The notes beneath the pieces are model-generated. The model saw nothing but the letters and a program-made list of their open reading frames with translations. It made no database searches and was not told the origin of the DNA. 64,000 bases of DNA from Limnochordia bacterium (GTDB taxonomy: Bacteria; Bacillota; Limnochordia; Darwinibacteriales; DTU012): contig SKJB01000083.1 in the NCBI GenBank assembly GCA_007116145.1, positions 1-64,000 of the forward strand, in the 5' to 3' direction. Position 1 is the stretch's first letter, and every line of letters starts with the position of its first letter. Shown here piece by piece: positions 1 to 64,000 of this stretch. Position numbers and translations under genes: made by a program.

Positions 1-100
1 CTATCGTAGCTAGGATTTCTCCTAACTCAGTCTGGTGAACTTACCCTTGAAGAGACAAACCTAAAGTTACATCGCCTCTTTTTCAGAAGCCACGACACCT

Positions 101-1093
101 TTAGGTTCGTGGTAGTTCACTTGCTTGGAGATACGCATGAACCATATCCACAGTAACACTATCATCTTTAAGAATGCGTACAAGAAACTCCTCAAGAAAT
201 GCATCGACATTGACGTCAGTAGCTAATCTTGCATTCCTTCGTTTACCCCAAAGTTCAGTATAATCGACTACCATCTGTCCTCTACATAAACCATCTGTTG
301 CCACATCCACGCTGTAATCTTGGAATGTTAGTAACTCTGGCATGAATGCAGCTAAAACAGCTAGCGGATCATTAAGGGTACAACCTACAATTCCGTTTAG
401 TTCCCAATGAATGTTTAGGTAATGCAGGGTGAGCTTAACTAGCCAATCAGAAAGCGGTGTACCCTGATGTTTGAGAAACTTTAGATGGAGTGGTGTTAGC
501 AAGGTCTGGCGTGTTACATCAAGCCCTATGACTACTAGTGGAACTTTACTCCACTCCAACACTTGATGAGCAGCTTCGGGATCAGACCAGAAATTAAACT
601 CGGCAACTGGTGATACATTACCTGCCACCCGGGCCGCCCCTCCCATAATCACTATCTCTTTAAATAACGCTATTGCATCAGGATCTTTGGCAATAGCTAA
701 TGCAAGATTTGTCAGCGGACCTAGACAGATCAACGTTAATTCCTTAGGGGATGATTTTACCTGTTCGATTAAATAATCCACTCCCGATTGTTCCATAACT
801 GAACGCTTAGTCGTTGGCCAACCACAATCCCCGAGACCATCCTCACCATGAATACGAGTGGCAGGAATTAATTTCCTGAAGAGCGGCGCTTTTGCACCAT
901 AGAAAACTGGTATTGCAGTGTTACCTACTATGTCGAGCACTCGAAGTACATTCGTTGCGCCAATCTCCGATTTGACATTACCTGGTGCGATTGTAATTCC
1001 CTCAATCTGTAATTCAGGGGAATGAATGGCAAAAATTAACGCTAATGCATCATCAATTCCCGGATCTGTATCAATTATAACTCTTCGTTTCAA
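101..1093 (-). CDS. Inosine/uridine-preferring nucleoside hydrolase
   Basis: Hydrolyses the N-glycosidic bond of purine or pyrimidine ribonucleosides to base and ribose, a cytosolic salvage reaction. The N-terminus carries the family calcium- and ribose-binding signature DTDPGIDDA, followed by the usual alpha/beta sheet core; the length of about 330 aa is normal. The track starts at an ATG 27 bases upstream, but the TTG at 1093 is preceded at good spacing by AGGCAGGTG and gives the family-typical start MKRRVIIDTDPG, so I prefer it. It stands alone at the left edge, and a hairpin separates it from the decarboxylase genes. The family is secure; the substrate (inosine, uridine, or a broad range) cannot be read from the sequence. 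Confidence 0.9.
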   Translation of the reverse strand: MKRRVIIDTDPGIDDALALIFAIHSPELQIEGITIAPGNVKSEIGATNVLRVLDIVGNTAIPVFYGAKAPLFRKLIPATRIHGEDGLGDCGWPTTKRSVMEQSGVDYLIEQVKSSPKELTLICLGPLTNLALAIAKDPDAIALFKEIVIMGGAARVAGNVSPVAEFNFWSDPEAAHQVLEWSKVPLVVIGLDVTRQTLLTPLHLKFLKHQGTPLSDWLVKLTLHYLNIHWELNGIVGCTLNDPLAVLAAFMPELLTFQDYSVDVATDGLCRGQMVVDYTELWGKRRNARLATDVNVDAFLEEFLVRILKDDSVTVDMVHAYLQASELPRT

Positions 1094-1214
1094 TAGTAAC
1101 ACCTGCCTTTTCATAATCACCGTACTCTTTCTTCTCTGAGAAAATAGATTTTCCTGCTTGACTATGCCTCAGTTTCTAGTACTTTGGCATATTTATCATA
1201 GATTATGCTTAGAG

Positions 1215-1248
1215 TTAAAGCCTAAGACACAATCGTCTTAGGCTTTAA
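1215..1248. terminator. Perfect 14-bp hairpin after oadA
   Basis: TTAAAGCCTAAGAC, a six-base loop, then the exact reverse complement. It sits just past the oadA stop codon. The T-tract is weak on the minus strand (TTTAACTCT), so it is a probable rather than certain intrinsic terminator of the oad operon. Confidence 0.7.
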
Positions 1249-1256
1249 CAATATGT

Positions 1257-2573
1257 TTACCTCTTAGCAAAGAATGCTTTAGCAATTTCAGGAAACAAGA
1301 TATAACTTAATACATCCTCTTCACAGGTGGTAATGTCCTTAATCTCTTCTCTTGCTTTAGCCATTCCTGGTTCTAGAAGATCTGCCGGTCGATTCGTTAA
1401 CGGCTCGCTATCAATTAGTTGTTTGCGAATAGCTGGCTCAATCTCTACAGGAGACCGACCATATAAACCCTGCACATAATCCTTAATCTCCTTGGACTTA
1501 ACAGAATAACGTTTTCCTGTTACTACATTTAACAAAGACTGTACTCCCACAATCTGACTCATAGGAGTGACTAATGGTGGATATCCAAGATCCTTACGAA
1601 CCCGTGGTACCTCCTCAACAATTTCCGCAAACTTATGACCAAGCTTTTGTTGCTCGAGTTGTGCTCGTAAGTTCGATAACATACCACCAGGAATCTGACT
1701 AATTAAGACTTCTGTATCCACTGTAATAGGTGGCTTTTTGTACCCTTCTAGAATTTTACTCAGCTTTTTGGTTACTTGGGCTAACATCTCTAAGTTAATT
1801 CCACTGTCATAAGGTGTCCCTTGGAGAGCTGCGATAATTGACTCCGTTGGTGGTTGAGAGGTACCCAATGCCAAAGGTGACACGGCAGTATCCACTACAT
1901 CTACTCCAGCTTGTATACCCGACCAATAAGTCATAGAAGCTAGACCGCTCGTATAGTGAGAATGAAGCTGAATGGGTATATCAATAGTTTTCTTTAAACT
2001 ACTAATCAGCTCATATGCAATACTCGGTGTTAAAATACCCGCCATGTCTTTAATACACAGCGAATCTGCACCCATTTCTTGTAGTTCTTTAGCCAACTGT
2101 ACATACCCAGCTATATTGTGAACAGGACTCAAAGTATATACCACCGATGCTTGGCTATGTCCTCCTGCTTTCTTCGTCGCTACAATTGCCCGTTCGAGAT
2201 TACGAATATCATTAAGAGCATCAAAAACTCGAATAATATCGATTCCGTTTTCTATCGACTTCTGCACAAAGGCATCCACTACATCATCTGGATACTGTCG
2301 ATAACCAAGAATATTCTGACCCCGTAATAACATCTGTAGTTTCGTCCTTGGTAAATACTTACGTAGAGTTCGTAACCGTTCCCAAGGATCTTCATTTAAA
2401 TACCGCAAACAACTATCAAAGGTCGCGCCACCCCAAACTTCCAAAGAATGGAACCCAACCTCGTCAATCAGTTCGGCAACCTCTAGCATGTCTTCAATTT
2501 TTAGCCGTGTAGCTAATAATGATTGGTGTGCATCCCGAAACAATGTTTCCGTTATACCTACTCGTTTACTCAA
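1257..2573 (-). CDS. oadA: Oxaloacetate decarboxylase alpha / pyruvate carboxylase subunit B-type carboxyltransferase
   Basis: Carboxyltransferase subunit that moves CO2 between oxaloacetate (or a related 2-oxo acid) and carrier-bound biotin. The TIM-barrel half has the expected ETLFRDAHQSL start, the DALND segment, KDMAG around the catalytic lysine, and the metal-binding HSHYTSG; the conserved carboxylase domain follows. At 438 aa it lacks the C-terminal biotinyl domain of long OadA proteins; that domain is encoded separately two genes upstream. Start is TTG with AGGAGGGT at good spacing, four bases after oadB. With oadB, the carrier and the gamma-like gene it should form a membrane Na+-pumping decarboxylase. 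Oxaloacetate versus methylmalonyl-CoA specificity is not resolved, although the pyruvate/oxaloacetate-type barrel favours the former. Confidence 0.92.
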   Translation of the reverse strand: MSKRVGITETLFRDAHQSLLATRLKIEDMLEVAELIDEVGFHSLEVWGGATFDSCLRYLNEDPWERLRTLRKYLPRTKLQMLLRGQNILGYRQYPDDVVDAFVQKSIENGIDIIRVFDALNDIRNLERAIVATKKAGGHSQASVVYTLSPVHNIAGYVQLAKELQEMGADSLCIKDMAGILTPSIAYELISSLKKTIDIPIQLHSHYTSGLASMTYWSGIQAGVDVVDTAVSPLALGTSQPPTESIIAALQGTPYDSGINLEMLAQVTKKLSKILEGYKKPPITVDTEVLISQIPGGMLSNLRAQLEQQKLGHKFAEIVEEVPRVRKDLGYPPLVTPMSQIVGVQSLLNVVTGKRYSVKSKEIKDYVQGLYGRSPVEIEPAIRKQLIDSEPLTNRPADLLEPGMAKAREEIKDITTCEEDVLSYILFPEIAKAFFAKR

Positions 2574-2576
2574 CGC

Positions 2577-3683
2577 TTACCCTCCTAGTAATGATAAAAA
2601 TAAACCAGCCGCAATTGCTGACCCGATAACGCCAGCAACATTTGGTCCCATGGCATGCATCAACAGAAAATTATCTTTATTCTCTTTTTGACCAATCTGG
2701 TGTACAACACGAGCAGACATAGGAACCGCAGATACACCAGCCCCTCCAATAAGGGGATTAATCTTCCCCTTAGTCAGTACTTTGGCCAACTTACCGAAAA
2801 GCACACCCATGGCGGTGGCAATGGCAAAAGCCATTACGCCAAGTACCAAAATGAAGATAGTTCTACCACTTAAAAAAGAATCAGCCTGTGCAGTTGCTCC
2901 CACCGTTAGACCTAAAAAAATCGTTACAATATTAACCAATTCATTCTGAGCAGTAGCCGCTAAGCGCTTAGTAACTCCGCTCTCACGCAACAAGTTACCT
3001 AACATCAGCATTCCTAATAAGGGTATGGATGACGGGACTAATAAACCCGCAAAAACTGTTACCACTATCGGAAAAACAATCTTCTCGGTGCGACTCACAA
3101 CGCGTAACTGTTCCATCACAATCATTCGTTCTTCTTTCGTTGTGAGAAAGTACATGATCTTAGGCTGAATAATTGGCACTAGAGCCATGTAAGAGTAGGC
3201 TGCTATAGCAATGGGCGCTAGTAGTTCTGGCGCTAAACGTGATGTTAAAAAAATCGCCGTTGGACCATCAGCTCCAGCGATAATAGCTATCGAAGCGCTC
3301 TCTGGCAATGTAAATTGCACAAACGACGCAATGAGAAAGGTAAGAAAAATACCCACTTGTGCGGCCGCTCCTAGTAACATGCTGCGAGGATTGGCGATCA
3401 ATGGCCCAAAATCAGTCATTGCACCCACACCAAGAAAAATTAATGGCGGATAAATCCCTAATCGTATTCCTTCGTATAAAATACGTAATAAACCATCATC
3501 TCCCAAAATTCCCGAGCCAGGGAAATTTACTAAAAATGCTCCGAAGGCAATTGGAATTAATAGTAACGGTTCATATTTTTTGTGAATCCCTAAATATAAC
3601 AACAAGAAAACAATGCCAAACATTACTAGCTCTCGCCAGGTTATTATGCTCAGCCCTGTGCTACTCCACAACATCTCCAACAT
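2577..3683 (-). CDS. oadB: Na+-translocating decarboxylase beta subunit
   Basis: Integral membrane subunit that decarboxylates carboxybiotin and exports Na+. About nine to eleven hydrophobic segments are visible. The conserved pieces known to matter for Na+ and proton passage are present: GADGPTAIF (the essential Asp of the family) near residue 140, and the C-terminal [12 protein letters not shown] with the conserved Asn and Ser. Length of 368 aa is normal. Good AGGAGG site before the ATG. Translated between the biotin carrier gene (11-base gap) and oadA. Homologous beta subunits occur in oxaloacetate, methylmalonyl-CoA, glutaconyl-CoA and malonate pumps, so the partner enzyme sets the name. 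Confidence 0.93.
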
Positions 3684-3694
3684 GCGGCTGCCTC

Positions 3695-4051
3695 CTAGCT
3701 AATGCGTGCAATGACTTGATCAGTTTCAACAGTTTCGCCTTCTGATACGATTTCTGTAACAGTTCCTGAACTAGGTGCTGTAATCTCATTTTCAAGTTTT
3801 AACGCTTCTAACGTCAAGAGGACATCACCTTTATTAACTCTCTGTCCCTGCCTAATTTTTACAGAAATAATAGTGCCTGATAAAGGTGCTGGTACAGCTT
3901 TACCCTCTGCTACTTTTGGTTTTATAATCTCTTTCGCAACCGAAGCGTTACTAGCATCTTGTTCGATCTTACTACAGGGTTCAACAGTTCCCAATTCCTC
4001 TACTTCAACTTCATAGGTTCGTCCCTCAATTGTAACACGATACATTGACAT
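3695..4051 (-). CDS. Biotin carrier protein of the decarboxylase, with an ALKL biotin site
   Basis: Carries biotin between the carboxyltransferase and the membrane beta subunit. The N-terminal 45 residues are a charged domain ([17 protein letters not shown]), followed by a short Pro/Ala-containing linker and a biotinyl domain with PAPLSGTI and the hammerhead end. The biotin-accepting lysine lies in EALKLENEI where almost all biotin carriers have EAMKMENEI; both flanking methionines are leucine. Length of 118 aa matches stand-alone gamma/delta biotin subunits. AGGGAGG precedes the ATG. A lipoyl carrier is a weaker alternative, since the operon and the PSSGTV context point to biotin. Confidence 0.88.
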
Positions 4052-4065
4052 AATAGTTGTCCTCC

Positions 4066-4314
4066 CTAATAAATGCGTTTTATATGTAACGCTCCGGTTT
4101 GTCCTCGCTTTTTCATTACAGCTGCAATAATAGGTAAGTCATTCGACAAGAATATATTGGATGTTACAGACTCCAAATAGGAACTTCCCTCCATCTCTGG
4201 CTTTTTCTGTGGCTTAGGCAAAACTCTAGCTAAAAAACCAATAATCTCGGCTAATACGAAAAGCGTGATAAAGACAACCAAAACACCAACTATAGTAATA
4301 CTTATTGCATTAAT
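4066..4314 (-). CDS. OadG-like small membrane subunit, apparent ATT start
   Basis: First gene of the decarboxylase operon. The product is one N-terminal transmembrane helix followed by a short polar tail, the layout of OadG/MmdD subunits that tether and assemble the complex. The track starts at TTG 4281, which has no Shine-Dalgarno site and cuts the helix. In the same frame an ATT at 4314 lies six bases after GGAGGGG and yields NAISITIVGVLVVFITLF, a full helix, for 82 aa. No in-frame ATG, GTG or TTG occurs between the upstream stop at 4344 and 4281, and the ATG two bases further on is out of frame and stops at once. ATT initiation is therefore my inference from the sequence; the identity rests on size, topology and context rather than on strong motifs. 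Confidence 0.7.
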   Translation of the reverse strand: MNAISITIVGVLVVFITLFVLAEIIGFLARVLPKPQKKPEMEGSSYLESVTSNIFLSNDLPIIAAVMKKRGQTGALHIKRIY

Positions 4315-4559
4315 CTTGCTCCCCTCCCATCTGTCAATCGTTCATATACCATTACATTCCTATGTTTTGGGCAACACAAAAAAGGGATCTCCCCCCTCTT
4401 GGCCTTGCCATCAGATCACTTGTTTATCTTTCTTCCATACTAACCCGACTTTTCCTGCTAGAACGTTATTTTTTCTCAAAATAATATCTGTCTAGATCGA
4501 GGAGACAAAAACATGAATCTCGTTGAAGAATCTTACGCTCTCTCCCTCTCTCCGACTGG

Positions 4560-5069
4560 TCACATCGCATATCTTTCAAAGACTCTGCGCAGAGGAGGCG
4601 CACACACTAGATAAATAACCAAATTACCCATTGCGTGGCTAATATCATAAGGTAAACCAGCTAAATAATATAACACTATTTGATTCGTGTATAGCAGACC
4701 ATTCAAGGAAACCACCATACCATAAACCATACCCATGATAGCCGCAAACACAGACATCCCCACATGCGACATCCTCGTATTTCTAATCCTCCCAGTAACC
4801 ACTGCCACAGTTACCCATCCCATGAGTTGAAACATGGTCCAAGGACCATGTCCGAGAACGAGGTTTGATGCAAGTGTGCTAACGATTGCTACTAGTACTC
4901 CTTTTGATGTTCCTAAACAGAGCGTAGACATAATAATGATAAAAGTAGCTGGTTGGATATTTGGTAGTGGGGCCATCGCAATCCGACCAGCAACACTCAG
5001 AGAAGAGAGCATAGCCACTAAAGCAATGCTCTTTACTCTAGACTTTACCTCCAGCTGCGCAGATCCCAA
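4560..5069 (-). CDS. ECF transporter S component (substrate-binding membrane subunit)
   Basis: Predicted substrate-capture subunit of an energy-coupling-factor vitamin importer. About five or six hydrophobic segments are seen, with the S-component start SIALVAMLSSLSVAGRIAM followed by LPNIQPATFI, a pattern common to S proteins of this class. The start is TTG with GGAG upstream, and the first 25 bases overlap the end of the DUF4430 gene, so the two are translationally coupled. No T component or ATPases lie nearby, implying use of a shared ECF module encoded elsewhere (group II arrangement). The substrate is unknown; the DUF4430 partner hints at cobalamin or another corrinoid. Confidence 0.8.
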   Translation of the reverse strand: MGSAQLEVKSRVKSIALVAMLSSLSVAGRIAMAPLPNIQPATFIIIMSTLCLGTSKGVLVAIVSTLASNLVLGHGPWTMFQLMGWVTVAVVTGRIRNTRMSHVGMSVFAAIMGMVYGMVVSLNGLLYTNQIVLYYLAGLPYDISHAMGNLVIYLVCAPPLRRVFERYAM

Positions 5070-5419
5070 TTAATGAGGTCTCCGTTCTTATAGCTATAAG
5101 CGTCTGCCCCCACCATTGCCATATTTCCATTAATTGTGTAGAACCAAGCAGTACTCTTTTCATTCGACGACGCCTTACCCTGGATGGAGTCAATAAAACC
5201 ATTAGTATGCGCTATAACAAACTTCCTTTGCATCAATTGAAACAGTGATTCATTACCTTGCGTTCTAAATATATACGTTACCGGATTCTCACCGTTATCC
5301 TGTGTTAACACAATTGTAACTTCTACAGGATTATTCTGGGCTAATACGCCAACAGAAATCATTAATAAAGCAATTAACATAAAACCGATATATACACGTT
5401 TTTTACACGCTACCTTCAT
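5045..5419 (-). CDS. Exported DUF4430 (transcobalamin C-terminal-like) protein
   Basis: Extracytoplasmic protein of about 124 aa. The start at 5419 follows GAGGGGAAGAG and gives a clear signal sequence (MKVACKKRVYIGFMLIALLMISVGVLAQ); the track start 69 bases upstream has no such support. The mature part shows the DUF4430 layout: a beta region, then WFYTINGNMAMVGADAYSYKNGDLINWD. DUF4430 is the small domain found at the C-terminus of transcobalamin and intrinsic factor and in bacterial surface proteins. Its stop overlaps the start of the ECF S-component, suggesting that it presents a ligand to that transporter. Function is inferred from family and neighbour only. Confidence 0.8.
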   Translation of the reverse strand: MKVACKKRVYIGFMLIALLMISVGVLAQNNPVEVTIVLTQDNGENPVTYIFRTQGNESLFQLMQRKFVIAHTNGFIDSIQGKASSNEKSTAWFYTINGNMAMVGADAYSYKNGDLINWDLRSWR

Positions 5420-5495
5420 TCGGTCTCTTCCCCTCTTCGATAAAAATACTATGATCCCATGCCCTACGTCGTTCTGACCTAACAACACTACCTCC

Positions 5496-6266
5496 CTAAA
5501 TAGTCATAGCTCCAAACCCACCATCAACTCGCACCAGGGATCCTGTAACATAACTCGATGCTTTCTCTGATGCTAACCAGACTGTTACACCCTTTAACTC
5601 CTCGGGTTTACCATAGCGATTAACTGGTGTATGCCTCATGATATCGGCTACTCGTTCGTCTGTTAGAATCTTACGATTCTGCTCTGCAGGGAAAAAGCCA
5701 GGTATAATTGCATTGACGCGAATATTATGCGGAGCTAATTCTCGAGCAAGGAACTGGGTCACACTATTCACTGCTGCTTTAGAAGCAGAATAGGTAAACA
5801 CCCTAGATAAAGGAGGACCTGAAGAAACCGAGGAGATATTAATTATACTTCCTCCTGTTTTTTGTGCTATCATTTTCTTAGCAAAAATCTGACTCGTCAT
5901 TACCAAGCCTTTGAGATTAACATCCATAATAGCATCCCATTCATCCATTTTTAAGTCAAAAAACGGTGTCGAGCTGTTAAGTCCAGGTGCGTAGAGTAGG
6001 ATATCAATCGATTTTGCCCAGTCCCAAATCTCATCTGCCGCTCTTTGGATACTATCTTGAACCGTTACATCTGCTACAAACGATTGAATCTCTCCGCCCA
6101 TAGCTTGAATTTGCTCTTCTACTTCAGTTCCTAGTTCTGCCTTCATGACAACAGAGGCAATTCTAGCTCCATGTTCAACAAATCCTTCAGCGACCGATCG
6201 TGCTAACGTACTATTTCCACCAATTATTACTGCTGTTTTTCCTTTTAAACTAAATAAGTCACTCAT
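5496..6266 (-). CDS. Short-chain dehydrogenase/reductase with altered glycine motif
   Basis: NAD(P)-dependent oxidoreductase of the classical SDR family (256 aa), resembling the gluconate 5-dehydrogenase / D-mannonate oxidoreductase group. The catalytic part is complete: NISSVSS, then YSASKAAV, and NVNLKG plus IIPGFF. The cofactor loop reads IGGNSTLARS where the family has TGxxxGxG, so two of the three glycines are replaced. AAGGAGG precedes the ATG. It lies 34 bases downstream of the LarA-like gene in the same direction, so the pair probably handles one hydroxy acid or sugar acid. Substrate unknown. Confidence 0.82.
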   Translation of the reverse strand: MSDLFSLKGKTAVIIGGNSTLARSVAEGFVEHGARIASVVMKAELGTEVEEQIQAMGGEIQSFVADVTVQDSIQRAADEIWDWAKSIDILLYAPGLNSSTPFFDLKMDEWDAIMDVNLKGLVMTSQIFAKKMIAQKTGGSIINISSVSSGPPLSRVFTYSASKAAVNSVTQFLARELAPHNIRVNAIIPGFFPAEQNRKILTDERVADIMRHTPVNRYGKPEELKGVTVWLASEKASSYVTGSLVRVDGGFGAMTI

Positions 6267-6300
6267 CGTTATGTTCCTCCTTAAAATATATCACCTTGCA

Positions 6301-7575
6301 TTACAGACAGATAATATTTCCCTCACCATTAAAAGAGAAATCATAGGGTTCGCCGACAACCTCTAAATTTGGGTTCTTTCTTACCTCAGCCAGCATATTT
6401 TCAGAAACCTCAAGTCTACCGACATCTAACGTATTTTTAATCCGCACTAACCGAACCTTCGTAAAATCTAAAATATTACTCGTCTTGATGGCTGCTTGTA
6501 TTGCTTGTCGATCATTATCTAGAGTTGTGGGAATCTTTGTGGGCGAGACCACGGTACTTGTAAGACCGTTTGCATAGATCTTTTGATAATCAACTTTTTT
6601 CACACAATAAGCGGTCGTAAAATCAGCAGATCCAATTCCATTGGCATTTCCTTCTGTCTCGTTTGTTAAATCTAAAACTACAATTTTCGTCACATCTGGA
6701 CCACCATGCGCGTACGGAGTAGGATACCGTCCTATTACATTCGGATCCATCCCATCACCACTAATGTTCTTACCGATTTCATCAACGACTAAAACATCAA
6801 TCTGATCAAAGAACAAGCGTGGAATCCGCTGTTTAGCTTCTCGTTGTAACTCAATTTCCACAGTTTCAATGTCTTTAGCTAGAACAACACGCAATTTGAA
6901 CACCTTATCAAAAGGGTTCTCTACCGTTGCCACACCAAAGAGCACAGGTAACTTTTCCAGAATAATCCGTGCCATTGCAGGAACATGCTCAGCCATATGT
7001 TTAAAACCCAATTGATGACAGGTTTCTGCACCTTTTTGCTTTCCCAGACCAATGCTGAGCATTTTCATGAGACCACTTTCTATTGGACCACGAAATGCAG
7101 TATGCGGTTTAACTCGATTAATTACCACAATACCATCGGCCTGCGATGCCAATGTATCGACATAAACAGGTAAGCCGTTTGGTAATTTCCCAATCTCAAT
7201 CACATCCATTGAAGAGTGAATAGGGGCACCAACACTCTCCTCTGTAACACCTAAATGACGTAAAACTTCCCTTTGACCCTCTGCTGATGCTCCACCGTGA
7301 CTACCCATACTCGGTACAATAAACGGTTCTGCACCTGCCTCCTTAAGCACTTTGACAGTAATTCTTGTTATCTCCGAAATCTTGTCAACACCACGGCTAC
7401 CAACAGCGATAGCAATCTTCATTCCAGGCTTAATAAGCTCCAGAATGTTAGCTTGATTTAATTGTTGTTCTAGTACCCCTCCAACATCCTCTAGCTGTGT
7501 TTCGTCAAACTTCTGGCTTACACTTACCATGCGAGGAAGGGGAATATCTTTTACTAAATCAGCTACAATACTCAT
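6301..7575 (-). CDS. LarA-like (lactate racemase N-terminal, DUF2088) family protein
   Basis: Member of the nickel-pincer lactate racemase superfamily, 424 aa. The N-terminal half has the conserved GSRGVDK and PSMGSHGGA segments, and the RVKPHTAFRG...SGLMKML stretch matches the position of the essential His and Lys of LarA. The second half corresponds to the C-terminal LarA domain. Many LarA homologues act on 2-hydroxy acids other than lactate, and the adjacent SDR dehydrogenase suggests racemisation or epimerisation followed by oxidation. Pincer-cofactor genes larB, larC and larE are not in the window, so whether it is an active nickel enzyme is open. Confidence 0.75.
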   Translation of the reverse strand: MSIVADLVKDIPLPRMVSVSQKFDETQLEDVGGVLEQQLNQANILELIKPGMKIAIAVGSRGVDKISEITRITVKVLKEAGAEPFIVPSMGSHGGASAEGQREVLRHLGVTEESVGAPIHSSMDVIEIGKLPNGLPVYVDTLASQADGIVVINRVKPHTAFRGPIESGLMKMLSIGLGKQKGAETCHQLGFKHMAEHVPAMARIILEKLPVLFGVATVENPFDKVFKLRVVLAKDIETVEIELQREAKQRIPRLFFDQIDVLVVDEIGKNISGDGMDPNVIGRYPTPYAHGGPDVTKIVVLDLTNETEGNANGIGSADFTTAYCVKKVDYQKIYANGLTSTVVSPTKIPTTLDNDRQAIQAAIKTSNILDFTKVRLVRIKNTLDVGRLEVSENMLAEVRKNPNLEVVGEPYDFSFNGEGNIICL

Positions 7576-7621
7576 CCAATCACCTTCGTTTATCAGATTC
7601 TCTTATAATCCTCTTCATAAT

Positions 7622-7650
7622 CAAAAGAGGATGGAGTTACCATCCTTTTC
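7622..7650 (-). terminator. Terminator after dapL
   Basis: On the minus strand GGATGG, loop TAACT, CCATCC followed by TCTTTTG. It lies just past the dapL stop codon and would end the dapF-dapL transcript. Confidence 0.65.
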
Positions 7651-7667
7651 AACTATAGGATTCTTTC

Positions 7668-8852
7668 TTACTTAGAATTCTCCTGCATGAAATTTATATT
7701 ACTTTTGACTAACCGATCCATGGCTTCTTGTAAGCGAGCTTCATCGACTGTTAATGAGATCCGAAAATACCGATCCCCTTCAGCACCATAACCAATACCA
7801 GGTGTTATCACTACTCCTGTTTGCGAAAAAACATGGTCAGCAAATTCAATGGAGTTCATCCCGTTCGGTGTGGGTGCCCAAATATATATCGATGCTTGGG
7901 GTCGACCTAATTGCCATCCCATGGTAGTTAACGCTTCGATTACAATATCACGCCTACGCTTGTAAATAGCTAATTGTTCCTCCAATGCATCTTGACTAGA
8001 GTCCAGGGCGATCATGGCTCCATATTGTACTGCTTGAAAGGCTCCGGAGTCAATATTACTTTTTAAGGTGACAAGAGTTTTCACCACATCACTGTGCCCT
8101 ACTACCCAACCAATACGCCAACCAGTCATATTATGAGATTTGGACGGAGACCCAAATTCGATACCTACATCCTTTGCTCCAGGTACTTGCATGAAGGATA
8201 AGGGCTCATAACCATCATATCCCACTTCCAAATAAGCGGCATCATGAGCGATGAGAACATTATACTCCTTAGCAAACGCAACTACCTCGTGAAAGAATTG
8301 CCTGGTCGCTATTGCGCCCGTGGGGTTATTCGGATAATTAATATACATTAACTTTGCTTGGCGGCAGACATCTGTCGGGATATCTGAGAGTATAGGCAAA
8401 AATCCATTCTCCGCCTTAAGAGGCATAAAATGACATTGACCGCCAGCAAGTGTAATCCCTGCCTGATAAACTGGATATCCAGGATCAGGTACTAGACCGA
8501 CATCACCAGGGTTGAGATAACAAAACGGCAAGTGAGCGATTCCTTCTTTTGAGCCTATTAAAGCTGCAACCTCACTAATGGGATCCAGTTGGACACCATA
8601 CCTTCTTTTATACCAGTTTGCTACACTTTGGCGCAACGACTCCATACCGACTGAAGTAGGATACTGATGGTTCGCAGCCGTTTCGGCTTGTGCTTGTAAC
8701 TCTGCAACAATGTGCTTTGGTGTTGGTAAATCGGGATCCCCAATGCCCAAATTAATTACATCAATACCTTGCTTCTTAGCATCACTGATCTTCGCCTCTA
8801 GTTGTGCAAATAAATAGGGCGCTAAGTTTTGTAAACGCTCTGCTTTTTTCAT
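7668..8852 (-). CDS. dapL: LL-diaminopimelate aminotransferase
   Basis: PLP enzyme converting tetrahydrodipicolinate plus glutamate directly to LL-2,6-diaminopimelate, bypassing the acylated intermediates of the classical lysine pathway. Fold-type I aminotransferase features are present: INLGIGDPDLPTP at the N-terminus, YINYPNNPTGA, DAAY, and the PLP-lysine region SPSKSHNMTGWRIGW near residue 240. Length of 394 aa fits. The start follows AGAGGAAC. The gene follows dapF with a 16-base gap, which strongly supports the DapL assignment over a generic aspartate aminotransferase. The product feeds lysine, peptidoglycan and, in a spore former, dipicolinate branch-point chemistry. Confidence 0.9.
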   Translation of the reverse strand: MKKAERLQNLAPYLFAQLEAKISDAKKQGIDVINLGIGDPDLPTPKHIVAELQAQAETAANHQYPTSVGMESLRQSVANWYKRRYGVQLDPISEVAALIGSKEGIAHLPFCYLNPGDVGLVPDPGYPVYQAGITLAGGQCHFMPLKAENGFLPILSDIPTDVCRQAKLMYINYPNNPTGAIATRQFFHEVVAFAKEYNVLIAHDAAYLEVGYDGYEPLSFMQVPGAKDVGIEFGSPSKSHNMTGWRIGWVVGHSDVVKTLVTLKSNIDSGAFQAVQYGAMIALDSSQDALEEQLAIYKRRRDIVIEALTTMGWQLGRPQASIYIWAPTPNGMNSIEFADHVFSQTGVVITPGIGYGAEGDRYFRISLTVDEARLQEAMDRLVKSNINFMQENSK

Positions 8853-8868
8853 CTTTTCATGTTCCTCT

Positions 8869-9687
8869 CTACGAGTATATTGTGTATTCTCCTCGAAATA
8901 CTAGTGTTGCTGGTCCAGTCATCCATACATGATTGTCACTCTTCCACTCTATATACAAGTCCCCTCCAGGCAAAGACACCTGTACATGTTTATCAGTTAG
9001 ACCAAGGTGAGCTGCAACAACAGCACTAGCACACGCTCCTGTTCCGCACGCTAACGTGGGACCAACACCTCGCTCCCAAACTTTTACGTTGATATGCTGC
9101 CTGTTTACTAACTGCACAAATTCAATATTAGCTTTTGCAGGAAAGATAGGATTCGTTTCTAAAATCGGACCAATCTGATTAAGAACAACACTATCAACGG
9201 TCGAAACAAAGACAACACCGTGGGGGTTACCCATGGACACACCGTGAATCTCCCATTTGCGATCCAAAACTTGAATTGTATGTCCAAAAGAGGTGCCCTG
9301 GACATTCATGGGTATATCACGCACGTCTAAAATGGGTTCACCCATATCTACAGTGTAGAGGTTATTACGGACAGACACATCTCGACTAGCCTTTAACGTA
9401 CCTATTGTTAGGTGATCTCCTTGAACATAACCATAATCAAGCAAATGCTTAGCTAGACAACGAATGGCATTCCCGCACATTTCTGCCTCCGTTCCATCTG
9501 CATTAAAAATACGCATTGTATAATCCTTATCTGGTTTGGTAATGAGTACAAAACCATCACTACCAATCCCAAAATTCCGATCACAGATCTCTCGTGCTAA
9601 CCGGGGAGCTATCGCCAATAAATCCCCAGCAAAATCTTCCGTAAAAACAAAATCATTTCCTAGTCCCTGATATTTATAAAACTTCAT
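8869..9687 (-). CDS. dapF: Diaminopimelate epimerase
   Basis: Interconverts LL- and meso-diaminopimelate by a two-cysteine, cofactor-free mechanism. Both catalytic cysteine motifs are visible: AEMCGNAIRCLAKH near residue 75 and LACGTGACASAV near residue 220; the N-terminus KYQGLGNDFV is typical. Length of 272 aa is normal. ATG with GGAGGTATGCG directly upstream. First gene of the dapF-dapL pair, with its own candidate promoter in the gap after proA. Confidence 0.97.
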   Translation of the reverse strand: MKFYKYQGLGNDFVFTEDFAGDLLAIAPRLAREICDRNFGIGSDGFVLITKPDKDYTMRIFNADGTEAEMCGNAIRCLAKHLLDYGYVQGDHLTIGTLKASRDVSVRNNLYTVDMGEPILDVRDIPMNVQGTSFGHTIQVLDRKWEIHGVSMGNPHGVVFVSTVDSVVLNQIGPILETNPIFPAKANIEFVQLVNRQHINVKVWERGVGPTLACGTGACASAVVAAHLGLTDKHVQVSLPGGDLYIEWKSDNHVWMTGPATLVFRGEYTIYS

Positions 9688-9692
9688 CGCAT

Positions 9693-9722
9693 ACCTCCAT
9701 AATGAAGTAGCCGCTATGAGGT
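9693..9722 (-). promoter_or_regulatory. Possible hairpin over the dapF ribosome-binding site
   Basis: In the dapF leader ACCTC-ATA can pair with TAT-G-GAGGT, which contains the Shine-Dalgarno GGAGG. The stem is short (5 + 3 bp with one bulge), so translational control is only a possibility. I see no lysine-riboswitch structure in the roughly 65-base leader. Confidence 0.3.
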
Positions 9723-9758
9723 CTTAATGCCCACAGAGCAGACAGTAAAGTTGAACCT

Positions 9759-9788
9759 AGTATACATAAAATTTATTGCTTTGTGTAA
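9759..9788 (-). promoter_or_regulatory. Candidate sigma-A promoter for dapF-dapL
   Basis: TTACAC, an 18-base spacer, TATACT, reading toward dapF. Confidence 0.6.
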
Positions 9789-9816
9789 GATCCCAAACAA
9801 AATATACACGTATACA

Positions 9817-11061
9817 TTATGCGCGTGTTGTCCCTTTACCATAGACAATGTACTTGGTGGTGGTTAGTTCGTTTAAACCCATTGGTCCTCGGGCATGGAG
9901 CTTCTGCGTACTAATTCCAATTTCAGCCCCCATACCAAACTGAGATCCATCGGTAAACCGCGTTGAAGCATTAACATATACGGCTGCTGCGTCGACTTCT
10001 GCTAAAAAACGCTGGGCATGGGTATAAGACTCCGTAACAATCGCTTCAGAATGTCTTGTGCCGTAGCGAGCAATATGATCGAGCCCGTCATCGAAGGTTT
10101 TTATTACACGCACCGCTAAAGTCAGGTCAAGATATTCGGTTTCCCAATCACTCTCACTAGCTAATTCAACATCAGGTAGGATCTGCTTTACTTGGGTGCA
10201 ACCGCGCACAAGCACTCCCTTCGCTTTTAGTGCTTCATAGACTTGAGGCAAGAATTCATCAGCGACATCACTGTGGACCAACAACGTTTCGGCTGCATTA
10301 CAAACAGCTGGCCTTTGCGTCTTTGCATTAATGGTGATCGCACACGCATCCGCTAGATTCGCACTCTCATCAACAAAAATATGACAGTTTCCTACTCCAG
10401 TCTCGATCACAGGTACAGTAGAATGATTAATAACAGCTTGAATCAGCCCTGCCCCACCGCGCGGAATAATTACATCGATATATTGATTGAGTTTCATCAT
10501 TTGCTGTACTTGGGCACGATCAGTATCTTCGACAATCTGTACGATTTCGGGCGACAATTCGACGTTTACAAGGGCTTGCCGTAAAAGCGCTACAATGCGT
10601 TGATTAGAACGAACTGCTTCGCTTCCGCCCCGAAGAATAACTGCATTACCTGCTTTTAAACACAACCCTGTAGCATCAGCAGTTACATTCGGGCGCGCTT
10701 CATAGATGATTCCGATTACACCAAGTGGAACACGCACTTTATTGATTTGTAGACCATTAGGGCGAACCATACCATGCAACACTTCACCGAGTGGATCAGG
10801 CATACTTGCGACCTCTCGCATTCCTTGTGCCATGTCCATAATGCGATCATCAGTTAGAGCTAGCCTGTCTAACAAGGCTCCACTAATACCTTTGTCCTGA
10901 GCATTTTGCAAGTCGATTCTATTGGCCGATAGAATCTCATCCTTATTATTAATAAGAATTAAGGCCATTTCCTCTAATACCTTGTTTCTCAGTGAACTTT
11001 TTACCCTTTGCCAAGTCCGAATAGCTTCTTTTGCTAACTTTGCCTTCTCAACGATCTCCAT
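9817..11061 (-). CDS. proA: Glutamate-5-semialdehyde dehydrogenase (gamma-glutamyl phosphate reductase)
   Basis: Second step of proline synthesis: NADPH reduction of gamma-glutamyl phosphate to glutamate semialdehyde. Aldehyde-dehydrogenase-like fold with GVIGIIYEARPNVT, the IIPRGGAGLI loop, and the catalytic cysteine region RPAVCNAAETLLVH near residue 255. Ends with the family signature GPMGLNELTTTKYI. Length of 414 aa is standard. Its start overlaps the end of proB by 14 bases, so the two are translationally coupled. Confidence 0.97.
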   Translation of the reverse strand: MEIVEKAKLAKEAIRTWQRVKSSLRNKVLEEMALILINNKDEILSANRIDLQNAQDKGISGALLDRLALTDDRIMDMAQGMREVASMPDPLGEVLHGMVRPNGLQINKVRVPLGVIGIIYEARPNVTADATGLCLKAGNAVILRGGSEAVRSNQRIVALLRQALVNVELSPEIVQIVEDTDRAQVQQMMKLNQYIDVIIPRGGAGLIQAVINHSTVPVIETGVGNCHIFVDESANLADACAITINAKTQRPAVCNAAETLLVHSDVADEFLPQVYEALKAKGVLVRGCTQVKQILPDVELASESDWETEYLDLTLAVRVIKTFDDGLDHIARYGTRHSEAIVTESYTHAQRFLAEVDAAAVYVNASTRFTDGSQFGMGAEIGISTQKLHARGPMGLNELTTTKYIVYGKGTTRA

Positions 11062-12181
11062 GACACTCTCTCCTCTCTAACATATCCATCATGACCATAT
11101 TATCACGATGAATTACTTCATCAAACGGGTGGTTTGGCAAGATATCCTCAACAGCAGATGAAATTTGCCCTTTAATAGACGCAACCTCTTGAGCCGAATA
11201 GTAGGATAACCCGCGGGCGATTTCGTGTCCGTGTTCACTGACAATCTGTACTAAATCACCTGCATTAAAACTACCTGTACAACGTAAAACCCCAGCAGGA
11301 AGCAGACTCTTACCTGCCTTCAGAGCCTGTTGCGCTCCGTCATCAACAACAATTTGACCATGAGGATGGGTATAGAATGCTAACCATCGCTTGCGACTCG
11401 GCCATGCAACGGTTTGCGGGGAAAATAATGTGCCCACCGATTGACCAGCTACTAATTGTCCAAGTAAACCAGGTTTCGAACCATTCGTAATAACCATCGG
11501 AATTCCAGAACACCGAGCAATCTTAGCGGCTTGAAACTTCGTCGCCATACCACCGGTTCCTAAAGAACCAACTCCGCCAGCAAGGCTCTCAATGTCCTTT
11601 GTGACCTCTGCTATCACTGGAATCAATTGGGCATTTGGGTACTCTCGTGGATCTTTATCATAAACACCATCTATATCCGAGAGAACCACAAGTAAATCGG
11701 CATTAATTAAATTAGCAACCATGGCCGATAACCGATCATTATCACCAAATTTAATTTCATCCACTGCCACTGAATCATTTTCATTCACAATAGGTACCAC
11801 ACGCTTATGTAAGAGATTCTCCAACGTATTACCACAATTTAAATAGCGATTACGTTGCTGTAAATCCTCCGCTGTTAATAACACCTGGGCACAAACATGA
11901 CAATATTCGGCAAATATCTTAGCATACACCTGCATGAGCATACCCTGACCAACTGCAGCAACAGCTTGCTTTTCAGGAATAGTTACGGGCCTTTTATCCA
12001 TCCCTAAGCGACTCATTCCAGCGCCTATAGCTCCAGACGTTACGAGAACCACTTCATGACCCTCATTAACCAAATCGGATAATTCCCGCACCAAACGTTC
12101 AATCTGACCAAGCTGTAGGCGTCCGTTTGGATACGTTAGAGTGCTGGTTCCTACCTTAACCACAATACGACTTTTCTTCAT
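11048..12181 (-). CDS. proB: Glutamate 5-kinase with PUA domain
   Basis: First step of proline synthesis: phosphorylates glutamate with ATP; the product is handed to ProA. The amino-acid-kinase domain has VKVGTSTL, VTSGAIGAG, NENDSVAVDEIKFGDND and GTGGMATK, followed by a C-terminal PUA domain (residues about 280-360). Length of 377 aa is normal. The ATG follows GGAAAG. Likely feedback-inhibited by proline, as usual for PUA-containing ProB; no leader control is visible in the 5' UTR of about 30 bases. Confidence 0.97.
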   Translation of the reverse strand: MKKSRIVVKVGTSTLTYPNGRLQLGQIERLVRELSDLVNEGHEVVLVTSGAIGAGMSRLGMDKRPVTIPEKQAVAAVGQGMLMQVYAKIFAEYCHVCAQVLLTAEDLQQRNRYLNCGNTLENLLHKRVVPIVNENDSVAVDEIKFGDNDRLSAMVANLINADLLVVLSDIDGVYDKDPREYPNAQLIPVIAEVTKDIESLAGGVGSLGTGGMATKFQAAKIARCSGIPMVITNGSKPGLLGQLVAGQSVGTLFSPQTVAWPSRKRWLAFYTHPHGQIVVDDGAQQALKAGKSLLPAGVLRCTGSFNAGDLVQIVSEHGHEIARGLSYYSAQEVASIKGQISSAVEDILPNHPFDEVIHRDNMVMMDMLERRECHGDR

Positions 12182-12217
12182 AGCAATTCACTACTTTCCA
12201 ACATCGTTGTTCTATCT

Positions 12218-12246
12218 ATTTTATCGCAATTGCTCTACAACAGCAA
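12218..12246 (-). promoter_or_regulatory. Sigma-A promoter for proBA
   Basis: TTGCTG, 17-base spacer, TAAAAT, reading toward proB and placing the start about 30 bases before the ATG. Confidence 0.65.
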
Positions 12247-12301
12247 CGCTTTTTTTGGCGGGCAACAAGGTATTCAGCGGTAAAATCATATACATTACAT
12301 G

Positions 12302-12330
12302 TTGACAAAAGGATTCATACTCTATATAAT
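12302..12330 (+). promoter_or_regulatory. Consensus sigma-A promoter of the aromatic operon
   Basis: Exact TTGACA, 17-base spacer, exact TATAAT. Transcription would start near 12337 and run through the leader peptide, the attenuator and aroF-pheA. A perfect consensus promoter fits an operon throttled downstream by attenuation. Confidence 0.9.
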
Positions 12331-12362
12331 TGAGCAAACTAGAGAAACCGTGGGTGTGTGCG

Positions 12363-12509
12363 ATGACAACAACTACAAAAACAGCGAGCACACAAGTTAA
12401 TAGTTTTGCTTATTATTTTAGCTGGGGCTATTATTTTTTTAGCGTTGGCTATTTTTATTGGAGTAGAGCAAAATATAAACGAATTCTAAAAGGATCCCAC
12501 GCAGTGTAA
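12363..12509 (+). CDS. Aromatic-rich leader peptide of the aroF-pheA attenuator
   Basis: A 48-codon ORF too short for the ORF track. Residues 15-37 contain 14 aromatic residues (five Phe, seven Tyr, two Trp), including FAYYFSWGYYFF and GYFYW. It starts about 26 bases after the predicted transcription start of a perfect promoter and stops just before a terminator hairpin preceding aroF. The Shine-Dalgarno match (GGGTG) is weak. As in known amino-acid leader peptides (PheL, TrpL), ribosome stalling at Phe/Tyr/Trp codons should report shortage of charged tRNA. The mix of all three aromatics suits DAHP synthase, the common first step. The peptide itself probably has no other role. Confidence 0.88.
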   Translation: MTTTTKTASTQVNSFAYYFSWGYYFFSVGYFYWSRAKYKRILKGSHAV

Positions 12510-12514
12510 AGACT
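12486..12514 (+). promoter_or_regulatory. Candidate antiterminator segment
   Basis: CTAAAAG (12486-12492) is complementary to CTTTTAG in the 5' arm of the terminator, and AAAGACT (12508-12514) to AGTCTTT in its 3' arm. Both lie at or around the leader stop codon, where a ribosome finishing translation would mask them and a ribosome stalled on aromatic codons would leave them free. The pairing is my inference. Confidence 0.5.
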
Positions 12515-12548
12515 GCTCCCTAGCAATTGTATTTAGAGGCTTTGTGTG

Positions 12549-12574
12549 GAGACTTTTAGCAAAGTCTTTTTTTT
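12549..12574 (+). terminator. Attenuator terminator before aroF
   Basis: Stem AGACTTT / AAAGTCT with TAGC loop, followed by a run of eight T (overlapping the stem end). It lies between the leader peptide and the aroF ribosome-binding site, so it must be read through for expression. Confidence 0.88.
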
Positions 12575-12602
12575 ATTCAACAAATTAAAAGGAGGATTTC
12601 CA

Positions 12603-13616
12603 ATGGTAATTGTTATGAAACCCAATACGCCCCAAAGCGAAATTCACAGATTGCATGAGAAACTGAAAACGCTAGGCTTTGATGTTAATCTCTCGCAAGG
12701 GCATAATTACACTTTGTTAGGTCTTATTGGTGATACTACCCAGATTAACGAAAGTCAATTACAGGCCAACACCTATGTGGATCGCGTTATGCGTGTTCAG
12801 CACGCTTTTAAGCGAGCCAGCCGACACTTCCACCCCCAAGATACAGTCATTGATATTGATGGCCACAAAGTCGGTGGTGGTCACTTACTAATGATCGCAG
12901 GACCTTGTGCGGTGGAATCCCAAGAACAGATACTTACTATTGCAAAGAGCGTTAAGGGCCTTGGAGCACAGTTACTGCGAGGCGGAGCATTTAAACCTCG
13001 CACTTCACCCTATAGCTTTCAGGGCTTAGAAGAAGAAGGTCTAAAAGTTCTGCTCGAAGCAAAACGACAGACTGGAATGCCAATTGTGACAGAATGTGTT
13101 TCATCGGAAACTGTTGATCTAGTAGCAAATTACGCAGATGTCCTCCAAATCGGAGCGAGAAACATGCAAAACTTTGCTCTCTTGAAAAAAGTGGGTCAAA
13201 CCAAGAAAACAATTCTTCTGAAACGAGGTCTAGCTGCCACTATTGAGGAGCTACTGATGGCTGCAGAGTATATTATGTCCGAGGGAAACACGAACGTGAT
13301 TTTGTGTGAACGGGGAATTCGTACCTACGAGACCTATACACGCAATACGCTAGATATCAGTGCAATTCCTGCTATCAAGGAATTATCGCATTTACCAATT
13401 ATTTGCGATCCTAGTCATGCAGCTGGGAAGTGGGAAATGGTTGCACCCTTAGCCAAAGCAGCTATTGCAGCAGGAGCTGATGGTCTGATTGTCGAAGTAC
13501 ACCATCAGCCGGAACTCGCTTTCTCTGACGGAGCCCAATCGCTCAAGCCCGAAAAGTATGGGCATCTAGTGTCGGCGGTTCAAAAAATTGCAGCAATCCA
13601 AAATGCTTACGTTTAA
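12603..13616 (+). CDS. aroF: 3-deoxy-7-phosphoheptulonate (DAHP) synthase, type I-beta
   Basis: Condenses phosphoenolpyruvate and erythrose 4-phosphate, the first committed step to chorismate. The N-terminal 70 residues (MVIVMKPNTPQSEI...) form the ferredoxin-like regulatory domain of the AroA-I-beta group; the KDO8P-synthase-like barrel follows with AGPCAVES, RGGAFKPRTSPYSFQG, LLKRG and DPSHAAGK. The track start at GTG 12546 lies inside the attenuator hairpin; GGAGGA upstream of ATG 12603 and the family N-terminus show the true start (337 aa). Followed by pheA in the same transcript. Confidence 0.97.
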   Translation: MVIVMKPNTPQSEIHRLHEKLKTLGFDVNLSQGHNYTLLGLIGDTTQINESQLQANTYVDRVMRVQHAFKRASRHFHPQDTVIDIDGHKVGGGHLLMIAGPCAVESQEQILTIAKSVKGLGAQLLRGGAFKPRTSPYSFQGLEEEGLKVLLEAKRQTGMPIVTECVSSETVDLVANYADVLQIGARNMQNFALLKKVGQTKKTILLKRGLAATIEELLMAAEYIMSEGNTNVILCERGIRTYETYTRNTLDISAIPAIKELSHLPIICDPSHAAGKWEMVAPLAKAAIAAGADGLIVEVHHQPELAFSDGAQSLKPEKYGHLVSAVQKIAAIQNAYV

Positions 13617-13649
13617 TTGTGTTTGGATGAAAGGGGAGCACTCTACCAC

Positions 13650-14510
13650 ATGAAAAGAATAGCCTACCCTGGTGTTCCTGGGTCTTTTAGTGAACAAGCA
13701 CTAACTCAATACTTTCCTGGATCCGCAAAAAAAACGAACGTGAAACAATTTGAAGAAATTTTCACATTACTAGCCAATAACGAAATTGATTACGGAGTGC
13801 TTCCCATTGAAAATTCAAGCACAGGAGGAATTTTTGAGGTTTTTGACTTTCTCAAACAATATAATTTTTATATAGTCGGGGAGACATTCATCCATGTCAC
13901 CCATCATTTATTGGGAACATCTGGCACCACCCTTGCATCCATTCAAGCCGTGTATTCGCATCCACAAGGGTTTGGACAAAGCAGGGTTTTTCTCAAGCAG
14001 TATCCCCATTGGATTGAGACCCCGTATTATAACACAGCTATAAGTGCTGAATATGTCAGTCAAGTAAAGGATATCACGAAAGCGGCTATTGCCAGCAAGC
14101 GTGCGGGAGAACTTTATGGTCTAGATGTAATTCAAGCTAATATCCAGGATGTCAATCACAATTATACCCGATTTGTGATCATCAGTCGCAATCTTGAAGT
14201 CAAAGTAACAGACACGAAAATTAGTTTACTCTATGCTCTGCCAAACAGTGTCGGTGCCTTATACAATAGTCTAGGAATATTCGCACGTTACAACATTGAC
14301 CTGCTAAACCTGCAATCTCGCCCTATCAAAGACAAACCGTGGGAATGTTACTTCTACCTTGACTTGGTAGGTAATTTGGACAAGGACAACGTTAAAGCAG
14401 CACTCTTAGAAATAGAGAAAATCAGTTACTCTCTGCAGATTCTCGGCAGCTATAGCGCTAGTGATGATAATGGAGGTTCCATAAGTTCATCAAAAAAAGG
14501 CTCTTCCTGA
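13650..14510 (+). CDS. pheA: Prephenate dehydratase with ACT domain
   Basis: Converts prephenate to phenylpyruvate, the phenylalanine branch step. Begins with the family start RIAYPGVPGSFSEQA; also has the NEIDYGVLPIENSSTGGI loop and the catalytic NYTRFVIIS (Thr-Arg-Phe) near residue 170, followed by a C-terminal ACT domain (about 190-275) for phenylalanine feedback, although the canonical GALY and ESRP regulatory motifs read GALYNSLG and LQSRPIKD. AAAGGGGAG precedes ATG 13650, so the track start 33 bases earlier is not used (286 aa). No chorismate mutase domain is fused. The last codons lie inside the terminator hairpin. Confidence 0.95.
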   Translation: MKRIAYPGVPGSFSEQALTQYFPGSAKKTNVKQFEEIFTLLANNEIDYGVLPIENSSTGGIFEVFDFLKQYNFYIVGETFIHVTHHLLGTSGTTLASIQAVYSHPQGFGQSRVFLKQYPHWIETPYYNTAISAEYVSQVKDITKAAIASKRAGELYGLDVIQANIQDVNHNYTRFVIISRNLEVKVTDTKISLLYALPNSVGALYNSLGIFARYNIDLLNLQSRPIKDKPWECYFYLDLVGNLDKDNVKAALLEIEKISYSLQILGSYSASDDNGGSISSSKKGSS

Positions 14511-14520
14511 GCCTTTTTTT
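14492..14520 (+). terminator. Terminator of the aroF-pheA operon
   Basis: AAAAAAAGGCTC, loop TTCCT, GAGCCTTTTTTT. The 5' arm codes for the last residues of PheA and the stop codon is within the hairpin. Confidence 0.93.
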
Positions 14521-14565
14521 GATCCCGCAATAACTTCAACTCAAAATTGATAAGAAACGTCCGAC

Positions 14566-14916
14566 TTAAGGGGCTACACGCTCTGAATCATTCACAAACT
14601 GACGATAAAAGTACTCTCCTAGCGTCACTAGAATTGCAAAAGCTAGTAAAGTTGCGAAAGTAGTTCGAAATCCTGTAAGCAATCTAGCCATGATCCAAGC
14701 AACAAGTGCAGCCATAATGCCGTCCGCCACTGAAGCGACGCTACTATCTGTTGTAGGTAGAATCATTCTATCCCCTATAAAGTAATTAACCGCTGTCGCA
14801 ATAATAGCATAAACGAAGACCAAACTAGCTGGATTAGTATCAAATAACGTTAGAGTGGATAATGCAAAAACAAACATCATGATAAACTTTATTCCTAAAG
14901 CTATCGTTATTGTCAC
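14566..14916 (-). CDS. DUF2512 (YndM-like) membrane protein
   Basis: A 116-aa protein with about four transmembrane helices, matching the YndM/DUF2512 family of spore-forming Bacillota by its GIKFIMMFVFALSTL start, YFIGDRMILP segment and length. Function unknown. It is convergent with pheA and divergent from the sporulation block to its right. Codon use looks like that of its neighbours. Confidence 0.75.
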   Translation of the reverse strand: MTITIALGIKFIMMFVFALSTLTLFDTNPASLVFVYAIIATAVNYFIGDRMILPTTDSSVASVADGIMAALVAWIMARLLTGFRTTFATLLAFAILVTLGEYFYRQFVNDSERVAP

Positions 14917-15045
14917 TATGTATCACCTCAGCCCTAGTATAACCTGGATAACACTGCGTTATACCAGAATTTGGTCGTAATTGAGCGGCTCACAAGGATT
15001 ATACGGGATCCCTAACATATATGGGTATCAAGCATTCTATTCTGT

Positions 15046-15074
15046 GCATAGCATCTGCTAAAGCTGGCATACTA
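15046..15074 (+). promoter_or_regulatory. Sigma-G-like promoter (forespore)
   Basis: GCATA, 17-base spacer, CATACTA. This matches the forespore sigma-G consensus and places a transcription start about 30 bases before the next gene, upstream of the whole germination operon. Confidence 0.65.
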
Positions 15075-15113
15075 TAAGCACTCCATAACTTTTAAACGTA
15101 ATGAGGCGATCCT

Positions 15114-15593
15114 ATGCTTTTGCCCAATTTAGTCGGGCTATTATCGGTAATTCTACTGGTTGTAATGATGTTCTTTTTCGTACCTAGAGAAGAGGTCCGA
15201 CACTTGCTGCCTTTTGGCCTCACTTTCGGCTTTGGAACTGCAATAATTTTATTACTACTTATGCAAAACATCTACAACTTTTGGCAGTTTATTCAAACAG
15301 ATTTTCTCTATCTCTTTAACATTCCACTGCTCATCTCAGCGGCTTGGATACCCACAGTTATAATTTTTGCCCATTGGGTCAAAAACGAAGTGTCGTTTAT
15401 GAGGCTGTTGGTTACTATTAGCTTGTTTGCAGGCGGCGCAACACTAGTGCATTATTTCCTGATTGCTAATCAGATGCTTGTCTACGAGAACTGGAGCTTA
15501 GTACTCACATTTACGGTATCGTTTATCATTCATGTTGTGATAACTGGTTATCTGTATATGGTAGGTAGAATAACCAAAATTGGGCTCACCTAG
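15114..15593 (+). CDS. Unknown multipass membrane protein, first gene of the sporulation block
   Basis: A 159-aa protein with about five hydrophobic segments and no recognisable catalytic motif; I do not recognise the family with confidence. ATG with GAGGCG nearby. It lies just after a sigma-G-like promoter and 63 bases before gerA with no terminator between, so it is probably made in the forespore and sits in the inner spore membrane. A role beside the germinant receptor is inference from position only. Confidence 0.7.
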   Translation: MLLPNLVGLLSVILLVVMMFFFVPREEVRHLLPFGLTFGFGTAIILLLLMQNIYNFWQFIQTDFLYLFNIPLLISAAWIPTVIIFAHWVKNEVSFMRLLVTISLFAGGATLVHYFLIANQMLVYENWSLVLTFTVSFIIHVVITGYLYMVGRITKIGLT

Positions 15594-15628
15594 ACCACAC
15601 AATGTCTTTAGATAACTTTAGCATTAAT

Positions 15629-15657
15629 GAATAATTCAGCTTTTTGACCAAATACTA
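15629..15657 (+). promoter_or_regulatory. Second weak sigma-G-like match before gerA
   Basis: GAATA, 17-base spacer, AATACTA. The -10 touches the annotated gerA start, so if real the transcript would begin after that codon. More likely secondary or fortuitous. Confidence 0.25.
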
Positions 15658-17132
15658 TGACTATGAAACTATCTAAATCAATCGAAAAAAACCTCGAAAT
15701 ATTCCAGCAGAAAATTTTCCATGATGACGATGTTATCCGATACAGACGATTTACTCTGGGAAATACGCAAATAAAGTGCGGAATAATCTTTATTGATAGT
15801 ATGATCGATAAAGATTATCTTGGCGAGAACGTTATTTCTCCACTAACGCGCTGTAAATCGGAATCTATTCATTTACGCGAGATCTATCCATCCATTGAAA
15901 ATATCATTGCTGTCGAATCCCTAAGGATATCAAAAGGACTAGAGCAGATGATTGAGGGCATCCTCTACGGCGATGCCCTGTTACTCATTGACGGCACCGA
16001 TTTAGGAATGATATTAAGCGTTAAAGGCTGGGAGTACCGCAGCATTAGTGAGCCCACTTCTGAGAGTGTAGTACGGGGATCTCGAGAAGGATTTACCGAG
16101 TCCATCATCATAAACATCTCGCTACTGCGACGTAAAATCCAGGATTCTCGTCTAAAGTTTAAAATGCAGGAACTAGGCAGACGTACAAAAACGAAGATAG
16201 CTATCTGTTATATCGAAGATCTGGTTTCGCCGCAAATCCTGCAGGAAGTCTTTGAACGGATCAACAAGATTGACATAGATGGCATTTTGGAATCTGGTTA
16301 TATTGAGGAACTAATCAAAGATTCTCCATTAAGTCCTTTTAAAACTGTGGGGCATACAGAACGTCCCGATATCTTAGCAGGCAAAATACTAGAAGGACGA
16401 GTAGGAATTCTCTGTGATGGAACTCCTTTTGTATTAACAGTACCCTTCATCTTTATGGAGGGGTTTCAAAGCAATGAAGACTATTACCGCAACTGGGCTT
16501 TAGCTTCTTTGGACCGGATGCTACGCTATGTCGGTTTTTTTATTACAACAAGCACTCCAGCCATTTATCTATCTCTAATCACCTATCACCAGGAAATGAT
16601 TCCGACACCACTGCTCCTAAGCATCTCTGCCGCGAGAGAAGGAATCCCGTTCCCTACCATTTTCGAACTCATTGTGCTTGGATTAGTTTTTGAAATTCTG
16701 CGCGAGGGAGGAGTCCGTCTTCCTTCGCCAATCGGTCAAGCCCTTAGTATCGTCGGTGCTATTGTTTTAGGTGATGCAGCCGTAACTGCAAATTTTGTGA
16801 GCGCTCCTATGATTATTGTCATTGCTCTAACTGGAATCTCAAGCTTTGTGATCCCGCAATTTTTAGGGGTTGTGATTCTTATCCGCTTAGCCTTCGTTTT
16901 GTTTGCGTCCGTACTAGGACTTTACGGCTTTGTTTTTGCAGTCATTGGGCTATTTATTCACCTGATGTCAATTCGCTCTTTTGGTATTCCCTATATGACA
17001 GAGCTATCCTCATATAAACTCGAAGATGTTAAAGATACAGTGATCCGGGCCCCCTGGTGGTGGATGCAACGCCGGCCAAAACTGATCACAAAAAAAAATA
17101 GACCGAAACGCAAAAGGATTGAAGGCAAATGA
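15657..17132 (+). CDS. gerA: Spore germination receptor subunit A
   Basis: A-subunit of a GerA-family nutrient germinant receptor in the inner spore membrane. A soluble N-terminal region of about 270 residues is followed by a block of membrane helices that includes the conserved SREGIPFPTIFELIVLGLVFEILREGGVRLP and GALVLG-like IVLGDAAV. Length of 491 aa is normal. No clear Shine-Dalgarno site precedes the ATG at 15657 or 15663. Ends four bases into gerC. The nutrient sensed cannot be predicted. Confidence 0.95.
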   Translation: MTMKLSKSIEKNLEIFQQKIFHDDDVIRYRRFTLGNTQIKCGIIFIDSMIDKDYLGENVISPLTRCKSESIHLREIYPSIENIIAVESLRISKGLEQMIEGILYGDALLLIDGTDLGMILSVKGWEYRSISEPTSESVVRGSREGFTESIIINISLLRRKIQDSRLKFKMQELGRRTKTKIAICYIEDLVSPQILQEVFERINKIDIDGILESGYIEELIKDSPLSPFKTVGHTERPDILAGKILEGRVGILCDGTPFVLTVPFIFMEGFQSNEDYYRNWALASLDRMLRYVGFFITTSTPAIYLSLITYHQEMIPTPLLLSISAAREGIPFPTIFELIVLGLVFEILREGGVRLPSPIGQALSIVGAIVLGDAAVTANFVSAPMIIVIALTGISSFVIPQFLGVVILIRLAFVLFASVLGLYGFVFAVIGLFIHLMSIRSFGIPYMTELSSYKLEDVKDTVIRAPWWWMQRRPKLITKKNRPKRKRIEGK

Positions 17133-18268
17133 AGCACTTGATTCTCTTACTCATTGCAGCTCTACTCTTGGCTGGCTGTTGGAATTATCGTGAAATTGAT
17201 AACTTAGCCATTGCGTTGGGGTTAGCCGTTGACAAAGGTGAAGGCGACTCATATATAGTCACAGTTGAAATTATTAACCTCGAGGGAGCTGGGCCAGAGT
17301 CCGAATTTAAACCAACTACTGTCCAAGCACAATCCGATACGATTTTCGGTGCTATTCGCAGGCTCATCACAGTAACTGGCAAAAAACTTTATTGGGCCCA
17401 TGCGAAAGTAGTAATTATCAGCGAAGAAATCGCACGTGAAGGTATCCTACCCATCCTAGACTTTGTGCAGCGCGATGCAGAAATTCGGTCAGATGTGTGG
17501 CTGTTAGTTTCTAAGGAAGAAACGGCTGCTGAAATTTTAGCAAGCACTCCACTCGTTGAATCAAGTATCTCGCAACAACTAAGTCAAATCTTACAACATC
17601 ATGCTCCAGAGCCAAAATCAATTCCTGAAGAATTATGGAATTTCATGCAAAAACTCACAGCTCCAGGTATTGCCCCTGTAATAGCTACAGTTGGACTGGT
17701 AGAGCAAGGCGAAGAGAAGCTTACGCGTATTAAAGGGGTAGCTTTTTTTCGTAGAGATAAAATGGTGGGATGGTTAGATGGAAAGGAGAGCCTAGCTCTG
17801 TCTTACCTACTCAATGAGTCAATCTCAGGACTAATTGTACTACGGTACGAGGAATCGGGTCTTACCGCGCAAATCACTTATGAGGTTGTAGGTAATAAGA
17901 CAGAGTTCCAACCCTTCATTAAAGATGATCAAATAACAATGGGTATCGTAACGAATCTCCAGGTTATTCTCGCAGAGGTAGCCAATCAAAAAGTGGATTT
18001 TAGTCAACCTAGTGTTCGTAGCAAACTAGAGAGCGATTTAGCAGAGCATCTTGAGGAATTGATGAAGCGCACAATTATCAAACTGCAACAATATAACAGT
18101 GATGCGGTAGGATTGGGCAGTGTTTTACGGCGCAGAGACCCAGAAGCGTGGAAACTAGTAGCGGATGATTGGCCTGCAGTTTTTGGCAGCTTGCAAACGG
18201 ATATCCGAGTAAAACCCGTTATTCGCGCAAGTGCCTTGGTCTCAAAACCCATTGAAATGAGGGATTGA
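17129..18268 (+). CDS. gerC: Spore germination receptor lipoprotein subunit C
   Basis: Ger(x)C family lipoprotein subunit of the receptor. The signal peptide ends in the lipobox LLAGC followed by WNYREIDNLAIALGLAVDKG, the family hallmark. Three-domain GerC body with ITVTGKKLYWAHAKVVIIS and a C-terminal helix-rich DVGLGSVLRR-like part. Length of 379 aa is standard. Overlaps gerA by four bases, with the D-type subunit one base after its stop. Lipidation would anchor it to the outer face of the inner spore membrane. Confidence 0.95.
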   Translation: MKHLILLLIAALLLAGCWNYREIDNLAIALGLAVDKGEGDSYIVTVEIINLEGAGPESEFKPTTVQAQSDTIFGAIRRLITVTGKKLYWAHAKVVIISEEIAREGILPILDFVQRDAEIRSDVWLLVSKEETAAEILASTPLVESSISQQLSQILQHHAPEPKSIPEELWNFMQKLTAPGIAPVIATVGLVEQGEEKLTRIKGVAFFRRDKMVGWLDGKESLALSYLLNESISGLIVLRYEESGLTAQITYEVVGNKTEFQPFIKDDQITMGIVTNLQVILAEVANQKVDFSQPSVRSKLESDLAEHLEELMKRTIIKLQQYNSDAVGLGSVLRRRDPEAWKLVADDWPAVFGSLQTDIRVKPVIRASALVSKPIEMRD

Positions 18269-18269
18269 T

Positions 18270-18497
18270 ATGCAGGTGGTCCTCCTCACTACAACTCTAA
18301 TTTTGATAGTCATAGCTGAAATAAAACTTTGGCATCAGAAAGATACACCAAAAATTATCTTCTATTGTATCTTAATGCTTTGTGCTTATGGTTTATCGGT
18401 ATTACAGATGACTGAAACAACCATTTTCAATCCATCCGTACTTATTGAGACCATTATTTCGGCACTACAAAACGATAATAGCGAGGGTCTTAGATGA
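18270..18497 (+). CDS. Small two-helix membrane protein of the ger operon (D-type subunit)
   Basis: 75 aa with two transmembrane helices, lying between gerC and gerB and overlapping gerB by four bases. Small two-helix 'D subunits' are known in some Bacillus germinant-receptor operons and modulate receptor function; this gene fits that size, topology and placement. Sequence conservation is too low for me to prove homology. Confidence 0.75.
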   Translation: MQVVLLTTTLILIVIAEIKLWHQKDTPKIIFYCILMLCAYGLSVLQMTETTIFNPSVLIETIISALQNDNSEGLR

Positions 18498-19582
18498 AAT
18501 TAGAAGTATTATCGGAGCAGCAAGCTATATCTCTTATGGTCCTCTTTATCTCAGGAAGCGCTGTAGTCCTGAGTATTGGAGGACAAGCTGGTGGTGATAT
18601 CTGGTTAGCCGTCATTCTCAGTGGATTACTTGCACTTCCTATTGTGACTGTGTATGCTCGATTACATAGTCTTTATCCTCATTATGATGCTTTTCAGATA
18701 ATTATTGTGATCTTTGGCAACACGTTTGGGCGCTTGATCTGCCTGGTGTATACCTGGTTTGCCTTCCACCTTGGCGCACTTGTGCTACGTAACTTCGGTG
18801 AATTTATTATTACAGTTGGTCTCGAAGAGACACCGCAGTTATTTCCAGTTACCTTGTTCGCTCTTCTCTGTTTGTGGATAGTGAAAGAAGGAATTGAGGT
18901 ACTCGGACGCTGGAGTAATTTTTTCTTTCGCTTTGCTATTATTATCGTACTCATTACCACTGCACTTGCCTTGCCTGAACTGAATATGGATCACTTTCGC
19001 CCCTTTCTATTTAATGGTATAATGCCAGTACTCCAGGGTACTGCCAATGTATTTGCTTTTCCTTTTGCCCAGACTATCGTGCTCTGGCTAGCTTTTTCTG
19101 GCTTTCAAAAGCGCTCATCTCCATATAGGATCTACTGGTTAGGGATACTCATGGGAACTCTCGTAATCTTAATTATAACAACCTTAGTGGTAGCCATCAT
19201 TGGAGTAGAAATATATAAGCACTCCTACTTTCCTGCTTACATTGCCATTGCTCGTTTAAATATCGCAGACTTTGTTCAGCGCTTAGAAATCATTGTTGCT
19301 ATTATGTTTATTATCAGTAGTTTTGTCAAAGTGAGTACTTGCTTATTGGCTACCTGCAAAGGAGTGGCTGCGATCACCAACTTTCACGACTACCGTTTTA
19401 CTGTTACCCCTATTACACTACTTATGATTAGCACCTCGTATTTTCTTTTTGATGACATCATGCAGATGCTATTTTGGGCACAGGATATTTGGCCTATCTA
19501 TGCATTTCCTTTTCAAGTAATTCTCCCTATTATCGTCCTCATTGGTGGAGAGTACAGAGCAAAATCACTAAAGAAGCAGTAA
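18494..19582 (+). CDS. gerB: Spore germination receptor permease-like subunit B
   Basis: B-subunit of the germinant receptor, related to amino-acid/polyamine transporters. Ten or so transmembrane helices over 362 aa, beginning with the typical LSEQQAISLMVLFISGSAVV and including WFAFHLGALVLRNFGEFI. In this family it binds the nutrient. Last gene of the operon; a gap of about 100 bases follows before the caspase-like gene. Confidence 0.94.
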   Translation: MKLEVLSEQQAISLMVLFISGSAVVLSIGGQAGGDIWLAVILSGLLALPIVTVYARLHSLYPHYDAFQIIIVIFGNTFGRLICLVYTWFAFHLGALVLRNFGEFIITVGLEETPQLFPVTLFALLCLWIVKEGIEVLGRWSNFFFRFAIIIVLITTALALPELNMDHFRPFLFNGIMPVLQGTANVFAFPFAQTIVLWLAFSGFQKRSSPYRIYWLGILMGTLVILIITTLVVAIIGVEIYKHSYFPAYIAIARLNIADFVQRLEIIVAIMFIISSFVKVSTCLLATCKGVAAITNFHDYRFTVTPITLLMISTSYFLFDDIMQMLFWAQDIWPIYAFPFQVILPIIVLIGGEYRAKSLKKQ

Positions 19583-19689
19583 CTCAAAGCACTATTAAAA
19601 CAAAGTACTATGTTGCAGGAATTAAAATTTGGATGTGGAACTAATATGAATAGGAAGATATATACTCTATAGGGAAAGGGTTGGATGCT

Positions 19690-20853
19690 ATGAAGGTAAA
19701 TTTATTCACTCTAATACTAATTGCATTTGTTACTGCAGGCTGTGCTACGATCGAGATTACTCCCCAACTACCTGGTGGCTTAGTTGGATACGTCTATATC
19801 CAAGAAGGTGTAGGAGCAGCTTCAACTGGTGAATCAGCAATCATTGTTAGCGGTGAAGTAATGAATGATCCAAACTATAAGCCTTTAACGGGAGCAAAGG
19901 CTACGCTATCTGGTTCAAGTCCTGTGTATACGAACAGTTCTGGGAGATTTAGCATTGATGGAATTTCTCCGGGTTGGAAAAGTCTAACTATCGATCATGA
20001 TAATATTCGTCCCGTTCGTCAATCTGTAATCATTCAATCTGGAAAAACTACCTATCTCACCAACCAGAACAGTATAGACGCGGGGATTGGCTGGTATCTG
20101 ATTATTGGAATAGAACGTTATGGACATTTAGCATACCCACAATATTCCTCTATGGGGGCAGACAAAGATGCTACAAGTATCTGGGATGAATTGTTTTTAA
20201 GAAACGATTTAGCCGGTATGGGAAAACTCTTAATCAATAGCGAAGCAACCAAAAAAGAGATCAAGGATTGGATTCAATATGCCAACACACATAGTAAGCC
20301 AAACGATTATCTGGTAGTGTATTACGCTGGGTTGACTCTAGAACACATACGCAAGGATGAAGTCTATTATCCGACTACTGGTGGTCTACATCATATTCTT
20401 CCATATGATGCACAATTAAGTAACAACAGCGATCTAGATCGAACCCTTATCAGCGATGGTGAATTAGAACTCTGGTTAAGTGATTTTAAAGGACAGGATG
20501 TAACAGTTATTCTCGAAGCAAGCTACTCGGGTACCTTTATAGATGGTAATTCTACGTTTCCACTTCTACCATTTGCCTTAAGAAGAGCAGGTTACACCGT
20601 GATTACAGCCACAGATAGTGATACCAAGGCAACTTATGATCCTCATCTAGGAGATTCTGGGCAGAGCGTTTTTACCCATTTCCTTGTCCATGGGCTACAA
20701 ACCATTAATACCGATGATGGTAAAATAACCGCTAACCAACTCTATGTACATGTTAGAGATGAAATGGCTTCCTACTTTGGGACTGCTCCTGACCGACATG
20801 TACCCCAACTTTACGTAGGCCATTCCCGCTCCCCTGTCGTATATCGCTACTAA
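19690..20853 (+). CDS. Caspase-fold (peptidase C14-like) lipoprotein lacking both catalytic residues
   Basis: Predicted surface lipoprotein of 387 aa. The signal peptide ends at AFVTAGC (lipid-modified Cys about residue 18). Residues about 50-120 form a carboxypeptidase-regulatory-like beta domain (TNSSGRFSIDGISPG). From about 130 the caspase/metacaspase p20 fold appears: IGIERYG...GADKDA, DYLVVYYAG, HHILPYDA, and VILEASYSG. Active homologues have YYxGHG and DACxSG; here these read YYAGLT (His to Leu, about 215) and EASYSG (Cys to Ser, about 278). Both catalytic residues are therefore missing and it is a probable pseudo-protease. ATG 19690 is preferred over the upstream TTG. The next gene, 33 bases on, encodes another exported protein. 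Confidence 0.82.
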   Translation: MKVNLFTLILIAFVTAGCATIEITPQLPGGLVGYVYIQEGVGAASTGESAIIVSGEVMNDPNYKPLTGAKATLSGSSPVYTNSSGRFSIDGISPGWKSLTIDHDNIRPVRQSVIIQSGKTTYLTNQNSIDAGIGWYLIIGIERYGHLAYPQYSSMGADKDATSIWDELFLRNDLAGMGKLLINSEATKKEIKDWIQYANTHSKPNDYLVVYYAGLTLEHIRKDEVYYPTTGGLHHILPYDAQLSNNSDLDRTLISDGELELWLSDFKGQDVTVILEASYSGTFIDGNSTFPLLPFALRRAGYTVITATDSDTKATYDPHLGDSGQSVFTHFLVHGLQTINTDDGKITANQLYVHVRDEMASYFGTAPDRHVPQLYVGHSRSPVVYRY

Positions 20854-20886
20854 TCGTTAGTCTAACTAAGAGCAGGAGGTTTTATC

Positions 20887-21657
20887 ATGAAAAAATTTGT
20901 TCTATCAGTATTAATCGCTCTATTACTCACATCACCCGTATTAGCCTTTACACCAAAAGAATATGTATCCGATCGAATCATGGCAGTATCTTGGCTAACC
21001 AATGATACAGTCTATGTGGCTATTGCTAATAATACCTTATCAAGAAATACCTATACGATTGAAACCTATGAAGCAAACCGTCGCAATCCTGTAGACCGCC
21101 AGAGTGTTGTGATCCCATCTCGTTCAGTACTCATTGAAGCATTCCCATTGCGCGCAAACCAGCTTCGTCAGGAGTGGCCGATTCAAGAAGTGGTGGTCGC
21201 GGATCGCTACAATTCTGTAACCATCACTGTACAATACGACAAGTATCTAAGCGTTAAGGATTATGTGATGCGCGCCAATACGAACATTAATATTGATGTT
21301 GATTTATTAGCAATTACTAGGAATACAAGTTATGGTCAGTTACTTGTAGACGATGAGTATAGTATCAACAGTGGAGGTCGCGGTCGTATCACGATTGGTG
21401 CATTTGAGGGTGGTTACACCGTTTCCCACGGACGAAATCGGGTGGAATACCGTCCCCCATATATGCAACTAAGTATGCGGGCCCCCTTCATGCAAGGTGT
21501 GGGAATCTTGACCTTTGGGATGATGCACTTAATCGATGGACCTGGCAATAATTTCCGTGAATATATCCAAGGTCCTCAAATCATGGTATATGGTTCTGAT
21601 GTCTGGTTAATTGATAACACCGTCCCCGCTAGGAGCTCTGATCGCGTAACAAAGTAA
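20887..21657 (+). CDS. Exported protein of unknown function
   Basis: 256 aa with a clear cleavable signal peptide (MKKFVLSVLIALLLTSPVLA) after GCAGGAGG. The mature protein looks mostly beta-stranded, with no cysteines, no lipobox and no known motif. It follows the pseudo-caspase gene by 33 bases and ends at a strong terminator, so the two are likely co-transcribed and may work together outside the membrane. I do not recognise the family. Confidence 0.75.
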   Translation: MKKFVLSVLIALLLTSPVLAFTPKEYVSDRIMAVSWLTNDTVYVAIANNTLSRNTYTIETYEANRRNPVDRQSVVIPSRSVLIEAFPLRANQLRQEWPIQEVVVADRYNSVTITVQYDKYLSVKDYVMRANTNINIDVDLLAITRNTSYGQLLVDDEYSINSGGRGRITIGAFEGGYTVSHGRNRVEYRPPYMQLSMRAPFMQGVGILTFGMMHLIDGPGNNFREYIQGPQIMVYGSDVWLIDNTVPARSSDRVTK

Positions 21658-21670
21658 AGAATATCGCGCA

Positions 21671-21702
21671 AAAAGAACGGATCCGCTGAGCCGTTCTTTT
21701 TT
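21671..21702. terminator. Bidirectional terminator between convergent genes
   Basis: AAAAGAACGG, interrupted inner stem, CCGTTCTTTTTT. It serves the caspase-like pair on the plus strand and cysK on the minus strand. Confidence 0.9.
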
Positions 21703-21711
21703 GTGTGTACC

Positions 21712-22647
21712 TTAATCCCGATCAAATAACGTGGTAGAAAGATAGCGTTCGCCAGTATCTGGTAATAGTACTACGACCACTTTCCCTGCATTTTCGGGGC
21801 GTTGGGCTAAATGTGTCGCAGCATACACGGCTGCACCTGATGATATGCCCACAATTAGTCCTTCGAATTCCGCTAATTTCCGAGCTGTAGCAAAAGCATC
21901 CTCATTACTTACTTTTACTACTTCATCATAAATTGCAGTGTTCAAAATTGCAGGGACGAAACCTGCACCAATGCCTTGAATTCGATGAGGTCCTGGAATT
22001 CCACCTGATAATACAGGAGAATCAGTCGGTTCGACTGCTACGATCTGCACTTCAGGCTTGCGTTCTTTTAAGACCTCTCCCACACCGGTGATCGTCCCCC
22101 CTGTTCCGACTCCAGCAACAAAAATGTCCACCTCACCATCAGTGTCACTCCAGATCTCCTCTGCCGTAGTTTTCCTATGCATCCTAGGATTAGCAGGATT
22201 TTCAAACTGCTGAGGTATAAATGAATTTGGTGTTTCTGCAGCAATCTCTTGGGCCTTAGCGATTGCACCTTTCATTCCTTGCGCTCCAGGTGTTAAAACC
22301 AGTGTGACCCCATAGGCTCCAAGCAAATTTCGACGTTCAACACTCATAGTATCAGGCATAACTAAAACAAGCTTATACCCTCTCGCAGCAGCTACAAGAG
22401 CGAGCGCAATACCTGTGTTACCACTAGTGGGCTCAATAATCACACTATCCGGATTTAGTAACCCATCGTCTTCAGCCTGTTTAATCATGGCAAATCCGAT
22501 TCGATCTTTAACACTTCCACCTGGATTATAGAACTCTAGTTTGGCTATAACTCTTGACTTTAGCTTGTGCTTTCTGGCAAAGTTTGTAAGCTCTAAAAGC
22601 GGTGTATTTCCAATTAGTTCGGTTAAATTCCTAGCTACCTTCCTCAC
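21712..22647 (-). CDS. cysK: Cysteine synthase A (O-acetylserine sulfhydrylase)
   Basis: PLP enzyme making cysteine from O-acetylserine and sulfide. Motifs: [14 protein letters not shown] with the PLP lysine near residue 48, [24 protein letters not shown], and GISSGAA. Length of 311 aa is typical of CysK. ATG preceded by GGGAGGAAT. Monocistronic, with a consensus promoter about 60 bases upstream; no S-box or T-box structure fits the short leader. Confidence 0.97.
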
Positions 22648-22710
22648 ACTAAATTCCTCCCAATATTAAATACCTAGTATTCTTACCAGATTATCCGATT
22701 TTATTGTTCC

Positions 22711-22739
22711 ATTATATTTGTGTGATCCAATTCTGTCAA
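22711..22739 (-). promoter_or_regulatory. Consensus sigma-A promoter of cysK
   Basis: TTGACA, 17-base spacer, TATAAT on the minus strand, about 57 bases before the cysK start. Confidence 0.88.
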
Positions 22740-22862
22740 CATGTATACTTTGTCAATTTATGCGATTATCGTGTACACCCTTACCATTACTACCCAATCC
22801 ATCCGTATACTATGGTAACCACGGAAACCTGCATTCGGCTTTAACAGGAGGATACGTTGTGT

Positions 22863-22891
22863 TTGACAGACGAACCAATATTTAGTACAAT
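22863..22891 (+). promoter_or_regulatory. Promoter of the marR-ABC exporter operon
   Basis: TTGACA, 17-base spacer, TACAAT. It lies inside the ORF-track version of the regulator, showing that the track start is too early. Confidence 0.85.
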
Positions 22892-22893
22892 AC

Positions 22894-22917
22894 AAATAGT
22901 TAGGTGCCTAACTATTT
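22894..22917 (+). promoter_or_regulatory. MarR-type operator, perfect 11-bp inverted repeat
   Basis: AAATAGTTAGG, TG, CCTAACTATTT: arms are exact reverse complements. It starts three bases after the -10 element and covers the transcription start, the position expected for autorepression by the MarR protein encoded next. Confidence 0.85.
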
Positions 22918-22937
22918 TCCGAGAGGGGGATCCATGC

Positions 22938-23378
22938 ATGCATAAGCAAAACAACTCCATTGACTCCCTATTTATTAGCGTAGCGAAACTTCACTACAGT
23001 CGGGCTCAAGACCTATTTAATAAACTAGGCTTACATAGAGGTCAACCCCCTATTCTCTTTGTTCTGTGGGAACAAGATGGAAGAACCCAAAGAGAGATAA
23101 GTGAGCGACTGATGAGTACACCAGCCACCGTCACAGTCATTCTGCAACGTATGGAGAAAAGTGGATTCATTATCCGCAAGCCCGATCGCCATGACCTCCG
23201 TGTCTCCCGGGTTTATCTCACAGATAAAGGCAAGGAGATTCGCTCCGCTGTAGAGGATACGCTCAAAGATTTAGAAGCACAAACCTTCGCTAATTTTAAC
23301 ACAGAAGAGCTAGCCCTAATACGACGCTTTTTTATCCAAATTAAGGAGAACTTACTAAAACCAGGAGGAACAGCATGA
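22938..23378 (+). CDS. MarR-family repressor
   Basis: Winged-helix dimeric regulator, 146 aa from ATG 22938 (GAGGGGGA upstream). Helix-turn-helix and wing are clear: GRTQREISERLMSTPATVTVILQRMEKSGFI then RKPDRHDLRVSRVYLTDKG. It presumably binds the inverted repeat in its own promoter and is released by a drug or lipophilic ligand. Its stop overlaps the first ABC gene (4 bases), making the exporter its obvious target. Confidence 0.93.
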   Translation: MHKQNNSIDSLFISVAKLHYSRAQDLFNKLGLHRGQPPILFVLWEQDGRTQREISERLMSTPATVTVILQRMEKSGFIIRKPDRHDLRVSRVYLTDKGKEIRSAVEDTLKDLEAQTFANFNTEELALIRRFFIQIKENLLKPGGTA

Positions 23379-25111
23379 TCAAATTATTCGCTTTTCTCAA
23401 ACCCTATTGGAAAGTAGCCCTATTAGCCCCCTTACTAATGCTAGTTGAAGTAATTACCGATTTATACCAACCCTTATTGATGGCAAGCATTATTGACCAA
23501 GGAATAGCCCAGGGTGATGTTTCGTTTATCATCCAGACTGGCATAAAAATGATTGGAATAGCAGTCATTGGGATGGTTGGTGGTTTTGGGTGTACTATCG
23601 CAGCAAGCATCGCCGCTCAAAGCTTCGGTGCTGATTTACGGACCGAACTATTTACGAGAGTGCAATCATTCTCGTTTACTAATTTGGATAAATTCAAGAG
23701 CTCTTCATTAATAACACGTTTAACAAATGACGTTACCCAGGTGCAAAATATTGTATTGATGTCCTTACGAATGATGGTCCGTGCCCCCCTACTCTGCATC
23801 GGTGGAATCATCATGACCGTTCGGATTAATCCACAATTAGCAGCCATTCTTCTCGTGGCGATTCCCGTATTAGTAATCGCTATGGGATTTATTATTAAAG
23901 CTGGGTATCCCCTTTTCTCCATTGTGCAACAAAGACTAGACAGGGTAAATAATGTGATGCAAGAAAATCTCGCTGGTGTACGCATCATTAAAGCCTTTGT
24001 CCGCGGTGATCAAGAAAAGAAACGTTTTGCTAAGGCAAATGCTGATCTCATGGAAATCACAATGAAAGCTTCACGCCTTGTGGCATTAGCGATGCCATTA
24101 ATCATGTTAATCATGAATTTGAGTATCGTAGCGGTTCTCTGGTTTGGCGGGATTCAAGTTAATGCTGGCACCATGCAGGTCGGTCAGGTTATAGCCTTTA
24201 TAAACTATATGACACAAATTCTCTTCTCTCTAATGATGGTAGCATTTATTTTTATCATGATATCACGTGCTAAAGCATCGGCGGACCGCATATGTGAAGT
24301 TATTGAAACCCAGGTAGATATCGAAGACAGTCCATTGGCCACCGACTTCAAGCCCGAAGCTGGTCATGTAGTCTTTGACAATGTTAGCTTTCAGTATGCA
24401 GAAGCCCAGGGAGATCCCGTGCTAAAGAATATCAGTTTCTCTGCGAATCCAGGAGAAACCGTTGCTATTCTTGGAGGAACCGGTTCAGGAAAAACTACTC
24501 TAGTCAGTCTCATTCCACGGCTATACGATGTAACGGCTGGCCGAATTTTGCTTGACAATCAAGATATTCGCCACATCAAACTCCAAACCTTACGCCAAGC
24601 TGTAAGTATTGTATTGCAGGATTCTCGACTTTTCACAGGTACTATTGGAGATAATATCCGGTGGGGCGATGAGGAAGCAACCGATAGTGAGCTGCGGCAA
24701 ACAGCCGAGATGGCTCAAGCTCATGAATTCATCACGAAGTTTCAAAAAGGTTATAATACGATGCTTGGACAACGAGGTGTGAATGTCTCAGGAGGGCAAA
24801 AACAGCGTATTTCCATTGCACGAGCTCTTTTAAAAAGACCATGCATATTAATTCTTGACGATAGTACGAGTGCAGTGGACTTAGGGACCGAAGCTCGCAT
24901 CCAACAGGCACTACAAGCGCGCAAGAGCAACACAACTACATTTGTAATCGCACAACGTATTACATCCGTTATGCATGCAGACAAAATTCTTGTGCTTGAT
25001 GACGGAGCCATCGTGGCGTCTGGTACCCACCAACAATTACTAAATACGAGCCCTATTTACCAAGACATTTACCAATCACAGCTCGGCGAGGAGGATGTCA
25101 TTAATGGCTAA
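23375..25111 (+). CDS. Heterodimeric ABC exporter half, degenerate ATPase site
   Basis: Six-helix membrane domain followed by an ATP-binding domain (578 aa), a type IV exporter half-transporter. Walker A GGTGSGKTTL and signature NVSGGQKQR are intact, but the Walker B region reads ILILDDSTSAVD (catalytic Glu to Asp) and the H-loop reads FVIAQR (His to Gln). Such changes mark the non-hydrolysing site of heterodimeric exporters (BmrCD, LmrCD, TM287/288). Overlaps the second half-transporter gene. With the MarR repressor, multidrug or toxic-compound efflux is the likely role. Confidence 0.92.
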   Translation: MIKLFAFLKPYWKVALLAPLLMLVEVITDLYQPLLMASIIDQGIAQGDVSFIIQTGIKMIGIAVIGMVGGFGCTIAASIAAQSFGADLRTELFTRVQSFSFTNLDKFKSSSLITRLTNDVTQVQNIVLMSLRMMVRAPLLCIGGIIMTVRINPQLAAILLVAIPVLVIAMGFIIKAGYPLFSIVQQRLDRVNNVMQENLAGVRIIKAFVRGDQEKKRFAKANADLMEITMKASRLVALAMPLIMLIMNLSIVAVLWFGGIQVNAGTMQVGQVIAFINYMTQILFSLMMVAFIFIMISRAKASADRICEVIETQVDIEDSPLATDFKPEAGHVVFDNVSFQYAEAQGDPVLKNISFSANPGETVAILGGTGSGKTTLVSLIPRLYDVTAGRILLDNQDIRHIKLQTLRQAVSIVLQDSRLFTGTIGDNIRWGDEEATDSELRQTAEMAQAHEFITKFQKGYNTMLGQRGVNVSGGQKQRISIARALLKRPCILILDDSTSAVDLGTEARIQQALQARKSNTTTFVIAQRITSVMHADKILVLDDGAIVASGTHQQLLNTSPIYQDIYQSQLGEEDVING

Positions 25112-26960
25112 AAATAGCCCAGAAGAAAACCAATCAAACCAGCGTCAGACTAGCACAAGCGTGCGCCCAGGCGGCTTAGGCCGGGGTGGCCTCGGAATGG
25201 GGATGCCAGTTGTCAAAGCACAAAACCCAAAACAAACCCTCAAACGACTCTGGCACTATATGATCCAGGAAGCAAAGACACTTGCTGTAGTTTTTGCTCT
25301 GGTGGTTGTTGGAACCGTTTTAATGCTCACTGGACCGTATTTCATCGGAGTTGCCATTGATCGCTATATTACTCCTGGAGATTTTCCAGGACTATTACGG
25401 TTATCTGCCCTTATGCTGAGCATATTTGTTGTCAGCGCTCTTTGTACCTGGCTGCAAAACTACTATATGATCGGTTTGTCCCAAAAAATTATTGCCCAAA
25501 TGCGTAAAGACTTATTTGCTAAACTACACACCCTTCCCCTGCGTTTCTTCGATAGTAAGCCCCATGGAGAATTAATGAGTCGTTTAACCAACGACATTGA
25601 AAATATTAGCAACACACTAAACTCAAGTACTACCCAAGTGTTTGCTAGTATCATAGCTATCATGGGTGCATTTGCAATGATGATTTATTTAAGCCCGTTG
25701 CTCACAATATTTAGTTTGTTTACAATTCCCATTATGATAGTGGCCACGAAAAAAATTGCCAAAGGAACCCGAACATACTTTGCAGCCCAACAAAAGAATC
25801 TTGGTGATCTTAATGGTTTAATCGAAGAAACCATCTCTGGGCAGCGAGTCGTAAAGGTGTTCTGTCGTGAAGAAACTCTTATCCGCCAGTTTAACCAGGA
25901 CAATTTAAAGCTAAAAGAGGCTGGAATTAAAGCTCAGATTTATTCGGGTATTATTATGCCCTTTATGAACGTTTTGAATAATCTAAGCTTTGCGATCCTT
26001 GCTGGATTTGGCGGTTGGCTGGTGATTCAAGGCGCGATCACTGTGGGGGTGATTGCGAGTTTTATCAGCTACTCTAGACAATTCACTCGACCTGTAAACG
26101 AACTTGCTAATCAATTTAATATGGTACAATCAGCCATTGCTGGAGCCGAACGCTTCTTTGAAATCATGGATGAAGCACCAGAAACTAAAGATGCTCCTAA
26201 CGCTGTGGCGCTCAAAGAGATTGGAGGCAATGTCGACTTTACTGATGTATCTTTCTCTTACATGTTAGATACCCCAGTCTTAAAGCATGTAGACCTCCAC
26301 GTTACATCCGGCCAAACGATTGCTTTAGTAGGGCCCACAGGTGCAGGTAAAACCACAATAATAAATCTATTAACCCGCTTTTATGAGATAAATCAGGGAA
26401 GCATTACCATTGATGGCAAGAACATCCAAGACATTGCACGCAACAACCTACGGCAACTGTTGGGGATTGTATTGCAGGATACCTTTCTATTCTCTGAATC
26501 AGTACGTGAGAACATTCGCTATGGCAAATTGGAAGCCACAGATGAGCAAGTGGAAGCTGCAGCCAAGTTAGCAAATGCAGATACATTTATTCGCCGTCTA
26601 CCCGAGGGGTATGACACTGTCTTAACAGAAGATGGTGGGAACTTGAGTCAAGGCCAACGTCAACTGATTGCTATTGCTCGTGCTCTACTCGCTGATCCAG
26701 CTATTCTCATCCTCGACGAGGCTACAAGCAGTGTCGACACACGAACAGAAATACACATTCAAGAAGCAATGCTCCATCTCATGCAAGGAAGAACTAGTTT
26801 TGTCATCGCCCATCGCTTAAGTACAGTTCGTGATGCAGATACTATCGTAGTAATAAACGATGGAGAAATCATTGAACAAGGTACCCATGAAGAATTATTA
26901 GCACAGCAGGGATTTTACCACCAACTCTATATTAATCAATTTAGTCGGCAAACAGCATAG
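25104..26960 (+). CDS. Heterodimeric ABC exporter half, catalytic ATPase site
   Basis: Partner of the preceding half-transporter (618 aa from ATG 25104, nine bases after GAGGAGG; the track ATG at 25095 abuts that site). A Gly-rich N-terminal tail (RPGGLGRGGLGMGM) precedes six helices. The ATP-binding domain has GPTGAGKTTI, ILILDEATSSVD and FVIAHRLSTV, so the hydrolytic Glu and His are present; the signature reads NLSQGQRQL, the usual variation on the partner's degenerate site. Together they make one active and one degenerate site. Confidence 0.92.
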   Translation: MAKNSPEENQSNQRQTSTSVRPGGLGRGGLGMGMPVVKAQNPKQTLKRLWHYMIQEAKTLAVVFALVVVGTVLMLTGPYFIGVAIDRYITPGDFPGLLRLSALMLSIFVVSALCTWLQNYYMIGLSQKIIAQMRKDLFAKLHTLPLRFFDSKPHGELMSRLTNDIENISNTLNSSTTQVFASIIAIMGAFAMMIYLSPLLTIFSLFTIPIMIVATKKIAKGTRTYFAAQQKNLGDLNGLIEETISGQRVVKVFCREETLIRQFNQDNLKLKEAGIKAQIYSGIIMPFMNVLNNLSFAILAGFGGWLVIQGAITVGVIASFISYSRQFTRPVNELANQFNMVQSAIAGAERFFEIMDEAPETKDAPNAVALKEIGGNVDFTDVSFSYMLDTPVLKHVDLHVTSGQTIALVGPTGAGKTTIINLLTRFYEINQGSITIDGKNIQDIARNNLRQLLGIVLQDTFLFSESVRENIRYGKLEATDEQVEAAAKLANADTFIRRLPEGYDTVLTEDGGNLSQGQRQLIAIARALLADPAILILDEATSSVDTRTEIHIQEAMLHLMQGRTSFVIAHRLSTVRDADTIVVINDGEIIEQGTHEELLAQQGFYHQLYINQFSRQTA

Positions 26961-26974
26961 AGCAATAACGAGGG

Positions 26975-26998
26975 AAGCCCCCGAAAGGCAGGGGGCTT
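26975..26998. terminator. GC-rich hairpin between convergent genes
   Basis: AAGCCCCC, eight-base loop, GGGGGCTT, overlapping the stop codon of the minus-strand gene. No T-tract follows on either strand, so termination is likely but not certain. Confidence 0.5.
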
Positions 26999-27248
26999 AC
27001 TCGAGAGAAATATGCACTACTTCAGCGGATACACCAGTCAGTGTATTTAATTCGAGCTGCAACTTAACTGCTTCATCCTTATTGCTTAGCTCTAGAATAA
27101 TAAAACCATCATCTACACATTGATCATTGACTTCATGCAGACCCAGTCGAGAGCGAATAAAGCAGCCATATTTTGTGAACAATTCTTGAACTGTTACTGC
27201 AGATTCTCTACGCTTATCAAGTAAAACTACTACAACATTGCGTGCCAT
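26997..27248 (-). CDS. TM1266-like (ACT-type) small protein
   Basis: 83 aa with an ACT-like beta-alpha-beta-beta-alpha-beta layout: NVVVVLLDKRRESAVTVQELFTKYGCFIRSRLGLHEV, then DDGFIILELSN and a VSAEVVHISL end. This resembles the TM1266 / iron-only hydrogenase system regulator family, found next to hydrogenase genes in some anaerobes and alone in others. No hydrogenase gene lies here. It is 18 bases after the MCP-like gene and probably co-transcribed. Role unknown. Confidence 0.65.
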   Translation of the reverse strand: MARNVVVVLLDKRRESAVTVQELFTKYGCFIRSRLGLHEVNDQCVDDGFIILELSNKDEAVKLQLELNTLTGVSAEVVHISLE

Positions 27249-27266
27249 CCAAACACCCCTTTTTAT

Positions 27267-28280
27267 TTATTCGCTTGGTTCAGCTACTATCGCTGACCAG
27301 CCCTTCCCAGAGTACGCATTATACCCTCTAGTGTGCGCATATCCATAAAGCATTTTTACTCCTATATTCCCTTGCTCAAGTATATATCCATAGGTCGATC
27401 CGCCACTAGCGTTTTTAACGGCAGACAACGAGGAGAGATTATCCGTTAGGGTTCCCTCTCGACTCCGACTAGCAATAACCACGCCCTGACTATTTACCAA
27501 ATAGATGAGACCGTCATCACTAACTTTTGCACTGTCCAAAATATCAAGGACATAATCCCAGTTAAACCGAGTGGTAAACACCCCGAGAGCCTCGCCACTG
27601 TTGGAGTAAACAGGGCACGAATAGGATACGGTATACCCGCCAACAGACTTTGAGAAATACATGTCCGAAACATAGACTTCCTCTTCTTGCATCGTTTGCT
27701 TAAACCACTCCCTCTGCGATACATCATGCCCTATCTGCGTTTGATCTACACCTGCAGCCACAATTTTACCTGATCGGTCTACCAAAAATAGGTCATAATA
27801 CACCTCATAGATATCTACAATCTTTTTCATCAATTCACTAGCACTTTGTTGTGTATCTTGCGATGGTTCCGCCAAACATTGCCGAATTTTCATGAACGTA
27901 GACCAAGCTTGTACATCACAATTTCGCTCAAATAAATTGCGATCTACTTTATCAATTGTATCATACGCTAGATCAGCTAAGCGCACAGCCATAATGTCAT
28001 TTGCTCTTGTTTGAATGTTTTGGATTAGTTGATAACTATCTTGATTTGAGATCCGACTTTGATCAGCAAATCTTTTAATCTCATCGGCTACAACCGAGAA
28101 ACCTCGTCCTGCATCTCCTGCTCTTGCTGCTTCTATGGCAGAGTTTAAAGCCAACAAATTAGCTTGCTTAGCAATTCCATCTATAGTCTTAGCCACCTGA
28201 CCCATTTCCTTATTGGCCGCTTTCAACTGGTTTAGCAAAATAGAAATACTCTGTTGTTGATTTGCTTCTCTTTCAGACAT
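27267..28280 (-). CDS. Cytosolic chemoreceptor-like protein with reversed domain order (MCP tip then Cache)
   Basis: 337 aa without a transmembrane segment. Residues about 15-80 match the hairpin tip of chemoreceptors ([36 protein letters not shown]), the part that contacts CheA and CheW. The rest (about 100-330) is a Cache-like sensor: [49 protein letters not shown]. Classical receptors have the sensor first, outside the cell, and the signalling hairpin last. Here the sensor is C-terminal and apparently cytoplasmic, and the signalling part is a short piece lacking the methylation helices. AAGGAGC precedes the ATG. No chemotaxis genes are nearby. Confidence 0.8.
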
Positions 28281-28373
28281 GTTTATCAGCTCCTTCTCAA
28301 CTACATTACCATAAAAGTCGCTTTAACGGGATAAACTACGCTATGTATACCTGTATTATTACTTCCATCCGAA

Positions 28374-30644
28374 CTAGAATGTATACTCCTTGCTCACAAA
28401 AGTAGAATCTGTGTGATATCTAGCCCCCGGATTACTCATCCTGTCAATAGGACGTGGACGAACGGTGACATTAGACACTAAGGGCCAACCATGGCTTTGA
28501 TCCAGCACGATTAGGTGTAAGTCATCAGTAGGATAGTAATGGAAAGCTAATTCGATTCCATCCGTTGGTAGTCCGTGAAATCGTAGTCCCCAGTACCAGT
28601 CAGCTTCAAATTGATTAGTTATTTTGTATCCATTAACGCTACTTGCTAGTAAGGAAACATTATTTAATAGATACACTGTAAGAGTAGGAGCTTGTCTCAG
28701 TGAGCTAGCTTTCAAAACAAGGGAACGTACTCCAGCCGCGCTAATTTCATCGGATACTACGACTAATTCTGGTGCTTGTAGATAAGGTACCACCTCTGCT
28801 TTGGCACTTGTGTATATGGCTCCAAAAGGAGATAGCGCCACAAGCTTATCCTGTACACTTTCCAGAAACAAGTCTTTCATAGTACCATCGACTTTCCGAT
28901 CCAGTGTTGCCCAAACAGCCTGGTTAGTTGTGGCATCTAGCAAGTAAAAAAGACTTGTTCGCTTGGGGTGATTTCCACTATGACCTTGACTTGTTAACAT
29001 AATAAGCACTGCCAAACTCGCAACGATACAGACTGTGGGTAGTATTCGCCCATCCCATTTCTCCCATATAAATAAAGGCATAACTAGAGTTAACAAGAGC
29101 ACCCAGAGTAACGCTCCTAGTAGTGGCTGTGCAAGTGTCATGGCTAAAAACAGCATCCAAATCACTGGCATACATATGAGTAGAGCTGGGAGTATACTAA
29201 CCCACTTAACCCACTCCTCATACCAACTTTCTTGCTTTGTTTCACTGAAAAATAAGACGCCGACACCAATTAAGATAGATAGCAAAGGCCAGGCTAGAAT
29301 GTAACTAGCACCAGGCATAAACCCACTAATAAGAAGTAACACAACAGATAGAACAATTAACGATCCCATGGTTTTTCCATAGTAACCTAAACCCTTAGTA
29401 GCTAAGGTATAGAGGCTCATAGTGACGCCACCACTTAACCCCATAAATACCACAAAGTAATTGGAACTTTCATACGTATCTTGATTAAGTTGCAACACCG
29501 TCTGTACAAGCCATAGTATTCCCAGACTAAGAAATACACAAGTCAGAGCCACCCCACAACCACGGAGAATCTGGGGCCACTTAACATACGATCGAGTGAC
29601 ACCTATCCAGATCAGTACCACAAACAGAAATACTAGTACCAAACTAATTGGCATCACAAAATTCTTACTGTAGTGAAGAAGAAACTGTCGGGCAACAGTA
29701 AAATAAACGGCATCAGTCGTTGCCTGTTGGTCTAAGGAAATCTGACCAAAGTGACGAGCCAACCCCAAAGCATATTCGCCATGATGCTGCAGACTGCCCA
29801 GATCAAGCCGAGCTAAACTATCCTTAGCCGAATGGTAATAGGCCATATCTGAAACGATACTAAACCCAAGGCCATTAACACCAGCATCTGTAATAACTCG
29901 AAAGTCATTATCAAAACTTAAAAAGTGATACACATCTTGACTGACTGAACTAGCAAAGGGATAGTTCACAGCTTTTGCTAGCTGTTGCACTAGCCACCCA
30001 TTGTTAGCACTGGTTTCAAACATAAATACAGGACCATTAGGACCCTGGCCTTCAAAATTGAAAACCATCTTTACCTCGTCAAAGAAGGGATGCTCTCGCA
30101 CAAAAGCTTGGGCTCCTAATAAGCCGTACTCATGACCATCTGTAAACAAGATTATGAGATCGTTACGAAGTGGCCCTTCTGCTGCAATAAGTCGAGCCAT
30201 CTCCAATAGAGCAACCACACCCATGGCTGTATCACCCACTCCTGGTCCCGTTTGCACAGAGTCGTAATGAGCAACAAAAAGGACTGCACCCGAAGAATTT
30301 GTCCCAGGAAGGCGCCCCACCACATTAGTAATAGACGCCGATTGAAAAGGCACCGACCTCAAATCTCCATCCACAATGGTGGTTTGCTGCAAAGTGGAAT
30401 CTAACCCATAACGCTGTAGTTCGTCCTGTAGGTAATGATACGACATTTTGTGATATGCAGAACCTGGGATACGAGGGTGTTGCCCAATTACACGTAAGTG
30501 ATCAGAAGCTTGATAGGCTGAAAAATTCGAGTCTTGATTCTTAGGTATGGCTGAGGGCGGAATCAGCTGCAGCGCACTAACCCACATCAAAAGCCCTAAC
30601 AAGACTAATTTAGCGAAATTTTCGATAAATCGTCTTCTAGGCAT
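28374..30644 (-). CDS. Membrane-anchored M28 metallopeptidase with C-terminal multipass domain
   Basis: 756 aa: an N-terminal membrane anchor, an M28 aminopeptidase domain (about 45-310), then some eight transmembrane segments and a C-terminal beta-rich domain facing outside. The layout resembles eukaryotic ERMP1/PFF1-type vacuolar and ER peptidases. Zinc-site segments: VLFVAHYDSV, GVGDTAMGVVA, TDGHEYGLLGA, and FNFEGQG. The usual catalytic EE pair in the third segment reads HE. Start taken at 30644 after GGGGTGAG. Monocistronic. Substrate unknown. Confidence 0.82.
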   Translation of the reverse strand: MPRRRFIENFAKLVLLGLLMWVSALQLIPPSAIPKNQDSNFSAYQASDHLRVIGQHPRIPGSAYHKMSYHYLQDELQRYGLDSTLQQTTIVDGDLRSVPFQSASITNVVGRLPGTNSSGAVLFVAHYDSVQTGPGVGDTAMGVVALLEMARLIAAEGPLRNDLIILFTDGHEYGLLGAQAFVREHPFFDEVKMVFNFEGQGPNGPVFMFETSANNGWLVQQLAKAVNYPFASSVSQDVYHFLSFDNDFRVITDAGVNGLGFSIVSDMAYYHSAKDSLARLDLGSLQHHGEYALGLARHFGQISLDQQATTDAVYFTVARQFLLHYSKNFVMPISLVLVFLFVVLIWIGVTRSYVKWPQILRGCGVALTCVFLSLGILWLVQTVLQLNQDTYESSNYFVVFMGLSGGVTMSLYTLATKGLGYYGKTMGSLIVLSVVLLLISGFMPGASYILAWPLLSILIGVGVLFFSETKQESWYEEWVKWVSILPALLICMPVIWMLFLAMTLAQPLLGALLWVLLLTLVMPLFIWEKWDGRILPTVCIVASLAVLIMLTSQGHSGNHPKRTSLFYLLDATTNQAVWATLDRKVDGTMKDLFLESVQDKLVALSPFGAIYTSAKAEVVPYLQAPELVVVSDEISAAGVRSLVLKASSLRQAPTLTVYLLNNVSLLASSVNGYKITNQFEADWYWGLRFHGLPTDGIELAFHYYPTDDLHLIVLDQSHGWPLVSNVTVRPRPIDRMSNPGARYHTDSTFVSKEYTF

Positions 30645-30717
30645 AAAACTCACCCCTTACGATCAATTTTTCTCATTATAATACTTCGAGTTGCTAGGGA
30701 ATTAACCTGCATAGGAA

Positions 30718-30763
30718 CAAAAAAAGAATGTCACGCAATGTACGAATTCATTCATTGTGTAAC
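30718..30763 (-). terminator. Terminator after dapB
   Basis: On the minus strand GTTACaCAATG, loop, CATTGcGTGAC, followed by ATTC and a run of seven T. Confidence 0.88.
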
Positions 30764-30785
30764 AGCCCTGCAATTTATTGCTGTA

Positions 30786-31523
30786 TCATAGAAACTCCCC
30801 TAAATCTGTAACTAAGCGTTCAAAGCGATTAATGCTTAGAATTGCCTTAGCCACACCTGGACCATAGCACTGTCTGTCACTTACATCATGTTGGATGGTC
30901 AGGGATTCACCATCGCCCCCAAAAACCACCTCTTGATGGGGCAACACTCCAGATAAGCGTAAACTATGGGTGGATATATCTTTATGTTTAAAGCCTGATA
31001 CTTTTTTCATTTCCTTCACCATTAACTTCGATGTCCCCGATGGACATTCCCTCTTATCAGGATTATAAATATCGACAATCGCTGCTTCGTTGAAGACTTG
31101 AGCTGCTAACCGCGCAGCTTGCAACATTATTAAAGCCCCCAAAGAAAAGTTAGGGATAAGAGCACCGCCTAACCCATGTTTCTCACACAGCCGACTAAAC
31201 GCTTGCATCTCATCAGCACTAAATCCTGTGGACCCGATAATTGGGTGAATTCCCAACAAAACACTGGGAAGAAAATGTTCCTTTGCCACTTCAGGTGGAC
31301 TAAAATCCACCCAAATTGTCGGACTTGTCTTATCCACTGCCTCACGAAAGTTGTCAAGAATTGGTACTTGGCTATCAAAATTTGCTAAAACACAGCGCAT
31401 GTCACTACCTACATACTTACGGCCTAATACTCCTACCACATTCATATCAGCCCGAGACGACAAATAACGAACGACTTCACGACCAGTCTTACCCGTTCCT
31501 CCAGCAACCATTACACGATGCAT
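30786..31523 (-). CDS. dapB: Dihydrodipicolinate reductase family protein, catalytic His pair replaced
   Basis: Reduces the dihydrodipicolinate-type intermediate to tetrahydrodipicolinate with NAD(P)H, just before DapL. Rossmann start VMVAGGTGKTGREVV, STGFSADEM, PNFSLGALIMLQ and the C-terminal HQEVVFGGDGESLTIQHD are all family features. The signature usually read as HHxxKxDAPSGT reads YNPDKRECPSGT: Lys and PSGT remain but the His-His pair is Tyr-Asn. Length of 245 aa is normal. GGGGGATACC precedes the ATG. Single gene between the fusion enzyme and the M28 peptidase, with terminators on both sides. It may be a divergent true DapB or a paralogue with a different substrate. Confidence 0.82.
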   Translation of the reverse strand: MHRVMVAGGTGKTGREVVRYLSSRADMNVVGVLGRKYVGSDMRCVLANFDSQVPILDNFREAVDKTSPTIWVDFSPPEVAKEHFLPSVLLGIHPIIGSTGFSADEMQAFSRLCEKHGLGGALIPNFSLGALIMLQAARLAAQVFNEAAIVDIYNPDKRECPSGTSKLMVKEMKKVSGFKHKDISTHSLRLSGVLPHQEVVFGGDGESLTIQHDVSDRQCYGPGVAKAILSINRFERLVTDLGEFL

Positions 31524-31596
31524 AGGTATCCCCCTAAACGTTTGTCGACAAGCTCGTTTTCATTTATATTCGAGAATAAACCGTTATATGCAAAAG

Positions 31597-31630
31597 AAAA
31601 GCCTACCGGTGTATAACCGAATAGGCTTTT
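31597..31630 (-). terminator. Terminator after the aminotransferase-reductase fusion
   Basis: AAAAGCCTA ... TAGGCTTTT with an inner CGGT/ACCG stem; on the minus strand it ends TTTTCTTTTG. Confidence 0.85.
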
Positions 31631-31634
31631 TCTA

Positions 31635-34268
31635 TTATGCGTGTTTACGTTCGTTCACTACAGTCTTTCTACGAGTTTCCACAACACGCTGCCAAATATC
31701 CTCCGATAACGGTAAATCGAAACTACGGAATCCAGCGAGCTTAAATCCGTGAACAGTCGCTAACTTTCGTAATCGATTCAGATGATCCAAATTCAGGTCC
31801 GCACCAATACTAGTATTCTCGTAAAGGTGTTCTAATCCTAGCATCATAGTCTCTGACATACAAGCGTAAGCGGTCCCTACGTCAAAACCAAAATTCCAAC
31901 CTAAGTCTGGCTTTCCTGGCACTTCAATGATACCGCCATCCATCACTAGTACATCACTACGATTCTCTAAAATATCACGATGAACATTAGCTGGACGAGA
32001 CATATCACAAATCAATGCGCCCCATTTTACCATATCGGATGTTATCATAGCATCCGTACTACTTGTTGCTGCGAGGATAATGTCAGCTTTTGGCAACCAA
32101 TGCTTGTGATCAACAGTTAGTGTAATCGGACAGCCATTAGCTAATTGGTCCTTTGCAACATCAATCCATACTGATAGCGGAGAATCTAGCTCAGGAAGAT
32201 TCGCTAAGTTGGCAACATACGAACCGATACTGCCCGCTACAAATGTTTTTCCTAGGCTTAGCTGCTTAGCTAGATACTGAAATATTTCAGCTACTACTTT
32301 AAGCATCCGATATTCACTTTTCTCGGGTCGATCAGGATTACCCACTAAGATAAGCTCCTTAACATCCTCTGACAATAGAATCGCCGAAGCTTTTCCAATA
32401 GCACCACCGGCTCCAACCACTGCTGCTGTAACATCAGCCAGTTCCATACCCAACCGTGTTGCACCGATGGTTAGGGCTTCTACACCAGATAGCACCGTGT
32501 AACTATTTCCAGTGGTCAAAGGAACTTCCACCTGGCTTAATAACGAACGACCACCTGCTGTAACCACGGATGTATAAGCACCGAGTCCCACAATCTTAGC
32601 ACCGCGACTTACTGCTAGCTCAATTGCCGCGGTCATTTCTGATAACACTTTGTCTCTAGGCATGGCCCTCAATTCTTGAGCAGTGCGAGGCACTGCAATG
32701 AAATCGCCAAACGCACTCTTCCCAGCAGGGCTCGAAATCCTCACACTTGCGACTAAGAATGGTTCAACCATATCGCTCCAACGAGCGGACAAATCACCTA
32801 ATTGCTCAATGTCAAATACACGTAAGCTCTCATCAAAATCGGAGTAATTCTTCATATCAATAGGATGAATTAAAAAAGCAAATCGACCTTCATTGGGATC
32901 TTCGACAGACTCAATTACTGGTCGCGGCGCATTCACCCCCGCATTATGATCGGGCACTTCAAAATCAATTAAATGTCCTAAAAATGCTGCTGTATTCCGT
33001 TTGGCTAACATGGCCACCGCACGTTCAATACTAACTAACGCTCGTTCAATCTGCTCCATTGTAGTTATCAATGGTGGTTCAATCCGAATTACGCTTGCTC
33101 CATTTAGCGTTGGAGCTACTCGCAAGCCTTCAACATTTAGCAAGTAGCTGGCGATCATCGGTGTTAATATTTCTTGCTCGGCCATAACGCCCAATAAGCT
33201 TTCAGGATACAAAGAACGGGAATTGCCAAAATCGATCCCTAACATAAACCCTCGTCCGCGAATTGCTTGGATAATCTGCGGGTATCTTTTTTGAATCTCA
33301 AGTAAACCGTTTTTAAGAATGGCGCCTTTATGAGCCACCTCTTGTATTAATCGTCCATCATCACACGTCAATAGATCTAAGACTTTAAGTCCAACACGAC
33401 AGGCTAATGTATTACCACCAAATGTGGACGAGTGCTTCATTCCAAAATCATCTGTATATACATCAGCCGTACACAATACTGCTCCAATGGGTACCAACCC
33501 GCCACCCAAAGCCTTGGCTAATGTCATAATATCAGGCGAAACACCTTCAGCATTACAAGCAAATAAGTGACCGGTTCGACCTAACCCAGTTTGTATCTCA
33601 TCAAATATGAGTAAAACACCATACTCAGCACAGATAGCCTTTGCCTCAGCTAGATAACTTTTTGGTGGTTCGATAATACCACCCTCGCCTTGTATCGGTT
33701 CAATGATAAAAGCGGCTATATCTTGTCCTTGACTGGACAATACTGCACGAAGTTGCGCAATATCACCATAGAGAATATATTGAAACCCAGCTACCGGTGC
33801 ACCAAACACTGTTTGATACCCACTATTCCCAGTTGCTGACAAAGCTCCTAGTGTTTTCCCATGAAAACTATTGTGTGTGGTTAAAATTCCCATCCGACCA
33901 GTCTTTGCTCTTGCGAGCTTAATAGCGGCTTCAACTGCTTCGGCTCCGCTATTAGCAAATGTTACTTGAGTTAATCCTGATGGCGCAACCTCAGCTAGAC
34001 GCTTTCCTAAAGCACCTGCTGCTTCCAATAGTGACGGCTGGGTAAAACTTGGTTCTAAGCTTGCTTGGATATCATTAACTGCTTGCCAAATCTCAGGCGG
34101 ATTAAAGCCAAAAGGTAACGCTCCGTAAGCAGCGATAAAATCCAGATACGATTTACCTTTATGATCATAAAGATAACAGCCTTCTCCTTTTACATATTGC
34201 TTATCTAACCCTATTTCGACTAGGCGTTTACCTAGGTACGGATTAATATTTTCTAGATACGGGTGCAT
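31635..34268 (-). CDS. Fusion of class III aminotransferase and acyl-ACP-reductase-like domain
   Basis: 877 aa in two enzymes. Residues 1 to about 430 are a class III (ornithine/omega) aminotransferase: FANSGAEAVEAAIK, IIEPIQGEGG, LIFDEIQTGLGRTG, and the PLP lysine in TLAKALGGG (about 252). Residues about 460-870 resemble cyanobacterial long-chain acyl-ACP reductase (AAR): an FLIHPIDM start, VRISSPAGKSAFGDFI, VGLGAYTSVV, TTGNSYT, the NADPH motif VVGAGGAIGKA (about 617), an MDGGIIEVP segment, and YACMSETMML, whose Cys (about 803) aligns with the catalytic Cys of AAR (FACFAEAMLL). A plausible reaction is acyl thioester to aldehyde to primary amine. GGGAGG favours the ATG at 34268 over the track start. 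Monocistronic. Confidence 0.85.
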   Translation of the reverse strand: MHPYLENINPYLGKRLVEIGLDKQYVKGEGCYLYDHKGKSYLDFIAAYGALPFGFNPPEIWQAVNDIQASLEPSFTQPSLLEAAGALGKRLAEVAPSGLTQVTFANSGAEAVEAAIKLARAKTGRMGILTTHNSFHGKTLGALSATGNSGYQTVFGAPVAGFQYILYGDIAQLRAVLSSQGQDIAAFIIEPIQGEGGIIEPPKSYLAEAKAICAEYGVLLIFDEIQTGLGRTGHLFACNAEGVSPDIMTLAKALGGGLVPIGAVLCTADVYTDDFGMKHSSTFGGNTLACRVGLKVLDLLTCDDGRLIQEVAHKGAILKNGLLEIQKRYPQIIQAIRGRGFMLGIDFGNSRSLYPESLLGVMAEQEILTPMIASYLLNVEGLRVAPTLNGASVIRIEPPLITTMEQIERALVSIERAVAMLAKRNTAAFLGHLIDFEVPDHNAGVNAPRPVIESVEDPNEGRFAFLIHPIDMKNYSDFDESLRVFDIEQLGDLSARWSDMVEPFLVASVRISSPAGKSAFGDFIAVPRTAQELRAMPRDKVLSEMTAAIELAVSRGAKIVGLGAYTSVVTAGGRSLLSQVEVPLTTGNSYTVLSGVEALTIGATRLGMELADVTAAVVGAGGAIGKASAILLSEDVKELILVGNPDRPEKSEYRMLKVVAEIFQYLAKQLSLGKTFVAGSIGSYVANLANLPELDSPLSVWIDVAKDQLANGCPITLTVDHKHWLPKADIILAATSSTDAMITSDMVKWGALICDMSRPANVHRDILENRSDVLVMDGGIIEVPGKPDLGWNFGFDVGTAYACMSETMMLGLEHLYENTSIGADLNLDHLNRLRKLATVHGFKLAGFRSFDLPLSEDIWQRVVETRRKTVVNERKHA

Positions 34269-34289
34269 AGTGAACCTCCCATTCTCGTA

Positions 34290-34309
34290 TGTACACATTT
34301 TTGTGCACA
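34290..34309 (-). promoter_or_regulatory. Direct repeat beside the fusion-gene promoter
   Basis: On the minus strand TGTGCACA, AAAA, TGTGTACA: two near-identical 8-bp elements 12 bases apart, immediately downstream of a TATAAT (34315-34320) with a weak TTGTGT 17 bases before it. Placement suits an operator; the regulator is unknown. Confidence 0.4.
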
Positions 34310-34315
34310 AACATA

Positions 34316-35119
34316 TTATAGCAAGTTTTTACAGAAAACACAATGCCTTAGTTTGGATAGATTGACATATTCGATTGCGATTACCGTCAGAAATCCCATC
34401 CCGATCCAAAAAATATTACGTAAGTTCCAGATATCTATAAGCAGCATGGGTACAGACCCAAGTATCATACCAGCTAACAACGCTAAAGTAACCCTTGGAT
34501 AACGAGTTAATAGAAAGCTCATAACCCAGGCTAATAGGATTAAACCGCCAATAACACCAAGTGCAAAGGGAATAAGAAGTGAGAATTGTAGTTGGACAAC
34601 GGCCTGAAGTGTTAACTCATATAGACCTAATATCACTAAGACTGTTGATCCACTAATTCCAGGTAATAACATGGCTGTACTTGATAAAACTCCAGCTATA
34701 AACATGCCAAGAAAAGGGTTTTTCCCTAAGTCAATAAATGCACTAGTACCAAAAGTAAATGCAGCGACGATCACAAAACCTAGCAAAAACAGGGGACAGA
34801 TAAGTCCCTGGCGACCGGGTCCAATCTTTTTAATCACTACCCAGACAGACGCTAAAATAAGACCGGTTAATACGCTTTGTGTACCCGTGGGATAGGATTC
34901 TAAGATAAAAACAACCCCTCTAGAAGCCAACAAAATACTAAATATTACCCCGAGCCCAAAGGGTAGCAGCTTTTTAATGCACAGCTTCTTTAACGCATCA
35001 ATTAATTCATCATAAAAGCCTAACACCAACATTGTTGTCCCACCACTAATCCCTGGTAATACATTTGCGAAGCCTAGGGGCAAACCACGTAGAAACCATA
35101 GTAGGCACTTTTTTATCAT
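34316..35119 (-). CDS. popT: DUF368 undecaprenyl-phosphate transporter PopT
   Basis: 267 aa with about eight to ten helices and the DUF368 hallmark repeated twice: GFANVLPGISGGTTMLVLGFYDEL near the start and AMLLPGISGSTVLVILGLYE in the middle, an inverted-repeat transporter design. DUF368 proteins (PopT) were shown to return undecaprenyl phosphate to the cytosolic face for peptidoglycan and teichoic acid synthesis. GGAGG precedes the ATG. Its stop codon lies within the -10 box of the downstream fusion gene. A lipid-related link to that gene is tempting but unproven. Confidence 0.88.
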   Translation of the reverse strand: MIKKCLLWFLRGLPLGFANVLPGISGGTTMLVLGFYDELIDALKKLCIKKLLPFGLGVIFSILLASRGVVFILESYPTGTQSVLTGLILASVWVVIKKIGPGRQGLICPLFLLGFVIVAAFTFGTSAFIDLGKNPFLGMFIAGVLSSTAMLLPGISGSTVLVILGLYELTLQAVVQLQFSLLIPFALGVIGGLILLAWVMSFLLTRYPRVTLALLAGMILGSVPMLLIDIWNLRNIFWIGMGFLTVIAIEYVNLSKLRHCVFCKNLL

Positions 35120-35269
35120 ACTATTTCCTCCAATTCAATTATAACTATTTTATTACATTCTTCGCTGTTAAGCAAGACAATATTTTTGTTGGAACGGGCT
35201 AGTTCATGCCTGTTAGCAGGATTCTCGTAAGCAGATCAAGAATATATAAGAAAAAAGGGGGGCAAATTC

Positions 35270-36535
35270 TTGAAGCGACCAATTCAATGTACACTCCTCA
35301 TTCTGCTTTTGTGCATCAATGCTCCTACAGGGCGAGCGCAGAAACAGCTAGATGTTTTTTTTCTGCCAGAACAAGGATTTTTACGAGTAGACAGCAGCTT
35401 ACTTGTAGACATCAATGGCGATTCATTCGAATTTGAGTTATTCCCAAATGCACAGATTACAGCATTATGGATTCCTAACTTAGCAAAGTATACGATTGAA
35501 CGAACACGTAGTCAGACAACTGTTCGTATAGTTTTACGTGAGCCTACTACTTCTCCAACAGTCTTAGATCTTGTTTACGAAGGATTCCTTGCTCATTCCC
35601 ATCATAGCACCGCCGGGATCCTAGACCAAAGCTCGCTTTGGTTTCCTAGCTTCTTCATACCAGTAACATCATCACCAATGCAGATTACTGTACCGAGAGG
35701 GATTACAGCTATCTTACCAGGAATACTACAGAATCACCGAGAAACGGATTTCTCTATTTATACCTGGGAAATCGAAGGCTATCCAATACTACGATTTGGA
35801 TCAGAGTTACTCCTTGAACAAAGGGACCAAATTGATACCCATATAGATACCCATATAGATCAAGAAGAAATCATAGAAGAGGAAGTCATTGAGGAAACCA
35901 TTGATGTGGATCAAGCCGAACTCATTAATACCATTGCACGGTGGGACCAAGCACTAGCTAAGCGCGATAGAGTCAAGCTAGCATCGCTGATTCATCCCGA
36001 ATTTGATCAACAGGAGGCGTTCATGTCCTATTTAGTCGATCGTCCTAGTTATATCGAGACGTTTTCGACACAGCTAACAGATCTGGAGATCCGTGACATG
36101 TATTCTTTGGTTACTGGCTACCTAACAACAAATACACCTACCATTTATCAAACAACATCGAGCTGGCAACAGCAAGGTAAAGCGTGGCTGTTACGCAACT
36201 TCAACATGCGACCACTACCTGAGCTACCAAACGCTGAACTACTCCAAACATTAGAACACTGGTTTGCTTCATTTTATTATGCGGTAAAAAATAGCGATAG
36301 CACCTGGCTAACTCGTCATCTGCAAGTACCACCTACGCAGATGCAACCCATAATGCAATTTCTAGAATCATTAGGGAGCGACTATGAGTGGGAGATACAC
36401 TCACTTATTCCAAGGGATCTTGAAGTAATTACGCTCATCTACCTTCCCAACCAGGTAAGACTCAAGCTTATTTATACTATGATACCCACTGAAACAACAT
36501 GGGTAGTCTCTGACCTTAAGGTAATTCCACTTTGA
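35270..36535 (+). CDS. Exported protein of unknown function with acidic linker
   Basis: 421 aa, TTG start after AAAAGGGGGG. A signal peptide (MKRPIQCTLLILLLCINAPTGRAQ) is followed by a beta-rich domain (about 25-175), an acidic linker with a THIDTHID repeat and EEIIEEEVIEETIDVDQAE (about 190-222), and two related alpha+beta modules (about 223-325 and 330-421). Both modules open with a similar INTIARWDQALAKRD / LQTLEHWFASFYYAVKNSD pattern of NTF2-like (SnoaL-type) folds. No enzymatic motif. Alone between divergent popT and the convergent barrel-like gene. Confidence 0.7.
   Translation: MKRPIQCTLLILLLCINAPTGRAQKQLDVFFLPEQGFLRVDSSLLVDINGDSFEFELFPNAQITALWIPNLAKYTIERTRSQTTVRIVLREPTTSPTVLDLVYEGFLAHSHHSTAGILDQSSLWFPSFFIPVTSSPMQITVPRGITAILPGILQNHRETDFSIYTWEIEGYPILRFGSELLLEQRDQIDTHIDTHIDQEEIIEEEVIEETIDVDQAELINTIARWDQALAKRDRVKLASLIHPEFDQQEAFMSYLVDRPSYIETFSTQLTDLEIRDMYSLVTGYLTTNTPTIYQTTSSWQQQGKAWLLRNFNMRPLPELPNAELLQTLEHWFASFYYAVKNSDSTWLTRHLQVPPTQMQPIMQFLESLGSDYEWEIHSLIPRDLEVITLIYLPNQVRLKLIYTMIPTETTWVVSDLKVIPL
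35834..35860 (+). repeat. 12-bp tandem repeat inside the exported protein gene
   Basis: GATACCCATATA occurs twice in a row plus GAT, encoding DTHI-DTHI-D. A recent in-frame duplication in the linker. Confidence 0.8.
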
Positions 36536-36538
36536 TCC

Positions 36539-36592
36539 ATGAACACGAATAAACCTCCCCATAGGTTACTGGGAAGGTTTATTCGTGTTCAT
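36539..36592. terminator. Long 18-bp perfect hairpin between convergent genes
   Basis: ATGAACACGAATAAACCT, inner CCC/GGG and a loop of about ten bases, then the exact complement. No T-tract on either strand. It lies between the stop codons of two convergent genes and may block read-through from both. Confidence 0.6.
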
Positions 36593-36605
36593 GAACTGCT
36601 ATACT

Positions 36606-37307
36606 TTAAAAATGGATTCCGACACTAATATACGGACCACCCAGTTTAAATCCTTTATCCGTCTCGGGATCTAATTCTTGTGATCGATATCCTGCTTTGC
36701 CAACAAAAAACGGTATCCGATAATCTAATCCTAAGTCCCACCCAGTCCACATAGCAGACTGATCGTTACCATGGAGAGTTTGTAAACTTGGCCCAATCTC
36801 GTAAATGGCGGAGATTCGCAAACTACGTATCAGCTCCATACCTACGCCGCCTGCATAAGTCAGTCCATGATAAATCCCACTTTCTACCTCAGTAGCACCA
36901 TCTGCTTTGAACACATTTCCTGACACCCGGTACCCAACAGAACCTATAACAGAAATCCCATTAACAAGCAATGGCCAATCAACGCGAGCGCGACTTGTCA
37001 TACCACCGACAACATATAACTCCTGATCAAGTGCACCAATACTGTCTGCGTCTAAATTATCACGTAATAAATGGAATAAGTCCGCTATGCGTTGGCGATC
37101 TCCAGCGAACTCGAACTCACTCATTAAGCGGATGGGGCCAATCCCCAGTAAGGTAAACTCAGCTCTTTGCATATGCCCTAAATCTTCTGTTGCCGGTGTC
37201 TCTGGGTTTTGAAGTATCCAAATGTCTCCCGTAAGCTCTAATGCAGAAACAGAGATAGTAAAAACCAACAACATAATAATAGCCAATCCTACACTTTTTC
37301 TACTCAT
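36606..37307 (-). CDS. Exported beta-barrel-like protein (possible outer-membrane protein)
   Basis: 233 aa, with signal peptide MSRKSVGLAIIMLLVFTISVSA after GGGGAGGCG. The mature chain is a series of alternating amphipathic strands (RAEFTLLGIGPIRLMSEFEFAG, LTYAGGVGMELIRSLRISAIYEIG) and ends GGPYISVGIHF with a terminal Phe, as in outer-membrane barrel proteins recognised by BamA. That is unusual for a spore-forming Bacillota unless the organism is diderm. No lipobox or sortase motif. Family not recognised. Confidence 0.65.
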   Translation of the reverse strand: MSRKSVGLAIIMLLVFTISVSALELTGDIWILQNPETPATEDLGHMQRAEFTLLGIGPIRLMSEFEFAGDRQRIADLFHLLRDNLDADSIGALDQELYVVGGMTSRARVDWPLLVNGISVIGSVGYRVSGNVFKADGATEVESGIYHGLTYAGGVGMELIRSLRISAIYEIGPSLQTLHGNDQSAMWTGWDLGLDYRIPFFVGKAGYRSQELDPETDKGFKLGGPYISVGIHF

Positions 37308-37349
37308 GCGTGAACGCCTCCCCTAACAGAATTAATAACTACATAGTAC

Positions 37350-37478
37350 TTAATTCGCAATCACAAGTCCTTTCTCCTTCCGACAACTGTAAAATCGATG
37401 CATACGGATACTTACAATAATTGACACTGCTAACAACAGAAAAACCCAGCTGTCTTCAATCATAGCATGATAGTTCAT
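37350..37478 (-). CDS. Small single-helix membrane protein coupled to the RluA-type gene
   Basis: 42-aa ORF below the track cut-off. Its ATG overlaps the stop of the upstream pseudouridine synthase gene (ATGA), which implies translational coupling. One helix (SWVFLLLAVSIIVSIRM) is followed by a basic tail. It fills the otherwise empty gap before the barrel-like gene. Could be fortuitous. Confidence 0.45.
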   Translation of the reverse strand: MNYHAMIEDSWVFLLLAVSIIVSIRMHRFYSCRKEKGLVIAN

Positions 37479-38368
37479 CTCTCTTGTAATAGAGCGAGCA
37501 TATCAGCAGGCAGAGTTGCTCGTACTACTACCTCTTGTCCCTGGCGCGGATGTAAAAATCGTAAACTCCAGGCATGCAATGCTTGACGACCAATCAGCGA
37601 GCTTGGCGTATGATACATCTGATCACCAATAACCGGAAACCCCAGCCATGATAAATGTACCCGAATTTGATGGGTGCGTCCTGTGGCTAGACGGAGTTGG
37701 ACTAATGATAGGTCTTTGTATTCCTTAATCACTCGATAATAAGTGGTGGCTTCTTTTCCGCCTGCTACCACTCCACGCCGCAAACCATGACCTTCTCCAC
37801 TATCTAGTCGGGCGATTGGTTGTGTTATCACTCCTGATTTATCGGGTAATATCCCCTGTACAATTGCTAAGTAAGTGCGTTCTAAATGTGTAGTACGTAG
37901 TTGCTCACCGAGACTACGATAAGCGTATGGTTCTTTCGCTACTAATAGTACACCAGAAGTTTCTCGATCGAGTCGGTGCACCAATCGAATTTTGCGTTCC
38001 ATTCCCTTCTCTTGCCACAGGTAAGCCAATCCGTTAGCTAACGTTCCATCAGGATAAGACCGTGTGGGATAGACAGCGAGGTCTGGTGGCTTATTAACCA
38101 CTAATAACGAATCATCTTCGTAGACAATAGTAAGTGGAATCTGTTGGGGCACCACACTTGTAGCTGCATCGGCAAACTGAATCCGTATTCGATCACAAGC
38201 GACGACTCGTTGGGTAATAAAAGCAGGTTCACCGTTTAGAAACACACCTCCACCTTGCTTCATGCGTCGCAAAAGACCGCGACTGAGCGCTAAGCGCCCA
38301 TAAATTATATCTTTAATCATCAGTCCAGACTCTGAAGATAATACCTCCACATCTAATCCTGTTTCCAT
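37475..38368 (-). CDS. RluA-family pseudouridine synthase with S4 domain
   Basis: Isomerises uridine to pseudouridine in rRNA or tRNA. An N-terminal S4-like RNA-binding part (LALSRGLLRRMKQGGGVFLNGEPA) precedes the catalytic domain with the motif-II sequence RLVHRLDRETSGVLL (catalytic Asp) near residue 130, ATGRTHQIRVHLSWLG, and VIGDQMY. Length of 297 aa is normal for the RluD/YlyB/YjbO type. The target site cannot be assigned from sequence alone. Confidence 0.92.
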   Translation of the reverse strand: METGLDVEVLSSESGLMIKDIIYGRLALSRGLLRRMKQGGGVFLNGEPAFITQRVVACDRIRIQFADAATSVVPQQIPLTIVYEDDSLLVVNKPPDLAVYPTRSYPDGTLANGLAYLWQEKGMERKIRLVHRLDRETSGVLLVAKEPYAYRSLGEQLRTTHLERTYLAIVQGILPDKSGVITQPIARLDSGEGHGLRRGVVAGGKEATTYYRVIKEYKDLSLVQLRLATGRTHQIRVHLSWLGFPVIGDQMYHTPSSLIGRQALHAWSLRFLHPRQGQEVVVRATLPADMLALLQER

Positions 38369-38380
38369 ACAATCATCCTT

Positions 38381-39247
38381 TTAATTTCCGCCATGTGAAC
38401 GTTGGGTAGAATGTCTTGTTACCCAAATACTGGTCTTGAGCTTAGATACAAACATCCCGATTGCAAACTCTAACGTAGCAACTAGTACCACAGTAGCACC
38501 TGGAGGGGCTCCTACATGATACGATATAAGTAAACCAAACCAAGTAGCCAGCAGGCCAAAAACACCTGCTAGCATCATCATATGTGACAACCGTTTTGTG
38601 AATAAAGAAGCTGTTGCAGCTGGAGTAATCAGTAGAGCCATCACTAAAATAACACCCACAGCCTGCAGTGAGACCACAACCGATATGCCAACCATAATCA
38701 TTAGTAGCATTTGTAACCCAACAACTGGTAAGCCTGCGGCTTCAGCCCCCACAGGATCAAAAGAAACAAAGACAAGTTGCTGAAAAGCTAGAATCATTAA
38801 GGCACCAATAACAATAACAGCACCAGCGATCCAGTACAACTCCAACAGACGAATTCCTAACACGGATCCTAACAATAGGGCTGACAAATCACCCGCAAAA
38901 TTCGGCATAGTCGTCATGAGTATCACACCAAATGCAAATGCTCCAGTGAATAAAATGGCCAAAGCTGTATCATTTCTTATTTTAGCACTCCTGTTTAAGA
39001 ATGTCACTCCCACGGCTGTAATCAACGCAAAAATCATCGATCCGATATACAAGTTGATCCCTAATAACAAAGCTACTGCAATCCCGCTAAACGAAGTGTG
39101 TGCAATAGCATCTCCAATAAAGGCGAGCCCTTTTAACACAATAAATGTCCCTATAACCGCTGAGAGCACAGCGACTAGAGAGGTACCTACTAAAGCTCGC
39201 GTCATAAACATATATTGAAAAGGCTCAAATAACCACTCAACGATCAT
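38381..39247 (-). CDS. znuB: Zinc/manganese-type ABC transporter permease
   Basis: Membrane subunit of a metal importer (ABC-3 family), 288 aa from ATG 39247 (GGTGAGGTG upstream). About eight to nine helices; family segments include LVGTSLVAVLSAVIGTFIVLKGLAFIGDAIAHTSFSGIA at the start and LLITPAATASLF. It overlaps the end of the ATPase gene by 11 bases. The Fur-family gene and operator upstream favour zinc, but manganese or iron remains possible. Confidence 0.9.
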   Translation of the reverse strand: MIVEWLFEPFQYMFMTRALVGTSLVAVLSAVIGTFIVLKGLAFIGDAIAHTSFSGIAVALLLGINLYIGSMIFALITAVGVTFLNRSAKIRNDTALAILFTGAFAFGVILMTTMPNFAGDLSALLLGSVLGIRLLELYWIAGAVIVIGALMILAFQQLVFVSFDPVGAEAAGLPVVGLQMLLMIMVGISVVVSLQAVGVILVMALLITPAATASLFTKRLSHMMMLAGVFGLLATWFGLLISYHVGAPPGATVVLVATLEFAIGMFVSKLKTSIWVTRHSTQRSHGGN

Positions 39248-40010
39248 GAAAAGACACCTCACCTGTTGGTTTCATTATGGGGAAATGCCTAGCGAATAAT
39301 TTTGTGAGAATATCGGCATCTAAGACTTTTGAAGGAACACCTGACACCACAACATGTCCATTCAAACCTAGTACACTATCGAAGTGCTCCGCCAAGCAGT
39401 TTAGATCATGGGTAGTAATTACAATGGTATGCCCCTGACTCTTAAGACTCCAGAACAAATCCAACAGGTCATGTTGAGCAGCAGCATCTAACCCTGTAGC
39501 TGGTTCATCCATAACTATTAGTCTCGCCTGTTGCGCAAGTGCTCTTGCGATAAATACTCTTTGCCTTTGTCCTCCCGACAATTCCCCGACTGGCTGGTTG
39601 GCAACATGGGACATTCCTACCTGCTCAAGGCAGGAACGGGCAAATAATCCATCATCTTTAGAGGTTTTCTGAAACCATTTTAAGTGGACCAACCTCCCTT
39701 GAAGAACCACTTCCAGACTGGTTATCGGGAACAACCAGTCCACCTCTTCCGCTTGGGGTAAATAGGCAATTTTACGCCTCGCCCAAATAGGACTCTTACC
39801 AAATAATGTCACCTCACCTCGATTAGGGTGTACCATACCTAATAAGGTCTTTAATAAGGTAGATTTGCCTCCGCCGTTTGGTCCGATGACCGCAGCAAGT
39901 GTACATTGGTTTACAATCCACGAAACCTTATCCAAAACTACTTTTGATCCGTAAGCTACTGTGAGCGAATCTACATTAATCGCCGAATTCATCTGTTGAT
40001 CGTCGTTCAT
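39237..40010 (-). CDS. znuC: Zinc/manganese-type ABC transporter ATPase
   Basis: 257 aa. Walker A GPNGGGKSTLLK, Q-loop LPQAEEVDW, signature LSGGQRQRVFIARAL, Walker B LIVMDEPATGLD, and H-loop ITTHDL are all intact. The Q-loop region with VDWLFPIT is typical of metal-importer ATPases. Overlaps znuA by four bases and znuB by 11, so the three are coupled. Confidence 0.92.
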   Translation of the reverse strand: MNDDQQMNSAINVDSLTVAYGSKVVLDKVSWIVNQCTLAAVIGPNGGGKSTLLKTLLGMVHPNRGEVTLFGKSPIWARRKIAYLPQAEEVDWLFPITSLEVVLQGRLVHLKWFQKTSKDDGLFARSCLEQVGMSHVANQPVGELSGGQRQRVFIARALAQQARLIVMDEPATGLDAAAQHDLLDLFWSLKSQGHTIVITTHDLNCLAEHFDSVLGLNGHVVVSGVPSKVLDADILTKLFARHFPIMKPTGEVSFHDR

Positions 40011-40903
40011 TGTAGTGCCTCTACCAATACACGTCCGTTGTGGCGCATCATTGCGATATACGAAGGCACAGCTTCCGATAAGCTATCACTGTACAATGTA
40101 TATACCTTACCATCGACCTCTTGAGCCACAGCCTGGGCATAGCGGCTACCTCCACTTATCTGAGGCTCTGTAAAGATTACCTTTCGAGGCAATGCTGCTA
40201 ATAACCTGACCAACTGCGCCATATCCCTTGAACTCGGTTCTCGATCAGGATTAACGACTAAAAATCCAACAACATCAAATCCGTACTGATCCGCTAAATA
40301 ACGAAAGCCATCGTGATAGGTTATAATCTGCCGATTGTCCTTAGGTATTAGTTCTACTTGTTGAAATAACCAAGCATCTAACTCCATTAATTTATCGAGG
40401 TAACGCTGGGCATTTTCATCATAATACTGGGCGTTTTTAGGATCTAATTCCTTAAGTGACTGTTGAATCTTTTTTACATAATCCATCGCATACCGAACAC
40501 TTAACCAGAAATGCGGATCGCCTTCATCATGGGCGTGGTTAGTAAATGTTGGTCCTGGCAGTGGTGTTAACCCCGCAGACAGAACAACTATTGGCAAATC
40601 GGGTCGAGCTGCATTACTAATTAAGCGGTCCACCCATAATTCTAGTCCAAGACCATTGTAAAAAAGTACATCAGCACTCGCAATACTGCGAGCTTCCCGC
40701 GGAGTTGGCTCCCAGCTGTGAGGATCACCACCGAGAGGAATAATTGAGGTTACAGAAACCTTATCCCCCCCCACTTGTTGGATAAAGTCTGCTAATACCG
40801 AAAACGTGGCCACTGCTCTTAAATTAGCGCTAGCATTTCCTCCCCATACTGCGAATACCAGCAGTACGCTAACAAGACATCCTAGCATCTTAAAGTTTCT
40901 CAT
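40007..40903 (-). CDS. znuA: Zinc/manganese-type ABC transporter solute-binding protein
   Basis: Cluster 9 (ZnuA/TroA-like) metal-binding protein, 298 aa with signal peptide MRNFKMLGCLVSVLLVFAVWGGNASA. Metal-ligand segments: GGDPHSWEPTPREA, NHAHDEGDPHFWLS, TYHDGF, and FTEPQ. The usual long His-rich loop of ZnuA is short here (HAHDEGDPH). GGAGGATAC precedes the ATG. First gene of the operon, just downstream of the Fur-type operator. Confidence 0.92.
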   Translation of the reverse strand: MRNFKMLGCLVSVLLVFAVWGGNASANLRAVATFSVLADFIQQVGGDKVSVTSIIPLGGDPHSWEPTPREARSIASADVLFYNGLGLELWVDRLISNAARPDLPIVVLSAGLTPLPGPTFTNHAHDEGDPHFWLSVRYAMDYVKKIQQSLKELDPKNAQYYDENAQRYLDKLMELDAWLFQQVELIPKDNRQIITYHDGFRYLADQYGFDVVGFLVVNPDREPSSRDMAQLVRLLAALPRKVIFTEPQISGGSRYAQAVAQEVDGKVYTLYSDSLSEAVPSYIAMMRHNGRVLVEALQ

Positions 40904-40972
40904 GTGTATCCTCCTCGTACTTTATCATCTTTTTTCTTCCTTGCTAGCATTAAAATTCTATCACAGAACTTA

Positions 40973-40987
40973 TGATACTTAGTATCA
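40973..40987 (-). promoter_or_regulatory. Fur-family operator in the znuACB promoter
   Basis: TGATACTTAGTATCA, a 7-1-7 inverted repeat. It has the architecture of Fur/Zur/PerR boxes and differs from the Fur-box arm TGATAAT at one position per arm. It lies about 70 bases upstream of znuA. Confidence 0.75.
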
Positions 40988-41029
40988 GTTGTTCACATAA
41001 AAAGCAAAAAATATGCATTCGGTCAGAAA

Positions 41030-41479
41030 TTACTTATCACAACCTCGACAAACACCATATAGATCTAGATGATGCCCTTGAATACGATACCCTGAACGCT
41101 TAGCTATCTCGTTTACATTCGTTTTCATCGGACATTCATCTAAATAACTTATTTCGCCACAGTGACGACAGATGATTCGATCATGGTGGTGATCCTCAGT
41201 GTGACAATGACTGGCGTTTATTGTAGCGGCTGATAATTGATAATGCTGGCATCCTTCCTCTAAATGTACCCGGACCAAAACATCCAATTCCTGTAATAGC
41301 TTAAGCGTGCGAAAGACTGTAGCACGACCGATGCCTTGTTCTTTCAATTGCGCATACATTTCTTCAGCAGTAAAGGGATATAGCGATTTGCACACCATAT
41401 CGACTACATTTTGCCGAGCTATTGTTAAACGAAAGCCTTTTTGCTTTATAATTTCAGTTAAATGCAATGCATCCACCAT
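41030..41479 (-). CDS. Fur-family metalloregulator (Zur-like by context)
   Basis: 149 aa. A winged-helix DNA-binding half (YPFTAEEMYAQLKEQGIGRATVFRTLKLLQELDVL) is followed by a His-rich linker (NASHCHTEDHHHDRIICRHCGE) and a second structural zinc pair CRGC at the end. The two CxxC motifs are the structural zinc site of the family. Located directly upstream of znuACB and separated from it by the operator, hence Zur-like zinc sensing is inferred. AAAGGAG precedes the ATG. Confidence 0.9.
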   Translation of the reverse strand: MVDALHLTEIIKQKGFRLTIARQNVVDMVCKSLYPFTAEEMYAQLKEQGIGRATVFRTLKLLQELDVLVRVHLEEGCQHYQLSAATINASHCHTEDHHHDRIICRHCGEISYLDECPMKTNVNEIAKRSGYRIQGHHLDLYGVCRGCDK

Positions 41480-41555
41480 CAGCGATACTCCTTTTTGTCA
41501 AACCAGGTATGATCTAACTATAGCACTTTTTGACAAATTCGGCAACAAAGTAAAT

Positions 41556-41573
41556 AGCTCCCAAAAGGGAGCT
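41556..41573 (-). terminator. Hairpin between pgi and the fur-type gene
   Basis: AGCTCCC, AAAA, GGGAGCT, 55 bases from the pgi stop. The T-tract is interrupted on the minus strand (ATTTACTTT). Probably not the pgi end itself, as it lies upstream of the fur-type gene start and downstream of pgi in transcription terms. Confidence 0.5.
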
Positions 41574-41627
41574 TTCTTGGCTAAAAACATCAGAATGGCA
41601 ATCCTAAAGCTCTAGATGCGTCCGTCT

Positions 41628-42980
41628 CTAAGACTTTAAGCGTTTTTCTAACTCTAATTTCTGCTCTTCAAACCCTGCCTTACCTAGCAGGGCAAACATG
41701 TTCACTTTATACGCTTCAACCCCTGGTTGATCAAAGGGATTGACACCTAGTAAATACCCACTTATAGCGCATGCCTTCTCAAAGAAATACGTTAATGCAC
41801 CAAAATAATAAGGGCTGATTTCAGGAATACCAAGTACTAAATTGGGAACACCTCCATCAGTGTGGGCTAAAAGTGTCCCTTTAAATGCTTGTTGATTGAC
41901 AAAACTCATGGTTTTTCCAGCTACAAAGTTTAGTCCATCAATGTTTTCGGGATCAGCTGCAATTGTAAAATCATGTTTTGGTTTATCCACAACGAGAACA
42001 GTCTCAAATATGTTTCGCAATCCTTCTTGAATATACTGACCTAATGAATGTAGATCGGTCGTAAAGTCAACCGAAGCTGGGAAAATCCCCTTTTGATCTT
42101 TCCCTTCACTTTCACCAAATAGTTGCTTCCACCATTCAGCAAAGAAGTGAAGATTAGGATCATAATTTGCCATTATTTCAGTTGTTTTACCCTTACGATA
42201 TAGAATATTACGAACAGCTGCATATTGATACGCTGCATTTTGGGAAAGATCGGGACTGCTATACCATTCTCGTGCATCTGCAGCACCACACATCATAGCT
42301 TCGATATCTACACCACTAACGGCAATCGGTAACAACCCTACCGCTGTTAGAACCGAAAAACGGCCTCCAACATTATCCGGAATAACAAAACTTTCATACC
42401 CATTTGCATCAGCTAATTGCTTGAGTGCTCCACGCGACTGATCTGTGGTGGCATAAATCCTCTTACTTGCTTGTGCTACACCATATTTCTTTTCAAGGTA
42501 ATCCCGAAAAATTCGAAATGCCAACGCTGGTTCCGTTGTGGTCCCTGATTTGGAAATAACATTGACCGAAACATCCTTACCTTCAAGTACTTCAAGCAGT
42601 TCCTGAATATAGGTTCCACTTACATTCTGCCCGACAAAAAACACCTGGGGTGTCTTTCTTTGGGATTTTTCGAGTAAATTCTGAAACGAATGAGTCAACA
42701 TCTCAATTGCTGCTCGAGCACCTAAGTACGATCCCCCAATCCCAATTACAATGAGAACATCAGAATCTGACTGAATTCTACTGGCAGCTTGTTGTATGCG
42801 AGAAAATTCTATTTGATCATAGTTAATCGGCAAATCCAACCAACCAAGAAAATCATGGCCAGCTCCTGTTTTTTCATGCAGTTTGTAATGTGCAAGTTTA
42901 ACTTCCTCGCTGAGATATTGCACCTCATGTTCTTTAAAAAAACTAAGAGCATTACTGTAGTCAAAATTCAATGGATTCAT
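41628..42980 (-). CDS. pgi: Glucose-6-phosphate isomerase
   Basis: Interconverts glucose 6-phosphate and fructose 6-phosphate in glycolysis. 450 aa, the short bacterial form. Family signatures: [57 protein letters not shown], and the C-terminal [10 protein letters not shown]-like [13 protein letters not shown] with its catalytic Lys. ATG after AAAGGAGCC. Transcribed alone; reads toward the Fur-type gene. Confidence 0.97.
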
Positions 42981-43133
42981 CGATTATGGCTCCTTTATAA
43001 TAGAGATATATAACTAGTACGCCAATTGTTTCTAATACCCTGCCTGTATATCCAAAATTTGACTAATTTCCTTAGTAATCGCAAACGTTTTGTGATACAC
43101 TTATCTTGTCCAAATTAAACGAGGTGATATGCT

Positions 43134-43844
43134 TTGATTATCGGAATAGTTGGTGCTATGGAAGCTGAAGTTAATGGCTTGCTCCAAATGCTTGAACACA
43201 AGAGCCACAGTATAAAAGCTAGTTTAACCTTCTATCAAGGTATGCTAGCTGGCAAATCTGTGATTGTTGTCCGTTGTGGAATAGGCAAGGTAAATGCCGC
43301 GATCTGTACGCAAATACTGATCGACCACTTCCACGTAACAGCCATAATTAACACTGGTGTCGCAGGTGGTATAAGTGGTAGTGTCGAGATTGGCGATATC
43401 GTTATCAGTAGTGCCGCACTCTATCATGATTTTGATACGACTATTTTTGGTTATCCTTTAGGGCAGATTCCGCAGATGGAAAAGAGTTGTTTTGCTGCCG
43501 ATCTTATCCTAGGAGAGTGTGCACTTACTGCATCGAGGACTATAGTGGGAGCGAAAAGAACACACTTCGGAGTCGTCGTAAGTGGAGATCAGTTCATTTC
43601 ATCCCTTGAGCGAAAGGCACAAATAGCAACGGTATTTCAAGCTACCTGTGCAGAAATGGAAGGAGCAGCGATTGCTCATACTGCCTGCTTAAATACCCTA
43701 CCTTATGTGATTATTCGCACCATATCTGATAAAGCTGATAACAGTGCACCTGATAACTTTGATGCATTTACTGAGAAAATCATCCCAAGCCTAAATCAGA
43801 TAGTCCACGCTACTGTAGATGCTTACTCGGTCTGTTCTAGTTGA
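43134..43844 (+). CDS. mtnN: 5'-methylthioadenosine/S-adenosylhomocysteine nucleosidase
   Basis: Cleaves MTA and SAH to adenine and the thio-sugar, in methionine recycling and removal of SAH. 236 aa with GIVGAMEAEV, VVRCGIGKVNAA, NTGVAGGI, SGDQFI, CAEMEGAAIAH and the catalytic Asp segment RTISDKAD. Start is TTG after CGAGGTGAT; the nearby ATG is out of frame. Its end overlaps the convergent cwlD gene by 22 bases. Confidence 0.95.
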   Translation: MIIGIVGAMEAEVNGLLQMLEHKSHSIKASLTFYQGMLAGKSVIVVRCGIGKVNAAICTQILIDHFHVTAIINTGVAGGISGSVEIGDIVISSAALYHDFDTTIFGYPLGQIPQMEKSCFAADLILGECALTASRTIVGAKRTHFGVVVSGDQFISSLERKAQIATVFQATCAEMEGAAIAHTACLNTLPYVIIRTISDKADNSAPDNFDAFTEKIIPSLNQIVHATVDAYSVCSS

Positions 43845-44557
43845 TAAAGTGACCAATACTTAAGTATGCCAGTAGCTAAGGCTTCAGCTATGGACTGGCG
43901 AAATTGTGGATCTGTAAGCTTTTGCAGATCCGTCTCGTTGGTTAAAAAGCCAACCTCGATCATAATCACTGGAGGCTTTGCTTTTAACACCATTAAGTTG
44001 CTGCGCGGAACGATAAATGTGTGATTCATGGTTTGCACGCGCTCAAGCTCATCAAAAACAGTTTGGGCATACTGCCTATCAATGTAGGCGTTACGCATAT
44101 AGAAAACGATTGCACCTTTTTGTTCTGTATCCTTTGCCGTATTTATATGCACACTCATACCTAACTTACCACTATGAAGGATTTTATAGCGGCCTAAAAG
44201 ATCCCTTTGATGGCGTGTTTTTCCTTGATCGGCTAGGTGGGTCACATCAGTATCGCTGTCGCGAGTTAGACCAACCTTTAACCCAGCATTCTCTAAGATG
44301 TCGCGCAGGCGCAAAACAATATCGAGTGTGATATCCTTTTCATAAACGGCATCAGCCCCAACTCCACCAGAGTCAACTCCACCGTGTCCTGCGTCTAAAA
44401 CAATATCATACTCTGCAGTAGTTGTAACAATTGCAGCTGTCATCACCGCTAGATGATAAGTATTTGGAAGACTAAGACCAAATAGAGCGAGTGCTAAAAG
44501 GGTAAAGGCTAATAAGTATCTCTTTGTGATGGTGACATAGATGAATTTCCGAGGCAT
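43823..44557 (-). CDS. cwlD: Sporulation N-acetylmuramoyl-L-alanine amidase
   Basis: Zinc amidase_3 domain, 244 aa, with an N-terminal membrane anchor (residues about 12-30). Zinc and catalytic segments: VLDAGHGGVDSGG, KDITLDIV, LGMSVHINTAKD, and MIEVGFLTN with the catalytic Glu. In spore formers CwlD acts with PdaA to make cortex muramic-delta-lactam, needed for germination. Size and anchor match CwlD; another amidase_3 enzyme is the alternative. GGGAGAGG precedes the ATG; divergent from the methyltransferase gene. Confidence 0.87.
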   Translation of the reverse strand: MPRKFIYVTITKRYLLAFTLLALALFGLSLPNTYHLAVMTAAIVTTTAEYDIVLDAGHGGVDSGGVGADAVYEKDITLDIVLRLRDILENAGLKVGLTRDSDTDVTHLADQGKTRHQRDLLGRYKILHSGKLGMSVHINTAKDTEQKGAIVFYMRNAYIDRQYAQTVFDELERVQTMNHTFIVPRSNLMVLKAKPPVIMIEVGFLTNETDLQKLTDPQFRQSIAEALATGILKYWSLYQLEQTE

Positions 44558-44642
44558 TAAGCACCTCTCCCTTCTGTTCCGTTATCTCTATGTATATGTC
44601 TTAGTAGCTTGACACATTCGCTAAATTAAGGGAGGGCTTATA

Positions 44643-45614
44643 ATGAAATCAATTGGCGAAGCACAACAACGATTGCCCAAAGAGTATGTAGAGAAATTAT
44701 ACCAATATTTTACAAGTTCAGTTGCAGATAGAATTCTCCAAGGATGCACCAATGATCGCAGCCCATCCCTACGGGTGAATACACTGAAAGCAGACTCGCG
44801 CACAATTATGCAACAATTACAACAACAGGGAATCAAATATAATCGGGTATTATGGTATTCCGATGGTCTTGTAATTACAAATGCGAAAGAACGGCGTATT
44901 GAGCAACTAGATTGTTATCATAAGGGAGAAATCTATTTACAAAGCCTATCTAGCATGATTCCTCCTCTCCTGCTTCGACCACAAACCAATGAAAAAGTAG
45001 CAGACTTGACAGCCGCTCCTGGTAGCAAAAGTACACAGCTTGCCTGCTTAATGCAAAATCGCGGATACATTTTAGCTTCCGAAATTGACAAGATTCGAGT
45101 GCAGAAACTTCAATATAACATAGAAAAACAAGGTGCGTCTATTGTTGAAGTAATTTGTACGAACGGCGTCCAGGTTGGACAACAATTACCGGAATACTTT
45201 AATCGAATACTACTTGATGCTCCGTGTAGCGGAGAGGGTCTCTTTCTGATCACGCAACCGCAAACATACCGTAGCTGGCGGGCTAAATTAGTCAGGCGCT
45301 GCATAAACACGCAACGTCGCTTATTTAAAAGTGCTTTTAGCGCTTTAAAACCAGGCGGAATTTTGGTGTATTCAACTTGTACCTTAAATCCAGAAGAAAA
45401 TGAAGAAATTGTGCAAGAAGCTCTAGACTATTATGGTGAGCAACTAAAAATACTAGAACCCGCGCTAAAGATACCTCAAGCAATGCCAGGCCTTACTGAG
45501 GTTAGAGGCAAAAAAATGCATCGTGATTTAACCCATGCTATACGTGTGGTACCGAACAGTTTATATGAGGGTTTTTTCTGTTGTGTATTACAAAAGAGGA
45601 GAGGGAGCGTATAA
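44643..45614 (+). CDS. RsmB/NOP-type RNA (cytosine-5)-methyltransferase
   Basis: SAM-dependent m5C RNA methyltransferase, 323 aa. Motifs: VADLTAAPGSKSTQLA (SAM binding), LLDAPCSGEGLF (Cys and Asp of motif IV), and VYSTCTLNPEENEEIVQ (catalytic Cys of motif VI). N-terminal RSLRVNTLK-type region PSLRVNTLKAD. It is shorter than RsmB or RsmF and lacks a C-terminal PUA domain, so a 16S rRNA or tRNA target is possible. GGGAGGG precedes the ATG. Ends within a bidirectional terminator. Confidence 0.9.
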   Translation: MKSIGEAQQRLPKEYVEKLYQYFTSSVADRILQGCTNDRSPSLRVNTLKADSRTIMQQLQQQGIKYNRVLWYSDGLVITNAKERRIEQLDCYHKGEIYLQSLSSMIPPLLLRPQTNEKVADLTAAPGSKSTQLACLMQNRGYILASEIDKIRVQKLQYNIEKQGASIVEVICTNGVQVGQQLPEYFNRILLDAPCSGEGLFLITQPQTYRSWRAKLVRRCINTQRRLFKSAFSALKPGGILVYSTCTLNPEENEEIVQEALDYYGEQLKILEPALKIPQAMPGLTEVRGKKMHRDLTHAIRVVPNSLYEGFFCCVLQKRRGSV

Positions 45615-45634
45615 TAACGCATCCTCTCCTCTTT
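45593..45634. terminator. Bidirectional terminator, methyltransferase / pyrE
   Basis: AAAGAGGAGAGG ... CCTCTCCTCTTT with inner GCGT/ACGC pairing. The 5' arm is inside the methyltransferase coding end; the hairpin ends two bases before the pyrE stop. Confidence 0.88.
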
Positions 45635-45635
45635 A

Positions 45636-46202
45636 TTACACTCGACTGCCTGGTTTCGTCATTGGCACATTGGAATCGCATAACCAACAATTCTCTGGTT
45701 GATAGGTCTTAATATCTACACTCACTAACGAGACAAACGGCACACCAAAGTCCGCCTTACCACCACTGCGATCAACAATGGATGCTACACCTTGAACCTG
45801 ACAACCAATATCGTCCACTATCTTGAGAACTTCTTTTACTGATCCTCCTGTGGTCACTACATCCTCCACAACAAGAATGCGTTCGGAAGGTTCCAGGTGA
45901 AAACCACGACGCAACTGCATAACTCCATCTTGGCGTTCCGCAAAGATAAAACGACAATCTAGGGAACGAGCTACCTCATAGCCCATATTAATGCCGCCAA
46001 TCGCTGGAGCCACCACTGTATCGATCCCACTAGGTAGCTTTGACAGTAATTCTGCCACAATTCGTCCAGCAACACTAGGACGTTCAAAAATCGTAGCACA
46101 CTGCATATATTCTGCACTGTGCAGACCCGATGTTAAGCGAAAGTGCCCCGATTTCAAGACCCCTATCTCCTTAAATAGCTCCAATATCTCCTGATTTGTC
46201 AT
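45636..46202 (-). CDS. pyrE: Orotate phosphoribosyltransferase
   Basis: Adds ribose phosphate from PRPP to orotate, giving OMP. 188 aa. PRPP-binding motif ILVVEDVVTTGGSVKEVL near residue 115; also VVAPAIGGINMGYEVA and FAERQDG. Typical of the shorter archaeal/bacterial PyrE type. Overlaps pyrF by four bases (ATGA); last gene of the operon. Confidence 0.95.
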   Translation of the reverse strand: MTNQEILELFKEIGVLKSGHFRLTSGLHSAEYMQCATIFERPSVAGRIVAELLSKLPSGIDTVVAPAIGGINMGYEVARSLDCRFIFAERQDGVMQLRRGFHLEPSERILVVEDVVTTGGSVKEVLKIVDDIGCQVQGVASIVDRSGGKADFGVPFVSLVSVDIKTYQPENCWLCDSNVPMTKPGSRV

Positions 46203-46897
46203 GAAACCATCTCCATTTCTACAAGAATTTTAGCAAACGCCTCTTGGGGATCCGAACTAGCAACGATCGGCCGACCTATAACAAGGTAATCGCTACCTGC
46301 TTGTATTGCCTCTTTTGGTGTCATTATCCGTTTTTGATCTTGTGTTCCGCTACCAGCTGGTCGTACTCCTGGTGTTACTGTAATAAAATCGGTACCCAAT
46401 TTCGATTTTAGTAAACCTACCTCTTTCGGCGAACAAACGACACCGTGTAAACCAGCTTGCTGGGCCATACTCGCATAGTGAAGTACACAGTCTTCAATAG
46501 AACCAGAGATTTTTAGCTGCGTGTTTAAAACCTGTTGATCGGTGCTCGTTAGCTGAGTAACCCCAATCAGTAAAGTCTCACCTGTAATCGCTTCCCGCGC
46601 TCGTTGCATCATCTCTAATCCGCCAGCACAATGCAAGTTTAAAATATCGCATCCCAGCTGCGACAAAACCTGTATTGCACCATAAGCAGTATTAGGAATA
46701 TCATGTACCTTAAGATCGAGGAAAACTTTAAGACCCATCTCTTTTAAACACACAATTAAATCGGGACCAGTGCTATAAAACAGCTCCATCCCTACTTTCA
46801 CAAACTGTGCTTGTGGTATTTTCTTTAATATTGCTAAAACATCCTGCTTAGTACGTAAATCTAGAGCAATAATAATTCGCTCTGCTGTATTGATCAT
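46199..46897 (-). CDS. pyrF: Orotidine 5'-phosphate decarboxylase
   Basis: Decarboxylates OMP to UMP, the last step. 232 aa from ATG 46897 (GGGGGTGTG upstream). Active-site block FLDLKVHDIPNTAYGA (Asp-Lys-Asp network), ALDLRTKQD at the start, and TPGVRPAGSGTQDQKR plus VIGRPIV for phosphate binding. Overlaps pyrD by four bases. Confidence 0.96.
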   Translation of the reverse strand: MINTAERIIIALDLRTKQDVLAILKKIPQAQFVKVGMELFYSTGPDLIVCLKEMGLKVFLDLKVHDIPNTAYGAIQVLSQLGCDILNLHCAGGLEMMQRAREAITGETLLIGVTQLTSTDQQVLNTQLKISGSIEDCVLHYASMAQQAGLHGVVCSPKEVGLLKSKLGTDFITVTPGVRPAGSGTQDQKRIMTPKEAIQAGSDYLVIGRPIVASSDPQEAFAKILVEMEMVS

Positions 46898-47808
46898 AAC
46901 ACACACCCCCGTATTTCTGCTAACGACGTAATCGCATTATCCACCATAAATTCTTTAATCTGATCAATAATAGTAGGACAAGCATAGGGATCGGTAAAAT
47001 TAGCCGTTCCAACCATGACAGCCGTTGCTCCTGCCATCATAAACTCAATGGCATCCGCTCCAGTAAAAATACCACCCATCCCGATAATCGGGATGGAAAC
47101 AACCTTTGCTGCTTGATAAACCATGCGCACAGCTACAGGCTTAATTCCAGGTCCCGAAAGCCCGCCGATTCCGTTTGCAAGAACAGGTTTGCGTCTGTGA
47201 ATATTTATTTCCATCCCAATTAAAGTATTAATTAAACTAATTCCATCAGCACCGCCTTGTTCAGCAGCCTGTGCCATATCGCCGATAGAGGTTACATTAG
47301 GTGAAAGCTTGACGAACAGCGGAAGAGCACAAACTCGCTTAACCATTTGCACTAAATCCTGTAACACATGAGGATCAACACCAAAGCTAATTCCTCCACA
47401 CTTAACATTCGGACAGGATACGTTTAGCTCAACAGCATGGGCTAATTCACAATTAGCGATTGCTTCGGAAACTTGGCAGTATTCGTCTTCTGTTCTACCT
47501 GCCACATTGACAATTATCGGTACATTCTGCGTAGATAACCAGACGAGTTCCTCCTGTACAACCTTCTGCAGACCTGGGTTGGCAAGACCAATCGCATTTA
47601 GCATCCCACCACGCACTTCTGTAACTCGCGGTGTAGCGTTTCCTAACCATGGCTCTAGGGTGGTTGCCTTTACGACGACAGCACCAAGTGTTTCTAAAGC
47701 GTAATACTGTGCATACTCACGTCCATAGCCGAAACAACCTGAAGCCGGCATTACTGGATTCTTAAGCACCAATCCGGCTAAATCTACTGTTAGGTCTGGC
47801 TTATTCAC
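46894..47808 (-). CDS. pyrD: Dihydroorotate dehydrogenase B, catalytic subunit
   Basis: FMN barrel enzyme that oxidises dihydroorotate to orotate; class 1B, working with PyrK. Family features: NPVMPASGCFGYG, ELNVSCPNVKCGG with the catalytic Cys, FVKLSPNVT, and IIGMGGIFTGADAIEFMMAGATAVMVGTA. Start is the GTG at 47808 after GGGAGGTG, overlapping the pyrK stop (GTGA); the track start lies upstream within pyrK. 304 aa. Confidence 0.95.
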   Translation of the reverse strand: MNKPDLTVDLAGLVLKNPVMPASGCFGYGREYAQYYALETLGAVVVKATTLEPWLGNATPRVTEVRGGMLNAIGLANPGLQKVVQEELVWLSTQNVPIIVNVAGRTEDEYCQVSEAIANCELAHAVELNVSCPNVKCGGISFGVDPHVLQDLVQMVKRVCALPLFVKLSPNVTSIGDMAQAAEQGGADGISLINTLIGMEINIHRRKPVLANGIGGLSGPGIKPVAVRMVYQAAKVVSIPIIGMGGIFTGADAIEFMMAGATAVMVGTANFTDPYACPTIIDQIKEFMVDNAITSLAEIRGCVL

Positions 47809-48572
47809 AATGTCACCTCCCGCCAATCAAAGACTGGTCCTTCCTTACAAATTCGTTTTGCTGCTTGCTTATTTTCACTGCTACATACACATCCATAGCA
47901 TGCTCCCACCCCACAAGCCATACGCTCTTCTAATGACACGTATCCTTTTACCTGCGTTTCCACAAAGAGTTCTTTAATGGCTCGTAACATGGAAGTCGGA
48001 CCACACGAGTATAGATACTGCCATTTTTTCTCATAATACGGCTCCGCTACGATAGCCTCAGTGACATAACCCTTCTTTCCAACAGATCCATCTTCGGTTG
48101 CGATAGTAACGTTACCGAGAGGCGCAAACTTATCGAGCCAAAAACAATCCTGTTGATCACGAAAGCCTAGTAAAATATCCAACTGCCCCACGATCGGCTG
48201 CAATTCCTTCGCTAATAGATATAATGGTGGTACACCAATACCTCCACCGACAATCAATACAGCACCTGCCGTGCTCTGAATGGGAAAACCGTGACCTAAA
48301 GGCCCAAGTACATCGAGGCTATCCCCCACTCTCCGCTCACTTAACCATTTTGTCCCTGCCCCAACTGCTCGTAATACAATTGTCATACGCTGCTTTATTC
48401 GATCAACAGCTGCGATACTTATAGGACGGCGAAGGATATGATCGTAATTCTCTCCGATCCGAATATTAACAAATTGTCCAGCTTGGATGGAGTCATAGGG
48501 GAATGGACCATTGAGTACTAATTCCCAAATATCCGCACTAAGGTTGGTGATCTTTGCTACATTAACTCTCAT
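47805..48572 (-). CDS. pyrK: Dihydroorotate dehydrogenase B, electron-transfer subunit
   Basis: FAD and [2Fe-2S] subunit passing electrons from PyrD to NAD+. 255 aa from ATG 48572 (AGGAGG upstream; the track start is too early). FAD motif RRPISIAA, NAD(P)-binding VGGGIGVPPLYLLA, and a C-terminal cluster CGVGACYGCVC...C with four cysteines for the iron-sulfur centre. Presence of PyrK implies NAD-linked dihydroorotate oxidation. Confidence 0.95.
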   Translation of the reverse strand: MRVNVAKITNLSADIWELVLNGPFPYDSIQAGQFVNIRIGENYDHILRRPISIAAVDRIKQRMTIVLRAVGAGTKWLSERRVGDSLDVLGPLGHGFPIQSTAGAVLIVGGGIGVPPLYLLAKELQPIVGQLDILLGFRDQQDCFWLDKFAPLGNVTIATEDGSVGKKGYVTEAIVAEPYYEKKWQYLYSCGPTSMLRAIKELFVETQVKGYVSLEERMACGVGACYGCVCSSENKQAAKRICKEGPVFDWREVTL

Positions 48573-48648
48573 GTCAGTCCTCCTAGTAACTTGCTCAGAA
48601 ATGTGCTTCAAGACGCACAATAACAATGCCTGATCTTTCCACTAGCGT

Positions 48649-48668
48649 AAAAAGACAGGGGTGTCCTT
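48649..48668 (-). terminator. Terminator-like hairpin between pyrC and pyrK
   Basis: Minus strand AAGGACA, CCCC, TGTCTT running into TTTTT. It lies in the 129-base gap inside the pyr operon, so it may cut pyrKDFE expression relative to pyrBC. No PyrR motif was seen beside it. Confidence 0.5.
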
Positions 48669-48701
48669 CTTCGTATAGCAAACACAAAAAGTTACGTACA
48701 A

Positions 48702-49961
48702 TTAAGTGTGGGAGCGATATTTCTCCGTTCCACAGACCAACGTTAGCACAGGCCAACCAGCGAACGTCTGACCAACAAAAGGAGAGTTTGTCCCTTTACT
48801 AAAAAAACCGTCTTGCGAAACTTGTCGTTCTACGGTTAAATCAAGGACTACTATGTCAGCCTCAGATCCTACAGAAAGTTGTGGAAATTCTCCGCTAATT
48901 ATTGCAGGCCCATGTGTTAAACACTCTAGCATTCGCAGAAACGATAGTTTATTGGTTTGCACTAAGTGCGTATAAACAACGGAAAAGGCAGTTTCTAGAC
49001 CCGTGACACCAAACGGTGATCCAGCTTTCACGCCATTTTCCTTCTCGAATCCATGAGGAGCGTGATCGGTAGCAATTACATCAATAATACCATCCCGTAA
49101 CCCACTAACTAATGCATCACGGTCATAACGACTCCGTAGGGGAGGCTTCATCTGGTAGTGCCCTAGAGGTTCCTGAATATCTTCATGCGTTAGAACTAAA
49201 TGGTGTGGTGTAACCTCAGCACTTACCGGCAATCCCTGTGCTTTCGCTTGCGCAATCAATTCCACCGACTCGGCACAACTTAAATGGGCTGCGTGATAGG
49301 AACATCCAGTTTCAGCGACAATCTGTAAATCCCGTTCAAGCATTTGGTATTCAGACTCCGCTGGAATATCTTGATAAAACAGTCCAGAACCCACAAGAGA
49401 TTTATCCTCTAAGTGATTGACTAACACAGCGTTAACGTTTGCAATTGCTTTCATGGATTGCAGAACCTTTGCCTTCGATAGAGGATCTCCATCATCAGAA
49501 AACAGTCGAATTCCATTCTTACGTAGCGTCGCATAGTCGACGAGTTCCTGCCCCAAGCGACCACGAGTTAGAGCGGCAATTGGATGAACATTAACCATAG
49601 CAGTCTCATTACATCGTCGGGTAAATGCAGCTATAATTTCTGGGTTATCTAGGGTTGGTGTGGTGTTTGGCATCGCGTATACAGAGGTAAAGCCACCGGC
49701 TGCAGCTGCCTTCGTCCCTGTAGCAATCGTCTCCTTACTTTCTCCTCCTGGTTCTCGTAAGTGCACGTGCAAATCAATAAACCCTCTACTAATAATTAAG
49801 CCCTCAGCGTCATAATCAGTGACAAAGCCCTGAAACTTGTCACGCAGAGCTTGCGCTTGTTCGCCAAACGCTACAATGATTCCATCAATAATTAAGACAT
49901 CTTCAGATATCAATTGATCATTTCGGTATACTAATCCCTTACGCAGAAACCAATTTTTCAT
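48702..49961 (-). CDS. pyrC: Dihydroorotase
   Basis: Zinc amidohydrolase closing carbamoyl aspartate to dihydroorotate. 419 aa, class I. Metal ligands in GFIDLHVHLREPGGESKETI, the catalytic Asp in VIATDHAPHG, plus TPHHLVLT; ends with the FVGQTFAGWPV family segment. The start overlaps pyrB by 23 bases. Confidence 0.95.
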   Translation of the reverse strand: MKNWFLRKGLVYRNDQLISEDVLIIDGIIVAFGEQAQALRDKFQGFVTDYDAEGLIISRGFIDLHVHLREPGGESKETIATGTKAAAAGGFTSVYAMPNTTPTLDNPEIIAAFTRRCNETAMVNVHPIAALTRGRLGQELVDYATLRKNGIRLFSDDGDPLSKAKVLQSMKAIANVNAVLVNHLEDKSLVGSGLFYQDIPAESEYQMLERDLQIVAETGCSYHAAHLSCAESVELIAQAKAQGLPVSAEVTPHHLVLTHEDIQEPLGHYQMKPPLRSRYDRDALVSGLRDGIIDVIATDHAPHGFEKENGVKAGSPFGVTGLETAFSVVYTHLVQTNKLSFLRMLECLTHGPAIISGEFPQLSVGSEADIVVLDLTVERQVSQDGFFSKGTNSPFVGQTFAGWPVLTLVCGTEKYRSHT

Positions 49962-50838
49962 TGCTACCTCCTTGTAAACACCATTCTAAGACAGCCATCC
50001 GCATGGCTACTCCATTACTCACTTGCTGTAATATCCGACAACGGCTATCCGTCATCGCTTCATCTGATATCTCCACATTACGGTTTACCGGGCCTGGATG
50101 CATAATGATGGCACTATTTTTTATCAATGTTAGTCTATCCCGATTTAAACCAAAACTTTTATTATAGTCACTAATTCCTCCGCAATTCTCATGGCGCTCA
50201 TGTTGAATCCGTAACATCATCACTACATCAGACTGCGCTACAGCCTGATCCATATCAACCCAGGGTACATCAGCTAACTCCTGCGCTTTGTATTGGTTCG
50301 GACCAGCAAACATCACATTCGCACCCATTGTACGAAGCAAATGTAGGTTAGAACGGGCAACTCGACTATGCATAACATCACCAACAATAGTAACATTTAA
50401 TCCGCGCAAGGAACCAAAGTGTTGTTGCATTGTTAGTGCATCTAATAAAGCTTGGGTCGGATGCTCTAGAGCGCCAGAACCAGCATTAACTAAAGATAGC
50501 TCGCAATCCATGCCTGCAACCATACTCGGCCAATCCTCTTTATGCCGTATTACTGCGAGATCAACTCCGAGAGCTTCTATCGTCTGCAGTGTGTCAATCA
50601 GCGACTCGCCTTTCTGGACACTAGAATTCTTCACTGAGAAATCCAAAACCGTTAAGCCTAACCGATGGGCTGCCATTTGAAACGAGAGGCTAGTACGTGT
50701 GCTAGGTTCGAAAAACAAATTCACCACAGTTGCCCGTTTCTTCCAAGAGTAATCTTGATTCACAAATAACTGGGCGCGCCGCAATAATGCTTCAATTGTT
50801 CGTTCATTCAAATACTTTGTACTCGTCAATGAAAACAA
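49939..50838 (-). CDS. pyrB: Aspartate carbamoyltransferase catalytic subunit
   Basis: Joins carbamoyl phosphate and aspartate. 299 aa. Carbamoyl-phosphate site FFEPSTRTSLSFQMAAHRLG, VIRHKED, HPTQALLDALTM, and MMLRIQHERH, then MHPGPVNRNVEI. First gene of the operon, after an attenuator leader. No regulatory PyrI subunit gene follows, as in Bacillus. Confidence 0.96.
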   Translation of the reverse strand: MFSLTSTKYLNERTIEALLRRAQLFVNQDYSWKKRATVVNLFFEPSTRTSLSFQMAAHRLGLTVLDFSVKNSSVQKGESLIDTLQTIEALGVDLAVIRHKEDWPSMVAGMDCELSLVNAGSGALEHPTQALLDALTMQQHFGSLRGLNVTIVGDVMHSRVARSNLHLLRTMGANVMFAGPNQYKAQELADVPWVDMDQAVAQSDVVMMLRIQHERHENCGGISDYNKSFGLNRDRLTLIKNSAIIMHPGPVNRNVEISDEAMTDSRCRILQQVSNGVAMRMAVLEWCLQGGSNEKLVSA

Positions 50839-50884
50839 TGAAATCCCTCCTATGGAGAACCTTTACGTCTAAACATGGGTAGCC

Positions 50885-50917
50885 AAAAACAAGACTCCTA
50901 CCAGTTGGTAGAAGTCT
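50885..50917 (-). terminator. pyr attenuator terminator
   Basis: On the minus strand AGACTTCTACC, AACT, GGTAGGAGTCT then TGTTTTTGG. One mismatch in an 11-bp stem. It lies about 45 bases before pyrB, downstream of two PyrR motifs. Confidence 0.85.
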
Positions 50918-50973
50918 AAACATACATAGAGTAAGACGTGAGAACACGCTACTTTTGTATAGACGTCCTTCCC

Positions 50974-50987
50974 AACCTCACTGGATT
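50974..50987 (-). promoter_or_regulatory. PyrR-binding motif, proximal site
   Basis: AATCCAGTGAGGTT, matching the PyrR RNA consensus ARUCCNGNGAGGYU. It is flanked by CCAA/TTGG pairing and a lower CCTT/AAGG helix with an internal loop, the expected anti-antiterminator shape. Confidence 0.8.
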
Positions 50988-51029
50988 GGATTAAAGGTCC
51001 ATTGTAATGTAATTGTCTATGCTTTTCTA

Positions 51030-51043
51030 AGCCTCTCTGGACT
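51030..51043 (-). promoter_or_regulatory. PyrR-binding motif, distal site
   Basis: AGTCCAGAGAGGCT, an exact match to ARUCCNGNGAGGYU, 56 bases upstream of the second copy and close to the predicted transcription start. Confidence 0.8.
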
Positions 51044-51065
51044 TGTTAAAACTCTAGCTACGTCT

Positions 51066-51095
51066 AGTGTACCAGACAGAATATAACTATGTCAA
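51066..51095 (-). promoter_or_regulatory. Promoter of the pyr operon
   Basis: TTGACA, 18-base spacer, TACACT. The transcript leader before pyrB is about 220 bases and holds two PyrR motifs and one terminator; I see no other gene there. Confidence 0.75.
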
Positions 51096-51114
51096 CATAA
51101 ATAAGAGAATAACT

Positions 51115-51744
51115 CTACGTCAGATCAATAAGTACAACTCTTGCTGGTGCCGCTTCCACGCTCACAATTCTAAGAGGTGCAGCGAGCATGAAATATTCAC
51201 CCGCTGGCACATCCTTTAACCGGAGACCTTCGATAATAATAATATCCCGTTTTAGTAAGCTAATGTGTGTCTCATGTTGAGGCTGGCTCCGTTCTATGCC
51301 TAAAGCATCGGTACCCACACCAGCTATTTGCTGTTCGACTAAATACTCCGCACCAGTTCTTTCTAAAAAGACAAAATTCAAGTCAAAGGTAGTATCACAA
51401 TAGGAATTGCGAGTTTTAAATAACACAAAATCCTGAGACTCTATATCATAATGCTGTAAATCCTCGCGCGTAATGCGATCTTTGACAGATGTCAAGTCTA
51501 GCACTTTCACGTTCCGCACCAAACGTTCGATTGAAGTATGGTCAATTGTTAATCCATCCTCGATAAAATGTAATGGAGCATCCACATGAGTACCCGTGTG
51601 CATGTCAAGAGATACACGTGTCTCGCGTCCCCCTTGCCCATTTTCATAATCACGTGTAACTTGAAACTCTGGTCGTCGCTCGTCTCGATCCTTCCACACT
51701 TGCATCAGTGGATGAATTTCCATTGAAACATCATATATCTTCAT
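51115..51744 (-). CDS. Cyclase-family (kynurenine formamidase-like) metal hydrolase
   Basis: 209 aa, start at ATG 51744 after GGGAGGGAG. The family signature HTGTHVDAPLHF (metal ligands) lies near residue 55, and the rest fits the cyclase / arylformamidase fold, including DFVLFKTRNS and QPQHETHISLL. Members hydrolyse formylkynurenine or isatin or remain uncharacterised. Starts three bases from the zwf stop, so the two may share a transcript. Substrate unknown; no tryptophan-degradation genes nearby. Confidence 0.85.
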   Translation of the reverse strand: MKIYDVSMEIHPLMQVWKDRDERRPEFQVTRDYENGQGGRETRVSLDMHTGTHVDAPLHFIEDGLTIDHTSIERLVRNVKVLDLTSVKDRITREDLQHYDIESQDFVLFKTRNSYCDTTFDLNFVFLERTGAEYLVEQQIAGVGTDALGIERSQPQHETHISLLKRDIIIIEGLRLKDVPAGEYFMLAAPLRIVSVEAAPARVVLIDLT

Positions 51745-51746
51745 CG

Positions 51747-53240
51747 TTAACTCCCTCCCTCTTGGAACCACTCACGTCCATGCTTTCGCATGAGAAAATC
51801 CGCTTGGGCTGGACCCCAGCTTCCTGCTAAATAAGGAACTGTCTGCTTTTCTTCAGCTTGCCACTCTTGGGCAATCTTATCAACAAAGCTCCAAGAATGC
51901 TTTAGTTCATCCCACCGTGTAAACAAAGTAGATTCACCCCGAATTACATCATAGAGTAACCGTTCATAGGCCTCGGGAGAATTCAATCCTTCATAGCAGT
52001 TTTGACAAAAATCCATCGAAACAGGAACAATTGACTGAAGAGTTCCTGGTCGTTTTGCATTAAATTTAAGATAAATGCCTTCATCCGGTTGGACACGAAT
52101 AATTAGCAAGTTAGGTTCGAGTTTGCCACTTTTAAAATACAATACTCCTGGAAGTTTTTTATAACTAATAACTATTTCCGAATACTTCTTCGGCATCCGC
52201 TTACCTGTCCGCAGGTAAAATGGAACACCCGCCCAGCGAAAATTTTCTATCCGGGCTTTCAAGGCAACGAATGTTTCCACCTGAGAATCAGCGAGTACTC
52301 GGTCCTCATCGGTATATGCCTTTACCTGCATATTATCCACCACACCGGGTCCGTATTGTCCACGCACCACATCTTCGCCGTCAATGTAGAGCGAGCGAAG
52401 AATCTTTACTTTTTCATCACGAATAGATTCCGTATCTAGATCCACAGGGGGTTCCATGGCGATCAATGATAGTAACTGTAACATATGGTTTTGGACCATA
52501 TCCCGCAAAGCCCCTGCTTGCTCATAATATGGTCCCCGTCCCTCAACACCGACGGTCTCCGCAAATGTGATTTGTACATGATCAATATACTTATTATTCC
52601 AGAGTGGTTCAAATAGTGTATTGGCGAATCGCAACACCAAAATGTTTTGCACCATTTCTTTACCAAGATAATGATCAATGCGATAAATATTTTGCTCCGC
52701 AAACGTATGACGAATATCTTCATTCAACTGTGTTGCCGATACAAGATCCCGACCAAAAGGTTTTTCAATCACAACGCGTTGCCAAGAATTTAGATTCTGA
52801 GCCATTTTATGTCCGTGAATTTCCTTTGCAATCGGTGCAAAGTGCTCTGGAGCTACTGCTAAAAAGAACACACGATTTCCTCGTGTCTGGTAGATTTCAT
52901 CAAGTTCTTCCAACCGTGTTTGGAGACCATCATAGCTTGTGGAATCATAAAAATCGAGATTATAGTAATGAAAGCTTTGCAGAAATGCTTCATCTTCAGC
53001 TCTCAACTCTAAACGAACGCGTGAGAAGTCATGAATGGAAGATATCACATCGGAGCGGAGTTCATCCCCCGTCTTCTCCCGCCGCCCAATAGATACCACT
53101 GCAAATTGCTCAGGCAAATGCCCATCCCTAAACAGGTTATACAACGCAGGATAGAGTTTGCGTTTCGTTAAATCCCCAGTAGCTCCGAAAATCACTACGA
53201 TGCACGGGTCAAGAACTGTCTCCGCTTTCGTTTTAAGCAT
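51747..53240 (-). CDS. zwf: Glucose-6-phosphate 1-dehydrogenase
   Basis: First oxidative pentose-phosphate step, oxidising glucose 6-phosphate with NAD(P)+. 497 aa from ATG 53240, with GAGGGAGTG upstream. Cofactor motif FGATGDLTKRKLYPALYNL, catalytic RIDHYLGKEMVQN, EKPFGRD, and FYLRTGKRMPKK are all present. No gnd or pgl gene beside it; the cyclase gene follows at once. pgi lies 9 kb away. Confidence 0.96.
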   Translation of the reverse strand: MLKTKAETVLDPCIVVIFGATGDLTKRKLYPALYNLFRDGHLPEQFAVVSIGRREKTGDELRSDVISSIHDFSRVRLELRAEDEAFLQSFHYYNLDFYDSTSYDGLQTRLEELDEIYQTRGNRVFFLAVAPEHFAPIAKEIHGHKMAQNLNSWQRVVIEKPFGRDLVSATQLNEDIRHTFAEQNIYRIDHYLGKEMVQNILVLRFANTLFEPLWNNKYIDHVQITFAETVGVEGRGPYYEQAGALRDMVQNHMLQLLSLIAMEPPVDLDTESIRDEKVKILRSLYIDGEDVVRGQYGPGVVDNMQVKAYTDEDRVLADSQVETFVALKARIENFRWAGVPFYLRTGKRMPKKYSEIVISYKKLPGVLYFKSGKLEPNLLIIRVQPDEGIYLKFNAKRPGTLQSIVPVSMDFCQNCYEGLNSPEAYERLLYDVIRGESTLFTRWDELKHSWSFVDKIAQEWQAEEKQTVPYLAGSWGPAQADFLMRKHGREWFQEGGS

Positions 53241-53352
53241 GTATATCACTCCCTCAAAAATTTCTGCAATCTACTCACTTCTGACAGAATACCCGAAATG
53301 GGGAAAATATGCAAACTGCAACTCCACTTGGTTTTCGTAGTTTCTGAGAGTC

Positions 53353-53805
53353 TTAGTCCATTTGGGAGAGCAATTCAAACAACGATGCAAAAAACTTCTG
53401 ATCGTCTTGTTTACCCCGAGCAGCAGGACCTTTCGTACGCCCCCCCGCTCGACGAATCTTTGCTTTTACCGCTCTTTCTTCTAACATAAACCGGATATCG
53501 TCCTCGTGATAGATCCGTCCATTCGGTGCTAACACCTTGCCGCCCTTACCGAGAACAAGAGCCGCTAAACCCCAGTCTTGCGTAACCACTAAATCACCCG
53601 CTTGAACACGATTTATCACAGCTAGATCAGCAGCTTCTTTTTCATTACCGACAGTAATGTGTTCACTATTATTAATAACATGATTAAATGAAGCAATTGT
53701 AATGAGTCGATACCCAAATCGACTTCGTTCTTTTTGGAGCAAAACCAAGCAGTTCTTCGGACAAGCATCCGCGTCGACAATAATCTTTGCCTTCAATATC
53801 ATCAC
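53353..53805 (-). CDS. YaiI/YqxD family protein (DUF188)
   Basis: 150 aa. Begins with IIVDADACP and contains ADLAVINRVQAGDLVVTQDWGLAALVLGKG and RRAGGRTKGP, the features of the DUF188 family, which has a PIN-like (nuclease-related) fold with acidic residues DAD and TQD. Biochemical role is unproven. Single gene, reading away from the ylbF-type gene. Confidence 0.88.
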   Translation of the reverse strand: MMILKAKIIVDADACPKNCLVLLQKERSRFGYRLITIASFNHVINNSEHITVGNEKEAADLAVINRVQAGDLVVTQDWGLAALVLGKGGKVLAPNGRIYHEDDIRFMLEERAVKAKIRRAGGRTKGPAARGKQDDQKFFASLFELLSQMD

Positions 53806-53999
53806 CCATTCTCGCTACTCGTTAATGATATACTATACGAATAGCTATACCACCACATGACCGTAGCAAAAGCCTGTTACGAATACTAAGAATACTAATT
53901 GTTCATGTTAAGAATCTGTGTAATTGACTGTTTTTGCAGGATAACCCCTAAGATAACCGGAAACTATAGGATAAACCAATAAATGGAGGTGTATTATTT

Positions 54000-54323
54000 T
54001 TGAGTTTATCGGAAAAAGCAAAGGAATTAGCTTTAGCAGTAAAGGATACAGAGGAGTATAAAAATCTAACCTCTGCACAAACACGTGTTAAATTGGATCC
54101 TGCTGCAAGTCAATTAATCGAAGAGCTTCAAAAGGTCCAAGAATCGTTACAAGCATCACAAGGGGAAGGTAAAGAAATATCACCAGATCAAATTCAACAC
54201 TATCAGACGTTAGAGAGTCAAGCCCATGCGAACCTGACTCTTACTAATTTATTAAAAGCACAACAAGCTTTCAGTGAAATTATGAATCAGGTTAATCAAT
54301 CGATTACACAGGAACTCTTCTGA
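54000..54323 (+). CDS. YlbF/YmcA-family protein
   Basis: 107 aa, all-helical (SEKAKELALAVKDTEEYKNLTSAQTRVKLDPAASQLIEEL...), matching the YlbF/YmcA (DUF964) family. In Bacillus YlbF, YmcA and YaaT form a complex that controls RNase Y specificity and affects sporulation, competence and biofilm. TTG start after TGGAGGTG. Which paralogue it is cannot be decided. Followed by a terminator. Confidence 0.82.
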   Translation: MSLSEKAKELALAVKDTEEYKNLTSAQTRVKLDPAASQLIEELQKVQESLQASQGEGKEISPDQIQHYQTLESQAHANLTLTNLLKAQQAFSEIMNQVNQSITQELF

Positions 54324-54333
54324 TCACTACACC

Positions 54334-54361
54334 AGCAGCCTCTTGACAAGGCTGCTTTTTG
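54334..54361 (+). terminator. Terminator after the ylbF-type gene
   Basis: AGCAGCCT, seven-base loop, AGGCTGCT, then TTTT. Confidence 0.88.
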
Positions 54362-54428
54362 CTGTTTTTTAACAAGTTTGATCCAAAAAGACAAAGGAAA
54401 ACTAGAAAAAATGACGAATTCAGTCATG

Positions 54429-54446
54429 TACAAGCGTATACTTGTA
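54429..54446 (+). promoter_or_regulatory. Inverted repeat at the gdh promoter
   Basis: TACAAG, six bases, CTTGTA, overlapping a possible -10 TATAAA. It could be an operator for the glutamate dehydrogenase gene. Weak evidence. Confidence 0.35.
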
Positions 54447-54480
54447 TAAAGGTATGCAATAAAATAACGAGGTGAATGTA

Positions 54481-55740
54481 TTGATACAACAAGAACAATC
54501 CAACCCCTTTTTAATCGTGCAACAGCAATTAAAAGAAGCTGTAGACAAAATGAACCTACCCAATGATGTTTATGAGATCCTTAAGCATCCAAAACGCGTA
54601 TTAACCGTTTCCGTACCAGTAAAAATGGATGATGGAACCCTTAAAACATTTATTGGGTACCGCTCCCAACATACAGACGTTATTGGTCCGACCAAAGGCG
54701 GAATCCGCTTTCATCCTGATGTAACGGTAGATGAAGTTAAAGCGTTATCAATGTGGATGACCTTTAAATGTGGTGTTGCTGCTCTCCCATACGGTGGAGG
54801 AAAAGGTGGCGTTATTTGTAATCCAAAAGATCTAACAAACGGTGAATTAGAACGCTTAAGCCGCGGATTTGCCCAAGCGATAGCACCGATTATCGGTCCC
54901 GACAAAGACATACCCGCACCCGATGTATATACAAATGGCCAGATTATGGCATGGATGATGGATGAGTATAACAAAACGCAAGGTGGAATTAATAATCCTG
55001 GCGTTATCACTGGTAAACCGATTATTCTTGGGGGTTCTCTTGGTCGGGATACCGCAACTGCCCAGGGATGTATCTATACCATCCGCGAAGCTGCCAATAA
55101 AGTCGGCATCCAATTATCAAAAGCCACCGCAGTCATCCAAGGTTTTGGTAATGCAGGTTCCCATGCAGCCCGATTGCTCGCCAATCTTGGCGTAAAAATT
55201 GTGGCTGTCAGTGATTCAAGAGGTGCTATCCTAAATCAAGCAGGCCTCGATGTGGATACACTCATCACCTATAAAGAGAGCAACAAATCCGTTGTCGGTT
55301 TCCCTGGATCTCAGGAGATTCCAGCAAGCGAAATCCTGACCTTAGCATGTGATGTTCTTGTTCCCGCTGCTTTAGAAAATCAGATTACTGCAAGCAATGC
55401 TGCCGATGTGCAAGCAAAATTAGTTGCTGAGGCAGCGAATGGTCCAACAACACCTGAGGCAGATAAAATCCTTGCACAAAAGGGCATTATTGTAATTCCA
55501 GATATTCTAGCAAATGCTGGTGGAGTCGTTGTTTCCTATTATGAATGGGTACAAAACCTAACTGGTTATTATTGGTCTGCTGAAGAAGTAAAAGAAAAAT
55601 TAGAAGCCCAAATGGTTAAAGCGTTTGATCAAACTTGGGCAGTCAGAGAGAAATATGGCGATGTGGATCTACGTACAGCTGCCTATATGGTTTCATTAGA
55701 ACGCATTACTGAGGCCCTTCGTTTACGAGGTTGGATTTAA
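54481..55740 (+). CDS. gdhA: Glutamate dehydrogenase
   Basis: Oxidatively deaminates glutamate to 2-oxoglutarate, or the reverse. 419 aa from TTG 54481, seven bases after ACGAGGTG; the track GTG lies within that site. Substrate and catalytic segments GPTKGGIRFHP, MTFKCGVAALPYGGGKGG, and DIPAPDVYTNG, with the coenzyme-binding FGNAGSHAA. Closest to the NAD-linked RocG/GudB type. Monocistronic, terminated by a strong hairpin. Confidence 0.95.
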   Translation: MIQQEQSNPFLIVQQQLKEAVDKMNLPNDVYEILKHPKRVLTVSVPVKMDDGTLKTFIGYRSQHTDVIGPTKGGIRFHPDVTVDEVKALSMWMTFKCGVAALPYGGGKGGVICNPKDLTNGELERLSRGFAQAIAPIIGPDKDIPAPDVYTNGQIMAWMMDEYNKTQGGINNPGVITGKPIILGGSLGRDTATAQGCIYTIREAANKVGIQLSKATAVIQGFGNAGSHAARLLANLGVKIVAVSDSRGAILNQAGLDVDTLITYKESNKSVVGFPGSQEIPASEILTLACDVLVPAALENQITASNAADVQAKLVAEAANGPTTPEADKILAQKGIIVIPDILANAGGVVVSYYEWVQNLTGYYWSAEEVKEKLEAQMVKAFDQTWAVREKYGDVDLRTAAYMVSLERITEALRLRGWI

Positions 55741-55750
55741 GTTTAATCAC

Positions 55751-55792
55751 AATAATTAAGAAGTGGCAAAGAGATGCCACTTCTTAATTATT
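55751..55792. terminator. 18-bp perfect terminator hairpin after gdhA
   Basis: AATAATTAAGAAGTGGCA, loop AAGAGA, exact complement ending in TTAATTATTATAT. Shared with the convergent MFS gene. Confidence 0.85.
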
Positions 55793-55830
55793 ATATCTTC
55801 CGCCATATCCCGTCTACTACACTACTCGTG

Positions 55831-58228
<2,398 letters not shown>

Positions 58229-58394
58229 TTACTGGTATATATATCATACCCCATACTAGTACTTCGACTTATTCGGGCTAAATCCTTTTAGAGAGGGGAG
58301 TTTGTTAGACCATCTCGCATCCATGACTATTGCCGTTATTCCGAACTAACTAAATTGCTATCCTTTAACACTCTAGAACGCGTGGCTCGCCTCA

Positions 58395-59681
58395 TCAATA
58401 ATGTATAGTTTCTTTTTTTTCTGTCTCTATATTAACAAGTCCAGGTACATTTAATGTCGCAAAATAGTCAGCTGGTGTTTCCGCCCGTCGAATACAGCGC
58501 GTTGATCCATCTAAACGCAATAACACTTCCGCTGAACGCAACTTGCCATTGTAGTTATAACCCATGGCAAACCCATGTGCTCCAGTGTCGTGGATGACCA
58601 CGAAATCACCCAACTCGATTTTTGGTAGCATTCGATCAACAGCAAATTTGTCATTGTTCTCACATAGTCCACCTGTAATATCATATTTATGATCACAGGG
58701 ATCAAGCTCTTTACCCATTACTGTAATGTGATGATAGGCACCATACATCGCTGGTCGCATAAGATTGGCTGCACAAGCGTCCAACCCAATATACTCCTTA
58801 TAAATGTGTTTTTCGTGTAATGCGCGTGTAACAAGGCATCCATAAGGCCCTAACATGAAACGTCCAAGCTCAGTAAAGATTGCTACATCATCCATCCCTG
58901 CAGGCACAAAAATCTCTTCATACGCTTGTCGAACACCTTCACCAATCGCAAAAATATCACTGGCTTCCTGCTCTGGGCGATACGGTATCCCAATTCCTCC
59001 AGAAAGATTAATGAAGGCAATATGGACCCCCGTTTCTTCCTGTAGTTCTACTGCAGTTTGGAACAGAATTTTTGCAAGCGCTGGATAGTATTCATTGGCC
59101 ACTGTGTTACTCGCTAAGAACGCATGCAATCCAAAGTGCTTAACGCCTCTTTCTTTTAATATCAAAAAACCTTCTCGCAACTGATCTCGTGTAAAACCAT
59201 ACTTGGCTTCACCTGGGGTATCCATAATATGATTATTAATGGCAAAAGCGCCTCCAGGATTGTATCGACAACTAATAGTCTCTGGGATACCTGCTACTGT
59301 CTCCAAAAATTCAATATGGGTGAAATCATCTAGGTTAATTGTTGCATCCAATTTGCGTGCCGCAATAAAATCTTCCTCTGGCGTAACATTAGAAGAGAAC
59401 ATAATCTGATCTCCTTGAAATCCAACTGCTTCCGCCATCATTAACTCGGTCAATGAAGAGCAATCGACTCCAAACCCTTCATCCTTTAGGATCTGTAAAA
59501 TGGTGGGGTTTGGAGTAGCTTTTACAGCAAAATACTCCATAAATCCTGGATTCCAACTAAACGCTTCCTTTAATTTTCTTGCGTTTTCTCTGATTCCTTT
59601 CTCATCGTAGAGATGAAACGGAGTGGGATACTCAGAGGTTATCTCCTGTACTTGTTTTAGGGTTACAAATGGTTTTTTCAT
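58395..59681 (-). CDS. lysA: Diaminopimelate decarboxylase-family PLP enzyme
   Basis: Fold-type III PLP decarboxylase, 428 aa, most like LysA (meso-diaminopimelate to lysine). PLP lysine in YFAVKATPNP (about 52), GFGVDCSS, HAFLASN, the phosphate-binding LSGGIGIPY, ELGRFMLGPYG, and the partner-subunit Cys region DITGGLCENNDKFA. The last usually reads GPICESGD, so this is a divergent subgroup; an ornithine or other decarboxylase is possible. Its start overlaps the upstream TrmB-type regulator by four bases (ATGA), a tight pairing. Confidence 0.85.
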   Translation of the reverse strand: MKKPFVTLKQVQEITSEYPTPFHLYDEKGIRENARKLKEAFSWNPGFMEYFAVKATPNPTILQILKDEGFGVDCSSLTELMMAEAVGFQGDQIMFSSNVTPEEDFIAARKLDATINLDDFTHIEFLETVAGIPETISCRYNPGGAFAINNHIMDTPGEAKYGFTRDQLREGFLILKERGVKHFGLHAFLASNTVANEYYPALAKILFQTAVELQEETGVHIAFINLSGGIGIPYRPEQEASDIFAIGEGVRQAYEEIFVPAGMDDVAIFTELGRFMLGPYGCLVTRALHEKHIYKEYIGLDACAANLMRPAMYGAYHHITVMGKELDPCDHKYDITGGLCENNDKFAVDRMLPKIELGDFVVIHDTGAHGFAMGYNYNGKLRSAEVLLRLDGSTRCIRRAETPADYFATLNVPGLVNIETEKKETIHY

Positions 59682-60382
59682 AATTTATTACCGCCCTTTC
59701 TTAGTTCGATTAAGGTAATCTCATTGCGCAATGCATCTTTAAAAAGGTCAATTAGGTTCTTACTTCTCGAATAAAGACAAGTAGACTCGGCACCGTCGGA
59801 TATATCACCTGTTAAAACATCCGTTGAATCCGCTATTAGACGGATCTGATTAGCCTCCTTATCCGCACGATAGATGGTGGCACCAGGAAGATCAAGAGCG
59901 ATGTCTGTAATAATCACAACCTTAATCCCACGGAGTAGTCCATCTCTTAGCGCAGGCAGGAGATGCTCGAGGATTTTCTTAGAAAGCGAGAGATATACCC
60001 GTTCGTCAGCCTCTACAATCATGGTCTGCATTTTGTCTAGGATATGATTTTCACCTTTAACTGTGATGTATCCGGTAGGCTGTGCCCGTGCTTGAGGCAT
60101 CACGGATATCAACTTCTGTTTCAACTCTTGCATTCTGCGAATATTGTTCGTGCAAAACTCTTCGAGAGCAACGGCTGTGTACCGATTTGCCGAACCCTCC
60201 ATCACATACGCGGCTCCTTTATCCACTAAACTCGCTAGTGATGTATAGGCATTAGATCGCGAAATACCTGTTAATTTAGCCACCTCATAACCAGTACTAT
60301 CACCTTCTGTATGTAATGCAATATAAATTGTTGCTTCTTGTCTTGTGAGGTTGAACTGTGTTAGTAACTCGACTACATCCAT
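59678..60382 (-). CDS. TrmB-family transcriptional regulator
   Basis: 234 aa. The N-terminal winged helix has LTRQEATIYIALHTEGDSTGYEVAKLTGISRSNAYTSLASLVDKG; the C-terminal part is a phospholipase-D-like effector-binding domain (ERVYLSLSKKILEHLLPALRDGLLRGIKVVIITD). TrmB proteins are common in archaea as sugar-responsive regulators and rarer in bacteria. Coupling to lysA suggests it senses lysine, diaminopimelate or a related ligand and controls its own operon. GGAGGTGTG precedes the ATG. Confidence 0.88.
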   Translation of the reverse strand: MDVVELLTQFNLTRQEATIYIALHTEGDSTGYEVAKLTGISRSNAYTSLASLVDKGAAYVMEGSANRYTAVALEEFCTNNIRRMQELKQKLISVMPQARAQPTGYITVKGENHILDKMQTMIVEADERVYLSLSKKILEHLLPALRDGLLRGIKVVIITDIALDLPGATIYRADKEANQIRLIADSTDVLTGDISDGAESTCLYSRSKNLIDLFKDALRNEITLIELRKGGNKL

Positions 60383-60413
60383 CTAAAACACACCTCCATT
60401 CACCTTATACTAA

Positions 60414-60461
60414 AGTGTTCCTGTTTAGGAATACTATACTACGAATTTGTCAGTTTGTCTA
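60414..60461 (-). promoter_or_regulatory. Promoter and inverted repeat upstream of trmB-lysA
   Basis: Minus strand TAGACA, 17-base spacer, TATAGT (60433-60461), followed at the transcription start by an inverted repeat AGTATTCCT, AAAC, AGGAACACT (60414-60435; one mismatch). A likely operator for the TrmB protein. Confidence 0.65.
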
Positions 60462-60468
60462 CAAGAAA

Positions 60469-60496
60469 AGTCGGCAGGATGTTATCCTAACCGACT
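60469..60496 (-). terminator. Terminator after the GNAT pseudogene
   Basis: On the minus strand AGTCGG ... GGAT/ATCC ... CCGACT followed by TTTTCTTG. Confidence 0.7.
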
Positions 60497-60578
60497 AATG
60501 TCTACTATTTTTTAGTATAATATACAGCGCCCTTTCAATATAATCTCCCTCAATATTGGAGACATTAGTTTAGCTCCC

Positions 60579-61243
60579 TTAAGTCCGGATTAGTTTTGGT
60601 ACGATAAAGCTCTTATCAACATAAAAATATCCACGCACAAACAAAGTAGAATCGTCAATCTTGTAATCATGTAAGGAACCGCTTACGCCTAACCAATCAG
60701 GATTAAAGCCAAAATCAATCATCTCTACTCCTGGAAAATGTAGATACGGCAGGAGTTGAGAAAAACTTATATTGATCGACTATTGGATCGATGATACAGA
60801 GTTCACTCATTTTTCTCTTGGCATCCAACTTACACTCTACAAAGGTTTGCTGTTCCGATATGGGAGCAAACCCGAATTTGGGACAAAAATCCAAGACACT
60901 ATCATTGGCAAAAAAGGAAACATGGTGTCTCTGAATACGTGTCCAAAATACAATTCATAATCTTTCGTGACAACCCCTGACCACGATATTCCTTCCTTGT
61001 TGCAACTGCACCCACTTGCAGACAATCTAATGGGCGGTCATCCACTAGCAGTTTCATCCTAAAAACAGACGCATTCGCCAGCATGGTGTTGTTTTCAATG
61101 ATGGAATAGCTTTCATAATCCTTCCCCCACAAATTGTGGCTAAACCAGGTATCAAAACTGAATCCAAACACTTGCATAATTAAGTCATTATATTGATCTT
61201 TAAAACTTGCAGTGGCCGTAAGGCCATTGGTCATTTTAGTCAT
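60579..61243 (-). pseudogene. GNAT acetyltransferase gene broken by two +1 frameshifts
   Basis: A GNAT-type gene starting at ATG 61243 (AAGGAGG upstream) reads MTKMTNGLTATASFKDQYNDL and the acetyl-CoA motif YRGQGLSRKIM, then stops after CFLFCQ. Removing one T from the run at 60910-60915 restores FANDSVLDFCPKFGFAPIS. Removing one T from the run at 60761-60765 restores FPGVEMIDFGFNPDWLGVSGSL, then DDSTLFVRGYFY and FIVPKLIRT to a stop at 60579. Repaired length is about 220 aa, normal for this type. Either a recent pseudogene or two homopolymer sequencing errors. Confidence 0.8.
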
Positions 61244-61543
61244 CGTATACCTCCTTAAAAAAAGACTGGAAGAAGATACTACCTTCTTACAGCCCAAACA
61301 TATCTAAACACAACCCAAACCAGGTGCCAATTCGCACAGATTAGGTCTGTATTTGATGTTTTGTTTTACCACGGCAAGAAAAGCAAGTTACCTGCTAATG
61401 CTGTCCAAAAAGAGCGCACAAAATAAACCGTAATAATACTTCAACGCTCCTTGGACAAAGCTATTAATTTAGAGTCAAATTAATATTGGCAATTAGCTGG
61501 TGTCATAATTATACTTTCCTCCCACTGATATTCCCTAACTCCA

Positions 61544-61735
61544 CTACTTAACTTCCTTTACTCGACCAACAATTCCACTCTCAAGCATCACCTTTATACC
61601 GTGATGGTGATCAGAAGATTTTGTAAGAATCCGTTTGACAACACCTTCTGTTAGCTTACCACTACGTTGATCTTGCTTTTGCACAACCATAACAGTAACT
61701 CCTATGCTAATACTGCTTCTCTTCGTTCCGTCCAT
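61544..61735 (-). CDS. YwbE family protein (DUF2196)
   Basis: 63 aa, matching the small YwbE family: ISIGVTVMVVQKQDQRSGKLTEGVVKRILTKSSDHHHGIKVMLESGIVGRVKEV. Members form a small SH3-like barrel of unknown function. Single gene in an otherwise sparse 0.9-kb stretch between the GNAT pseudogene and carB; I see no gene in 61297-61543 or 61736-61944. Confidence 0.88.
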   Translation of the reverse strand: MDGTKRSSISIGVTVMVVQKQDQRSGKLTEGVVKRILTKSSDHHHGIKVMLESGIVGRVKEVK

Positions 61736-61874
61736 TAGTCCATCCTTTCAAACTACCTAACACTGCAGGTTGCTTACACATATTTTCTTCTAGCATACCA
61801 TATCCTCTCTATCTCATGCTAAACAATGTGCTAACTAAGGAACCGCCGTATACCGAACGGTACGTACGGGTCTG

Positions 61875-61894
61875 TTATCCCGATATCGGGATAA
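61875..61894. repeat. Perfect 20-bp palindrome downstream of carB
   Basis: TTATCCCGATATCGGGATAA. A second hairpin (GGAGG ... CTAC / GTAG ... CCTCC) lies next to it at about 61902-61937. Together they may terminate carB, although neither is followed by a T-tract on the minus strand. Confidence 0.6.
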
Positions 61895-61944
61895 GTGGTG
61901 TGGGAGGTCCGCTACTCAACAATGTGTAGCCTCCTACCCGATTT

Positions 61945-64000
61945 TTACTTAATGCTTGCGTGATATTCCTGCAGAGGCTTTATCGTACTTTGGTTTAGTT
62001 CTGTCTCTTTGTAAGATTTGATGCCCTTAACACTAGCATTCGCAGCAGCAAGTGTTGTCAAATATGGTATTTTATGCTTAATCGCTGCCTTACGGATATA
62101 GGAGTCATCCGTTTGACTATGCTTGCCAATTGGCGTATTAATAATCAAGTTAATCTCTTTATTCATCATTGCATCCACTATATTTGGTCTGCCATCATTA
62201 ATCTTCTTGATGCTTTCTGCTACAATACCGTTTTGGTTTAGATATTGACTGGTCCCTTCCGTTGCTCGAATTAAGAAACCAAGCTCTACAAAACCGCGAG
62301 CAATTTCTAAGACAGCCATTTTATCAGGATCAGATACACTAATAAGTACCGTCCCTGAAGTGGGCAAGGATACTTGTGTCGCTTCTTGCGCCTTAAAGAA
62401 GGCTAAACCAAACGAATCTGCAATACCTAACACTTCACCGGTGGAGCGCATCTCAGGCCCTAACAGTGGATCAACTTCCGGAAACATGTTAAAGGGGAAT
62501 ACCGCTTCTTTGACCCCGAAATGCATAATTGTTGACGCTGACAAAGTGGGTACAATTGGCGCTCCACCCATAGTAGCTGTCATAATGACATTAGTAGCAA
62601 TACGAGCCATTGAAATGTTACAGACTTTTGACACTAGTGGCACAGTCCGAGATCCTCGTGGATTAGCTTCCAAAACATAGACAGTATCATCAGCAATTGC
62701 ATATTGGATATTCATTAAACCTATTACGCTTAATTCCTGTGCAATTCTCTTTGTATAGTCGTTGATCGTCGCTATATGTGACTCAGATATACTGATAGTA
62801 GGAATGACACAGGCCGAATCCCCTGAATGAATTCCTGCTAGTTCAATATGTTCCATCACAGCAGGCACAAAAGCATTCACACCATCAGAGATCGCATCGG
62901 CTTCAGCTTCAATTGCATTAACGAGAAATCTATCAATTAGTATCGGCTTCTCTGGGCTAACATCCACAGCTGCTGACATATACAATTCAAGCATCTCTTG
63001 ATCATAAACAACCTCCATTCCCCGTCCACCAAGGACATAAGAAGGACGTACCATTAGCGGATAACCAATCTGAGCTGCAATTGCTAGTGCTTCTTTAGCA
63101 TTGCTAGCCATACCGGATTCTGGCATAGGAATCCCTAACTTTTCCATGCTTTGGCGAAATAAGTCACGATCCTCCGCTAAGTCTATACTTTCAAGCGCTG
63201 TTCCAAGAATCCGGACCCCCTCTTTGGCTAGGTCGTTTGCAATATTTAATGGAGTTTGACCGCCAAATTGTACGATAACCCCGATTGGATTTTCTTTCTT
63301 ATAAATGCTCAAAACGTCCTCTACAGTCAGAGGCTCAAAGTATAGTTTATCTGACGTATCATAGTCGGTAGATACAGTTTCTGGGTTGCAGTTAACGATT
63401 ATCGTTTCATACCCTAAATCCCGTAGCGCTAACGCAGCGTGCACACAACAGTAATCAAATTCAATGCCCTGTCCAATGCGGTTAGGTCCGCCACCTAAAA
63501 TCATCACCTTCTGCTTCGTGCTTACTGTAGTCTTATCCTCGGCATTATAGGTAGAGAAATAGTAGGCAGCATCTTCAACTCCGCTTACTGGCACTGGCTC
63601 CCAGCCTTCAACCACCTCTAGGGCCATTCGGCGATCGCGGATACACGTTTCAGTTCGATTCAAAAGCTTGGCGAGATAACGATCCGCAAACCCATCTCTC
63701 TTTGCCTGAATTAAGAGCTCATCAGGTAATTCAATCTCCGTATACTGCAGAATTTTCTCTTCTAATAGCACCAAATCTCGCATCTGCTCAATAAACCAAG
63801 CTTTGATATGGGTTAAGCTGTGTAATTCGTCCACAGATGCTCCTTTTCGCAGTGCTTCATACATGATAAACTGGCGCTCGCTTGAAGGCTCAATGAGCAT
63901 CTTTAATAATTCTGGCAGTGTTTTCTCATTAAAATCCTTGGCAAAACCTAACCCATAGCACCCAATTTCTAACGAACGAATGGCTTTCTGGAATGCTTCT
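61945..64000 (-). CDS. carB: Carbamoyl-phosphate synthase large subunit, C-terminal part
   Basis: Makes carbamoyl phosphate for pyrimidines and arginine. The visible part covers roughly the last 680 of about 1070 residues and stays open to the right edge (EAFQKAIRSLEIGCYG precedes the track start). It contains the second ATP-grasp half (ILGGGPNRIGQGIEFDYCCVHA, VNCNPETVSTDYD, VQFGGQTPLN, RPSYVLGGRGMEVV, LEANPRGSRTVPLVSK) and the C-terminal MGS-like regulatory domain (INTPIGKHSQTDD). The gene is cut by the window, not truncated biologically as far as seen. carA should lie further right. Confidence 0.97.
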   Translation of the reverse strand, partial: EAFQKAIRSLEIGCYGLGFAKDFNEKTLPELLKMLIEPSSERQFIMYEALRKGASVDELHSLTHIKAWFIEQMRDLVLLEEKILQYTEIELPDELLIQAKRDGFADRYLAKLLNRTETCIRDRRMALEVVEGWEPVPVSGVEDAAYYFSTYNAEDKTTVSTKQKVMILGGGPNRIGQGIEFDYCCVHAALALRDLGYETIIVNCNPETVSTDYDTSDKLYFEPLTVEDVLSIYKKENPIGVIVQFGGQTPLNIANDLAKEGVRILGTALESIDLAEDRDLFRQSMEKLGIPMPESGMASNAKEALAIAAQIGYPLMVRPSYVLGGRGMEVVYDQEMLELYMSAAVDVSPEKPILIDRFLVNAIEAEADAISDGVNAFVPAVMEHIELAGIHSGDSACVIPTISISESHIATINDYTKRIAQELSVIGLMNIQYAIADDTVYVLEANPRGSRTVPLVSKVCNISMARIATNVIMTATMGGAPIVPTLSASTIMHFGVKEAVFPFNMFPEVDPLLGPEMRSTGEVLGIADSFGLAFFKAQEATQVSLPTSGTVLISVSDPDKMAVLEIARGFVELGFLIRATEGTSQYLNQNGIVAESIKKINDGRPNIVDAMMNKEINLIINTPIGKHSQTDDSYIRKAAIKHKIPYLTTLAAANASVKGIKSYKETELNQSTIKPLQEYHASIK

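Follow-up and report, generated by a model that had tools for sequence, protein, structure and literature searches.

Pseudo-orthocaspases have a p20 domain homologous to that of the orthocaspases, in which the catalytic dyad is substituted. In the survey by Klemencic et al. (2019, PMC6426788), 858 of 9,994 orthocaspases belong to this class: 90% are from the Alphaproteobacteria and Cyanobacteria, and a few are from the Bacteroidetes, Actinobacteria, Betaproteobacteria, and Chloroflexi. They cluster in phototrophs, have been linked to photosynthesis, and keep an acidic pocket (PMC6426788). The word "Firmicutes" is absent from the main text of that survey. The Synechocystis pseudo-orthocaspase, SyOC, is linked in the title of its description to the attenuation of oxidative stress (PMC7889975). 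EACC1, for which another group of caspases is named, comes up in work on bacterial conflict systems (PMC7159879).

The locus described here lies in a 64,000-nucleotide stretch of DNA from a Limnochordia bacterium, analysed as a whole and hereafter called the window. It comprises two adjacent genes, A and B (Table 1). Protein A is probably (at a rough probability of 0.6) a surface pseudo-orthocaspase that has lost its protease chemistry and now serves as a membrane-anchored binding module for protein B.

Architecture of the A protein

Table 1. Features of the A-B locus, with positions in the window
Feature	Position	Strand	Basis
Gene A, pseudo-orthocaspase lipoprotein, 387 aa	19690..20853	+	ORF, ATG 19690 to stop 20853
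A signal peptide and lipobox VTAGC	19690..19743	+	sequence; Gly-Cys invariance; Cys count
A CarboxypepD_reg (transthyretin/Ig-like) domain, residues 53-123	19846..20058	+	PF13620
A caspase-fold (p20-like) domain, residues 130-387	20077..20850	+	AF2 model and fold search; metacaspase profile match
A Leu215, catalytic His position	20332..20334	+	alignments and profile match; codon TTG, motif YYAGLT
A Ser278, catalytic Cys position	20521..20523	+	alignments and profile match; codon AGC, motif EASYSG
Gene B, predicted secreted protein, 256 aa	20887..21657	+	directly downstream of A; adjacency across genomes
B signal peptide MKKFVLSVLIALLLTSPVLA	20887..20946	+	sequence reading; pattern repeated in homologues
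B C-terminal linker and basic end motif (...RVTK)	21616..21654	+	tail comparison and ORF background
Intrinsic terminator (probable) at the end of the A-B unit	21670..21702	+	stem AAAAAGAACGG/CCGTTCTTTTT, 10-nt loop, T run; by eye

The ATG start of gene A is preceded by a ribosome site, AGGGAAAGGG. (Alignment residue numbers are counted from TTG 19681 and exceed those from the ATG by three, so that Leu218 and Ser281 are Leu215 and Ser278.) The terminator at the other end of the unit is absent from the list made by a terminator scan, in which the loop limit was 8.

The initial annotation had recognized a lipobox and a carboxypeptidase-regulatory-like domain in A, and both are present. The signal peptide carries the lipobox and Cys of a lipoprotein; lipidation is predicted at Cys18, the sole Cys in the whole protein, and the lipobox Gly-Cys is invariant in all 19 dead homologues that cover the N-terminus. 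The PF13620 match (E 3.7e-8) is over the family cut-off. The lipobox and Ig-like part also occurs alone, as short lipoproteins (about 130-170 aa) that are widespread in the order (for example G020:C74, G024:C261, and G030:C104, plus over a dozen other places).

The remainder of A resembles caspases at a distance. Pfam C14 gave no match to the window protein, and the NCBIfam model "caspase, EACC1-associated" (NF047832) matches residues 140-363 (TTG-start numbering; E 4.9e-12) at 45.8 bits, against a curated cut-off of 140 that leaves A outside the family. Homologues from the same order share 30-40% identity with A, and six of these are over the C14 cut-off. A profile built from dead members only matches metacaspase-4 (1.6e-10) as well as metacaspase-9, yeast metacaspase, and trypanosome MCA2, and the alignment sets their SGHG and Asp-x-Cys columns in register with the degenerate motifs.

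The structural comparison with metacaspases proposed in the initial annotation was made with an AF2 model, whose input alignment held the window protein, one bacterial caspase, and six from viral contigs. The model is partly confident: mean pLDDT is 52, rising to 94 in the core, within the first half of the domain. It has the alpha/beta caspase/metacaspase fold (clan CD, C14). Its top matches in Foldseek and VIA-align (Z 12-13) are yeast metacaspase (4f6o: Z 13.2, rmsd 2.6, 133 residues), Arabidopsis MCA4 (Z 13.1), and MALT1 (Z about 12), and they cover residues 130-324. Together, the fold matches and the register of the dead-only profile indicate that the positions labelled catalytic in A are the correct ones.

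At these positions A has Leu (YYAGLT) and Ser (EASYSG), just as first read from the DNA, in place of the His-Cys dyad of an active orthocaspase (C14 peptidase). Another His/Cys pair in the active site would have spoken against a dead enzyme. Such a relocated pair is rejected: the only Cys is the one predicted to be lipidated, the mature domain has none, and no pair is conserved in the dead clade. With its p20 domain homologous to orthocaspases and its substituted dyad, A is a pseudo-orthocaspase, presumably without proteolytic activity.

Loss of the dyad and selection on the dead proteins

A single-sequence search detected homologues of A in 31 of 150 related genomes, and profile searches detected them in the class and phylum. 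(Viral contigs yielded distant viral caspases only.) The dead set analysed here comprises 21 proteins that cover both motifs, from four families of the window's order. The catalytic Cys is absent from all 21 complete sequences of the order, replaced by Ser (10), Ala (6), Asn (2), Asp, Gly, or Thr. The catalytic His is absent from 19, where Tyr (7), Leu (4), and Arg (3) predominate over Lys, Asn, Val, Ile, and Thr; two proteins, in G003 and G026, keep it. Two fragments were also seen: one (G034) has lost the Cys, with Glu and His in the two catalytic places, and the other (G022) keeps the His and stops before the Cys position.

If the Leu/Ser pair itself had been selected, it should be conserved among homologues with the same neighbour. 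It is found in only 4 of 21, and the residues at both positions drift. Because the replacements vary, it is the loss that is conserved, not the particular pair. Moreover, since loss of the Cys is universal and loss of the His is not, the Cys was probably lost before the His.

Outside the order, the dyad is intact in all 21 proteins examined (families f10, f17, f23, f64, f76, and f127). In a maximum-likelihood tree the dead proteins form one clade (support 98/99) and require a single change. By this sequence comparison, the dyad is shown to have been lost once, in the ancestor of one order; only one live-to-dead transition is visible. The initial annotation had allowed that close homologues with intact dyads might betray a recent loss or a sequencing error. 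The intact ones occur only outside the order, and the Cys is missing from the orthologues of 20 other genomes as well, which excludes a sequencing error.

Are the dead proteins maintained? Within the caspase domain, the dead and intact sets have similar mean column entropies (1.78 and 1.89). Decay of columns that are invariant in the intact set is selective for the active site: the His; the Gly after it; the Cys; the Gly at +3 from the Cys; and the substrate-loop Ser. Conversely, eight positions (P241, I257, E263, W265, F269, D288, T306, and M362, TTG-start numbering) are conserved in the dead set only, which points to a function particular to the dead proteins, with the caveat that the dead set is taxonomically narrower. 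Pairs of dead orthologues have pS of 0.75-0.83 and pN of 0.21-0.33; the synonymous sites are saturated, so no dN/dS ratio is given. Purifying selection on the dead A proteins is well supported by these comparisons.

The proposal of a selected pseudoenzyme outside the membrane is well supported, then, by the single dead clade, purifying selection, the lack of an intact homologue in the order, and the lack of an alternative Cys. Its expectation of a conserved Leu/Ser pair is not borne out.

Partner protein B and the role of the pair

Searches of Pfam, NCBIfam, and the PDB found no relatives of B, and none were found in viral contigs. The protein is probably mostly beta, judging from its sequence. 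(An AF2 model of B alone, made with no alignment, had pLDDT 33 and was not used.) In 21 genomes B lies next to a dead A, and in family f10 five loci have it next to an intact A, one of those five A genes being frameshifted. The gap between the genes is usually very short in these loci, and the other neighbours differ between families. The frameshifted f10 gene (L119 1315-2495, in G069:C84) is a second intact-dyad copy of A beside B.

Among 398 genomes drawn across the phylum, B is present in eight, all in families f1 or f10. Its overall distribution is confined to the window's order and the sister family f10; intact A genes that are more distantly related lack it. The pairing is older than the catalytic loss, as B stands beside both the dead A and the f10 intact A. 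The distances of A and B correlate in a mirror-tree comparison (r 0.80), which, made without a control gene, is not counted as evidence.

Families f2 and f5 contain orphan B genes that lack an A beside them, and paralogues of B are found away from A; in some genomes, then, B can function on its own. One paralogue, B2 of family f3, is tandem or dispersed and ends in PPTPxWxWRR or similar.

The C-terminal end of B is distinctive. In the dead clade, a variable Ser/Gly/Pro-rich linker leads to a short motif (RVTK, RVNR, WVTR, LITR, RVAR). The ending [VI]-x-[RK] is present in 14 of 20 complete dead-clade tails and R-V-x-Tyr in three more; L104 and L113 lack a basic end. All six f10 B proteins (L115-L119 and L156) end earlier, without the linker and basic tail, and the IVEK ending of L115 is a chance match to the loose motif. 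In 400 kb of one relative, a related tail pattern ends 2 of 372 ORFs and none of 37 secreted-like proteins; a general secretion tag is rejected on the latter count. The most conserved segment of f10 B, GTARHGLSAPPILVYG, has 13 of 15 columns invariant compared with 33% overall. In the dead clade this segment is altered, and the remainder of f10 B diverges.

Loss of the dyad, in a protein kept under selection beside the same partner, makes it probable that A works by binding rather than cutting. The binding or scaffold role put forward in the initial annotation is plausible and is strengthened by the conserved partner gene. In the preferred reading, A would be lipid-anchored outside the cytoplasmic membrane and would bind B there, with the Ig-like domain as a spacer and the dead caspase domain as the binding module. 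The intact ancestor presumably acted on B, or on something under B's control. The interaction would have been kept after the catalytic loss, and A would now hold, localize, or gate B on the membrane's outer face. Three points weigh against this binding model: conserved adjacency may reflect co-expression without contact; orphan and dispersed B genes exist; and the transition from live to dead is a single one.

A more specific form of binding is product-mimic docking, in which the cleft of A that once received substrate would take up the linker and basic end of B, and the terminal Arg or Lys would fill the S1 pocket formerly specific for basic residues. Cleavage by orthocaspases follows basic residues, and the acidic S1 pocket persists in pseudo-orthocaspases (PMC6426788). 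In dead A, the residue two before the Cys position is Asp in 19 and Glu in two of 21 proteins, and the other pocket Asp is present in 16 of 21. The basic tail is common in the dead clade and missing from the secreted-like background and from f10. However, the Ser-Tyr/Trp-Glu substrate-loop motif found in intact members has degraded in the dead clade; in the window A, the conserved Ser beside the His is replaced by Ala and the S1 Asp by Glu; both pocket Asp residues could be structural; and there are exceptions among the tails (the f10 match, the two without a basic end, and the three ending in Tyr). Docking of this kind is unlikely. The full historical version is less likely still: intact f10 A would cut B within its most conserved segment (GTAR-HGLSAPP), and in the window's order catalysis would have been lost once, the segment would have changed, and B would have gained a tail that permanently mimics the product by docking in the dead cleft. 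The altered segment and the gained tail nonetheless suggest, at the level of sequence, that a protease-substrate pair became a receptor-ligand pair.

The upstream neighbour offers another role. A ger-type germinant receptor operon (15114-19582, also given as 15657-19582; Spore_permease and GerAC families) lies directly upstream in the same direction, A begins about 100 nt past its last gene, and the terminator scan (loops of up to 8) found none in between. A-B could accordingly belong to the ger operon and help sense or transmit germinants, like CspC of Clostridioides, a pseudoprotease that acts in germination (PMC6636752). However, ger-operon genes stand beside A in no other genome examined, and the upstream neighbours are highly variable (although the two nearest A-bearing species have A at the very start of the contig). 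CspC, in addition, has a subtilisin fold unrelated to caspases. A germination accessory is improbable.

It is similarly improbable that A is now a non-protease enzyme with a new active site in the old domain. The newly conserved residues of the dead clade include Asp288, Glu263, Trp265, and Met362 (TTG-start numbering), but they equally resemble a change in surface or packing. Moreover, the old nucleophile position varies freely and no conserved His/Cys pair has replaced the dyad.

Regulating or decoying an active enzyme is a common role for pseudoproteases, and A could act in this way, as other pseudo-caspases have been proposed to, on an active caspase of its own cell. However, a C14 search of 36 genomes of the order matched dead A genes only, and no second caspase of A's family was found in the window's genome (96.6% complete). 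In these genomes, therefore, A is not the inactive counterpart of a working C14 caspase, and the regulator or decoy role is very improbable. Finally, gene decay or sequencing error, suggested by the lost catalytic site and by the failure to find A in roughly one third of these 36 genomes (some of them incomplete), is refuted for the clade as a whole by ORFs open across four families, pN far under saturated pS, and retention of the lipobox and partner.

Comparison with described pseudoproteases

CspC and CspA of Clostridioides (PMC6636752, PMC12880746) resemble the proposed A in being bacterial pseudoproteases that signal by binding. Unlike A, they have the subtilisin fold, are spore-specific, and have no sequence relation to it. 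The EACC1-associated caspases are the best curated family match for the catalytic domain, far under the cut-off; A, by contrast, is an exported protein, and in the window it is flanked by the ger genes and B.

The closest counterparts are the pseudo-orthocaspases (PMC6426788). Like them, A has p20 without p10, a replaced dyad, and a place as a clade among active relatives. At the two acidic S1 positions, dead A has Asp or Glu in 21 of 21 and Asp in 16 of 21, although its substrate loop is degraded and Glu fills one of the two places in the window protein. SyOC (PMC7889975) is likewise a dead orthocaspase kept in a bacterium, from a different lineage. Unlike the known pseudo-orthocaspases, A comes from an apparently spore-forming order of the Bacillota, combines a lipoprotein signal with an Ig-like domain, and is accompanied by a conserved partner that is secreted.

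A whole order of another phylum that carries a dead exported caspase, with no active C14 caspase found, does not agree with photosynthesis as the general role. Moreover, since live and dead versions of A adjoin the same partner gene, the two can be compared as before and after, a tractable system for studying the role of a protease that has stopped cutting. Pseudo-orthocaspases as such are already known; the novelty here lies in the lineage that carries one, its architecture as an exported lipoprotein, a loss resolved as a single event, and B as a conserved partner.
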